Origin: a virus
IMG/VR virus record: IMGVR_UViG_3300031566_000197
Coordinates: 1 to 35,050 of that record
DNA: 35,050 bases
Reading direction: 5' to 3' (one strand)
The notes beneath the pieces are model-generated. The model saw only the letters and a program-made list of their open reading frames with translations, was not told where the DNA came from and made no database searches. A program made the position numbers and the translations under genes. Numbering within the stretch: the stretch's first letter is position 1; the number at the start of each line of letters is the position of its first letter. This document shows positions 1 to 35,050 of this stretch, piece after piece.

Positions 1-149
1 AATCCCGCGCCTACAGACATTACAGATACTATTACAGATAACACCTTGGACAAGCACTCGATTTCATACCCCAAATACAAAACCATAATAATCGAATATC
101 TGAACAAGGCAGTGGAAAAGAACTTCCCGATAGTCAGTAAGGTCACAGA
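1..149. repeat. Terminal direct repeat of the contig, left copy (partner 34902-35050)
   Basis: Bases 1-149 match 34902-35050 in the same orientation with one difference: A at 61 versus C at 34962, changing Ile to Leu in the initiator. The open reading frame of the initiator passes through both copies in the same phase. This is what a circular or circularly permuted genome looks like when assembled linearly. The real unit length would be 34,901 bp. Confidence 0.9.
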
Positions 150-444
150 TAAATTCCTTAAAACAAGGTACAGCGAAGGACGCACAGTAGAGGAATGTAA
201 GCTCGTGGTAGACAATAGAGTTAAGAGGTGGCTCAAGGATCCAGAGAGGTATCAATACCTGCGCCCATCAACGCTGTTCAGGCCCACAAACTTTGAGAAT
301 TGGATCACGGAGGCCCGGGCCGAACAGGCAAAAGAAATGGCTGGCAGGAAACGCAAAGAAGAATATGCCAAGGAGACAAAAGAGGGCGCAGAGAAAGCAC
401 AGCGCGAGCTGGCAGAGAAGGCCGGAAAAGGAGGCAAAGAATGA
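1..444 (+). CDS. Replication initiator (O-like), C-terminal part; gene begins at 34425
   Basis: This is the 3' part of the replisome-organiser gene that starts at 34425 and runs across the contig join; the frame is open from base 1, and the full protein would be 306 residues. The visible part carries the conserved phage C-terminal domain known as TIGR02220/Phg_2220_C: a YLN..V.KNF opening, a region on variable modified positions, then VDNRVKRWLKDPE and a YLRPSTLF motif. It is followed by a charged Lys/Glu-rich helical tail. In the family this part is thought to help load the host replicative helicase after the N-terminus binds the origin. It ends in an ATGA overlap with the next gene. No helicase or helicase loader is recognisable nearby, so dependence on host DnaB is inferred. 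Confidence 0.9.
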   Translation, partial: NPAPTDITDTITDNTLDKHSISYPKYKTIIIEYLNKAVEKNFPIVSKVTDKFLKTRYSEGRTVEECKLVVDNRVKRWLKDPERYQYLRPSTLFRPTNFENWITEARAEQAKEMAGRKRKEEYAKETKEGAEKAQRELAEKAGKGGKE

Positions 445-884
445 GGTTTGAAATTCAAGGCCTAAATAAACGGGAAAAGAGGATTATCAAAATCGTAGCA
501 GTTTGGACAGTTGCCATTATCCTGATCCAGATTGGGATTCTGCATGGCCGGAAGGTTGAGCGGGCAGAGTGGCAGGGGCGCCAGCAGATCGAGGCCGATA
601 TCTTATTTGTAAGGTTCCTGGGAGAAATCATCCAGAGGGAGAGTTCCGGGAAGCATGATGGAATCTGGGGAGATGAGGGGAAAAGTTATGGGATCGCGCA
701 GTTTCAGGAAAGGACATTTTACTGGTTAGCCGAAAAAGCGAGTTTGCAAGACCCAGACTGGAAGGACGAATCGCAACAGATAACTTTGCTTGCCTGGGCT
801 GTGAAAAACGGGTATGGCGGATTGTGGACATCGGTTCTGCAGATTGAGAAAGAAGTAGAGGATTTTTTGGAGGAGGCACAATAG
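441..884 (+). CDS. Membrane-anchored lysozyme/transglycosylase-like protein
   Basis: The 147-residue protein has a basic N-terminus, one membrane segment at about residues 17-35, then a domain that looks like a lysozyme-superfamily (SLT-like) fold. The signs are E67 in the RESSG motif, YGIAQF at about 83-88 (compare the Y/A-G-x-x-Q of transglycosylases) and a late helix NGYGGLWTS. A type II membrane topology with the domain outside the cytoplasm is inferred. The start is the ATG at 441, overlapping the stop of the initiator; the frame is open further upstream but that part reads the initiator in another frame. Its place beside replication genes rather than lysis genes is odd. It could be a cell-wall-acting early protein or an inactive relative. 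Confidence 0.6.
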   Translation: MRFEIQGLNKREKRIIKIVAVWTVAIILIQIGILHGRKVERAEWQGRQQIEADILFVRFLGEIIQRESSGKHDGIWGDEGKSYGIAQFQERTFYWLAEKASLQDPDWKDESQQITLLAWAVKNGYGGLWTSVLQIEKEVEDFLEEAQ

Positions 885-887
885 AGA

Positions 888-1493
888 ATGGAAAGAGAAT
901 GTGGCCACAAGCATGAGCAATCGAACCCGGGCATTTGCCCTTGGTGCCGGATAGACAGCCTGGAGAAGGAGATAGTTAAGATACGGGGCCCGAATACAAA
1001 GGAATATAAGGGGATAAAGGTTTTCGAGGGCTACATGGCCCGGTTGTTCATTGAGGCGGTAAAGCGGACACGCACGCAGACCGTGACCTGGAGGACCGAG
1101 AGGGGCACTAAAGACAGCGCGTTCAAGACCGAGACCCTGGATGATGTTGTGCTCTCATCGGACATCGCCAAGGAGCTCTCGGCTCCGCAATATACCAGGT
1201 TCGGAGACCTTAAGCACTGGGGCCTGTTATACCAGAGGCCGGAATGGTGGCACCAGGGGATCTATGTCTTGACCGGGACGGCAAAGAGGTTTCTCTCCGA
1301 AAACGTAACGGTGAGCCGGGAAGTGACCATCGAGAAGGGGCAGGTGATCCACAATTCGGATGAGCAGATCTCTCTCCGGCAGGCCCTGGGCAAGGATTGG
1401 AACGAGATTGCCGACTGGATTGCTGACTGGCGCAGTGGGCATCCGGAGGCTGGGCCGGTAGGGGTACAGATGGGATTGAAGCTTGGAATATAA
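888..1493 (+). CDS. Hypothetical phage protein with N-terminal zinc-finger-like motif
   Basis: This 201-residue protein starts at the ATG at 888, three bases after the previous stop, with GGAGG at 870-874 as a distant ribosome site. Residues 5-20 contain CGHKH and CPWC, a C-x-H...C-x2-C set that could bind zinc. The rest is a mixed charged domain rich in Trp (LKHWGLLYQRPEWW, DWNEIADWIADW). I recognise no enzyme motif. The protein is conserved-looking and well packed with its neighbours, so a real gene is likely. A role in DNA binding or replication control would be a guess from context only. Confidence 0.75.
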   Translation: MERECGHKHEQSNPGICPWCRIDSLEKEIVKIRGPNTKEYKGIKVFEGYMARLFIEAVKRTRTQTVTWRTERGTKDSAFKTETLDDVVLSSDIAKELSAPQYTRFGDLKHWGLLYQRPEWWHQGIYVLTGTAKRFLSENVTVSREVTIEKGQVIHNSDEQISLRQALGKDWNEIADWIADWRSGHPEAGPVGVQMGLKLGI

Positions 1494-1678
1494 ATAAAGG
1501 GCTGTCGTGGCGTGCTGGCGCCAGGTAAGTATTGGGTGCTTAAGCGATCCAAACTCGTGTCTGTCCAGATATGATATCTATGCCGAGAGGCACAGACTAA
1601 AGCAGAGAAGCAAAGCCCAGATTGTAATATTGTGGAGCAGTGGTGGGGAATCCTGCCGACAGCCCTGAAAGGATATCA
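1494..1678 (+). other. Gene-free stretch rich in hairpins, possible structured RNA
   Basis: No convincing ORF lies here until the ATG at 1679. The sequence is dense in inverted repeats: CTGGCGCCAG (1515-1524), TTGG...GCTTAAGC...CCAA around 1533-1552, AGATAT-G-ATATCT (1567-1579) and TGCC-GAGA-GGCA (1581-1592), the last with a GNRA-type loop. An outer stem GTCTG (1559-1563) / CAGAC (1593-1597) encloses the last two, which gives a small three-way junction. It is not a tRNA: no acceptor stem or T-loop can be laid out. It may be a leader RNA or a processing region between two early blocks. Confidence 0.35.
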
Positions 1679-1837
1679 ATGAAAAAATTCTACTGCACAA
1701 GGACAGGTTGCAGGTTCAATAAAAAAGGCTACTGTGGACATCCAAATCCAGACAGGGAGACAACAAAGGATGGGTTCGCCTGTTTTAGCTTTGAGCCGGA
1801 TAATAATGAGAGGAGAGGAAATGAAAAAAGAATTTGA
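1679..1837 (+). CDS. Small cysteine-rich protein, HPNPD type (copy 1)
   Basis: This 52-residue protein starts at the ATG at 1679, with AAAGGA at 1668-1673. It contains C-x4-C, then YCGHPNPD, then FACFSFEPDN. The Cys spacing suggests a small metal-binding knuckle. The same core (C.HPNPD followed by F.CF.F) occurs in the protein at 25214-25408, so this genome holds two distant relatives. The gene end overlaps the next coding region. Function unknown; a regulatory or DNA/RNA-binding role is only a guess. Confidence 0.6.
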   Translation: MKKFYCTRTGCRFNKKGYCGHPNPDRETTKDGFACFSFEPDNNERRGNEKRI

Positions 1838-2195
1838 AGATTTACTTGGAAAGACTTTATCGAAGATTGAAAATCTCGATAATGAAGAATTGATTTTTAC
1901 ATTGGCTAATGGAGAAAAGTATAAACTTTATCACGAATCAGATTGCTGTGAATCAGTAACTATTGAAGAAATTATTGGTGATTTGAATGATTTAATAGGG
2001 TCTCCAATTATTCAAGCAGAGGAAGTAATACACGAACAAGATTTTAACCCAAAAGGGATAAAGATTCCAGAATATCAAGATAGTTTTACTTGGACTTTTT
2101 ACAAACTTGCTACGGCTAAAGGATTTGTAACAATTAGGTGGTATGGCGAGTCTAATGGTTATTATTCGGAAACAGTTGATTTTGCAAAGATTTAA
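1821..2195 (+). CDS. Phage protein resembling the DUF7448 family
   Basis: The start chosen is the ATG at 1821, preceded by AGGAGAGG at 1811-1818, giving 124 residues; the upstream in-frame start at 1734 would read through the Cys-rich gene and is unlikely. The motifs YHESDCCESV, IGDLNDLIGSPI and a Trp-Thr-Phe-Tyr-Lys stretch followed by IRWYGESNGYYSE match, from memory, a small phage family named DUF7448; the name was not checked. No biochemical role is known to me. The base composition becomes AT-rich from here to about 5000, unlike the flanking genes, which suggests this block was acquired together. Confidence 0.8.
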   Translation: MKKEFEDLLGKTLSKIENLDNEELIFTLANGEKYKLYHESDCCESVTIEEIIGDLNDLIGSPIIQAEEVIHEQDFNPKGIKIPEYQDSFTWTFYKLATAKGFVTIRWYGESNGYYSETVDFAKI

Positions 2196-2205
2196 GGAGA
2201 CCTAA

Positions 2206-2439
2206 ATGACCCATCTTAAATTTGAAGTGATAAAGGAAAAGCCAAAGACAAAAGTTTATGGAGTTTTGTCTGTGCATATCCTTGCCGACAATTCTCAAGC
2301 ATACGACAAATCAATACTGGGAAAGATTTACTGGTATGGTAAATGGAGACAATATGTCTTTGAGCCTGCCCCGGATACTATTTGGAGTCAGAGTTGTCTG
2401 GAAGAAGTATACGAATTCCTTTTGTCCTTAAAAAATTGA
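2206..2439 (+). CDS. Small hypothetical protein, 77 residues
   Basis: The ATG at 2206 follows AAGGAG (2195-2200) and the stop of the previous gene by ten bases. The protein has a beta-rich centre (KVYGVLSVHILADNS) and a Trp-rich second half with KWRQYVFEPAPDT ahead of SQSCLEEVYEFLLSLK. The WRQYVFEP...IW pattern is one seen in small early proteins of several phages. No function can be assigned. It is part of a chain of closely spaced small early genes. Confidence 0.7.
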   Translation: MTHLKFEVIKEKPKTKVYGVLSVHILADNSQAYDKSILGKIYWYGKWRQYVFEPAPDTIWSQSCLEEVYEFLLSLKN

Positions 2440-2451
2440 TTTGGAGGAGAA

Positions 2452-2697
2452 ATGAGTGATGAATTGAGGAAGATAGTTAGAAACAAATTAAGCGAATACC
2501 CATTGACTCACCCAGAAATAGATGAATTAGTTGATAATGTCCTTTCTTGGCACAAATCCGAGAGGAAGAAGTGGGCGATAAGCAGGAAGCCGAAGAAGAA
2601 AGAATATATCTCTTTGGAAAATATGGAAGGCAGACATAATATAGATGGTTACAATGAAGGTGTTGCCGACTATATTAAGAGTATTGAGGAGGGATAA
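2452..2697 (+). CDS. Small hypothetical protein, 81 residues
   Basis: Start ATG at 2452 with a good GGAGGA site at 2443-2448. The protein is mostly helical and charged, with YPLTHPEIDELVDNVLSWH and a basic KKWAISRKPKKKEY patch in the middle. The stop overlaps the next start (TAATG at 2695-2699), so translation is probably coupled. Function not recognised. Confidence 0.7.
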   Translation: MSDELRKIVRNKLSEYPLTHPEIDELVDNVLSWHKSERKKWAISRKPKKKEYISLENMEGRHNIDGYNEGVADYIKSIEEG

Positions 2698-3092
2698 TGG
2701 AAAAAGAAGACGGAGTTTGTAGTCGGGAATTAGCCCAAAGACTTAAAAAATCAGGAGAGAAGCAGAAATGTTTATGGTATTGGCAATATAATGGGAAAGA
2801 CTCTTGTCTTAAAGAATATACTTTGGAATGCGGGAGGGGTTATGGAATAAGTAAAAAAGATTGCTATGCCCCTACCGTTACTGAACTAGGAGAGAGATTG
2901 CCAGCCCGGATAATAGATAACGAAGGAAGTGAATGGTTTTTGGAAATATGGAAAGTTAATCCAGGTAAATGGGAAGTTAAATACAGAAATGGTGAGTGTG
3001 ATTTTATTATTGAATATGCCGATAATCTCGCAAACGCAATGACAGAGATGCTGATATATCTACGGAAGAATAAGTGGATAGAGGAGGGATGA
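2697..3092 (+). CDS. Conserved small phage protein with Cys motif and ELGERLP segment
   Basis: This 131-residue protein begins CSRELAQRLKKSG and continues LWYWQY, CLKEY, then YAPTVTELGERLP, and ends NLANAMTEMLIYLRKN. This order (SxxLAxRLKxLG, W/F-Y-W, APTxxELGExLP, then ANAMAxMLIYL) is a pattern I know from a widespread family of small phage proteins without known function. The start overlaps the stop of the preceding gene by one base. The domain between 85 and 115 is Trp-rich. A role in host takeover would be a guess. Confidence 0.75.
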   Translation: MEKEDGVCSRELAQRLKKSGEKQKCLWYWQYNGKDSCLKEYTLECGRGYGISKKDCYAPTVTELGERLPARIIDNEGSEWFLEIWKVNPGKWEVKYRNGECDFIIEYADNLANAMTEMLIYLRKNKWIEEG

Positions 3093-3093
3093 G

Positions 3094-3243
3094 ATGAATA
3101 AGATAACTATTAAAACCCCTGATGGTAAAGTTAAGAGGTGGGTCGCAAAAGGGAAGTATCTTAGTTCCAAACAATGGAAAGAAATTACTGATGAAATCCT
3201 TAAATTGTTGAGAGAGTCAGATGTATATATCAAGGAGGGATGA
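3094..3243 (+). CDS. Very small hypothetical protein, 49 residues
   Basis: ATG at 3094 directly after the previous stop, with GAGGAGG at 3081-3087. The product begins MNKITIKTPDGKVKRW and is basic with a helical C-terminus. The downstream gene starts two bases after its TGA and uses the AAGGAGG at 3231-3237 inside this ORF. Packing and a good ribosome site support it as a gene; function unknown. Confidence 0.6.
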   Translation: MNKITIKTPDGKVKRWVAKGKYLSSKQWKEITDEILKLLRESDVYIKEG

Positions 3244-3244
3244 G

Positions 3245-3439
3245 ATGGAAATTATTGAGATACCGACTGGTGAATTATTGAAAGACAAGCAGGAAAGTCT
3301 TTTGGACATAACAAATTGCAAGATGGCATTACGATTAGGAATTACCAAGTATAGCGGTGGCTCTGTTCAGGAACGGTTAGAGATAAACCAGAAGATTGTA
3401 GAAAAAATAGATATAGAATTAAATAGGAGGATAAAGTGA
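3245..3439 (+). CDS. Small hypothetical protein, 64 residues
   Basis: The ATG at 3245 is preferred over the upstream in-frame start at 3221 because it follows AAGGAGGGATGAG closely. The protein is a single charged alpha-helical domain with LLKDKQESLLDITNCKMALRLG and ends KIDIELNRRIK. The next gene overlaps its stop (ATG at 3439 within GTGATG). No family recognised. Confidence 0.6.
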   Translation: MEIIEIPTGELLKDKQESLLDITNCKMALRLGITKYSGGSVQERLEINQKIVEKIDIELNRRIK

Positions 3440-3579
3440 TGCCAAGATGGATAGAAGTTATAGAATGGATTAGCAGGGCAGTGTTGGGAGTTGTAGTTAT
3501 CCTTATACTTATTTATTTCAATGGGATATTTTGGAACTGGTTATGGAGAAAATTAAGAGGAAAGGAGGGGAAGAAATGA
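3439..3579 (+). CDS. Small single-span membrane protein, 46 residues
   Basis: The ORF runs from the ATG at 3439, after AGGAGG at 3425-3430, to the TGA at 3577-3579. It encodes MPRWIEVIEWISRA, one hydrophobic segment at about residues 14-30 (VLGVVVILILIYF), a Trp-rich interface (FWNWLW) and a very basic tail. This is the layout of a small inner-membrane protein with its C-terminus inside. The next ATG lies within its stop region (ATGA). A holin-like or superinfection-exclusion function is possible but unsupported. Confidence 0.6.
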   Translation: MPRWIEVIEWISRAVLGVVVILILIYFNGIFWNWLWRKLRGKEGKK

Positions 3580-3803
3580 TACTAACAGAAGAAAAAATCA
3601 AAGTTTATGAGGATTACTTTATCCAGTTTCTTTTTTGTAGAAATAGGGAGTTGTTGAGAAAAGAGAACAGGGAACTTTATGACGCATTATTTAATCGTTA
3701 TTTAATGGAATGGCAGGCTGTTCCTGATAGTATGGACGATGCACTAAAGATAGTAAATGAGAACTTTGTTGAGGATTTATTTGGTAAAGAGGCAAAGAAA
3801 TGA
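3576..3803 (+). CDS. Small acidic helical protein, 75 residues
   Basis: Start ATG at 3576, overlapping the stop of the membrane protein, with AGGAGGGG at 3563-3570 as its ribosome site. The protein is helical throughout (EEKIKVYEDYFIQFLF, NRELYDALFNRYLMEW) and ends in EDLFGKEAKK. No catalytic motif. It overlaps the next gene by ATGA. Confidence 0.6.
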   Translation: MILTEEKIKVYEDYFIQFLFCRNRELLRKENRELYDALFNRYLMEWQAVPDSMDDALKIVNENFVEDLFGKEAKK

Positions 3804-3991
3804 TTGAGAGAATCTCTTTGAATGGTAAGAGATATGTGATTAGTAGAAGTTATAAGGAGATAAGCCAATTTTGTCGTGCCAATAAAATCTCCATAAGTTG
3901 GATTAGGCGATGGATTCGGTCAAGTGCGAGATTCCATCTCTATTACTATTTAAGATTATGGGGAAGTTACAAATCAAGGGGGAAGAAGTGA
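3800..3991 (+). CDS. Small basic protein, possible HTH, 63 residues
   Basis: ATG at 3800 overlaps the previous TGA, a typical coupled pair. The protein is strongly basic (many Arg/Lys) and has a segment SYKEISQFCRANKISISWIRR that could be a helix-turn-helix. The tail is rich in Tyr and Arg. DNA binding is plausible from charge and shape but is not shown. Confidence 0.5.
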   Translation: MIERISLNGKRYVISRSYKEISQFCRANKISISWIRRWIRSSARFHLYYYLRLWGSYKSRGKK

Positions 3992-4011
3992 ATAGGACAA
4001 AGGAGGAATAG

Positions 4012-4725
4012 ATGCCATTAAAAATATCTCACGGTAATATGTACGACTGGATAACCCACATGCACAGTCATCTGGGTGGAGAATGTCCGCATCGATGTTA
4101 TTATTGCTATGTCCAAAGAAATCCCCGGGGAGTTAGCGGAAGGTATCAGGGCGAAGTAAGGCTTATTAGAGAGGAGTTAGGGGTTAATTATGGAGCAGGA
4201 AGAATTATTTTTATTGAGCATATGAACGATATGTTTGCTGAAGGTGTTAAGGAAGAATGGATAAGAGATATTTTTGCTCATTGTAACCAGTATAAAGAGA
4301 ACACTTATATTTTTCAGACTAAGAACCCTGGAAGGGCGCATCAGTTCAGAGATTACTTCCCTAAGAAATTCCTGATAGGCACTACAATAGAAACCAACAG
4401 GGATGTAAAAGAGAGCAAAGCGCCATGCCCAGAAGAAAGATTTCTGGGTATTAGAAAGTTCTTAGAGTTTGATTCTTATAGAGACAACACTGAAATTTTT
4501 ATCACCATTGAGCCTATAATGGATTTTGATGTTGATGTTTTGTTTGACTGGATAACAAAAGTATATCCCTCATTTGTGAATATCGGAGCTGACTCTAAGA
4601 ATACTGGCTTAGCTGAGCCATCGCCTGATAAGGTAAGAAACCTGATTAGCTTATTGAACAGTAGGGGCATAGCAATCAGGAAAAAGATGAATTTACATCG
4701 GTTATGGCGGGAGTTCCCGGAATGA
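4012..4725 (+). CDS. Radical-SAM family protein related to phage DUF5131-type proteins
   Basis: This 237-residue protein has the radical-SAM cluster motif C25-x3-C29-x2-C32 (ECPHRCYYCYV), which binds a 4Fe-4S cluster and S-adenosylmethionine. Downstream it reads IIFIEHMNDMFAEGV (about 65-79), FQTKNPGRA (about 100-108) and IGTTIETNRD, the same order of motifs as DUF5131/Gp37-like phage radical-SAM proteins and more distantly spore photoproduct lyase. Substrate unknown; nucleic-acid modification is an inference. The ribosome site AAGGAGG at 4001-4007 precedes the ATG at 4012. It overlaps the next gene by four bases, so the pair is probably co-translated. Confidence 0.8.
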   Translation: MPLKISHGNMYDWITHMHSHLGGECPHRCYYCYVQRNPRGVSGRYQGEVRLIREELGVNYGAGRIIFIEHMNDMFAEGVKEEWIRDIFAHCNQYKENTYIFQTKNPGRAHQFRDYFPKKFLIGTTIETNRDVKESKAPCPEERFLGIRKFLEFDSYRDNTEIFITIEPIMDFDVDVLFDWITKVYPSFVNIGADSKNTGLAEPSPDKVRNLISLLNSRGIAIRKKMNLHRLWREFPE

Positions 4726-5012
4726 GAAGAAAAACTTTGGACAACATAACGAAGTGGGGATTTTTGCAGGATATTTTTGGCTATTGTTTTCTCCGGCGTT
4801 CTATACAGGGGCAGACCGCTATATTAGTTTATAACTGTCCACTTTGTGGGAAGGAATTCCTTGATGTTGATAATCCGACATTTTATGAATTTGAAAAGAA
4901 ATGCCTTAAACATTTGGATAAGTGCTACTGGCATAGTAAAAAACCTGTAACAATGAACTATATTTTCACCAAGATGAAAATAGCAAAAATGAAAATTAGT
5001 TACAACGACTAA
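4722..5012 (+). CDS. Zinc-finger-like protein coupled to the radical-SAM gene
   Basis: The ATG at 4722 sits in an ATGA overlap with the radical-SAM stop and is preferred over the in-frame ATG at 4704. The 96-residue product has CPLCGKEF near residues 40-47 and later C-x3-H-x3-C (CLKHLDKC), which together look like a C2-HC zinc site, and a basic C-terminus. Because of the overlap it may act with the radical-SAM enzyme, for example in nucleic-acid recognition. That link is inference. Confidence 0.65.
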   Translation: MRRKTLDNITKWGFLQDIFGYCFLRRSIQGQTAILVYNCPLCGKEFLDVDNPTFYEFEKKCLKHLDKCYWHSKKPVTMNYIFTKMKIAKMKISYND

Positions 5013-5026
5013 GGAGGTGAGGTAAG

Positions 5027-5293
5027 ATGATGGAGTTTTTGGAATTTTGCTGGACGAATGCCTGGAGGGTAGTTATCTTGCTGTATATCGGGGCGAGCAT
5101 CGGCGGAGCTCTGTGTTATGTTATTGCAAGCATGGATGCTGATGGCAGGATGGCGGACATGTTCGCGGACCTGGACAACCCGGCGAATGTGAGCAAGAGG
5201 ATAGGAAAGAAAGCCAGGAAAAAAGAATGGATTGATCCTGAGGTTGATCCTGATTTGATAAACTATGTTGAGAAAGGAGCAGCGAAGGAATGA
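5027..5293 (+). CDS. Single-span membrane protein, 88 residues
   Basis: AAGGAGGTGAGG at 5011-5022 is a very strong ribosome site for ATG 5027 (ATG 5030 is also possible). The first 35 residues form one hydrophobic helix (WRVVILLYIGASIGGALCYVI), followed by an acidic then basic soluble tail. N-terminus outside or inside cannot be told. It overlaps the resolvase gene by four bases. Function unknown. Confidence 0.6.
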   Translation: MMEFLEFCWTNAWRVVILLYIGASIGGALCYVIASMDADGRMADMFADLDNPANVSKRIGKKARKKEWIDPEVDPDLINYVEKGAAKE

Positions 5294-5763
5294 TAATTTT
5301 AGGCATAGATCCCGGGCCCGAAAAGAGTTGGTGGGTAACATGGAGCACAGGACTTCAAAAGATTATTGAAAAGGGAATATTCCCTAATACAGACTTCCCT
5401 CCAACGCTTATGGTAGACATAATAGTAATAGAGAATGTTCAGTGCTTTGGAATGCCTGTTGGTGAAAGCGTTTTTGAAACTGCTAAAGCTATTGGCAGGT
5501 TTTTGGAGAGGGCAGATAACAGACCCATCCCAGCGATTCAGGTTGGTCGCCGGGAAATTAAACTCCATTTTTGCAATTCGACAAAAGCCAAAGACAGCAA
5601 TATAAGACAGGTGATACTGGACCGGTTCGGCGGGAAAGAAAAAGCAATCGGGAATAAGAAAAATCCGGGCGTATTGTATGGGGTGAAAGCTGACCTTTGG
5701 TCATGTCTTGCGCTGGTTATTTATTATTATGAAACAAATAAGAAAGGTAAGAAAGGGAGGTGA
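5290..5763 (+). CDS. RuvC-type Holliday junction resolvase
   Basis: The 157-residue protein starts with ILGIDPGPEKS, the first RuvC-fold strand with catalytic D7. It continues with VIENVQ (E48), a central KAKDSNIRQVIL segment (D102) and a C-terminal GVKADLWSCLALVIY with D135. This acid set on an RNase-H-like fold is that of phage and bacterial RuvC endonucleases that cut four-way junctions. In a phage it would clear branched DNA before packaging. It is shorter than E. coli RuvC (173) but within the phage range. It is the last clear gene of the early block. Confidence 0.85.
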   Translation: MIILGIDPGPEKSWWVTWSTGLQKIIEKGIFPNTDFPPTLMVDIIVIENVQCFGMPVGESVFETAKAIGRFLERADNRPIPAIQVGRREIKLHFCNSTKAKDSNIRQVILDRFGGKEKAIGNKKNPGVLYGVKADLWSCLALVIYYYETNKKGKKGR

Positions 5764-5792
5764 TCAGGTAAGGAAAAATTGAAGGGGTAACC

Positions 5793-5823
5793 GGGGGGCA
5801 GTTTTGGAGAGAAGCTGTCCCCC
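5793..5823 (+). other. Intergenic GC-rich hairpin
   Basis: GGGGGGCAG (5793-5801) pairs with CTGTCCCCC (5815-5823), nine pairs with one G-U and a 13-base loop. No T-run follows (TAATAAAAC), so it is not a standard intrinsic terminator. A near twin lies at 34217-34253. It may be an mRNA processing or stabilising element. Confidence 0.55.
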
Positions 5824-5888
5824 TAATAAAACAGGGTGGCGACCCCAAACAAATTTACTAATTCAAAAAGAATTTGTCAAGGAGATTT

Positions 5889-6068
5889 ATGGGGAAGCCT
5901 GACGGCGACTGGGAAAAAGAACTGGTTGAAAGAGCGCGCGAGATAAAACGGAAGAAAAGCGGGGTCTTAACTTTTGAAGTGAAATTAGTCGGGGAATGTG
6001 TAAAGGTAACAATTTCTGGCGGGCCGACATCCTGGTATGAAGAATATGAGAAAAAAGAAAAATCTTGA
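5889..6068 (+). CDS. Small hypothetical protein, 59 residues
   Basis: ATG 5889 has AAGGAGA at 5879-5885; the in-frame TTG at 5874 would place the ribosome site inside the gene and is rejected. The product is highly charged (EKELVERAREIKRKKSG) with a short beta segment LTFEVKLVGECVKVTISGG. It sits alone between the GC-rich hairpin and the late promoter, whose -35 box overlaps its stop codon. Function unknown. Confidence 0.6.
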   Translation: MGKPDGDWEKELVERAREIKRKKSGVLTFEVKLVGECVKVTISGGPTSWYEEYEKKEKS

Positions 6069-6093
6069 CAAAAGCAAAAGCGTGAAGTAAACT
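6065..6093 (+). promoter_or_regulatory. Candidate late promoter (pR'-like)
   Basis: TTGACA at 6065-6070 and TAAACT at 6088-6093 are separated by 17 bases; the -35 box is perfect and the -10 box matches 4 of 6. Transcription would start near 6100, run into the strong terminator at 6137-6192 and, if that is overcome, into the terminase and structural genes. Confidence 0.65.
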
Positions 6094-6136
6094 ATTATTG
6101 ACAATAGAATATTGCAGCCCTGACAGATAAATCACG

Positions 6137-6192
6137 GGGGCTATTGCCTTGATTCAGCAAAAACTGAATCGGGGCGGTAGCCCCTTTTTTTT
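6137..6192 (+). terminator. Strong intrinsic terminator ahead of the late genes
   Basis: GGGGCTATTGCC (6137-6148) pairs with GGCGGTAGCCCC (6173-6184), and inside it TTGATTCAG pairs with CTGAATCGG around a CAAAAA loop. The whole stem is about 21 pairs with a few G-U, followed by eight T (6185-6192). It is placed only about 40 bases after the likely start of the late transcript. Confidence 0.9.
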
Positions 6193-6215
6193 ATGCCACA
6201 AATAGGAGGAGATTA

Positions 6216-6467
6216 TTGTCCATCGATGACAAAGTGATCGAATCCCTATCGAAGAAGTTGAACCTGCCGAAGGAAACCCTGCGCAAACTTTTCGACTATT
6301 TCGAGAAGAATAAGCTCCTATGGGCCAGCCTCAATGAGCCCTGGCGATATCCTGCCATGGGTGATGACCAAAAATCCTGCCCGATGCTCGATGCAATGTT
6401 TCACATAGAACACAATAAGGGCATAATTATATTTATCCCATACCACAAGGAGGAAATACGAGAATGA
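6216..6467 (+). CDS. First late gene, hypothetical protein with TTG start
   Basis: AGGAGG at 6204-6209 fits the TTG at 6216 with six bases between; no ATG is nearby in frame before codon 48. The 83-residue protein has a helical N-terminal half (KVIESLSKKLNLPKETLRKLFDYFEKNKLLW) and a second half with CPMLDAMFHIEHN. The weak TTG start may limit its amount. It lies directly behind the terminator, so it would be the first product of read-through. A regulatory role is possible; nothing in the sequence proves it. Confidence 0.65.
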   Translation: MSIDDKVIESLSKKLNLPKETLRKLFDYFEKNKLLWASLNEPWRYPAMGDDQKSCPMLDAMFHIEHNKGIIIFIPYHKEEIRE

Positions 6468-6853
6468 GAAAAATCTTATTTGTGGCCATATTGATTGGGC
6501 TGCTTTGTCTGGCTGGCGATAACGCCAGAGCGGACGGGACAGGAGCATCCGGTAATGAGGTTGGTTGGCAGGTGATCACAACCACGGGGATCACCGTAAT
6601 TGAGTTTGACAGGATCACCAATGAGATTTACACAGTGAACTATACCACGCAGCCTGCTTATGTGAATTGGGTATCTACCACGCCGGTTAGTACGAACTTC
6701 CTGCTTACGGGATATATGGAAGACTTCAACCAGGGCACAGTAGTCAGGGGTGCATCAAGGACTGAAGAAATCCAGTCAAGCAACATGTCCATCGATGCGG
6801 GAGCAACCCCACCGGTCCACATCCGGCTGCACTGGAAATACTGGAGGCAGTAG
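6464..6853 (+). CDS. Secreted small protein with Sec signal peptide (late gene)
   Basis: The 129-residue product begins MRKILFVAILIGLLCLAG and has a signal-peptidase I site at A21-R-A23 before Asp-Gly. The mature part is about 106 residues, beta-rich and Thr/Val-rich (VITTTGITVIEF, VNWVSTTPVST), with HIRLHWKYW at the end. The start overlaps the previous stop (ATGA). A signal peptide on a gene just upstream of the terminase is unusual, since virion parts assemble in the cytoplasm. Residues TGYMEDFNQGTVVRG suggest a compact beta sandwich. It may be an envelope-acting accessory protein. Confidence 0.75.
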   Translation: MRKILFVAILIGLLCLAGDNARADGTGASGNEVGWQVITTTGITVIEFDRITNEIYTVNYTTQPAYVNWVSTTPVSTNFLLTGYMEDFNQGTVVRGASRTEEIQSSNMSIDAGATPPVHIRLHWKYWRQ

Positions 6854-6863
6854 AAGGAGATTT

Positions 6864-7016
6864 ATGCAGGTAAAAGAAGTCCCGATTAGCAAGTTAAGAT
6901 TCTCGGAATACAACCCGAGACAGGCCAACGAGAAGGAATGTAACGACCTCAAGGCCAGCATTACGGAGTTCGGGATAGTGGATCCGATGATGTGCCTGAA
7001 GTTAGGAAAAAGGTAG
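6864..7016 (+). pseudogene. ParB/Srx-like N-terminal remnant, truncated by frameshift
   Basis: The 50-codon ORF starts at ATG 6864 (GAAGGAGA at 6853-6860) and reads VKEVPISKLRFSEYNPRQAN...DLKASITEFGIVDPM, the opening of a ParB/sulfiredoxin-type nuclease domain. It then loses the family frame and stops at 7014-7016. In many phages this domain is fused to the N-terminus of a DNA methyltransferase. Here the methyltransferase continues in another frame (from 6992), and the middle of the ParB domain, including the GHxR region, is missing. The likely history is an internal deletion that fused and frameshifted the two parts near 6985-6992. Confidence 0.75.
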
Positions 7017-7777
7017 GCATTAAGTCAGGGGATTTATTCAGATTAGGCAATCATAGGTTGCTATGTGGGGATGCGACAAAGAGGGAACATGTTGAGAAGT
7101 TAATGAATGGCAGAAAGGCGGATATGGTGTTTACTGACCCGCCGTACTTAGGAATTACTGGTTTTGGTAGATTACAAAATGGGGAATATAAGATTAAAGG
7201 TGTCGAGTATGAAAAGTGGTTCTCGCTTATTAAGGAAATTCAAAAGCCAGATTTTAATATTTTGATTTTTGAGTTTTGGCGAAACATTATTCCTTTATGG
7301 CAAGCAATGGAGAGATATTGGAAAATTCATAATGTTATTATTTGGGTAACAAGAGGGAGGATGCATGGGCATACAGGGAAAAATTTTTATACCAATTATG
7401 ATATCTGTATTTATGGTGCATCAGGGAAATATAAATTTAACGAGAAAATTGCAAAGATGAATTTCTTGGGCGGGAAATCAATCGGAGATGTGATAGAAAG
7501 TAAAACCGCTAACTATAAAGAAACTGGTCAAGATATTGTAAAAGGTTGTAAGCCTAGGGAGATTTTAATCCCATATATTCAGGTATTAAGCGATAGGGAT
7601 GATATTGTGGTGGATCTATTTGGTGGTAGTGGAAGCACTTTAATCGCCTGTGAACAACTAAACCGCATCTGCTATATGATGGAAATAGACACTATCTATT
7701 GTGATGTGATAATTCGCAGGTGGCAAGAATTTACAGGCAAGAAAGCGGTGAGGTTGAATGGCAAAGCGAGGCATTAA
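6992..7777 (+). CDS. DNA methyltransferase (N4-cytosine or N6-adenine, TDPPY type)
   Basis: From the GTG at 6992 the protein is 261 residues: a linker GIKSGDLFRLGNHRLLCGDAT typical of ParB-methyltransferase fusions (positions 9-29), catalytic TDPPY at 48-52, and the SAM-binding DLFGGSGST at 208-216. Motif IV precedes motif I, the beta-class order. It would methylate exocyclic amino groups of A or C, perhaps to protect phage DNA from restriction. All methyltransferase motifs are present, so activity is plausible although the ParB domain is broken. From about 7020 the DNA is more AT-rich than its neighbours. Translation may be coupled to the overlapping ParB remnant. The end overlaps small terminase by 20 bases. 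Confidence 0.85.
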   Translation: MPEVRKKVGIKSGDLFRLGNHRLLCGDATKREHVEKLMNGRKADMVFTDPPYLGITGFGRLQNGEYKIKGVEYEKWFSLIKEIQKPDFNILIFEFWRNIIPLWQAMERYWKIHNVIIWVTRGRMHGHTGKNFYTNYDICIYGASGKYKFNEKIAKMNFLGGKSIGDVIESKTANYKETGQDIVKGCKPREILIPYIQVLSDRDDIVVDLFGGSGSTLIACEQLNRICYMMEIDTIYCDVIIRRWQEFTGKKAVRLNGKARH

Positions 7778-8210
7778 GAAAAAGAAAAAGAGGGCAGGGA
7801 GGAAACTTTTTGATGGCAAAAACGCAGAAGTTGTTCTCCAGAAATTGGAGCAAGTTTTCGGCATCGATGGGACAGATGAGGAAGCCTGCTTTTTCGCCGA
7901 CATCAGCCCTTCAGCATTATATGAATATCAGAAAAGACACCCTAAATTTCTGGAGCGAAAACAGGCACTCAAGCACGGACCTGTTTTGAAAGCAAGGAAA
8001 GCAGTTATAGATGGGCTTACAGGCGATGCTGAATTCTCCTTAAAATATCTTGAACGGAAATTGCCTGACGAATTTGGAATCAGACAGAAGATAGAACATA
8101 AAGGAGCGGGAATTACCCTGACGACATTGGTGAATATAGTCAATGGAAACAATAACGATAAAAAGGAAGGAACTAAAACAGGCGAAAGAATTAGTAAGAA
8201 AATGTTCTGA
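7758..8210 (+). CDS. Terminase small subunit
   Basis: The 150-residue protein has a very basic N-terminus (residues 1-16), then a helix-turn-helix-like region (EACFFADISPSALYEYQKRHPKF) and FSLKYLERKLPDEFG. The order HTH, E-x-R/K-x-A-L, then A-x-x-FL-x-x-RK-x-P-x-x-F is that of phage small terminases, which bind the packaging start and hold the large subunit. It lies directly upstream of the large subunit and overlaps it by 68 bases. The packaging site itself is not identifiable. Confidence 0.8.
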   Translation: MAKRGIKKKKKRAGRKLFDGKNAEVVLQKLEQVFGIDGTDEEACFFADISPSALYEYQKRHPKFLERKQALKHGPVLKARKAVIDGLTGDAEFSLKYLERKLPDEFGIRQKIEHKGAGITLTTLVNIVNGNNNDKKEGTKTGERISKKMF

Positions 8211-9552
8211 TCCTGTTTTTTATTCAAATCGGGTCTTAGGATCATCGCTTTGGAAAAAGCAGCAAGAGATCCTGATGTCGACTCAGAGGAATAAATATAC
8301 GGCAGTAAGAAGCTGCTATGGTGGCGGGAAAAGCCGATCCGCCGCCGAAGTGGGCTTATGGTTCCTGACTACGCATCAACCCAGTAAAGTAATAACCCTG
8401 GCCCCGACGTGGACACAGGTCGAGAAAATTCTCTGGGCTGAAATAGCAAAATGCTACCACAATTCGAGAGTGCCCTTGGGTGGAAGGCTATTGACAACTG
8501 AGCTGAAAGTCGACGATGACTGGTTCGCCATGGGATTATCTCCCCGGATAGATGTGGCCAGTGAAGCCGAGAGGTTCCAGGGATTCCATGCGCCTTATGT
8601 TCTGGTGGTTATAGATGAGGCTGCAGGGGTCAATAAGAAGCTCTGGCAGGCCGCAAAGGGATTGATCCTGAATGATAACTGCCGGCTCTTGGCTATTGGA
8701 AACCCAGGTAGCCCAGTAGGAGACTTTTTCGATTGCTTCAAGAGTCCACTATGGAATCCAATACATATTCCCGCAAGCATCACTCCAAATGTTGTGGCCG
8801 GCAAAGAAGTGATCCCCGGGCTGGTGACCAGGGGATGGATTGAGGACCGGAAGAGGGACTGGGGAGAGAGCAATCCGCTTTATATCAGCAAGGTCTTGGC
8901 AGAGTTCCCAGAGGAGGCGGAAAACATCCTAATCCTGCTCTCTTGGGTAGATGCAGCCAAGAATGCCAATTTGGAAGCAACCGGAGCCAAAGGCCTCGGC
9001 GTAGATGTGGCCAGGTTCGGGACCGCCTGGACAGTACTCACAGCGATCCATGGGCCGAAGGTAAAGGAGATCATAGCATTCCAGGGCAAGGACACAATGA
9101 AGACAGCAGGGTGGACAGTAAAGATGATGCAGAGACATGACATCCCAGCATATAGCACTTGCGTCGACGATGTTGGAGTAGGCGGCGGAGTTACAGACAG
9201 GTTGCATGAGGAAGGGCATAAGATCCAGCCGGTGAATGCTGGAGCAAAAGCGGAGGACCCAGGGCAGTTTTTCAACCTCTCGGCGGAGATGCATTGGGCG
9301 ATGCGTAAATTGTTTGAGACAGACAATATCGATATCCCAGATAATGAGCAGTTACTCTCCCAGCTACCGGCCAGGAAATATGACATGACAAGTAAAGGAC
9401 AAATAAAAATAGAGACTAAAGATGAGATGAAAAAGCGGGGCCTTCTAAGCCCCGACTTTGCAGATAGCCTGGTGCTGGCGATCCATGGCCAGAAATTCCA
9501 CGCCGCAGGTGAAGGCGGACCAAGGGTGACGGTAATCACATGCGAACAATAG
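8143..9552 (+). CDS. Terminase large subunit
   Basis: This 469-residue packaging motor has an ATPase half with Walker A at about 57-64 (SCYGGGKS), Walker B at 153-160 (VLVVIDEA) and the coupling motif AIGNPGS (184-190). The nuclease half has the RNase-H-like acids D288 (GLGVDVARFG), D342/D343 (VDDVGVGGGV) and D438/D441 (SPDFADSLVLA). It pumps DNA into the procapsid and cuts the concatemer. Length and motif spacing are typical. Start ATG 8143 overlaps small terminase; the end overlaps the portal gene by 13 bases. Confidence 0.95.
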   Translation: METITIKRKELKQAKELVRKCSDPVFYSNRVLGSSLWKKQQEILMSTQRNKYTAVRSCYGGGKSRSAAEVGLWFLTTHQPSKVITLAPTWTQVEKILWAEIAKCYHNSRVPLGGRLLTTELKVDDDWFAMGLSPRIDVASEAERFQGFHAPYVLVVIDEAAGVNKKLWQAAKGLILNDNCRLLAIGNPGSPVGDFFDCFKSPLWNPIHIPASITPNVVAGKEVIPGLVTRGWIEDRKRDWGESNPLYISKVLAEFPEEAENILILLSWVDAAKNANLEATGAKGLGVDVARFGTAWTVLTAIHGPKVKEIIAFQGKDTMKTAGWTVKMMQRHDIPAYSTCVDDVGVGGGVTDRLHEEGHKIQPVNAGAKAEDPGQFFNLSAEMHWAMRKLFETDNIDIPDNEQLLSQLPARKYDMTSKGQIKIETKDEMKKRGLLSPDFADSLVLAIHGQKFHAAGEGGPRVTVITCEQ

Positions 9553-11666
9553 ACAGGGTAATGGAGGTCTTCGGTTATCAGAAGGCCGCAGGCAGAGTGT
9601 TCAGGCCGGATATGACCGGGGGATCCTTCGGATTTATGGGTAAGCCCACTCCTCAGAATTATCAGAAGTATCTGCAGCAATATGCGGATGCGGGATGGGT
9701 CTACAGCTGCGTCTACCGGATAGCGACTAAGGGAGCAGGTGTTCCCCTGAAGCTTTATCGCAAGCGGAAAGATAAGGGCCAGGTGGTAATGGATGAGGTG
9801 ACCGAGCATCCACTTCTTCATCTGCTCGAGACAGTCAATCCCTTCATGAGTGGTTATGACCTCAAGGAAGCTACCCTCACATACGAGGAGCTTGCCGGCA
9901 ATGCTTACTGGCTCCTGGATATGTTCGTAGGTGACAAACCTACCGAGATCTATCCCCTCAATCCACATAGAGTCAAGATCATTCCCAGTAAAGAGGAGCT
10001 CGTCGCTGAATACAAATATCATATAGGCGGTGGCCAATGGCTGAGCCTCGAGAAGTCGACTGTTCTTCATTTCAAATACTTCAATCCTACAAATGACTAT
10101 TATGGGCTTTCACCTTTATCGGCGGCGCGGATATCTGTCGACACGCAAACATACGCAGATACTTATAACCGCAATTTCTTTATCAACAGCGCAGAACCCC
10201 GGGGAGCCTTGATAAGCGAACAGGAATTGGGTGAGACACAAAGGAACAGGATCATTGCCGGATGGCAAGCAATGCACAGAGGAGTAGCCAATGCTCATAA
10301 GACAGCACTTTTTGAAGGCAAAGTAAAATGGGAAGCTATTGGCATCAGCCAGAAGGATATGCAGTTCATCAAAAGCAAGAAGATGACCAGGGAGGATATC
10401 CTCGGGGCTTTCGGTGTACCGCCGGCTCTTGTAGGGATATTCGAATACGCAAACTATGCTAACAGCAAAGAGCAGAGGCAAATCTTTTGGAAAGACACAA
10501 TGATCCCGAAGCTCCTCAAGATGGCGAATGTGATAAACTCCTTCTTGGTCCAGCCATACGATCCAGACCTGATATGCGCCTTTGACCTTACGGGCATCGA
10601 GGCCTTGCAAGCTGACGAAAAAGCAAGAGCAGATGCGGATGCGATATTGATCAAGAATGGTATCAAAACAATCAATCAGGCCAGGGAAGATAGGAAGTGG
10701 CCGCCAGTGCCTTGGGGAAATACTTGGAATGCGCCGATGAACCTCATGCCGATATTAAGCCCCAGCAAACCTCCTCCTGAGCCCGAGGAAGGAAAAGCAA
10801 TTCCAACAGGATCAGAATTGGAAGCAATAGCCCAACATGTGGCAAAAAAGGGCGAATCCGAGGAGATTTCCGAGGAGGACAGGGCCAAGGCCATCCGGGA
10901 CAAAATATGGGCTTATTTCAAGCGTTCTACGGAATCCTGGGAGCGGAAGTTCAAACCGATCCTGCGGAGGATCTTCACTGACCAGGAGAAGGAGGTCATC
11001 AGGAATCTCAGAGACAGTGGCTGGAAGGCCAATCCGATGGCCAGGACCCTCCCGGAATTTGACTATACAGGCAAGGACAGGGTAAGCGTACTGCTGTTCT
11101 CCCTCAAGGAAGCAAACAGAATCATGAGGAATGGAGGGACGCCCATAATCAGCGGAGCCCTGGAGGACCACGCAAAATTTGAGGTAGACCGGCTTGGGCT
11201 GGGAATAGAGTTTGATGTGAGCAACCCGGCTGTCCAGGCATGGATTGATAAGAAAACATTCAAGTTCGCTAATGAGGTAAATAAGGAGACCCTGGCAGAG
11301 TTGCGCGGAGAGCTTAGGGCAGCGATGTCCACAGGCGAGGGAATCAAAGAGGCAGAGAAGCGCATCGAGAGGGTTTTCGGTATGGCCAGGGGTCACAGGA
11401 CCGAGCGCATAGCCAGGACTGAAATAATCTCGGCCCACAACAATGGAGCCATGCAGGCATATAAGCAGTCGGAAGTAGTTGAGGAGAAGGAATGGATCAG
11501 CTCCCGGGATGGGGATGTGCGGGATAGCCACCAAATCGATGGCGAGAAAGTCCCGATTGATGAGCCATTCTCGAATGGGCTGATGTACCCAGGGGACCCG
11601 GCGGGAGCGGCAGGGGATGTGATAAACTGCCGGTGCACATTCTCCGGGGTAATCAAAAGAGAATAA
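9540..11666 (+). CDS. Portal protein fused to MuF-like head protein
   Basis: The 708-residue product joins two virion proteins. Residues about 30-400 form an HK97/SPP1-like portal (YADAGWVYSCVYRIA, HPLLHLLETVNPFMSGYDL, FGVPPALVGIFEYANYAN). After a Pro/Glu-rich linker at about 400-440 and a helical part, residues about 580-705 are a MuF domain: RTERIARTEIISAHNNGA, then SSRDGDVRDSHQ and DVINCRCTF. The portal ring is the packaging channel; MuF proteins are minor head components, sometimes injected. Most phages encode them separately, so the fusion places one MuF domain on each portal subunit. The start at ATG 9540 overlaps terminase; ATG 9561 is an alternative. Confidence 0.92.
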   Translation: MRTIDRVMEVFGYQKAAGRVFRPDMTGGSFGFMGKPTPQNYQKYLQQYADAGWVYSCVYRIATKGAGVPLKLYRKRKDKGQVVMDEVTEHPLLHLLETVNPFMSGYDLKEATLTYEELAGNAYWLLDMFVGDKPTEIYPLNPHRVKIIPSKEELVAEYKYHIGGGQWLSLEKSTVLHFKYFNPTNDYYGLSPLSAARISVDTQTYADTYNRNFFINSAEPRGALISEQELGETQRNRIIAGWQAMHRGVANAHKTALFEGKVKWEAIGISQKDMQFIKSKKMTREDILGAFGVPPALVGIFEYANYANSKEQRQIFWKDTMIPKLLKMANVINSFLVQPYDPDLICAFDLTGIEALQADEKARADADAILIKNGIKTINQAREDRKWPPVPWGNTWNAPMNLMPILSPSKPPPEPEEGKAIPTGSELEAIAQHVAKKGESEEISEEDRAKAIRDKIWAYFKRSTESWERKFKPILRRIFTDQEKEVIRNLRDSGWKANPMARTLPEFDYTGKDRVSVLLFSLKEANRIMRNGGTPIISGALEDHAKFEVDRLGLGIEFDVSNPAVQAWIDKKTFKFANEVNKETLAELRGELRAAMSTGEGIKEAEKRIERVFGMARGHRTERIARTEIISAHNNGAMQAYKQSEVVEEKEWISSRDGDVRDSHQIDGEKVPIDEPFSNGLMYPGDPAGAAGDVINCRCTFSGVIKRE

Positions 11667-11680
11667 AAGAGGAGGGCGGT

Positions 11681-12859
11681 ATGAAAATGATAAAGAAATT
11701 TGTCGATTTCGAAATTAAGGACGTGAACGAGGAGGAACGGACTTTCTGGGCGGTGGCATCCACTGGCATTAAGGACAGGGATGGAGACATCATAGAGCCT
11801 GCTGGGTGGAAACTGAAAAATTTTAAGAAAAATCCCGTAATCCTCTGGGCTCATGACTATAGAAGCCTGCCAATCGCAAACGCAGTCGAGATAAAAACAG
11901 AAAATGACAGGTTGATGTTCAAGCCCAAATTCATTGCCGGAGAAATTTATCCATTTGCAGAAACTCTCTGGCAGATGTATAAGAACAAGCATCTTCGGAC
12001 TTTCTCTGTCGGGTTTATGCCTCTCAAGTTTGAGGACCTCGAAGATGATGAAGGAAAAGATGGAGGGGAAAAAGGTATGTTCAGAGGGACAAGGTATACA
12101 TCGCAGGAGCTCCTGGAAATATCTGGATGCCCTGTGCCATCGAATGTTGATGCTATGGCACAGAGAGCTTTCGGTCATGTGATTGCCAAAAGTTTTGGGC
12201 TTATCGAGCCGGATCAGGATCCAGGGCCTTACAAAGGAGCCATCCCATTCAAGACAGCAGGCAAGGACCCGGATGATGCAGCCTGGGATGCCGGCAAGGA
12301 AGTGAAAGAAGCGGAAGTTGCGGACCTCAAGATTATGTGTACCTGGGTAAACAGCGAGGAGCCAGACCTCAAGACTTCCTATAAGCTCCCACATCAAAGG
12401 GCGAATGGACACAATGTAGTTTGGCGGGCAGTGGCAGCAGCTATGGGAGCTCTACTCGGGGCCCGGGGCGGAGTAAGGATCCCAGCAGAGGATAGGCAAG
12501 GGGTTTATAATCACCTGGCCAAACACTATAAGCAATTCGACAAGGAGCCTCCGGAGTTTAAGGAATACGATGAGCCAGAGCTGCGCGAGATGTTCGAGGA
12601 TGTTTGGTTCGAGGAGCTGGGCGACATAATTACCCTGGAAATGGAGCGCGGCGAAATAGATGAGAAATCGGGCAGGGTGCTCTCGGAGAAGAATCGAAGC
12701 ATCGTCAAAAAGTGCATTGACGCCCTGACTGAAGTATACAACGCTTCCGAGCCAGCAGAAGAAGGAGATAAGGAATTATCAAAGGAAGAAGCAGAAAAAA
12801 TAACCGGGGAATTGAAAATCCTCGGGGAAAAGATAAAAGGAGGGAAAGATCATGACTGA
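11681..12859 (+). CDS. HK97-type prohead protease with C-terminal extension
   Basis: ATG 11681 follows GGAGGGCGG; an upstream in-frame start (11633) would lie deep in the portal-MuF gene. The 392-residue protein has the S78 protease core: H58 (ILWAHDY), S109 (RTFSVGFMP) and E146 (LLEISGCPVPSNVDA). The family is usually about 180-230 residues. Here a second domain follows (about 180-290) with DLKIMCTWVN, KLPHQRANGHNVVWRAVAAAM, and VYNHLAKHYKQFDKEPPEF, then an acidic coiled-coil tail that may serve as scaffold. It would cleave the capsid N-terminal delta-region and itself during head maturation. The end overlaps the capsid gene. Confidence 0.9.
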   Translation: MKMIKKFVDFEIKDVNEEERTFWAVASTGIKDRDGDIIEPAGWKLKNFKKNPVILWAHDYRSLPIANAVEIKTENDRLMFKPKFIAGEIYPFAETLWQMYKNKHLRTFSVGFMPLKFEDLEDDEGKDGGEKGMFRGTRYTSQELLEISGCPVPSNVDAMAQRAFGHVIAKSFGLIEPDQDPGPYKGAIPFKTAGKDPDDAAWDAGKEVKEAEVADLKIMCTWVNSEEPDLKTSYKLPHQRANGHNVVWRAVAAAMGALLGARGGVRIPAEDRQGVYNHLAKHYKQFDKEPPEFKEYDEPELREMFEDVWFEELGDIITLEMERGEIDEKSGRVLSEKNRSIVKKCIDALTEVYNASEPAEEGDKELSKEEAEKITGELKILGEKIKGGKDHD

Positions 12860-14054
12860 GTATGAGAAATTACAAAAGGAAATCGCTGCTCTGCGTGAGA
12901 TTCTCGAGATGAGATTCTCGCCAGAAAAGCAAGCGGAGGAAAAGAAGAAGCTCTTTGATGAGGTAATGGAGAAAGTCCATCCTCCAAAGAGAACGATGCG
13001 CTTTGGGCCTTCGAAAGAAAGCTCAGAGGGCAAGTCTATTGATAAGTTGATCTTGGACGGGAAGATGCCGGAGAATGGTGTCTATCTCGGCCAGATTCTC
13101 AAGGCGGTGGCCTTAGGAGACCACCAATTCCTTGCAGAATCAGGAATCGGAATCCAAAAGACGATCATGAGTGAAGCGGATATGGCCCAGGGCGGATACA
13201 CTGTGCCCGTTGAGTATGGCAATGAGATAATCAAGCTGGAGCGGGCCGGTTCGATACTGCGCCAGTTAGCCAGAAACTTCCCGATGGCCACACTCACCCG
13301 ACTTCTTCCGAGACAGCTAACTAATGTGGTAGTCACATGGACCACTGAGGGAGCAGTCAAGACCGAGACCAAGCCAACCTTTGGCCAGCTTACCCAGACA
13401 GCAAAGAAGCTGGCGGCAATCGTCAAGATGACCGACGAATTGCTGGAAGACAACAGCGTGGACCTGGATCAATTTATAATGGAGCTAATCGCTGAAGCGA
13501 TGGGTCTTGAGGAGGACCGAGTTGGATTTGCTGGGAACACTGGAGCAGGTGATCCATTCATGGGAGTGCTTTATGCAGCTGGAGTCAATATAGCGACGAT
13601 GGCCGGAGCCACCGCTACATTCGACGACCTGGTGGACTTGATAATGTCTCTTAACGCAAAGTATCGCGAGGGAGCAACATTGGTCACATCCACAACCGGA
13701 CTGCAAGTCCTCATGAAGATTAAGGATGCCCAGGGTAGGTATATCTGGCAAGTGCCCGGACTGGGACAGGTTCCGCTGATTTGGACATATCCTTACAAAA
13801 TAAGCGATCAGTTGCCTGTCAACCTCGGAGTGGGACTGAACGAGACACCAATCCTATTCGGAAACTGGAAGAAGCATTTCTTCGTCTCCGATAGGGGCGG
13901 CTATGAGGTCTTTTCTTCAAAGAGCGCATCTGATTGGGTTGCTGCAGCATTGACAAGCGCCTTTACGCAGGATGAGACCTGGAGCCGGTTCAAAAAGAGA
14001 ATGTCGCTGGATGTCGCACTGGCGCCAGCATTCTCCAGGCTGACAATAAGATAG
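12852..14054 (+). CDS. Major capsid protein, HK97 fold
   Basis: The 400-residue protein has an N-terminal charged coiled coil (residues 1-45, LQKEIAALREILEMRFSPEKQ), the usual scaffold-like delta domain removed by the protease. A mature HK97-type capsid core follows from about 115: GGYTVPVEYGNEIIKL, TWTTEGAVKTETKPTFG, KMTDELLEDNSVDLDQFI, then GFAGNTGAGDPFMGVL and a C-terminal SDRGGYEVFSS. This order (E-loop, P-domain, A-domain) is typical. ATG 12852 lies inside the end of the protease gene, and AAAGGAGG at 12836-12843 gives strong translation. Confidence 0.95.
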   Translation: MTEYEKLQKEIAALREILEMRFSPEKQAEEKKKLFDEVMEKVHPPKRTMRFGPSKESSEGKSIDKLILDGKMPENGVYLGQILKAVALGDHQFLAESGIGIQKTIMSEADMAQGGYTVPVEYGNEIIKLERAGSILRQLARNFPMATLTRLLPRQLTNVVVTWTTEGAVKTETKPTFGQLTQTAKKLAAIVKMTDELLEDNSVDLDQFIMELIAEAMGLEEDRVGFAGNTGAGDPFMGVLYAAGVNIATMAGATATFDDLVDLIMSLNAKYREGATLVTSTTGLQVLMKIKDAQGRYIWQVPGLGQVPLIWTYPYKISDQLPVNLGVGLNETPILFGNWKKHFFVSDRGGYEVFSSKSASDWVAAALTSAFTQDETWSRFKKRMSLDVALAPAFSRLTIR

Positions 14055-14064
14055 TTTTGGTTCA

Positions 14065-14105
14065 GGGGCCCCAGCGATACCCATTCGCACGTGGGATGGG
14101 GCCCC
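14065..14105 (+). other. GC-rich hairpin behind the capsid gene
   Basis: GGGGCCCC at 14065-14072 pairs with GGGGCCCC at 14098-14105 (each copy is also self-complementary), with further pairing inside (CCCA/TGGG). No T-run follows. It may stabilise capsid mRNA or mildly reduce transcription beyond the capsid gene. Confidence 0.55.
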
Positions 14106-14125
14106 TCCCCAGACAGGAGGAGAAT

Positions 14126-14341
14126 ATGGAGGTTAGGGTAAAATCGCCCTTCGTTATGGGAGGGCATAGATATGTAGAGGGCGACAAAATCAACATAGAT
14201 CCCGAGAAGGCTAAGAGCCTTGCCTATTCAGGGCTCGTGGCGGGGACTACTGTCCAGGAGGCAAAAGTTATGGATAGGCCAACAAAGGACAAGATGGTCA
14301 AGTCGCCTGTGAAGAAAAAATCAAAGAGGAGGAAACGATGA
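14126..14341 (+). CDS. Small head-associated protein, 71 residues
   Basis: ATG 14126 follows AGGAGGAG (14116-14123). The product reads VRVKSPFVMGGHRYVEGDKINIDPEKAKSL, a short beta-barrel-like pattern common in small proteins encoded next to capsid genes, then a basic tail ending KKKSKRRKR. It may be a head-stabilising or head-completion protein; no direct match is claimed. It overlaps the next gene by ATGA. Confidence 0.65.
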   Translation: MEVRVKSPFVMGGHRYVEGDKINIDPEKAKSLAYSGLVAGTTVQEAKVMDRPTKDKMVKSPVKKKSKRRKR

Positions 14342-14733
14342 AGAAGTTTCTAATTGGAATTGTAATAGCAGTAGCCATGCTTCTGGTCTTGATGCCAGGG
14401 CAGGCAAAGGCTGACGATTTTGATATTGCATTAACGACCAATGTACCGACAGCGTCGGCAGATAATGCTACCGCCGACATTACGGGCAACATCAAAATTG
14501 ACGAGATCACCCTCAGCAATGCGGGGACTACTGTCCAGGTAGTTACCATTTATGAGTTAGCTACCAGTTCTACCACAGCGAGTTCGAGGCTAGTAATTGA
14601 TGTCCCTTCAAACGCGGTGGACGGACCGATAATCATTCCCTGGCCCTTCCACAATCCGATGGTGATTCATGACCTGGCCATCAGGAAATCAGCTACTGGT
14701 TCAGTTGTAAACGCCTATATCCTTTATAGGTAA
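14338..14733 (+). CDS. Secreted protein with Sec signal peptide in the head module
   Basis: The N-terminus MKKFLIGIVIAVAMLLVLMPG is a clear signal peptide with A23-K-A25 before DDF as the cleavage site. The mature 106 residues are Thr/Ser/Ala-rich and beta-rich (ITLSNAGTTVQVVTIYEL, NAYILYR), much like decoration or Ig-type proteins. The gene sits between capsid and connector genes with a coupled ATGA start, so it is expressed with virion proteins. Either the signal is used and the protein leaves the cytoplasm, or it is retained and buried in a capsid part. It resembles the 6464-6853 protein in size and build, not clearly in sequence. Confidence 0.75.
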   Translation: MKKFLIGIVIAVAMLLVLMPGQAKADDFDIALTTNVPTASADNATADITGNIKIDEITLSNAGTTVQVVTIYELATSSTTASSRLVIDVPSNAVDGPIIIPWPFHNPMVIHDLAIRKSATGSVVNAYILYR

Positions 14734-14763
14734 CTCTCGACGGACTACATAGCAATCATAGGG

Positions 14764-14794
14764 GGATCCGAGGGGATCACCTCCTTTCGGGTCC
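14764..14794 (+). other. Hairpin upstream of the connector gene
   Basis: GGATCCGA (14764-14771) pairs with TCGGGTCC (14787-14794), eight pairs with one G-U; the 15-base loop can pair further (GG/CC). It lies in a 79-base gap between two late genes and has no T-run, like the other intergenic hairpins here. Confidence 0.45.
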
Positions 14795-14812
14795 TCCGTT
14801 ACAGGGGGAATT

Positions 14813-15691
14813 ATGTCACTGCATGCTTATGCCCTTACGACACTCGCGTCGGTGAAGCGGTTCATGCGCAAGCAGGATGAGGACCTGCTCGTGCCGGTAC
14901 TCGTTCTCTATAATGGGTCGGCGGACGCTACGGCCGCAACCTATCAGGTCACGGCAACCACCTTGCGGCTGATTGTGGTTGGTGGAGCCAATGTGCATGA
15001 TACGTCCCTGACCTTCGCTGATGTGGACAAGGACACTCTCACGGAACTGGTAGCTTATATCAACATCACTCTCGGCAAGGGATGGGTAGCCAAGGTAATC
15101 GCCAACGGCTCACAGGCGAGTTCTGAACTGGCCTTGACTGATGCGGTAGCATGCCTGCTGTTTGCTAACAGAAAAGACCTTATGGCCCCGGACAACCTGC
15201 TGCTTGAGGACCTGATCAATGCGGCCACGGACTTCATGGAGGACTATTGTAAGCGCCGATTCCTAAAGACTACGTATACCGCCGAACTCTACGACGGCAA
15301 TGGGACGATGATGCTTTTTCTCAGGAATTTTCCTATCATCACCGTGGCCACTATCTACTGGACATATCCTAATGTAGCCGATGACTTGGTGGACAGTACT
15401 TATTATAAGATCTACCACGCAGGCGGCTACATTTACCGTACAGGCAAATGGATCAAGGGCTACCAGAACATCAAGGTGACTTATGATGCCGGCTATGATT
15501 TTGCTGTAGCAATTCCATCAGAGCTCCAATCTATTTGTAACGCCCTGGTCAACCTCGGGTATAATCAGCCGGACAGGTTCGGTGTGAAATCGGAAAAGAT
15601 GGGTGGCTATGCTGTGAGTTATTCGGAGGATGCTTTGCCCCCGGACCTGAAATTACGCTTGAAGTTATGGAGGAAGGTGGATGTCGTTTGA
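14813..15691 (+). CDS. Head-tail connector/adaptor protein (gp6-like) with N-terminal extra domain
   Basis: The second half of this 292-residue protein fits phage head-tail adaptors: LLLEDLINAATDFMEDYCKRRFLK, strands NFPIITVATIYW, then KVTYDAGYDF and PSELQSICNALVNLGY. The adaptor would bind under the portal. The first 120 residues are an added beta domain with ATYQVTATTLRLIVVGG. Standard adaptors are about 100-200 residues, so this one is long. It overlaps the head-closure gene by 11 bases. Assignment rests on order as much as on motif. Confidence 0.75.
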   Translation: MSLHAYALTTLASVKRFMRKQDEDLLVPVLVLYNGSADATAATYQVTATTLRLIVVGGANVHDTSLTFADVDKDTLTELVAYINITLGKGWVAKVIANGSQASSELALTDAVACLLFANRKDLMAPDNLLLEDLINAATDFMEDYCKRRFLKTTYTAELYDGNGTMMLFLRNFPIITVATIYWTYPNVADDLVDSTYYKIYHAGGYIYRTGKWIKGYQNIKVTYDAGYDFAVAIPSELQSICNALVNLGYNQPDRFGVKSEKMGGYAVSYSEDALPPDLKLRLKLWRKVDVV

Positions 15692-16019
15692 CAGCCTTCT
15701 CAATCAGCGATGTGATATAGAGGAGAACACGCCCACCAATGATGCTGCCGGTGAGCAAGTCGATAGCTGGGGCGTCGTGGCATCAGCAGTCAAGTGCAGG
15801 TTCGAGCCGAAGGGTGGTGGACGAACTGTAGGCGCCCAATCGATATATGAGAAGGCGAGCCATGTTCTGTTTATGCGGGCCAGAAATGGACTGCGGATTA
15901 CTACCAAGGATCACAGGATAGATGTTGAAGGGGAAAAATACATAATCCTGCTGGTATCGATGATCCCGGGAAAATCCTACAATAGCCACCTGGAAATATT
16001 ACTGGAGAAAGTAGAATGA
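15681..16019 (+). CDS. Head closure / head-tail joining protein
   Basis: At 112 residues it matches the small head-closure family (SPP1 gp16-like, Phage_H_T_join): LLNQRCDIEE near the start, GEQVDSWG, then SHVLFMRARNGL, DHRIDVEGEKYIILLVSMIPG. The family forms a ring below the adaptor that seals the filled head. Start ATG 15681 lies within the connector gene; AGGAAGG upstream at 15670-15676. Confidence 0.85.
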   Translation: MSFDSLLNQRCDIEENTPTNDAAGEQVDSWGVVASAVKCRFEPKGGGRTVGAQSIYEKASHVLFMRARNGLRITTKDHRIDVEGEKYIILLVSMIPGKSYNSHLEILLEKVE

Positions 16020-16456
16020 GCCTCGAAATGAAAGCCATAGTCGTCGGTGATAAGGAGATAATTGCCAAGCTCAAAGACAAAGATAGAGAAATAACCCGGG
16101 AAATAGAAAAGGCTTTGAAAAGAAGCGCCATCCTCGTCGAGGGTGATACCAAGAAATCAATGCGAGGCACAGGGAAACCTCATACTCCTTCAGGCCCCGG
16201 ACAGCCACCGGCGCGTGAATTTGGCAAGCTCGCTGCAAGCATCACGTTTGAGGTTAAAAAAGGGATTGGAGGGGATATGGAAGCCCTGGTAGGTGTAGAA
16301 GGAGGCACAGAGCCTGATACTAAGAATTATGGCCTATTCCTCGAATTCGGGACGAGCAAAATGGAAAAGAGACCATTTCTCAGACCAGCCCTGGCCAAAA
16401 ATCTCAAGACCATCGCCAATCTTATTGAACGGGCAGTCAAAGGAGTGACAAGATGA
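16016..16456 (+). CDS. HK97 gp10-like minor tail/neck protein
   Basis: This 146-residue protein ends with the diagnostic GLFLEFGTSKMEKRPFLRPAL, and includes a Pro-rich HTPSGPGQPPAREFGKLAASI segment in the middle; both are typical of HK97 gp10 proteins that sit at the head-tail neck. The start overlaps head closure by ATGA, and it overlaps the next gene in the same way. Confidence 0.88.
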   Translation: MSLEMKAIVVGDKEIIAKLKDKDREITREIEKALKRSAILVEGDTKKSMRGTGKPHTPSGPGQPPAREFGKLAASITFEVKKGIGGDMEALVGVEGGTEPDTKNYGLFLEFGTSKMEKRPFLRPALAKNLKTIANLIERAVKGVTR

Positions 16457-16668
16457 AAGTTTGGATAGTCGGGAAAATTAACCCAGAAAATAATCTTGAG
16501 TGGGAATTCAATGGCGTTTTTGATTCAGAAGAAAAAGCAGTCAGCGCTTGTAAAGATAAGCGATATTTCGTCGGGCCAGCGACAATGAATATTGATATAG
16601 ATGATATTGTTCCAGGCGACAAGAGCATTGATTGGCCCAATTCTTATTATCCAAAGGAAAAAAATTGA
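16453..16668 (+). CDS. Small conserved hypothetical protein, 71 residues
   Basis: The sequence MKVWIVGKIN..., WEFNGVFDSEEKAVSACKD, YFVGPATMNIDID is a compact alpha/beta pattern I associate with a small conserved protein scattered among phages and bacteria, not with a virion role. It lies as an extra gene between the gp10-like and tail-terminator genes, overlapping both. AT content is above that of its neighbours, so it may be a later insertion. Confidence 0.7.
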   Translation: MKVWIVGKINPENNLEWEFNGVFDSEEKAVSACKDKRYFVGPATMNIDIDDIVPGDKSIDWPNSYYPKEKN

Positions 16669-17099
16669 TAGAGCAAGATGTGATTGACCATCTCAAGGGT
16701 GATGCGGCCCTGGATACTTTGCTTCTGGCCACAACATCGGATGACAAGATGTATCCGATCAGGGCAACCCAGAAGCAGCAGGAGAATGTTCCCTACATAG
16801 TTTATTCCGTTAGCCCGGTGATGACGATGTTCTCGGACCTGTTGGACAGGGATAGCATCGAGATCCAAGTTATCGACGACAGCTATTCGCATGCAGGCCA
16901 GGTCCTCGACAGGATCAAGACCCTGCTGGAAATCAATGACGAATTGAGAATAGGCGGCGTGCCGACATCGATATCTTCAACCAGTTTTTTTATTTACTCG
17001 GGAAAAAGGTCAGGCGGCTCGGAATTCCAGGACCCGGACACATTGCAGTGGGTCCGGATCGTGATTTACGAGTTCGCATATAAGAAGAAAATTGCATAA
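16665..17099 (+). CDS. Tail terminator / tail completion protein (DUF3168-like)
   Basis: The best start is TTG 16665, in a TTGA overlap with the previous stop and preceded by AAAGGAAA (16653-16660). This gives 144 residues: IEQDVIDHLKGDAALDTLL, VPYIVYSVSP, SIEIQVIDDSYSHAGQVLDRIKTLL. These match the usual tail-terminator core, in which short helices and a beta sheet form the ring that stops tail growth. Position between gp10-like protein and major tail protein fits exactly. Confidence 0.8.
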   Translation: MIEQDVIDHLKGDAALDTLLLATTSDDKMYPIRATQKQQENVPYIVYSVSPVMTMFSDLLDRDSIEIQVIDDSYSHAGQVLDRIKTLLEINDELRIGGVPTSISSTSFFIYSGKRSGGSEFQDPDTLQWVRIVIYEFAYKKKIA

Positions 17100-17113
17100 A
17101 GGAGGGAAGCAAT

Positions 17114-17995
17114 ATGGCAGATGTAAACAATTTGATTGCGAAGAACGCAACACTGAAAGTTGGGACGTATGGACAGGCAGAGGGGGCTGCCCTGGACATC
17201 GGCGCCCTGGAAGGCGGAGTATCCTTTGAAATTACAAGGGAATATTATGATGTTACGGCTGATCCGTACTTGGGTGTCGTCGACAAAAAGAAAATCAGAG
17301 AAATGATGGTTGTTAAATGTGCGATGGCCGAGATTGCCCTGGCAAACTTGGCAGTAGCATTTGACTATCCCGCATCGGCAGTAACGGGAACTACCCTATT
17401 CAAGTTCGGAGGGGATGATACCGTTACAAAGCGGACACTTTACATCAATGGGGATGGCCCAGGTGGAGGAACGCGAAAGATAACCCTTCACAGCTGCGTT
17501 TCAGTAGGGGCAGCAGCCCATTCCTATAAGAAGGATGACAAGACTGTCGTCGAGGTAGAATTCCATGTACTTGAAGACACTACTAAGGCTGCCAATGAAC
17601 GCTATGGCCAGATTGAGGACACTCCCGTCGATACGACTCCACCGACCATCGCAATGGCCGCACCTGGCCCACTTGATAACGGAACAGTGGGAGTAGGTAC
17701 CAGCGATATTATAGTATGGGCGATCACGGAAGCCAATGAGATGGACGAGAGTTCAATCGTCTACGGCGATGAAGACAATGCAACCATTATGATTATCAAT
17801 ACGAAAGACCCAGCGCTTGCGGTACTTGTAGAAGGCACAATAGTCTATAATTCAACGCTGAAGACGGTAACTTTTACGCCGGCAGTAGTTTGGGTTGCAG
17901 CCGACATATTCCAGGTTATCGTTACTACCGGATTGAAAGATGCGGCTGGAAACCACATGGCAGCAATGAAGATAGAAAACTTCAGTGTGGCGTAA
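17114..17995 (+). CDS. Major tail tube protein with C-terminal Ig-like (Big_5) domain
   Basis: The first 170 or so residues of this 293-residue protein form a tube protein (NATLKVGTYGQAEGAALDIG, KCAMAEIALANLAVAF, HSYKKDDKTVVEVEFHVLED). After VDTTPPTI a bacterial Ig-like domain follows: VIVWAIT-like strands, VYGDEDNATIM, TVTFTPAVVW, and TTGLKDAAGNHM, as in Big_5/SbsA-type domains. Such domains decorate tail surfaces and are thought to bind weakly to cell-surface glycans. AAGGAGGG at 17099-17106 is a strong ribosome site, fitting high expression. Confidence 0.88.
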   Translation: MADVNNLIAKNATLKVGTYGQAEGAALDIGALEGGVSFEITREYYDVTADPYLGVVDKKKIREMMVVKCAMAEIALANLAVAFDYPASAVTGTTLFKFGGDDTVTKRTLYINGDGPGGGTRKITLHSCVSVGAAAHSYKKDDKTVVEVEFHVLEDTTKAANERYGQIEDTPVDTTPPTIAMAAPGPLDNGTVGVGTSDIIVWAITEANEMDESSIVYGDEDNATIMIINTKDPALAVLVEGTIVYNSTLKTVTFTPAVVWVAADIFQVIVTTGLKDAAGNHMAAMKIENFSVA

Positions 17996-18011
17996 AATTC
18001 AAGGAGGGTTT

Positions 18012-18443
18012 ATGGCCAAGAAGGAAATCCTCGACAACCTGGTACCTGAACACATCAAGGTTGTCGTAGGGGAAAAGAGCTACAGTATAGGTGGGCTCTC
18101 GATAAGGCAGACAATTCAGCTGATCAAGGAGGTCGTGAGGGTAATAGTGCGACTTGGAGATGCGGATTTGACGAAGCTCCAATCAGGTGAAACCAACATG
18201 GAGGATCTTCTTATTTTTTTTGATTTTCTCAATGAGGATGAGGTCGCAAAGATCATCGGCATAATGCTGGATGAGGAGGATGGTCTATTCCTGAAGAAGA
18301 ACCTTATCCTCGAGACAATAACAGAGATCCTGGCGGCTGTCTGCGAGAAGAACGATATCGAGAAGATCCTAAAAAACGTGCAGAGGATGGTGAAGGCAGT
18401 ACAACAGCAGAGGAAGACCTCCTCACCATCCTTACCAGGATAA
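18012..18443 (+). CDS. Tail assembly chaperone (gpG-like)
   Basis: ATG 18012 follows AAGGAGG (18001-18007); the upstream in-frame start at 17985 overlaps the tube gene and is less likely. The 143-residue product has a tail-chaperone feel: a short N-terminal beta part, QTIQLIKEVVRVIVRL, an acidic DLLIFFDFLNEDEVAKII, and a helical end. Its position between the tube protein and the tape measure is that of lambda G. At codons for Lys121-Asn122 it carries the slippery A AAA AAC, at which a share of ribosomes would move to the -1 frame. Confidence 0.88.
   Translation: MAKKEILDNLVPEHIKVVVGEKSYSIGGLSIRQTIQLIKEVVRVIVRLGDADLTKLQSGETNMEDLLIFFDFLNEDEVAKIIGIMLDEEDGLFLKKNLILETITEILAAVCEKNDIEKILKNVQRMVKAVQQQRKTSSPSLPG
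18371..18377 (+). promoter_or_regulatory. Programmed -1 frameshift site A AAA AAC
   Basis: The heptamer sits exactly in the X-XXY-YYZ phase (CTA AAA AAC GTG in the zero frame). The -1 frame is open through this site and stays open to 18700, giving a coherent protein. A AAA AAC is among the most efficient known slippery sequences. No strong downstream hairpin is obvious by eye. Confidence 0.85.
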
Positions 18444-18700
18444 GTTCTGCCTTGCCTTACAAAATCGAGGAGCTGCTGGACCACACGGCTAAGTGGATCA
18501 GGATGGTCTATGAGAAAGTCGAGAGGCACAGGATAGAGGACTTGCGGATGCATCTCGCCATGCGGGGAATCGATCCGGACAAGGTCCTCGGGATTATGGA
18601 CGAAGCTGAAGACGAGAGCAAAAAGAGGATAATAGTGGCCGAGAAAACCCTCTCAGCAATAGGCATGGGCAGAACCATAATAAAACCAAAGGGGAAATAG
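18377..18700 (+). CDS. Tail assembly chaperone, -1 frame extension (gpT-like)
   Basis: Read from the slippery site (base 18377 is used twice), this adds 107 residues to the first 122 of the upstream chaperone, giving a fusion of about 229 residues. The coding run includes AEEDLLTILTRISSALPYKIEELL, WIRMVYEKVERHRIEDLRMHLAMRG and ends with IKPKGK. There is no good ribosome site for a separate start (only TTG at 18452), which supports synthesis by frameshifting. In lambda the G-T protein binds the tape measure and recruits tube subunits. It ends directly against the tape-measure ATG (TAGATG). Confidence 0.85.
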   Translation, partial: RAEDGEGSTTAEEDLLTILTRISSALPYKIEELLDHTAKWIRMVYEKVERHRIEDLRMHLAMRGIDPDKVLGIMDEAEDESKKRIIVAEKTLSAIGMGRTIIKPKGK

Positions 18701-20770
18701 ATGGCAGAGGTAGGATCCTTATTCGTCAGGATAGCATCAACATTCGATGCTAAGGGCATAAATGCCGCAGTGAGCCGGCTTGATGAAGTCAAGAGGCGAA
18801 CCGAGAACATCTCAAGAGGCTTCAAAATCGCCGGCGCTGCTATCACAGGATTTGCCATAGCGGGCGGGGCTTCTATCCTCAAACTTACAGCAAGAGCCTC
18901 GAAATTGGAAGAAACCACAGCCAAGTTCGGGACCGTATTTCAGGGGCAACAGAAATTAGCAGAGGAATGGGCTCAGACTCTTGTGCAAAGTTATGGAGTA
19001 TCGACTGAAGAAGCAAGGCGTTTTCTCGGTTCGATACAGGATCTCCTCGTACCTATGGGAATGCAGAAAGAAGCAGCAGGCAAATTATCAAATGAGATAG
19101 TAAAATTATCTGTTGACTTAGGTTCATTCAATAATATGCCCACCGAGAAAGTCATGCTTGACATACAATCGGCCCTTGTCGGAAATTTCGAGACCATGAA
19201 AAAGTACGGCGTGGTATTAAACGCAACCCGAGTAGAGCAAGAAGTGATGAATCAGGGATGGGCTGAATCCAAAGACGAGATAACGACATCGATGAAAGCC
19301 CAGGCTGCCTATAATCTTATAGTTATGGGTAGCGAAGCCGCACTTGGTGACTTCAATCGAACCTCAACCGGTTACGCAAACCAGGTCAAAATAATGACTG
19401 CAAGAATAAGTGACCTACAGGCTAATTTGGGCGACAAACTTATTCCAACGATGAAAAAAATAGTTGGATTGGTAAATTCTTTCACGGCGCGATTGCAGAA
19501 ACTAAAACCAGAAACGGTGGGCCTTATCGCAAAAGCATTATTGATATCTGTTGCCGTCGCTGGAATTTTGGGGCCTATTGCATTGCTCATTGGATTTCTG
19601 CCACAACTGGCCATAGGATTTGCAGTTGTCAAAGGAGCAATGTTGGCCTTTAGCGCAGCGATGGGGCCAGTCGGGTGGATCATCATGGGCATAGGAGCAG
19701 CTTTAGGAGTTTTGGCGATCGCTTGGTCAAAAGATTGGGGTGGAATTCAAATATGGACCAAAAAGGCAGTCTTTGCGATTAGTGAATACATCAAGGCATT
19801 GTGGGAAACGGTAAAGGAATACTTTGCCCTTATTGGGGATACTTTCGGTTTACTGGCCAAAATTATCAGGAATCCTTTTAAGGCGAAGGAATATCTTACT
19901 GAATGGGTGGACAGGGCAAAAGGAGCTGCTAATACTGTTAAAGATGCGTTTGTGGAGGCAGCCGGAGCCATTAAGGCAAAATCCTGGGAAACTAAAGAAC
20001 AGCAAATTGCCGATGTTCAAGAAGTGGCTGACAAGACTATAGAAACTCAACAGCTAACTAATATGCAGCTCGAAGCAATGCAGCTCGAGAAGGCCGAAAA
20101 GGATATCGAACAGATTTTCAGCATGACTAATTTGACCCTGAGCCAACAGCAGATACGACTCGAGGCAGCTCAGACGGGATATGCGAAAGATACCAAAGCC
20201 TACAAAGCCTATGCCAAGGCAATACTTAAGATAGAAGGCGACAAGCTGACAAAGATGTTGGAAGGGTCCGAAAAATGGACGGATGCAGTAATGTCGGGCA
20301 TCCAGAAAGTTGCTGATATTGAGAAGCTAACATGGAAGTCGGGAGTAATAGCATTCAAAGAGGCACTCAAGGAACGATTAAAGCAATTTGTCCTTGAAAA
20401 AATCCAAGAACTTATAGCCGCAAAGATTGCGGCCCTTGCTAAGGCAATATTCAACGCAACCATCACGTTCGGGATGGCAGCCGGGCAAATAGGGATTGTT
20501 CTTGGAGCGGCGGCAGCCGGGATTGCAGGATTAAAAGCTATCTCATCCTTCGACATGCCTGGCATAGTTCCGGGACCCATTGGGAAGCCCGTCCTGGTCC
20601 AGGCCCTTGGTGGAGAGAGGTTCGGCGGCCGGGAGAGCATAGGGGCGGGACCGACCATAAGCGTCCTTGTGACCGGTAATACCATACTTGACGATATGCA
20701 GGCCGACCACTTGGCCGATGTGATAAGCAAGAAAATATACGACAAAGTAAAAACCCAGAGGAGCATCTGA
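18701..20770 (+). CDS. Tail tape measure protein
   Basis: The 689-residue protein has an N-terminal helical part (GINAAVSRLDEVKRRTENISRGFK), then a conserved phage_tail_MLP-type block (KFGTVFQGQQKLAEEWAQTL, YGVSTEEARRFLG, GSFNNMPTEKVMLDIQSALVG). Hydrophobic segments lie at about 275-350 (LISVAVAGILGPIALLIGF, MGPVGWIIMGIGAALGVLAI), then long charged helices and another hydrophobic Ala-rich segment at about 590-630. It sets tail length. By the common rule of roughly 0.15 nm per residue the tail would be near 100 nm (inference). The membrane-like segments may take part in DNA entry. Confidence 0.95.
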   Translation: MAEVGSLFVRIASTFDAKGINAAVSRLDEVKRRTENISRGFKIAGAAITGFAIAGGASILKLTARASKLEETTAKFGTVFQGQQKLAEEWAQTLVQSYGVSTEEARRFLGSIQDLLVPMGMQKEAAGKLSNEIVKLSVDLGSFNNMPTEKVMLDIQSALVGNFETMKKYGVVLNATRVEQEVMNQGWAESKDEITTSMKAQAAYNLIVMGSEAALGDFNRTSTGYANQVKIMTARISDLQANLGDKLIPTMKKIVGLVNSFTARLQKLKPETVGLIAKALLISVAVAGILGPIALLIGFLPQLAIGFAVVKGAMLAFSAAMGPVGWIIMGIGAALGVLAIAWSKDWGGIQIWTKKAVFAISEYIKALWETVKEYFALIGDTFGLLAKIIRNPFKAKEYLTEWVDRAKGAANTVKDAFVEAAGAIKAKSWETKEQQIADVQEVADKTIETQQLTNMQLEAMQLEKAEKDIEQIFSMTNLTLSQQQIRLEAAQTGYAKDTKAYKAYAKAILKIEGDKLTKMLEGSEKWTDAVMSGIQKVADIEKLTWKSGVIAFKEALKERLKQFVLEKIQELIAAKIAALAKAIFNATITFGMAAGQIGIVLGAAAAGIAGLKAISSFDMPGIVPGPIGKPVLVQALGGERFGGRESIGAGPTISVLVTGNTILDDMQADHLADVISKKIYDKVKTQRSI

Positions 20771-20910
20771 TGGCCACATACTATTATACTGTGGTAATCC
20801 AAGAAGCAGAGCCAGAAAGTCCCGGACCCGGTTGGATCTGGATTAAGGAATCAATCAATCAGGCTTTTATTTATCTACTTGGGACTTGGGTACCTTTCGC
20901 GGGAGGATGA
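20770..20910 (+). CDS. Mini-protein of 46 residues related to the N-terminus of the next tail protein
   Basis: The ATG at 20770 overlaps the tape-measure stop. The product ends with GPGWIWIKESINQAFIYLLG and then TWVPFAGG. The next gene begins with the same kind of module: GKGWINPQNGQVYIRLGDNW followed by IPFAGG. This G-W-I...Y-x-x-LG-x-W-x-PFAGG unit is a short fibre-type repeat. So a single module appears as its own gene and again as the head of a large protein, most simply by duplication. Its independent function is unknown. Confidence 0.6.
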   Translation: MATYYYTVVIQEAEPESPGPGWIWIKESINQAFIYLLGTWVPFAGG

Positions 20911-20911
20911 T

Positions 20912-22498
20912 GTGCCAAGATTATTCGACTTCTCAATAAGCAAACCTGTCGACAACGACACAGGCAAGGGATGGATAAATCCCCAGAACGGTCAGGTTTA
21001 CATCCGACTTGGCGACAACTGGATTCCTTTTGCAGGTGGTGACCCGGCAACCTTCAAAAAGATTACCATCTTCATTAAAGGAATTGATAAGACGGCAATA
21101 GTAAGAGCCAAGTCGCTAAGCATAACTGATGCGATAACTTCGCAAGTCGACACTTGCTCATTCATTCTTGATGATTTGGATGGCACGAATAGACCACACG
21201 AAGGGGATGAGGTCATCATCTATTATGGTGACCCACCGGTAAAGATATTCGCGGGTGAAATTCAGAGCGCCCCGCAGTCGCAGATTTGCCCCGGCACTTA
21301 CAAATATTCGGTCAGCTGTGCCGATTATTCCCGGATGCTTGACAAAAAGAGGGTGGTCGAGACTTATAGCGACAAAAGTTGCAAGTACATAATTGAGGAC
21401 ATTATTGCCAGTTATGCCCCTGAATTTACGACTTTCAATGTTCAGGATGGACCGACGATATACTATATCGCTTTCAATTACAAAACCCCAATGGATTGCC
21501 TGCGAGAATTGGCCAGGCTTTCCGGGTTCGACTGGTATGTGGACTATGATATGGACATCCACTTTTTCGCCAGTGAGACAAATTCGGCCCCTTACGAACT
21601 GAATGAAACTGCCTCAAGCGGCAGGTTCAAAAATCTTCAGATAAGGATTGACAAATCGCAGCTCAGGAACCGGATATATGTCCGGGGCGGGTATTATCTT
21701 TCGAGTTTATTTGAACAGGAAATAGTGGCCGACGGCGAACAGCTGGAATTTCCTCTTGCCTATGAGCCTCATGCTCCCCTAAGCGTCTATGTAGACACTG
21801 TGGAGAAGTCCCTTGGGATTGACAATATTGATACTGCCGGCAAGGATTTTGTCTATAATGCCACGGAAAAAACAATTAAGAATTTGGACCTTGCCGGACT
21901 TACGGATGGACAAGTTCTCAAAGTCAAGTATAGATATAAGATACCCATAATCGTAATTGAGGATGACGAGGATAGCCAGGCCGCCTTAAAAGCAATGGAA
22001 GGTGGGGATGGAATATACGAGTATCTCATAGTCGACGAGAGTCTCGGAACACTGGAAGCAGCCAGGGACAGGGTGCAAGCCGAACTCAGGCAGTATGCCA
22101 ATGCCCTGATTGAGGGAAGCTTCATAACCGACCAGGACGGATACCGGTCGGGCCAACTGCTGCCAGTCAACATCCCGACCAGGGGCATAGAATCGCAGTA
22201 CCTTATCCAGACAGTTACCAAGAAATCAATCGGCGGAGGCTATCTGGAATACAGCGTAAAATTTGCCACATTATTGACAGGGCTGACGGATTTCCTGATT
22301 TCACTCTGGCAGGCAAGCCAGAAGATTTATAGTCGGGATGACGAAGTGCAGGATACGACACTCGATGAAATCCTGCAAAAGACCGATGCCTTAGCATTAA
22401 CCCACGCAGTTCCGGCATTTGCGGAGTTCACTCCCCCGTTCCAGTACGGTCCAGGGGGATCACCACAGGGGATATGGAATGAAAGTCAATGGGGATGA
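20912..22498 (+). CDS. Tail tip / baseplate hub protein
   Basis: Start GTG 20912 follows GGGAGG (20901-20906); the alternative TTG at 20879 has no ribosome site. The 528-residue protein begins with a short PFAGG module (to about 45), then an Ig-like or hub fold (SQVDTCSFILDDL, GDEVIIYYGDPPVKIFAGEI, YKYSVSCADYSRMLDKK), and a gp27-like core (SGFDWYVDYDMDIHFFA). It continues to a beta domain ending at FTPPFQYGPGGS. This is the order seen in tail-tip hub proteins that nucleate tail assembly. It directly follows the tape measure, as expected. Confidence 0.82.
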   Translation: MPRLFDFSISKPVDNDTGKGWINPQNGQVYIRLGDNWIPFAGGDPATFKKITIFIKGIDKTAIVRAKSLSITDAITSQVDTCSFILDDLDGTNRPHEGDEVIIYYGDPPVKIFAGEIQSAPQSQICPGTYKYSVSCADYSRMLDKKRVVETYSDKSCKYIIEDIIASYAPEFTTFNVQDGPTIYYIAFNYKTPMDCLRELARLSGFDWYVDYDMDIHFFASETNSAPYELNETASSGRFKNLQIRIDKSQLRNRIYVRGGYYLSSLFEQEIVADGEQLEFPLAYEPHAPLSVYVDTVEKSLGIDNIDTAGKDFVYNATEKTIKNLDLAGLTDGQVLKVKYRYKIPIIVIEDDEDSQAALKAMEGGDGIYEYLIVDESLGTLEAARDRVQAELRQYANALIEGSFITDQDGYRSGQLLPVNIPTRGIESQYLIQTVTKKSIGGGYLEYSVKFATLLTGLTDFLISLWQASQKIYSRDDEVQDTTLDEILQKTDALALTHAVPAFAEFTPPFQYGPGGSPQGIWNESQWG

Positions 22499-22961
22499 TA
22501 GGTTCATAATTTCGGGCAGAGTACGCCTGATTTTCAGGGATGTAAGGACAGGCAAAACCGAAATAAGCAGGTGGTATAAGAACCTGATGCCTACTGCAGG
22601 CAGGCAAGCAGTCGGACGCAGACTCGGAAATATCGGATTGAAGGCTAATGAGGGGATGGTAACTTACGGAGCAGTAGGGACTGGCGTGACCGCGCCCAAT
22701 GCAGCCGATACCAAACTTGAGACTGAAATCTGCCGCAAACTCATAGCCTCCGCAGATTACTCGGCTAATGTCGTGACTATCAGGACATTTTTCGCCACAT
22801 CGGAAGCAGTAGGCGACCTCAAGGAGTTCGGATTGGTCGGAGAGGAAGCATCGGCAGTTATTGACACTGGAACGCTATTTCAGCATGTAGCAATAGACAG
22901 GACGAAGACAAATACAAAGACCCTCACGATAGAAAGTGAGATTACGATTTCGCAGGGATAG
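22479..22961 (+). CDS. Tail-tip associated structural protein
   Basis: ATG 22479 overlaps the hub gene by 20 bases; the upstream in-frame start would add a segment read from the hub's DNA in another frame. The 160-residue product has KNLMPTAGRQAVGRRLG, then MVTYGAVGTGVTAPNAADTKLE and TIRTFFATSEAVGDLKEFGLVG. This is a pattern I recognise from conserved tail-fibre or tail-tip proteins of many phages, without a proven role. It probably packs with the fibres encoded next. Confidence 0.72.
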   Translation: MKVNGDDRFIISGRVRLIFRDVRTGKTEISRWYKNLMPTAGRQAVGRRLGNIGLKANEGMVTYGAVGTGVTAPNAADTKLETEICRKLIASADYSANVVTIRTFFATSEAVGDLKEFGLVGEEASAVIDTGTLFQHVAIDRTKTNTKTLTIESEITISQG

Positions 22962-22969
22962 GAGGAATA

Positions 22970-23155
22970 GTGGCAAAAATAAGACTAAACTACAGCAGGC
23001 AAGCGGAACTACTGATCGCGGGGGCAGGTGTAGATAAGGCAGATTTCGAGAAGTGGTTCAGGAAGAACATCCCTATCGGTTCGGGGAACGTCCTCGAGTA
23101 TATCTTAGAGAAAGAGCAAGAAAAGGAGAAAAAGCAAAGTGGCAAACAGCGCTGA
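22970..23155 (+). CDS. Small helical protein between tail genes, 61 residues
   Basis: The start is GTG 22970, with GGAGGAA at 22961-22967. The product has QAELLIAGAGVDKADFEKWFRKN and a Lys/Glu-rich coiled tail. It overlaps the fibre gene by 17 bases. It may be a fibre assembly chaperone by position; there is no family evidence. Confidence 0.55.
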   Translation: MAKIRLNYSRQAELLIAGAGVDKADFEKWFRKNIPIGSGNVLEYILEKEQEKEKKQSGKQR

Positions 23156-23702
23156 TGTAAATGCTGGCGATGATGTTCTCGCTTCGCAGTATAATAACCT
23201 CAGGAAGGATGTGCTTGACCTGGCTACGGGACACGACCATGATGGCGTAGGGAGCAGGACAGTAAATGCAGTAGATAGTGACACAGTTGACAGTAAACAT
23301 GCGGCTGATTTGAAACACGGCATATCTGCCGATGACCAAACTGCCATTAAGGTTAAAATTGGGTTTTTTTCTTGTCCGGGTCCTCTCGGTTATTGTGCGG
23401 TTTCAACCATTGGGTTCAAACCAAGATATGTAGAATTTAAGGCTGTCCGGTCAATAGTTGGTGCCGCACAAACAGGTTTTGGTTGGATGGACTATAATGG
23501 AAATCAAGGCGCCGGGGCTTCTACTGTTGTGCATCCAGACCAGGCAACTTATTTTAGGACTGATCATTGTTTGATAGCGATAGACCAATATCAGAATTGG
23601 GAAATTGGCGCAATTTTTGTAAGCATGAATAGCAATGGATTTACAATTAGCTTTGCATATACTAATACAGCATTTTATATATTATACAAAGCAGTAAGAT
23701 AG
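23139..23702 (+). CDS. Tail fibre / receptor-binding type protein
   Basis: From GTG 23139 the protein has 187 residues. The opening NSADVNAGDDVLASQYNNLRKDVL is a fibre-N-terminus pattern found in many phages, followed by GHDHDGVGSRTVNAV and DADLK-like spacer. The second half is a beta-rich tip, GYCAVSTIGFKPRYVEF, GFGWMDYNG, then TNTAFYILYKAV. Attachment of the N-terminus to the tail and binding of the host surface by the tip are inferred from this layout. Confidence 0.75.
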   Translation: MANSADVNAGDDVLASQYNNLRKDVLDLATGHDHDGVGSRTVNAVDSDTVDSKHAADLKHGISADDQTAIKVKIGFFSCPGPLGYCAVSTIGFKPRYVEFKAVRSIVGAAQTGFGWMDYNGNQGAGASTVVHPDQATYFRTDHCLIAIDQYQNWEIGAIFVSMNSNGFTISFAYTNTAFYILYKAVR

Positions 23703-23715
23703 AAAGGGGTAAGCA

Positions 23716-25155
23716 ATGAAAAAGATAATTTTAATATTTTCAATATTATTGATTTCAGCCACTTGTTTTGCCGATTGGCAGCAGGTCTATAAGGTCATCC
23801 CGGATACGACCACGTGGCAGTATGAGTGGCGATACCGGGGCCAGATCGGGGTCGGGAATGATACGACTACTGTCAATGCTTTTATGCGATGGGATGGGCT
23901 GATCCAGGGGACGACGATATATGCTACTGACTATTTCAAATGCCCTGACGGAACGGTCTTCACTTCGACCTCGGCATTTGGCGGTGGTGGCGGAAGCTCA
24001 ACCTTTTTGGGCCTTACCGATACTCCGGCGGCCTTTGACAGTGGTAAATACTTCAAATCCTGGACATCTTCAGGGACATGGGAAACTCCGGCAGGTGCTG
24101 GGGATATGGAGAAGGCGGACTATGATGTGGATGCGAACGATATCGTTGATAATGCGGAAGAAGTCGGCTCGCTTACTACGGCGGGAATTGTCCTCAGGAC
24201 GGGGACTACAACATACACTACGATTACCGATAACAGTTCCGATTGGGACAGTGCCTACGGTTGGGGCGACCATTCTATTGAGGGATACATAACAGAGACA
24301 GATTCAGGAGTGGTAACATTTGAAAATCTTCAAACGAATGATGATGTGGGTTCAGGGAATAGTCAAGTCGCTTATGGCACACATACGCATACGGGAGTCT
24401 ACGAGCCAGCAGACGCTACGATAATGAAGGAAGCGGAGAATATATCCCTGTTGACAAATGATTCAGGATACAAGGTCTATACGGACAGCATAAGTTACTC
24501 TGTTGATTCGGATAAGTTAGATAATCACCATTGGAGTGAGATTTCAAGTGTTATTGTAGATACAGCTACTTATTCTATAACATCATCAACTTCTACTTAC
24601 GCGGAATCAGTTAATTATAATGTTTTGGTCTCTTCAGCGGATTATGCACCAGGGGATAATCTCGGCAATCATACCGCAACGCAGGACATAGATGCTTCTG
24701 GCTATAAGGTCACATCGAGTTCCTTAACGGTAACAAACAATGCGACGGTGGGCAGTCTATCCTCATCTGGACAGGTAACTTCAAATGGCAGGAAAGTTAC
24801 GGATACGATAGAACTGGATTGTTTTTATATCATTGGGTCTACAGCTACGGCAGGGACAACGCCAGTCAGGATCTCGGCATACAGGGATTATGCGATTACC
24901 ATTACAACGATGACGGTGAAAGCGTTCGGAGGGACTAACTGCGTCGGGATGATAGAACAGAGGGCAAGGAGCGCGGACGGTTCTGCCGGGACCGACATTT
25001 GGTCTGGCGACGCAACTATTTTAACGACAGGGTACATCGGCGGTACGGTGGCCGACTTCACAGTTCCGGCCAATTATGCCCTATGGTTCAAACCGACTTC
25101 TTGGACCGGCGCTGTAACTGCCCTGAGTTTTGATGGGGTAGGCACTAAGGACTAA
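23716..25155 (+). CDS. Secreted fibre-like protein with signal peptide, 479 residues
   Basis: The N-terminus MKKIILIFSILLISATCFAD is a Sec signal with cleavage after FA (residue 19); the residue before Cys is Thr, so it is not a lipobox. The mature part is built like a phage or cell-surface fibre: FLGLTDTPAAFDSGKYFKSW, WGDHSIEGYITE, THTHTGVY, repeated Thr/Ser-Ser-x-Thr strands, and a C-terminal beta domain with TVPANYALWFKPTSW. These fibre motifs normally lack a signal. It either is exported as a surface adhesin of the lysogen or infected cell, or its signal is not cut and it belongs to the tail. Confidence 0.78.
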   Translation: MKKIILIFSILLISATCFADWQQVYKVIPDTTTWQYEWRYRGQIGVGNDTTTVNAFMRWDGLIQGTTIYATDYFKCPDGTVFTSTSAFGGGGGSSTFLGLTDTPAAFDSGKYFKSWTSSGTWETPAGAGDMEKADYDVDANDIVDNAEEVGSLTTAGIVLRTGTTTYTTITDNSSDWDSAYGWGDHSIEGYITETDSGVVTFENLQTNDDVGSGNSQVAYGTHTHTGVYEPADATIMKEAENISLLTNDSGYKVYTDSISYSVDSDKLDNHHWSEISSVIVDTATYSITSSTSTYAESVNYNVLVSSADYAPGDNLGNHTATQDIDASGYKVTSSSLTVTNNATVGSLSSSGQVTSNGRKVTDTIELDCFYIIGSTATAGTTPVRISAYRDYAITITTMTVKAFGGTNCVGMIEQRARSADGSAGTDIWSGDATILTTGYIGGTVADFTVPANYALWFKPTSWTGAVTALSFDGVGTKD

Positions 25156-25163
25156 TAATGGGA

Positions 25164-25204
25164 CGGTAGCAGGGGTTTACTGACCAGGGATCTTCCTGCT
25201 ACCG
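25164..25204 (+). other. Perfect 10-bp hairpin between late genes
   Basis: CGGTAGCAGG at 25164-25173 pairs exactly with CCTGCTACCG at 25195-25204; the loop is 21 bases. It lies between the fibre-like gene and the small Cys-rich gene, ten bases before the latter's start. No T-run follows, so it is probably an mRNA element rather than a terminator. Confidence 0.65.
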
Positions 25205-25213
25205 CAGAAAATT

Positions 25214-25408
25214 ATGTACCAGGGAAATGGGATAGAAATAAAATTTGATAGGGATCAAAAAAGGATATGTTGCATCTTCAAATTCTGCGAATTTGCGGAA
25301 CTCGTAAAGACCAAACTTATATGCAACCACCCAAATCCTGACATAGTCTGCGGTCAAGATTCTTTTCAATGCTTTGGCTTCAAACGCAAACAGCAAGATA
25401 AGGATTAA
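25214..25408 (+). CDS. Small cysteine-rich protein, HPNPD type (copy 2)
   Basis: The 64-residue protein contains ICCIFKFCEF, then LICNHPNPD and DSFQCFGFKRK. The core C.HPNPD...F.CF.F repeats that of the protein at 1679-1837. Four to six Cys suggest metal binding or, in an exported form, disulfides; no signal peptide is present. It sits behind a perfect hairpin and lacks a strong ribosome site, so expression may be controlled by that structure. Function unknown. Confidence 0.55.
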   Translation: MYQGNGIEIKFDRDQKRICCIFKFCEFAELVKTKLICNHPNPDIVCGQDSFQCFGFKRKQQDKD

Positions 25409-25410
25409 CT

Positions 25411-25995
25411 ATGAAAAAGAAAAAACTTTTTTTAATCTGCTTGGCGATATGTGTCGTGCTTTTTCTTTTTATGGTCAAGATTGCCTTCTCGGCAGACATT
25501 GATGTTGGAACGGATGCAAGCGATAGGGGTAGTTCTTCTGATAGGGCGGGTTATACAACTATTGCCACAGAGAATCCCGCAAACGCAAGTGGAACAATCA
25601 ACCACATAGAAATATTTATAAATGGAACGCCCTCGGGCGTTATTGATGTAGCCAGTTTTGAACAGGTAAGTACTAATACATTTACATCAAGAGGGTCTTC
25701 TGGAGATTTAAGTGTTGTAACAGGTCTTAATATTTTTAATGCTCCCGCCGACTTCACGGCCTTTGATATTAACGCTGGAGATTATATAGGCTTTTTTGCT
25801 AATGCGACTGCTATGAGAATAGAAATGGATACCAGCGGAAACGGATATTGGTATAGTTATGCGGATAGAATTCCTTGCACAAATCAACTATTTAGTGTTA
25901 CAGCAGACCGAACAATATCTTTATATGCCACAGGAAGCACTGGGGAAGCACCGCCAGCGGTAGGAGTTCGGCCCCAGATCCTGATCCTGGAGTAG
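25411..25995 (+). CDS. Secreted beta-rich protein with signal peptide, 194 residues
   Basis: It starts MKKKKLFLICLAICVVLFLF and is cleaved near AFSA (about residue 27 or 28). The mature domain is a beta sandwich type: GYTTIATENPANASGTINHIEIFING, VSTNTFTSRGSSGDLSVVTG, INAGDYIGFFAN, SLYATG. This resembles the jelly-roll/adhesin domains of phage tail proteins. It ends VRPQILILE. Together with the protein upstream it forms a pair of exported fibre-like products between tail and lysis genes. Confidence 0.72.
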   Translation: MKKKKLFLICLAICVVLFLFMVKIAFSADIDVGTDASDRGSSSDRAGYTTIATENPANASGTINHIEIFINGTPSGVIDVASFEQVSTNTFTSRGSSGDLSVVTGLNIFNAPADFTAFDINAGDYIGFFANATAMRIEMDTSGNGYWYSYADRIPCTNQLFSVTADRTISLYATGSTGEAPPAVGVRPQILILE

Positions 25996-26001
25996 AAGAC
26001 G

Positions 26002-26253
26002 ATGAGTAAATTCAGAGATGAGAATGGTGAATTGAAACCTAACAGGAGAAAGAACAGCAATGGGTATAAGTATAAAATTGTGGTATCCCTTCTGGTTATC
26101 GCTATTGGCTGGCTTTTTATAATGAATTCCCGGGCTGATATTAAAATAGAAAGGATACAGGGGGATTATACTGAAATAACCGCGCAACTGAGACAACTGC
26201 AAAATGATGTTGGATGGATAAAAGATACTTTGCAAGACAAATATCAAAAGTGA
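26002..26253 (+). CDS. Inner-membrane coiled-coil protein (possible spanin/holin partner)
   Basis: The 83-residue protein has a polar basic start (residues 1-23), one membrane helix at about 24-41 (YKIVVSLLVIAIGWLFIMNS), and a charged coiled coil after it (YTEITAQLRQLQNDVGWIKDTL). This is the build of an i-spanin or a holin-associated protein, with the coiled coil in the periplasm. It lies directly before the exported small protein and the holin. The assignment is by shape and position. Confidence 0.6.
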   Translation: MSKFRDENGELKPNRRKNSNGYKYKIVVSLLVIAIGWLFIMNSRADIKIERIQGDYTEITAQLRQLQNDVGWIKDTLQDKYQK

Positions 26254-26267
26254 GGAGGTGATCGAAA

Positions 26268-26681
26268 ATGAATCGAAAAACAATGCCACAGCTTTGGATA
26301 GTAGTAGTGGCAATTCTGCTGGTAGGCCTGTTGGTCTGTTCGGCTTCAGCAGAGACCGTGATCCTTCCTGGTGAGTCAAGAGTAGTATCCTTTTATGACT
26401 TCAACGAGACCCATCAGATCTGGGACGGCCTTATGTATTCAGTCGCAAGCTACGTCTATGCCGGCAAAGAGCTCTTTTATCTCGATGGTGGGCTGTTGAC
26501 AATCATCGAGGAGACTACGCCAGCAATCGGCATCTCGGGCAACATTCCCAATCTGCTTAGCTTGATCCCGGGTATCAACATGAACATCGGCGAGACTGTC
26601 ACTTTCGGCGGAGCAGTGAGTTACAACTTCAGAGATGGACACTGGATGTCGGGGTTGTATATTAGCTTGAAGTTAGGATAA
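26268..26681 (+). CDS. Exported small protein in the lysis block, possible outer-membrane protein
   Basis: GGAGGTGATCGAAA ahead of ATG 26268 is a very strong ribosome site. The N-terminus has a signal peptide ending C-S-A-S-A28 before Glu. The mature 109 residues have amphipathic strands (SYVYAGKELFYLDGG, TVTFGGAVSYNFRDG, MSGLYISLKLG) with alternating polar and hydrophobic residues, as in small beta-barrels. Being between a coiled-coil membrane protein and the holin, it could disrupt the outer membrane at lysis, in place of an o-spanin. This is inference; no lipobox is present. Confidence 0.6.
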   Translation: MNRKTMPQLWIVVVAILLVGLLVCSASAETVILPGESRVVSFYDFNETHQIWDGLMYSVASYVYAGKELFYLDGGLLTIIEETTPAIGISGNIPNLLSLIPGINMNIGETVTFGGAVSYNFRDGHWMSGLYISLKLG

Positions 26682-26685
26682 AGTT

Positions 26686-26943
26686 ATGTTCAAGGCGATC
26701 AAGAGAATAATCTTAATCAGCAGGCTTGAGAAGCTGCTGAAGGAGTTACTTATGAATGACAGATGGACTTCAAGAAAATTTTTTCTTGTGATTGGCGTGC
26801 TTGCGGCAACTTATGCGCTTGTCTGGAAAGCAATAGTGCCCTGGGACAAATTTCTTGAATTCGCAAAGTGGGTGCTAACTGCGTATCTTGCTGTAAATCT
26901 GGGCGAAAGCGTAGCTCAGAAATTCGGCCCGAACGGGAAATAA
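26686..26943 (+). CDS. Holin, probable dual start (ATG 26686 and ATG 26752)
   Basis: The 85-residue protein has two membrane helices (about 32-50, KFFLVIGVLAATYALVWKAI, and about 57-75, FLEFAKWVLTAYLAVNLG), a short loop and a polar tail. Codon 23 is also ATG, with a better ribosome site AAGGAG at 26740-26745 and six bases between. The short form (63 residues) would be the holin, while the long form carries a 22-residue very basic extension and could act as inhibitor, as in lambda S. The endolysin follows 48 bases on. Confidence 0.75.
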   Translation: MFKAIKRIILISRLEKLLKELLMNDRWTSRKFFLVIGVLAATYALVWKAIVPWDKFLEFAKWVLTAYLAVNLGESVAQKFGPNGK

Positions 26944-26969
26944 CCAATTTAGGATCCTGAAAAGGCGTA

Positions 26970-26981
26970 GCACGTTTTTGG
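26970..26981 (+). repeat. 12-bp repeat GCACGTTTTTGG, copy 1
   Basis: This element also occurs at 27663-27674, and in inverted form with one mismatch at 27797-27808. Copy 1 lies between holin and endolysin genes. Repeats of this kind near an integrase gene can be arm-type binding sites or a trace of the attachment site; distance makes a role for copy 1 less certain. Confidence 0.45.
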
Positions 26982-26991
26982 AGAAAAGATA

Positions 26992-27462
26992 ATGGCACGA
27001 GAAAACGAGAAAATTAGGGAATTCGCCCGGGCCCTGCCGGTGGCGGAGGACCAGGGATTCTCCAAGTGGGCTGTCTTCACTCATGCCTGGCATGAATCGG
27101 GAGCATTCAAGAAAGTGATAGGCAGCCATAACTACTGGGGAATCAAGAAGCCCAGGAAGTGGACCGGCAAGACGCACATAGTAACAACCCACGAGTATAT
27201 CAAGGGAGAGAAGACCAAGGTACAGGCAGAATTCATCGACTTCGGGACCGCAATCGAAGCCGTGAATTGGTACTGCGGCCTGATCAGGAGGATCTACCCG
27301 GGAAGCTACAGGAATAGGCATGAGCCCGCCAGGTATTTTGTCCACCTGGTCAGCGGCAAACTGAAATACGCGACGGACCCGAACTACCCTACCAAACTGA
27401 TCTCCCTTTATCGGGTCCTCTATGAGGACAGCAACCTCGCATTTTTAATCGACCATGAATAA
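26992..27462 (+). CDS. Endolysin, N-acetylglucosaminidase type
   Basis: This 156-residue protein matches the glucosaminidase (LytD/FlgJ-like) family: HAWHESGAFKK with catalytic E35, NYWGIKKPRKWTGKT, then FIDFGTAIEAVNWYCGLI, RIYPGSYRNR and YATDPNYPTKLI. It cuts the glycan chain of peptidoglycan. No signal peptide is present, so it needs the holin next door. It is compact and lacks a separate binding domain, as is common for phages of Gram-negative hosts. Confidence 0.9.
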   Translation: MARENEKIREFARALPVAEDQGFSKWAVFTHAWHESGAFKKVIGSHNYWGIKKPRKWTGKTHIVTTHEYIKGEKTKVQAEFIDFGTAIEAVNWYCGLIRRIYPGSYRNRHEPARYFVHLVSGKLKYATDPNYPTKLISLYRVLYEDSNLAFLIDHE

Positions 27463-27592
27463 GACCTCAGCCAAAAAGAAAAGGAAAAAGAAACGTCAGG
27501 CACCTTACGCAATCAGGAAATACTACGATTATTTTTTTAGGAGGATGCCAGTCTTGGGTAGATGTAGTGATGGTGTCTACCGGGAAAGATAG
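27455..27592 (+). CDS. Doubtful small basic ORF behind the endolysin
   Basis: The 45-codon ORF starts at the ATG at 27455 inside the endolysin end and encodes MNKTSAKKKRKKKRQAPYAIRK and a Tyr/Phe-rich centre. It is very basic. No convincing ribosome site is seen and its end abuts the integrase promoter. It may be a real tiny gene or chance. Confidence 0.3.
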   Translation: MNKTSAKKKRKKKRQAPYAIRKYYDYFFRRMPVLGRCSDGVYRER

Positions 27593-27594
27593 AC

Positions 27595-27623
27595 TTGACA
27601 CAAGGATAAAAAAAGAGTATATT
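27595..27623 (+). promoter_or_regulatory. Promoter for the integrase region
   Basis: TTGACA (27595-27600) and TATATT (27618-27623) with a 17-base spacer: a near-consensus sigma-70 promoter reading towards the integrase. The transcript would start near 27630, directly before a hairpin at 27639-27666. Confidence 0.75.
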
Positions 27624-27638
27624 GGGCGTGTCAATTTT

Positions 27639-27672
27639 GTGCCATAAATCTGTCACAGATTGGCACGTTTTT
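27639..27672 (+). terminator. Hairpin with T-run right after the integrase promoter
   Basis: GTGCC (27639-27643) pairs with GGCAC (27662-27666), and AATCTG pairs with CAGATT inside, with an ATA bulge; GTTTTT follows. It has the look of an intrinsic terminator. The distance from the promoter is very short, so it could instead be an integrase or regulator site, or act on transcripts from upstream late genes. Confidence 0.55.
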
Positions 27673-27674
27673 GG
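27663..27674 (+). repeat. 12-bp repeat GCACGTTTTTGG, copy 2
   Basis: Exact second copy of the element at 26970-26981, here overlapping the T-run of the hairpin. The inverted relative GCACATTTTTGG is at 27797-27808, just before the integrase start. Confidence 0.5.
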
Positions 27675-27796
27675 TATAGCAAGGACTCTCTCCCCGACGA
27701 TGGGCAAGGATAGACAATGGGTCCCCGTCACTGACGGTCAACCTACTATTCGCATAAAGAAGCTCACCATCGGTGGTACCCACTGAAATGATTGTG

Positions 27797-27808
27797 CCAA
27801 AAATGTGC
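27797..27808 (-). repeat. 12-bp repeat, inverted copy with one mismatch
   Basis: On the - strand it reads GCACATTTTTGG, 11 of 12 identical to copies 1 and 2. It lies 20 bases before the chosen integrase start, so integrase or a regulator bound here could repress translation or transcription. Confidence 0.45.
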
Positions 27809-27827
27809 CATCTTATTGAGGCAAAAG

Positions 27828-28796
27828 GTGGCCAGGATCTACAAAAGGGGGGAATTTTGGCACGCCGATTACTTCCGCAAGGGAAGGAGAATCAGGCTAA
27901 GCCTCAAAACCTCGGACAAAAGAGAAGCTCACCGAAGATTAAAGGACCTCCTGAAAAATCCCGATGTTCCACAAGAAACACCCATCCGAAAAAACATCTC
28001 ATTAACTAATCTACTATCTGAATATCTTGCCTTTGCCAAGACAGAAAAGTCGCCAGGAATGGTCAGGAAAGAAGGATATATCCTTCGGATATTCGTCAAG
28101 TTTATTCCTGTCGGCACTGTCCAGCAAATCACCATCCAGCACATAAGGAACTACAAAGTAGCCATTTCGGATAAGAGCCCATATACCGTACGGAATTACC
28201 TATCGGCGGTAAGAGCATTACTGAAATATGCCAAAATGATGGGTTTCTTACACCAAAGTCCAGCCGATAACATAAAAGTTCCCAAACCTCCAAAACAAGT
28301 CCCGAGATACCTCAATCCAGATCAGTTGAAGGTCCTTCTATCAGCGCTCCCGGCGAGGTCAAAGGATGTTATTTATTTCTTCGCCAAGACGGGACTTAGG
28401 CTATCAGAGGGACTGGCTCTGCAATGGGATGACATAAAGCAGAGGCATATCATAGTAAGGCAGACAAAAAACCCGAGACAGGCATTCAGGGCTATGCCCA
28501 TAGATGAGAAGATTCGGATCCTACTCAAGCGGCAGGCAAAAGCCGGCGAGTATGTCTTCAGGATCACCAGGCAGCAGCTGCGGGATGATTTCGAGAAGGC
28601 AAGAAGGAAGGCAGGATTAGAATGGGCCACAATCCACACATTGAGGCACACATTCGCTTCTAATCTGGTGATGAGCGGAGTGGGGATCAGGACAGTGCAG
28701 GAGCTCCTGGGGCATACGCAGATAGAGACCACAATGATCTATGCACATTTATCAATGGAGCATTTGGAAGGAGCGGTGAAGAAGTTACCTTACTAA
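27828..28796 (+). CDS. int: Tyrosine-recombinase integrase
   Basis: GTG 27828 is chosen because the protein then begins ARIYKRGEFWHADYF, the usual N-terminal arm-binding domain of phage integrases; the frame is open upstream to TTG 27792. The 322-residue enzyme has a SAM-like core-binding domain (about 58-150) and the catalytic set R191 (TGLRLSE), K214, H270-x-x-R273 (HTLRHTF), H296 (LLGHTQ) and nucleophile Y305. It would integrate the phage at attB and, with an excision factor not seen here, excise it. It ends 12 bases before the convergent lipoprotein gene. Confidence 0.93.
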   Translation: MARIYKRGEFWHADYFRKGRRIRLSLKTSDKREAHRRLKDLLKNPDVPQETPIRKNISLTNLLSEYLAFAKTEKSPGMVRKEGYILRIFVKFIPVGTVQQITIQHIRNYKVAISDKSPYTVRNYLSAVRALLKYAKMMGFLHQSPADNIKVPKPPKQVPRYLNPDQLKVLLSALPARSKDVIYFFAKTGLRLSEGLALQWDDIKQRHIIVRQTKNPRQAFRAMPIDEKIRILLKRQAKAGEYVFRITRQQLRDDFEKARRKAGLEWATIHTLRHTFASNLVMSGVGIRTVQELLGHTQIETTMIYAHLSMEHLEGAVKKLPY

Positions 28797-28808
28797 TCTA
28801 TTTTGAAT

Positions 28809-29252
28809 TCATTGCATTATTATTCGTGGACTGGGTGGCTCGCCTGTCTTAATGTAGTATGCCAAAATGTGAGCATTTAATTCTCTATCGGCCTTACTGA
28901 TTATACTACCGCCGATACATTCTACGGTAATCTGCACTTCTTCGCCCATTGGCGTTTTCGTAACATGATAACCATAAGCACCGCTAATTGGATTATGTGT
29001 TTCCAGAACAAAATCAGTCGCTGTTTGCAACCTCATACCACTATGCTTGCTTATAAAAGTTTGAGCACGTCCCCATGCCTCGTTTGCTTCAGCTTTGGGG
29101 ATGACAAATTCAAGAGGAAACACTTTTGCCTTTTCAATATAATCCCGTTCCTCCGATGTAAGTCTTAAGCTGGCAGTCGTGGCAGCACAGCCTACCAATA
29201 GACCTACCAAGCAAACAGATAAAATTCCGTAAAAACTACTTTTCAATGTCAT
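28809..29252 (-). CDS. Lipoprotein encoded with the repressor (candidate lysogenic-conversion gene)
   Basis: ATG at 29252 (with GAGGAGGAA just before) gives 147 residues. The signal MTLKSSFYGILSVCLVGLLVGC ends in a clear lipobox LVGC, so the mature protein starts at that Cys and is lipid-anchored. The rest has SEERDYIEKAKVFPLEFV, NEAWGRAQTFISKHSGM and TPMGEEVQITVECIG, without a known enzyme motif. It is on the same strand as the repressor and just downstream, so it should be made in the lysogen. Membrane-anchored products of this kind often alter the surface or block superinfection; that role is inferred. Confidence 0.75.
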   Translation of the reverse strand: MTLKSSFYGILSVCLVGLLVGCAATTASLRLTSEERDYIEKAKVFPLEFVIPKAEANEAWGRAQTFISKHSGMRLQTATDFVLETHNPISGAYGYHVTKTPMGEEVQITVECIGGSIISKADRELNAHILAYYIKTGEPPSPRIIMQ

Positions 29253-29256
29253 AGAT

Positions 29257-29340
29257 TTATTCCTCCTCTCCAAAACTTTTGGTACATTCGATGACCTTGC
29301 CTTTTATCTCTGCCTTGCCCTTGCCTGGCTTCAGGATCAC
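29257..29340 (-). CDS. Doubtful 27-residue ORF between repressor and lipoprotein
   Basis: A GTG at 29340 opens a frame VILKPGKGKAEIKGKVIE ending at TAA 29257, and AAAGGAG lies directly before the GTG with almost no spacing. It fills the gap between the repressor stop and the lipoprotein ribosome site. The tight spacing makes initiation at GTG doubtful. It is listed as low confidence. Confidence 0.25.
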   Translation of the reverse strand: MILKPGKGKAEIKGKVIECTKSFGEEE

Positions 29341-29346
29341 CTCCTT

Positions 29347-29922
29347 TCAAACCTTCTTAATAACCCTCACCACTTTCCCGATTATATCCACTTCCTTTGA
29401 CCGAATAGATTTGTATTTTGGGTTCAAAGACTTCAGTTCAATATAATCCTTCCGTTTGAAAAATTGCCTGATTCCCGTTTCTCCTTTGTAACGAGCCACG
29501 ACAATATCTCCATTCTCTGCTATTTCTTGCTTTCTTATTGCCAAGATATCGCAGTCTTCAATCTTCGGCGACATCGAATCACCATCGGCTCGGATAGCGT
29601 AATGACCTGGCACGGCTAAATATCCTTCAAAGTTCTCCTCAACATCTATCGGGCCCCCAGCGTGGATAACTCCATAAAGCGGAAGGTTGCGGAACTCGGG
29701 AGGGATGCCGAGCTTGGGTTCTTCTTTTTCCTCATAAAAATAACCGATGGGTTCTTCCAATGCTTCGCCAAATTTACGAAGAAGCGATTCGGGGACTCTT
29801 TTGGTTCTGCCTATTTCAATCCTTGAAACCTTGTTCTGAGTAATACCGACTTTCTTAGCAAGATCTCCCTGACTCATTTTTTGGATAATTCTTTTTTTCA
29901 AAATCTGGGACCCAATAGTCAT
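29347..29922 (-). CDS. CI/LexA-like repressor (HTH plus S24 peptidase domain)
   Basis: The 191-residue protein has an HTH_3 domain at about 6-60 (MSQGDLAKKVGITQNKVSRIE), a linker with the A88-G89 cleavage pair (VIHAGGPID), and an S24 domain with nucleophile S116 (DGDSMSPK). After NGDIVVAR the position where LexA has its catalytic Lys appears to be R152 (ETGIRQFF). So the fold is that of CI, but RecA-stimulated self-cleavage may be weakened. It would repress the early promoter at 29970-29998 by binding the palindromes nearby. The start at 29922 has GAGGT upstream. Confidence 0.9.
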   Translation of the reverse strand: MTIGSQILKKRIIQKMSQGDLAKKVGITQNKVSRIEIGRTKRVPESLLRKFGEALEEPIGYFYEEKEEPKLGIPPEFRNLPLYGVIHAGGPIDVEENFEGYLAVPGHYAIRADGDSMSPKIEDCDILAIRKQEIAENGDIVVARYKGETGIRQFFKRKDYIELKSLNPKYKSIRSKEVDIIGKVVRVIKKV

Positions 29923-29943
29923 TTTTACCTCAACAGAGTCGAA

Positions 29944-29959
29944 GAATTAAAAATAATTC
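29944..29959. promoter_or_regulatory. Palindrome next to repressor start, operator candidate
   Basis: GAATTA-AAAA-TAATTC is a perfect 6-bp inverted repeat with a 4-base centre; it overlaps a second palindrome TAATTCAATTA (29954-29964). It lies between the repressor start and the -35 box of the rightward promoter. A dimeric repressor could bind here and shut both promoters, but no matching second operator was found by eye. Confidence 0.45.
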
Positions 29960-29969
29960 AATTATTCTC

Positions 29970-29998
29970 TTGACAAGTTTAATCAAATATTGTATACT
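29970..29998 (+). promoter_or_regulatory. Rightward early promoter (pR-like)
   Basis: TTGACA (29970-29975), 17-base spacer, TATACT (29993-29998): close to perfect sigma-70. It reads away from the repressor to the HNH and recombination genes. It is followed about 150 bases later by the terminator at 30148-30208. Confidence 0.85.
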
Positions 29999-30063
29999 CT
30001 ACTCACAAAATAAGTAAGCCAAAAAGGACTAACTTTTGACTATACTTATACCACAACTTTCCG

Positions 30064-30082
30064 ATTTTGTAAAGTACAAAAT
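30064..30082. promoter_or_regulatory. 19-bp palindrome in the early leader, operator candidate
   Basis: ATTTTGTA-AAG-TACAAAAT is an exact 8-bp inverted repeat with a 3-base centre, about 60 bases downstream of the rightward start point. Its size suits a dimeric helix-turn-helix protein. As RNA it would be only a weak AU hairpin, so a DNA site is more likely. Confidence 0.55.
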
Positions 30083-30147
30083 GTAGGAGTAAAGAACATG
30101 GGGCTTCTGGTAAAAATGAGGGAAATTTTTATCTATAAACAATTTAT

Positions 30148-30208
30148 GCCAGCGTCCTTCGTTCTCTGTCGAAAGACGGAGTTGGAAGCCCCCGCTGGCT
30201 TTTTTTTT
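30148..30208 (+). terminator. Structured intrinsic terminator in the early leader
   Basis: GCCAGC (30148-30153) pairs with GCTGGC (30194-30199); inside, CTTC pairs with GAAG and CTCTGTC pairs with GACGGAG around a GAAA tetraloop. Nine T follow (30200-30208). With a promoter 150 bases upstream and the early genes 37 bases downstream, it would stop early transcription unless overcome. The 322-base gap 29923-30244 otherwise holds the promoter and palindromes above; a 40-codon ORF at 30098-30220 runs through the terminator and is rejected. Confidence 0.88.
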
Positions 30209-30244
30209 ACCAAAAACTGACCAAATTGTCAATAGGATAATTTT

Positions 30245-30802
30245 ATGGAACAGTGCTTAATTAAAGATTGCAAAAAAGAATCTTTTGCCCGCGGTTATTG
30301 TCGAATGCACTATGCCCGTTGGTGGAAGCATGGAAACCCGAATATTGTAAGGGTCAGAGGTTTAGGTAAATTAGCGAAAAATATTGGGAATTGCATTATT
30401 GAAGGTTGCCAAAATCCACAAGAGATCAAACATTTCTGTAACAAGCATTATCGTCGTTTTTTGAAATGGGGCGACCCGAATCAAGTTAAAAAATCAAAAG
30501 GCAGAGATATACGAGGAAATAAGAACCCAAATTGGAAAGGTGGAATAGCCGAATATCCCGACCATTGTAGAATGAAAAGGTTGAGACTTCAAAAGCTTAA
30601 AGAAGAAAATTCCCGATGCCAAATGTGTGGAGGCAAAGCGGTTGAAATTCATCATCGTAATGGTAATAAAGCAGACCAGAGAATTAAAAATTATATGGCT
30701 CTCTGTCACTCCTGCCATAAAAAAACCCACGGATATACCTTACATCAAGATAGAAAGGAGGTAACCAGTGATGGTAAAAGTCAAAACAGTCAAGGCTCCT
30801 GA
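30245..30802 (+). CDS. HNH endonuclease with two N-terminal zinc-finger repeats
   Basis: The 185-residue protein starts with two copies of a Cys/His module, CLIKDCKKESFARGYCRMHYAR...HGNP and CIIEGCQNPQEIKHFCNKHYRR...WGDP, then an NWKGG linker and a C-terminal HNH nuclease: CQMCGG (Zn), VEIHHRNGN (catalytic His), ALCHSCHKKTH. This matches stand-alone phage HNH enzymes, many of which are mobile. It directly follows the early terminator, and the next gene with a strong ribosome site overlaps its end, so it may have been inserted ahead of the original first early gene. No intron or split gene is visible. Confidence 0.88.
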   Translation: MEQCLIKDCKKESFARGYCRMHYARWWKHGNPNIVRVRGLGKLAKNIGNCIIEGCQNPQEIKHFCNKHYRRFLKWGDPNQVKKSKGRDIRGNKNPNWKGGIAEYPDHCRMKRLRLQKLKEENSRCQMCGGKAVEIHHRNGNKADQRIKNYMALCHSCHKKTHGYTLHQDRKEVTSDGKSQNSQGS

Positions 30803-30917
30803 ACAGGAATGTCTGGAGCTGATGGGCAAACTTTTGAGGCAGATTGCCAAGAACAGAAAAATCGTAGATGGGATTGTGAAGACAGCCCAATCATTAAGGA
30901 AAGGAGCTGCCCTATGA
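30771..30917 (+). CDS. Small helical protein, 48 residues
   Basis: AAAGGAGGT at 30754-30762 is a very strong ribosome site for ATG 30771, although this lies inside the last codons of the HNH gene. The product MVKVKTVKAPEQECLELMGKLLRQ is a basic helical protein. It overlaps the next gene by ATGA. The strong signal suggests a real and well-expressed early protein of unknown role, perhaps a small regulator. Confidence 0.6.
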   Translation: MVKVKTVKAPEQECLELMGKLLRQIAKNRKIVDGIVKTAQSLRKGAAL

Positions 30918-31153
30918 GAGAATTTAGGCATGGGTTCGAAGTAGATGTCGGATACGAACCGGGATATAGATTCTCGGTAAGAATAACTGCGGATAGGAAA
31001 TTCCAGGCCTATGCCCGGGACCTGAGAAAGCAAGAGGATATCCCGGGACCGCTATTTGAGTCTTGCTTGGATGCCGAGGACTTTGCGCAAGCTTGGAGGA
31101 GTGATTATGTCAGAACAGGGAATATCCACTGCAACGAGAAGGCTAAGGTTTGA
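30914..31153 (+). CDS. Small hypothetical protein, 79 residues
   Basis: ATG 30914 overlaps the previous TGA and has AAGGAG at 30901-30906; the in-frame start at 30809 is rejected because it runs through the preceding gene. The sequence MREFRHGFEVDVGYEPGYRFSV and the later FQAYARDLRK have a beta-then-helix layout. No family recognised. Confidence 0.6.
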   Translation: MREFRHGFEVDVGYEPGYRFSVRITADRKFQAYARDLRKQEDIPGPLFESCLDAEDFAQAWRSDYVRTGNIHCNEKAKV

Positions 31154-31181
31154 GGATATCTGGGAAAGGAGGTGCGAAAGA

Positions 31182-31520
31182 ATGAAGAAGATATTTTGTT
31201 TAATTTTGGTTCTATGCCTCGTCACGCCATTATCTTTTGGACAGCCTTTGCAGATAGAGAGACAAAATTACATCGTCCAGCAAAGGTACAACCTGTTTTT
31301 AGTAGTTCCCTCATTAGTGTTTAGTGCGGGGGCAGGCTGGTTCTTTTCAGAAGCAGGTAAGCCAAAGAATAACCAGGCTGGGATGGTCACATTGGGCTTT
31401 ATTTTCACTTTCACAAGTTTAGTCTTCCTTGATTTAGCATTCACGCCTGAAGAAATTTTTTTGGTTCCAAAGATGGACGAATACGGGACAATCTGGTTTG
31501 AGAAAGAAATAAGATGGTAA
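31182..31520 (+). CDS. Membrane protein with signal-like N-terminus, 112 residues
   Basis: AAAGGAGGTG at 31165-31174 fits ATG 31182; a longer form from ATG 31107 (with GGAGG upstream) would add 25 basic residues. The protein starts with a signal/TM segment MKKIFCLILVLCLVTPLSFG, then two further hydrophobic segments (YNLFLVVPSLVFSAGAGWFF and MVTLGFIFTFTSLVFLDLAF). It is likely an early inner-membrane protein, perhaps of the exclusion type; that is a guess. Confidence 0.6.
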   Translation: MKKIFCLILVLCLVTPLSFGQPLQIERQNYIVQQRYNLFLVVPSLVFSAGAGWFFSEAGKPKNNQAGMVTLGFIFTFTSLVFLDLAFTPEEIFLVPKMDEYGTIWFEKEIRW

Positions 31521-31565
31521 GACCCTAATGAGACCGCAAAGCCACAAAGAAAGGGGGTGACTAAG

Positions 31566-32480
31566 ATGCGCATTAGCTTCTCAAGAATAAGTTCCTATCT
31601 TATGTGCGGAGAAGTCTACCGCAGGGCGTATGAATGCAAAGACGATTGTCCTCCAGGGATAGTTCTCCTCCGGGGCAGGAGCTTCCACCAGGGAGCAGCG
31701 AAGAACTTCAAGCAGAAGAAAGAGACCGGGAAGGACATGCCCAAATCCCAAGTCGTTGAGTTTATGGATTCGGTGTTTGAAAGCATCCGAAGAAAAGAGG
31801 GGTTTCACTTAACCAAGGAAGAACAGTCTATCGGCAAGGTGAAGACCTTGGATAAAGCCAGGTATACAATTAAGGGCCTTGGGGAGATATTTGCCGATGA
31901 GTTTGCTCCGCCAATCCATCCCGAATGGGTAGAGGAGAAGAAGGTTGTCAAGGTCCCCGGGACAGATATTGAGCTGTCGACCAAGCTGGACTTAGCCACC
32001 ACGGCCAGAGAGATAATCGAAATGAAGACTACGGTCAGAGCCTGGCCCCAACAGAAAGTGGATACTGATATCCAGCTGACATTTTACAGCCTAATATATG
32101 AGGCTATAACCGGGAAGAAGCCTTCCAGGATCCAGTTGGCAGCTTTTGTCGTGAAGACAATTCCGACCATAGAGCCTGTTTATACCTCAAGAACCCTGCA
32201 GGACTATAAAGTACTCGAGAGAGTTATCAATCGTGCCATAGACGGCATAAAGAAGGGCGTATTCCTGCCTTGTGAGAGGGGCCACTGGAAATGTAACCCG
32301 AAATATTGTGGCTACTGGTACACATGCCCATACGTGAACCAAGCAAGGCCTATAATTAGTATTCCAAAACGAAAGGAGGTGATTAAGGATGGAAGCGTTA
32401 AAGGACAAGCAAGTCTTGACAATTCAAACCGAGTCGGCAGATATCGTTACGAGGGCGGAAAACTTCCAGATAGTTTCTGA
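31566..32480 (+). CDS. PD-(D/E)XK nuclease with Cas4/AddB-like Fe-S cluster motif
   Basis: ATG 31566 follows AAGGGGGTGA; the protein has 304 residues. It opens ISFSRISSYLMC with C14, has H41 (GRSFHQGAA), catalytic D142 (STKLDLA) and E152-x-K154 (IIEMKTT), and ends with C243-x4-C248-x5-C254 (CNPKYCGYWYTC). One Cys at the N-terminus plus three at the C-terminus is the Fe-S cluster arrangement of Cas4 and AddB-type nucleases. In a phage, a RecB-family exonuclease like this resects ends for strand annealing. It sits in one operon with the putative annealing protein. Confidence 0.87.
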   Translation: MRISFSRISSYLMCGEVYRRAYECKDDCPPGIVLLRGRSFHQGAAKNFKQKKETGKDMPKSQVVEFMDSVFESIRRKEGFHLTKEEQSIGKVKTLDKARYTIKGLGEIFADEFAPPIHPEWVEEKKVVKVPGTDIELSTKLDLATTAREIIEMKTTVRAWPQQKVDTDIQLTFYSLIYEAITGKKPSRIQLAAFVVKTIPTIEPVYTSRTLQDYKVLERVINRAIDGIKKGVFLPCERGHWKCNPKYCGYWYTCPYVNQARPIISIPKRKEVIKDGSVKGQASLDNSNRVGRYRYEGGKLPDSF

Positions 32481-33000
32481 GGAAACGGCAAGTGATGCTA
32501 ACACTGTTCTTCACTGGATAGCCAAGGCAAAGAAGGCGCTGCAGGAGAGAATGAACTTTTTTGTTAGGCCACTGAAAGACCATGTGAAAAAGATAGAAGC
32601 CGAATTCAAGTTAGTCTCTGGGCCACTGATCCAGGCGGATGCCATAATCCGGGGCAAGGTGGTTGATTGGCGCATCAAGGTAGAGGAAGCAGCCCGGAAA
32701 GAAGAAGCGGAACTACGGCGCAAGGCGGAGGGCAAACAGAAAAAGCAAGAGGAGAAAGCTCTGGCCAAAGGTGAGGATCCACCGCCACCGCCACCGGTAC
32801 CTACGGTTGAGGTCCCGAAGACCACGGAAGGAGTCACCATAATAAAGACTTGGACTTATGGGGTTGAGGATATCTATAAGGTGCCGCGGAAATATCTGGC
32901 TCTGGATACAGTGGCAGTGATGCAGGCTGTTCGCTTAGGTGTTCGTGAGATCCCGGGACTTCGGATTTATCAGAAGGAGTCGGTAAAAGTCGGAGGGTAA
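32389..33000 (+). CDS. Coiled-coil protein of the recombination operon
   Basis: ATG 32389 has AAAGGAGGTGAT upstream and overlaps the nuclease end. The 203-residue protein has an N-terminal half with helices (ANTVLHWIAKAKKALQERMN, VKKIEAEFKLVSGPLIQADAII), a Lys/Glu coiled coil, then a Pro-rich linker (PPPPPPVPTVEVPKT) and a beta end with KTWTYGVEDIYKVPRKYLALD. This layout recurs next to RecT/Erf-type and nuclease genes in many phages. A role as a recombination accessory or nuclease inhibitor is suggested by that, not proven. Confidence 0.72.
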   Translation: MEALKDKQVLTIQTESADIVTRAENFQIVSEETASDANTVLHWIAKAKKALQERMNFFVRPLKDHVKKIEAEFKLVSGPLIQADAIIRGKVVDWRIKVEEAARKEEAELRRKAEGKQKKQEEKALAKGEDPPPPPPVPTVEVPKTTEGVTIIKTWTYGVEDIYKVPRKYLALDTVAVMQAVRLGVREIPGLRIYQKESVKVGG

Positions 33001-33007
33001 GGTGGAA

Positions 33008-33157
33008 ATGACAGAAATCCAAAAACGAATGATTAAAGAGAAATGCCCTGCCTGTAAAGTAGGTAATTTACGAGAGGTAGACGGAGATAACGAAGTCTTA
33101 CTATGGTGTGATACTTGTGATTGCTCCGTTGACGGCAGCGGCGGGTACATTGCGTAA
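33008..33157 (+). CDS. Small zinc-ribbon protein, 49 residues
   Basis: The ATG at 33008 (or GTG 33002) opens a frame to TAA 33155-33157. The product has CPAC (residues 13-16) and CDTC (34-37), spaced as in a zinc ribbon, plus an extra C39. It lies within the recombination operon, 18 bases before the annealing-protein gene. It may bind DNA or be a partner of the operon's enzymes. Confidence 0.65.
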   Translation: MTEIQKRMIKEKCPACKVGNLREVDGDNEVLLWCDTCDCSVDGSGGYIA

Positions 33158-33175
33158 AAAGGGGGTGAGAAAGAG

Positions 33176-34198
33176 ATGATAGAAAAAGGAAAAGAAAAAG
33201 GGGGAGAAATAACCGTCCCTGAGATGCCTCTGTTGAGAGGGCAGGCCTTGGTTAAGGCCGGGACTCCGTATGTAACGGCGGTTTTTGTTCAGAAACCCAG
33301 GAATCTCGATAAAGTTCTTGAGGCAGCCAAGACGGAGTGTCAGTTCGGTGGGGCAAATTTCTACTATGGATGGACCATTAAAAGAGGCAAGTCAGCAGGC
33401 AAAAAGATTGAAGGTGGGTCGATTGGGCTTGCGACTGCCCTGGCCAGAATTTGGGGTAATGTGGCTACTCCTATAACTGTCGAGGAGACAGAGGATTGCT
33501 GGATGTTTACGGCAACATTCATAGACCTTGAGACTGGATTCACTAACCAGAGGTTATTCAGGTATGACAGGACTGGAGACCTTCCCGGACAATATGATGA
33601 TGCACGGAAGGAAAACATTAAATTCGAGATCGGGCAGAGCAAGGCAAAAAGGAATGTAATCCTTAAGTCCCTCCCGGTATGGTTAGTAGATGGGGCTGTC
33701 AAGCTGGCCAAGTTGGCAGTGGTGAAAGATATAAACAAGGAAGGATTGGCTAAGGCAACTAAGCGTATTGTTGAGTTCTTTGCGGGGCAGGGTATCACAG
33801 ATAAGTTACTGGTCAACTACACAGGTCAGCCAAAGGCCTCTTGGACTGCCGAGATCATCGCGCATCTTCAGGGCATACAACACAGCATTGAAGATAAACA
33901 AGCAAGCCCCGAGGAGATCCGTGCGGACATGATGGAAAAGCAAGAGGAAGAACCCGTTAGTGTCGAGAAGATACTCAATGGGAAGAACAAAGAGAGTAAG
34001 CCGGCAAAGACCGAGGCCAAAAAGAAGGAGCCTGCTGGCAAGAAGAAGGCAAAAACCTTCCCTTGCGAGAACCCGAAATGCCAGTTAGAAGTATCTGATG
34101 AGGAGGCGAGGTATTCCGAACAGGAATTCAACGGCGCAATTTTCTGCATTGATTGCCAAGTACTGGCCAGGAGCGGCAAGCTGGCCATTCCTAAATAG
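33176..34198 (+). CDS. Putative single-strand annealing / recombination protein
   Basis: The 340-residue protein has the segment GGSIGLATALARIWGNVATPITVEE and continues FTATFIDLETGFTNQRLF, then AKRNVILKSLPVWLVDGAVKLAK. I know this order (G-x-S-x-x-L-A-x-A-x-A-R-x-WGN...; DLET; K-R-N-A-I-x-x-x-P) from phage proteins that are usually found beside nucleases and are suspected annealing proteins, not from a proven family. A Lys-rich linker leads to a C-terminal zinc ribbon (CENPKC, CIDC). The pairing with an exonuclease supports a Red-like system. Confidence 0.65.
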   Translation: MIEKGKEKGGEITVPEMPLLRGQALVKAGTPYVTAVFVQKPRNLDKVLEAAKTECQFGGANFYYGWTIKRGKSAGKKIEGGSIGLATALARIWGNVATPITVEETEDCWMFTATFIDLETGFTNQRLFRYDRTGDLPGQYDDARKENIKFEIGQSKAKRNVILKSLPVWLVDGAVKLAKLAVVKDINKEGLAKATKRIVEFFAGQGITDKLLVNYTGQPKASWTAEIIAHLQGIQHSIEDKQASPEEIRADMMEKQEEEPVSVEKILNGKNKESKPAKTEAKKKEPAGKKKAKTFPCENPKCQLEVSDEEARYSEQEFNGAIFCIDCQVLARSGKLAIPK

Positions 34199-34216
34199 GG
34201 CCACGGGCCGGAGACA

Positions 34217-34253
34217 CCGGGGGCAGGTTTCCTCCCAGAAGTCCTGTCCCCGG
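34217..34253 (+). other. Intergenic GC-rich hairpin, twin of 5793-5823
   Basis: CCGGGGGCAGG (34217-34227) pairs with CCTGTCCCCGG (34243-34253): 11 pairs with one G-U and a 15-base loop. Stem sequence and loop size closely match the hairpin at 5793-5823. There is no T-run; a gene with GGAGG follows directly. Confidence 0.6.
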
Positions 34254-34267
34254 ATATGGAGGTCAAT

Positions 34268-34444
34268 ATGTCTCAAAATTGGGAAAATGAGAGTAATGAT
34301 CCAAGGGACTTCGAAATCAAAGATCCACAAATCCTGGCAGTAAAAAGGGTAATGGATAGGATTTTTGCCAGGGAGCAGAAGAAAGAGCGCAGGAGGAGAG
34401 ACCGGGAGATAGCAAGGAGAAAAAATGGCCAGGCCTCAACTTGA
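34268..34444 (+). CDS. Small charged protein ahead of the initiator, 58 residues
   Basis: ATG 34268 follows GGAGGT (34258-34263); an in-frame ATG at 34256 lacks a site. The protein has an acidic start and a highly basic helical end (REQKKERRRRDREIARRKNGQ). It overlaps the initiator by 20 bases. It may bind DNA or RNA; function unknown. Confidence 0.6.
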   Translation: MSQNWENESNDPRDFEIKDPQILAVKRVMDRIFAREQKKERRRRDREIARRKNGQAST

Positions 34445-35050
34445 GAATGGCTATATTCGCCTTGCTGACGAGATAGCCCGGGCATTCATGAAGATCAATC
34501 TCAGCCCCCAGGAGAACCGGGTACTGTGGGCAATAATCAAGGAGACATACGGTTGGCGACAGAAGGAAAAGGGCATACTGCTTGCCAAGTTTTCGGAGCT
34601 CACTGGTATGTCAAAGCCTCATGTCTGCGATGCCTTAAAGAAGCTCCAGGCCCGCAGAATAATCGCCAAAAAGGACGGGAAATATTCCCTACAGAAGGAC
34701 TATGAGCAATGGGTCGGGATCAAGCTCCCGGTCACAGAAACGTTCCTTAAACAGGGAACGCTTATTCCCCAAACAGGGAAAGAAAATTCCCCAAACGGGG
34801 AACAGCTATTCCCCAAACAGGGAAAGAAATTCCCTGAACAGGGAATGAATGTTCCCCAAACAGGGAACGAAAAATCAAAATCAGTCAATAAGAATAAAGG
34901 AAATCCCGCGCCTACAGACATTACAGATACTATTACAGATAACACCTTGGACAAGCACTCGCTTTCATACCCCAAATACAAAACCATAATAATCGAATAT
35001 CTGAACAAGGCAGTGGAAAAGAACTTCCCGATAGTCAGTAAGGTCACAGA
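34425..35050 (+). CDS. Replication initiator (O-like), N-terminal part; continues at base 1
   Basis: This is the 5' part of the initiator, whose end is at 444 on the circle. ATG 34425 follows AAGGAG. Residues 1-90 are the phage_rep_O winged-helix domain: GYIRLADEIARAFMKINLSPQENRVLWAIIKETYGW, then LTGMSKPHVCDALKKLQARRIIAKK. Between this and the C-terminal domain lies a segment built from short repeats with PQTG and PKQG, which is the translation of six iterons. The lambda O protein has the same arrangement: N-terminal domain binds iterons that lie inside its own gene. The frame stays open across the join. Confidence 0.93.
   Translation, partial: MARPQLENGYIRLADEIARAFMKINLSPQENRVLWAIIKETYGWRQKEKGILLAKFSELTGMSKPHVCDALKKLQARRIIAKKDGKYSLQKDYEQWVGIKLPVTETFLKQGTLIPQTGKENSPNGEQLFPKQGKKFPEQGMNVPQTGNEKSKSVNKNKGNPAPTDITDTITDNTLDKHSLSYPKYKTIIIEYLNKAVEKNFPIVSKVT
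34743..34900. repeat. Replication origin: six iterons and an AT-rich stretch inside the initiator gene
   Basis: Six copies of the 16-bp palindromic unit TTCCCCAAACAGGGAA start at 34743, 34765, 34787, 34809, 34830 and 34852, so the period is 22, 22, 22, 21 and 22 bases, about two helical turns. Copies 2, 4 and 6 are identical; copies 1, 3 and 5 differ by one to two bases. A strongly AT-rich stretch follows (34868-34900). The spacing puts all copies on one face of the DNA, as in lambda ori. The unit period is not a multiple of three, so the DNA repeat, not the protein, is what is conserved. Confidence 0.9.
34902..35050. repeat. Terminal direct repeat of the contig, right copy
   Basis: Same 149 bases as 1-149 apart from C at 34962 (A at 61). 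It shows that the two window ends join. Confidence 0.9.

Follow-up and report, generated by a model that had tools for sequence, protein, structure and literature searches.

The O-like initiator gene

The window analysed here, the entire 35,050-nucleotide record of an environmental phage (IMG/VR IMGVR_UViG_3300031566_000197), carries an O-like initiator gene that runs off one end of the record and resumes at the other (Table 1). The overlap of the two record ends is 149 bp long and has one mismatch, in an Ile/Leu codon of the O gene. The gene can therefore be read through to position 444, and the repeated ends make it probable that the genome, of about 34.9 kb, is circular or terminally redundant. 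A second contig, L007, carries the gene in its entirety (1362-2282, 306 aa) and is identical across the matched 208 residues. It is the sole close relative found, with an identical O protein; the contigs scanned yielded none that was close yet not identical.

The product belongs to the lambda O-type family by its PF04492 score (79-80 bits, curated cut-off 28.7) and by TIGR01610 (63.9, cut-off 45.5), which bears out the claim of the sequence-only reading that a phage_rep_O N-terminal domain is encoded upstream of the repeats described below. The C-terminal part is a member of the Phg_2220_C family (PF09524, 75.7 bits, cut-off 27). In an AlphaFold2 model the N-terminal domain has winged-helix secondary structure with helices at residues 53-60 and 64-76, so residues 66 and 69 lie near the start of the predicted recognition helix. 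Searching the PDB by sequence gave no O-family structure; the hits of the sequence and fold searches were mostly generic winged-helix regulators (such as CodY, MarR and CRP), none of them an O protein.

Table 1. Coordinates of the features at the O-like gene, numbered from the first letter of the window
Feature	Position	Strand	Details
O-like initiator gene, 5' part	34425..35050	+	continues at record start to 444; 306 aa in total
O-like initiator gene, 3' part	1..444	+	positions 1-149 repeat 34902-35050
Phage_rep_O DNA-binding domain, residues 5-96	34437..34712	+	PF04492 E 4e-22, TIGR01610; AlphaFold2 pLDDT 87
Predicted recognition helix, residues 64-76 (K64 P65 H66 V67 C68 D69)	34614..34652	+	AlphaFold2 model; covariation with iteron bases
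H66 codon	34620..34622	+	
D69 codon	34629..34631	+	
Iteron 1	34743..34758	+	TTCCTTAAACAGGGAA
Iteron 2	34765..34780	+	TTCCCCAAACAGGGAA
Iteron 3	34787..34802	+	TTCCCCAAACGGGGAA
Iteron 4	34809..34824	+	TTCCCCAAACAGGGAA
Iteron 5	34830..34845	+	TTCCCTGAACAGGGAA
Iteron 6	34852..34867	+	TTCCCCAAACAGGGAA
AT-rich tract, candidate unwinding element	34869..34904	+	78% AT, A-rich on + strand
Phg_2220_C domain, residues 189-260, candidate replisome-contact domain	88..303	+	PF09524 E 3e-21

A palindromic iteron array with an adjoining AT-rich tract

Six units of 16 bp each occupy positions 34743-34867, with spacings of 22, 22, 22, 21 and 22 bp, or about 2.1 helical turns. Relative to TTCCCCAAACAGGGAA, 3/6 units have no mismatch, one has a single mismatch and two have two. 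The whole 35-kb record contains exactly six copies of the unit at up to three mismatches, all of them in the array, against a chance expectation of 0.48, and 0/100 shuffled controls reached six copies. The six near-identical 16-bp units at 21-22 bp spacing described in the sequence-only reading thus agree with the positions, the mismatch counts and the shuffles. Its statement that each unit is a TTCCC...GGGAA palindrome is exact for 5/6 iterons, which have the form TTCCC-N6-GGGAA, but not for iteron 1, which begins TTCCT.

The repeat could in principle belong to the protein, as a proline/glutamine-rich linker whose DNA likeness is a by-product, and a loose FPxQGx or PQTG motif does recur in the peptides that the units encode. 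Since 22 is not divisible by three, however, the units are read in all three frames of the O gene (0, 1, 2, 0, 0 and 1 for iterons 1-6) and specify different peptides: FLKQGT, IPQTGK, NSPNGE, FPKQGK, FPEQGM and VPQTGN. When the codons of the O protein were redrawn synonymously 1000 times, the number of unit copies averaged 0.88 and never exceeded 4, against the 6 observed. The repeat is therefore kept at the level of DNA and not primarily of protein. The palindromy of the DNA and its covariation with the DNA-binding helix (see below) also count against a protein repeat, an explanation that we rejected on the synonymous redraws and regard as very improbable.

The tract directly 3' of iteron 6 lies at the 99th percentile of 36-mers in this genome, which is 54% AT overall. 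The AT-rich stretch previously said to follow the units is thus real over these 36 bp, but it is short: 50-bp stretches from 34869 onward are merely 62-64% AT, and the DNA beyond the tract is only mildly AT-rich. GC skew is positive over the entire record without a turn at the array; it thus says nothing independent about where an origin lies and was dropped as uninformative. A 9-mer, ACTATTACA, lies 3' of the iterons both in this phage (34929-34937) and in lambda (L468, 531-539); it is part of a DTIT motif in both proteins, and the match may be one of chance.

Iteron arrays among relatives

Relatives were collected from viral contigs (the distant ones by alignment queries) and from genome contigs, with lambda, phi80 and other named phages added. 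In the genome contigs a single-sequence query found no relative while an alignment query did retrieve relatives. The set used for counting comprised 110 loci with an array of at least 3 units, a palindrome score of at least 2.5 and less than 85% mutual identity in the domain. The arrays have 3-8 units and are located as in this phage. Three units were found in 34 arrays, four in 52, five in 14, six in six, seven in one and eight in three (L042, L048 and L416, all within the O gene). The minimum of 3 units follows from the selection; in the first set, before selection, a minority of the 167 loci had just 1-2 units. With six or more units in 10/110 non-redundant relatives, the six of this phage are not exceptional. 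In 95/110 arrays the units are spread over two or more reading frames. Toward their 5' (distal) end, 59/110 arrays (e.g. L042, L048, L020, L102) contain a short spacing of 17-20 bp, and spacings of 21-24 bp predominate among the units adjoining the AT tract, whereas the array of this phage is evenly spaced.

Comparison with characterized initiators

The arrangement resembles the lambda origin, where palindromic iterons inside gene O (frames 0, 2, 2 and 1) are likewise followed by an AT tract. Lambda differs in having four 18-bp units (annotated iterons 1-4, L468) with spacings of 20, 24 and 23 bp, TCCC-type half-sites that are farther apart, and a P loader downstream. Six units and a palindromic unit had been put forward as distinguishing this array from lambda. 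Neither is a novelty, because the lambda iterons are themselves imperfect inverted repeats (PMC7466680, PMC6022878) and the Stx phages P27 and 933W have, as here, six iterons within O (PMC7466680). In P27 and 933W the units are of lambda type, and strong in vitro binding was seen at only four of them, yet the other two are needed.

An array in the corresponding place was found in phi80, whose gene 15 initiator (JX871397, L008) belongs to the same family with 34% identity over 72% of a 208-aa query. Its annotated gp15 sites are 16-bp palindromes, TTCCCGAAAACGGGAA, placed within the gene at a spacing of about 21 bp. The phi80 unit matches that of this phage at 13/16 positions, and both have the form TTCCC-N6-GGGAA. 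There are four sites in phi80 rather than six, 3/4 of them in one reading frame, and the next gene, 14, is lambda-P-like, whereas none was recognised in this phage. Initiators that share both the O-like N-terminus and a C-terminus like that of this phage were found at about 20 loci, some of them redundant; their iteron spacings, and mostly their half-sites, are unlike those seen here.

Repeats of this kind could bind the O-like protein and yet serve mainly for regulation, through autorepression or incompatibility-type handcuffing, with replication beginning elsewhere. Plasmid iterons are generally known to regulate copy number in many cases, and ectopic copies of the lambda origin are reported to arrest lambda proliferation (PMC4488673). 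Here, however, the array lies within the gene beside an AT tract, as in lambda, where the array is the origin, and no further copy of the unit exists anywhere in the record. We consider a mainly regulatory array improbable and an origin much the better reading.

Covariation of the recognition helix with the half-site

The half-sites of the relatives have the general form GTTXYC, where X is the fourth base and Y the fifth. Half-site bases were called just where both half-sites agreed. A link between residue 66 and Y was first suggested by inspection, when the recognition helix was tabulated against the half-sites. In the first set residue 66 ranked top of the protein columns for Y (z 13.6, next column 9.0), also with 60% clusters (9.0 against 4.4). 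The rule H to C, N to T and R to G was fixed before the held-out loci were fetched. These were 53 new loci with less than 85% identity both to the first set and among themselves, and they were passed through the same pipeline.

H66 occurred with C in 16/16 held-out loci and N66 with T in 9/10. For the combined set the counts were 44/46 and 20/22, respectively, and of the 92 columns residue 66 ranked first for the fifth base (z 19.7, runner-up 11.1). When the held-out loci were ranked by themselves, residue 84, which lies in the predicted wing region, tied with residue 66. One enterobacterial array class needed a one-base register shift; without those loci H went with C in 40/42 and N with T in 20/22. 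On a FastTree tree built without the recognition helix, H and N interchanged at residue 66 at least 15 times. Independent H/N pairs on supported branches were 6 concordant and 0 discordant, for which the sign test gives only p = 0.03. Two further pairings were tried and discarded. R66 with G failed on the held-out loci (R with C 3, with G 1). The link of D/E69 with C was weaker, holding for E in 2/3 and for D in 0/1 of the held-out loci, and the independent pairs gave no significance.

For the fourth base the leading columns were 65, 63, 56, 70 and 69, all in the helix-turn-helix region, although single-residue rules were weak. These comparisons suggest a code within the O family, in which residue 66 would set the fifth base (H with C, N with T) and residues 63, 65, 69 and 70 go with the fourth. 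We think it likely that such a code holds and that specificity could thereby be predicted from the protein and altered by a single substitution. Genetic evidence from the 1970s suggested that origin specificity is set by the N-terminal part of O (Furth and Yates 1978, as cited in PMC6022878); an earlier account of a residue-66 code was not met in the open-access literature, though one may exist. Among phi80-like O proteins, N69 (L166, L170) occurs with TTACC and D69 (L008, L143) with TTCCC, a possible natural change of specificity.

This phage matches the rule, with H66 and a TTCCC half-site, although other half-sites occur in the relatives closest to it in overall identity (43-53%). By sequence comparison alone, the covariation links the N-terminal domain to its own iterons and lends indirect support to their specific binding. 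It thus bears on whether the array might be the target of some other DNA-binding protein, such as the S24-type repressor encoded at 29347-29922. Repressors of that type usually bind palindromes, as is general knowledge. Nevertheless, there are no copies of the unit near the repressor gene, and among relatives changes in the half-site accompany changes in the O recognition helix. A repressor target is accordingly given very little credence.

A proposed lambda-type origin

Two sequence features that characterize a lambda-type origin were found at this locus: palindromic direct repeats inside the initiator gene, 3' of the DNA-binding domain, and an adjoining AT tract. The earlier reading of a probable origin in the O-like gene is the one best supported by the PF04492 match, the lambda-like order of elements, the placement of the array and half-site as in phi80, and the covariation of helix and repeat. 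We consider it very probable that a lambda-type replication origin lies inside the initiator gene, with the array as its iteron part, and that the explanation as a whole, including the mechanism below, holds. In this explanation the array DNA would also encode a flexible linker of the O-like protein.

The mechanism is modelled on lambda, in which O dimers on the iterons form an O-some and the AT tract opens (PMC7466680, PMC6022878). For this phage we infer binding, dimer formation, melting, helicase recruitment and origin activity as follows. The N-terminal winged-helix domain would bind each 16-bp palindrome, probably as a dimer, with the half-site TTCCC read by recognition-helix residues including H66. 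Six dimers on roughly the same face of the DNA would form an O-some-like complex, which would strain and open the 36-bp AT tract adjoining iteron 6. Recruitment of the host helicase, directly or via a host loader, would then fall to the C-terminal Phg_2220_C domain. This last step is proposed because no P-like loader was recognised; if none is encoded, the helicase step must differ from that of lambda, and we infer that the Phg_2220_C domain is the obvious candidate for the helicase contact.

The arrangement itself is known. The locus adds to the textbook lambda-type origins that of an environmental phage in which the initiator combines the DNA-binding domain of lambda O with a Phg_2220_C domain and no helicase loader was recognised. 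Beyond the sequence-only reading, the analysis adds the covariation of residue 66 with a base and the completion of the gene through the end overlap. The wider comparison weighs more than the site, as the covariation offers a testable explanation, at the level of single residues, for the choice of its own origin by the O of each phage. This matters because the sequence search of the PDB yielded no O-family structure.

Among the neighbouring ORFs scanned (the small ones in part), none gave a P-, DnaC-, DnaB- or DnaI-like match. Those scanned include a PD-(D/E)XK nuclease, exonuclease-like proteins, a Holliday junction resolvase and a DNA methyltransferase, and no helicase. The early region also holds a DUF5131/radical-SAM-like gene, at 4012-4725.
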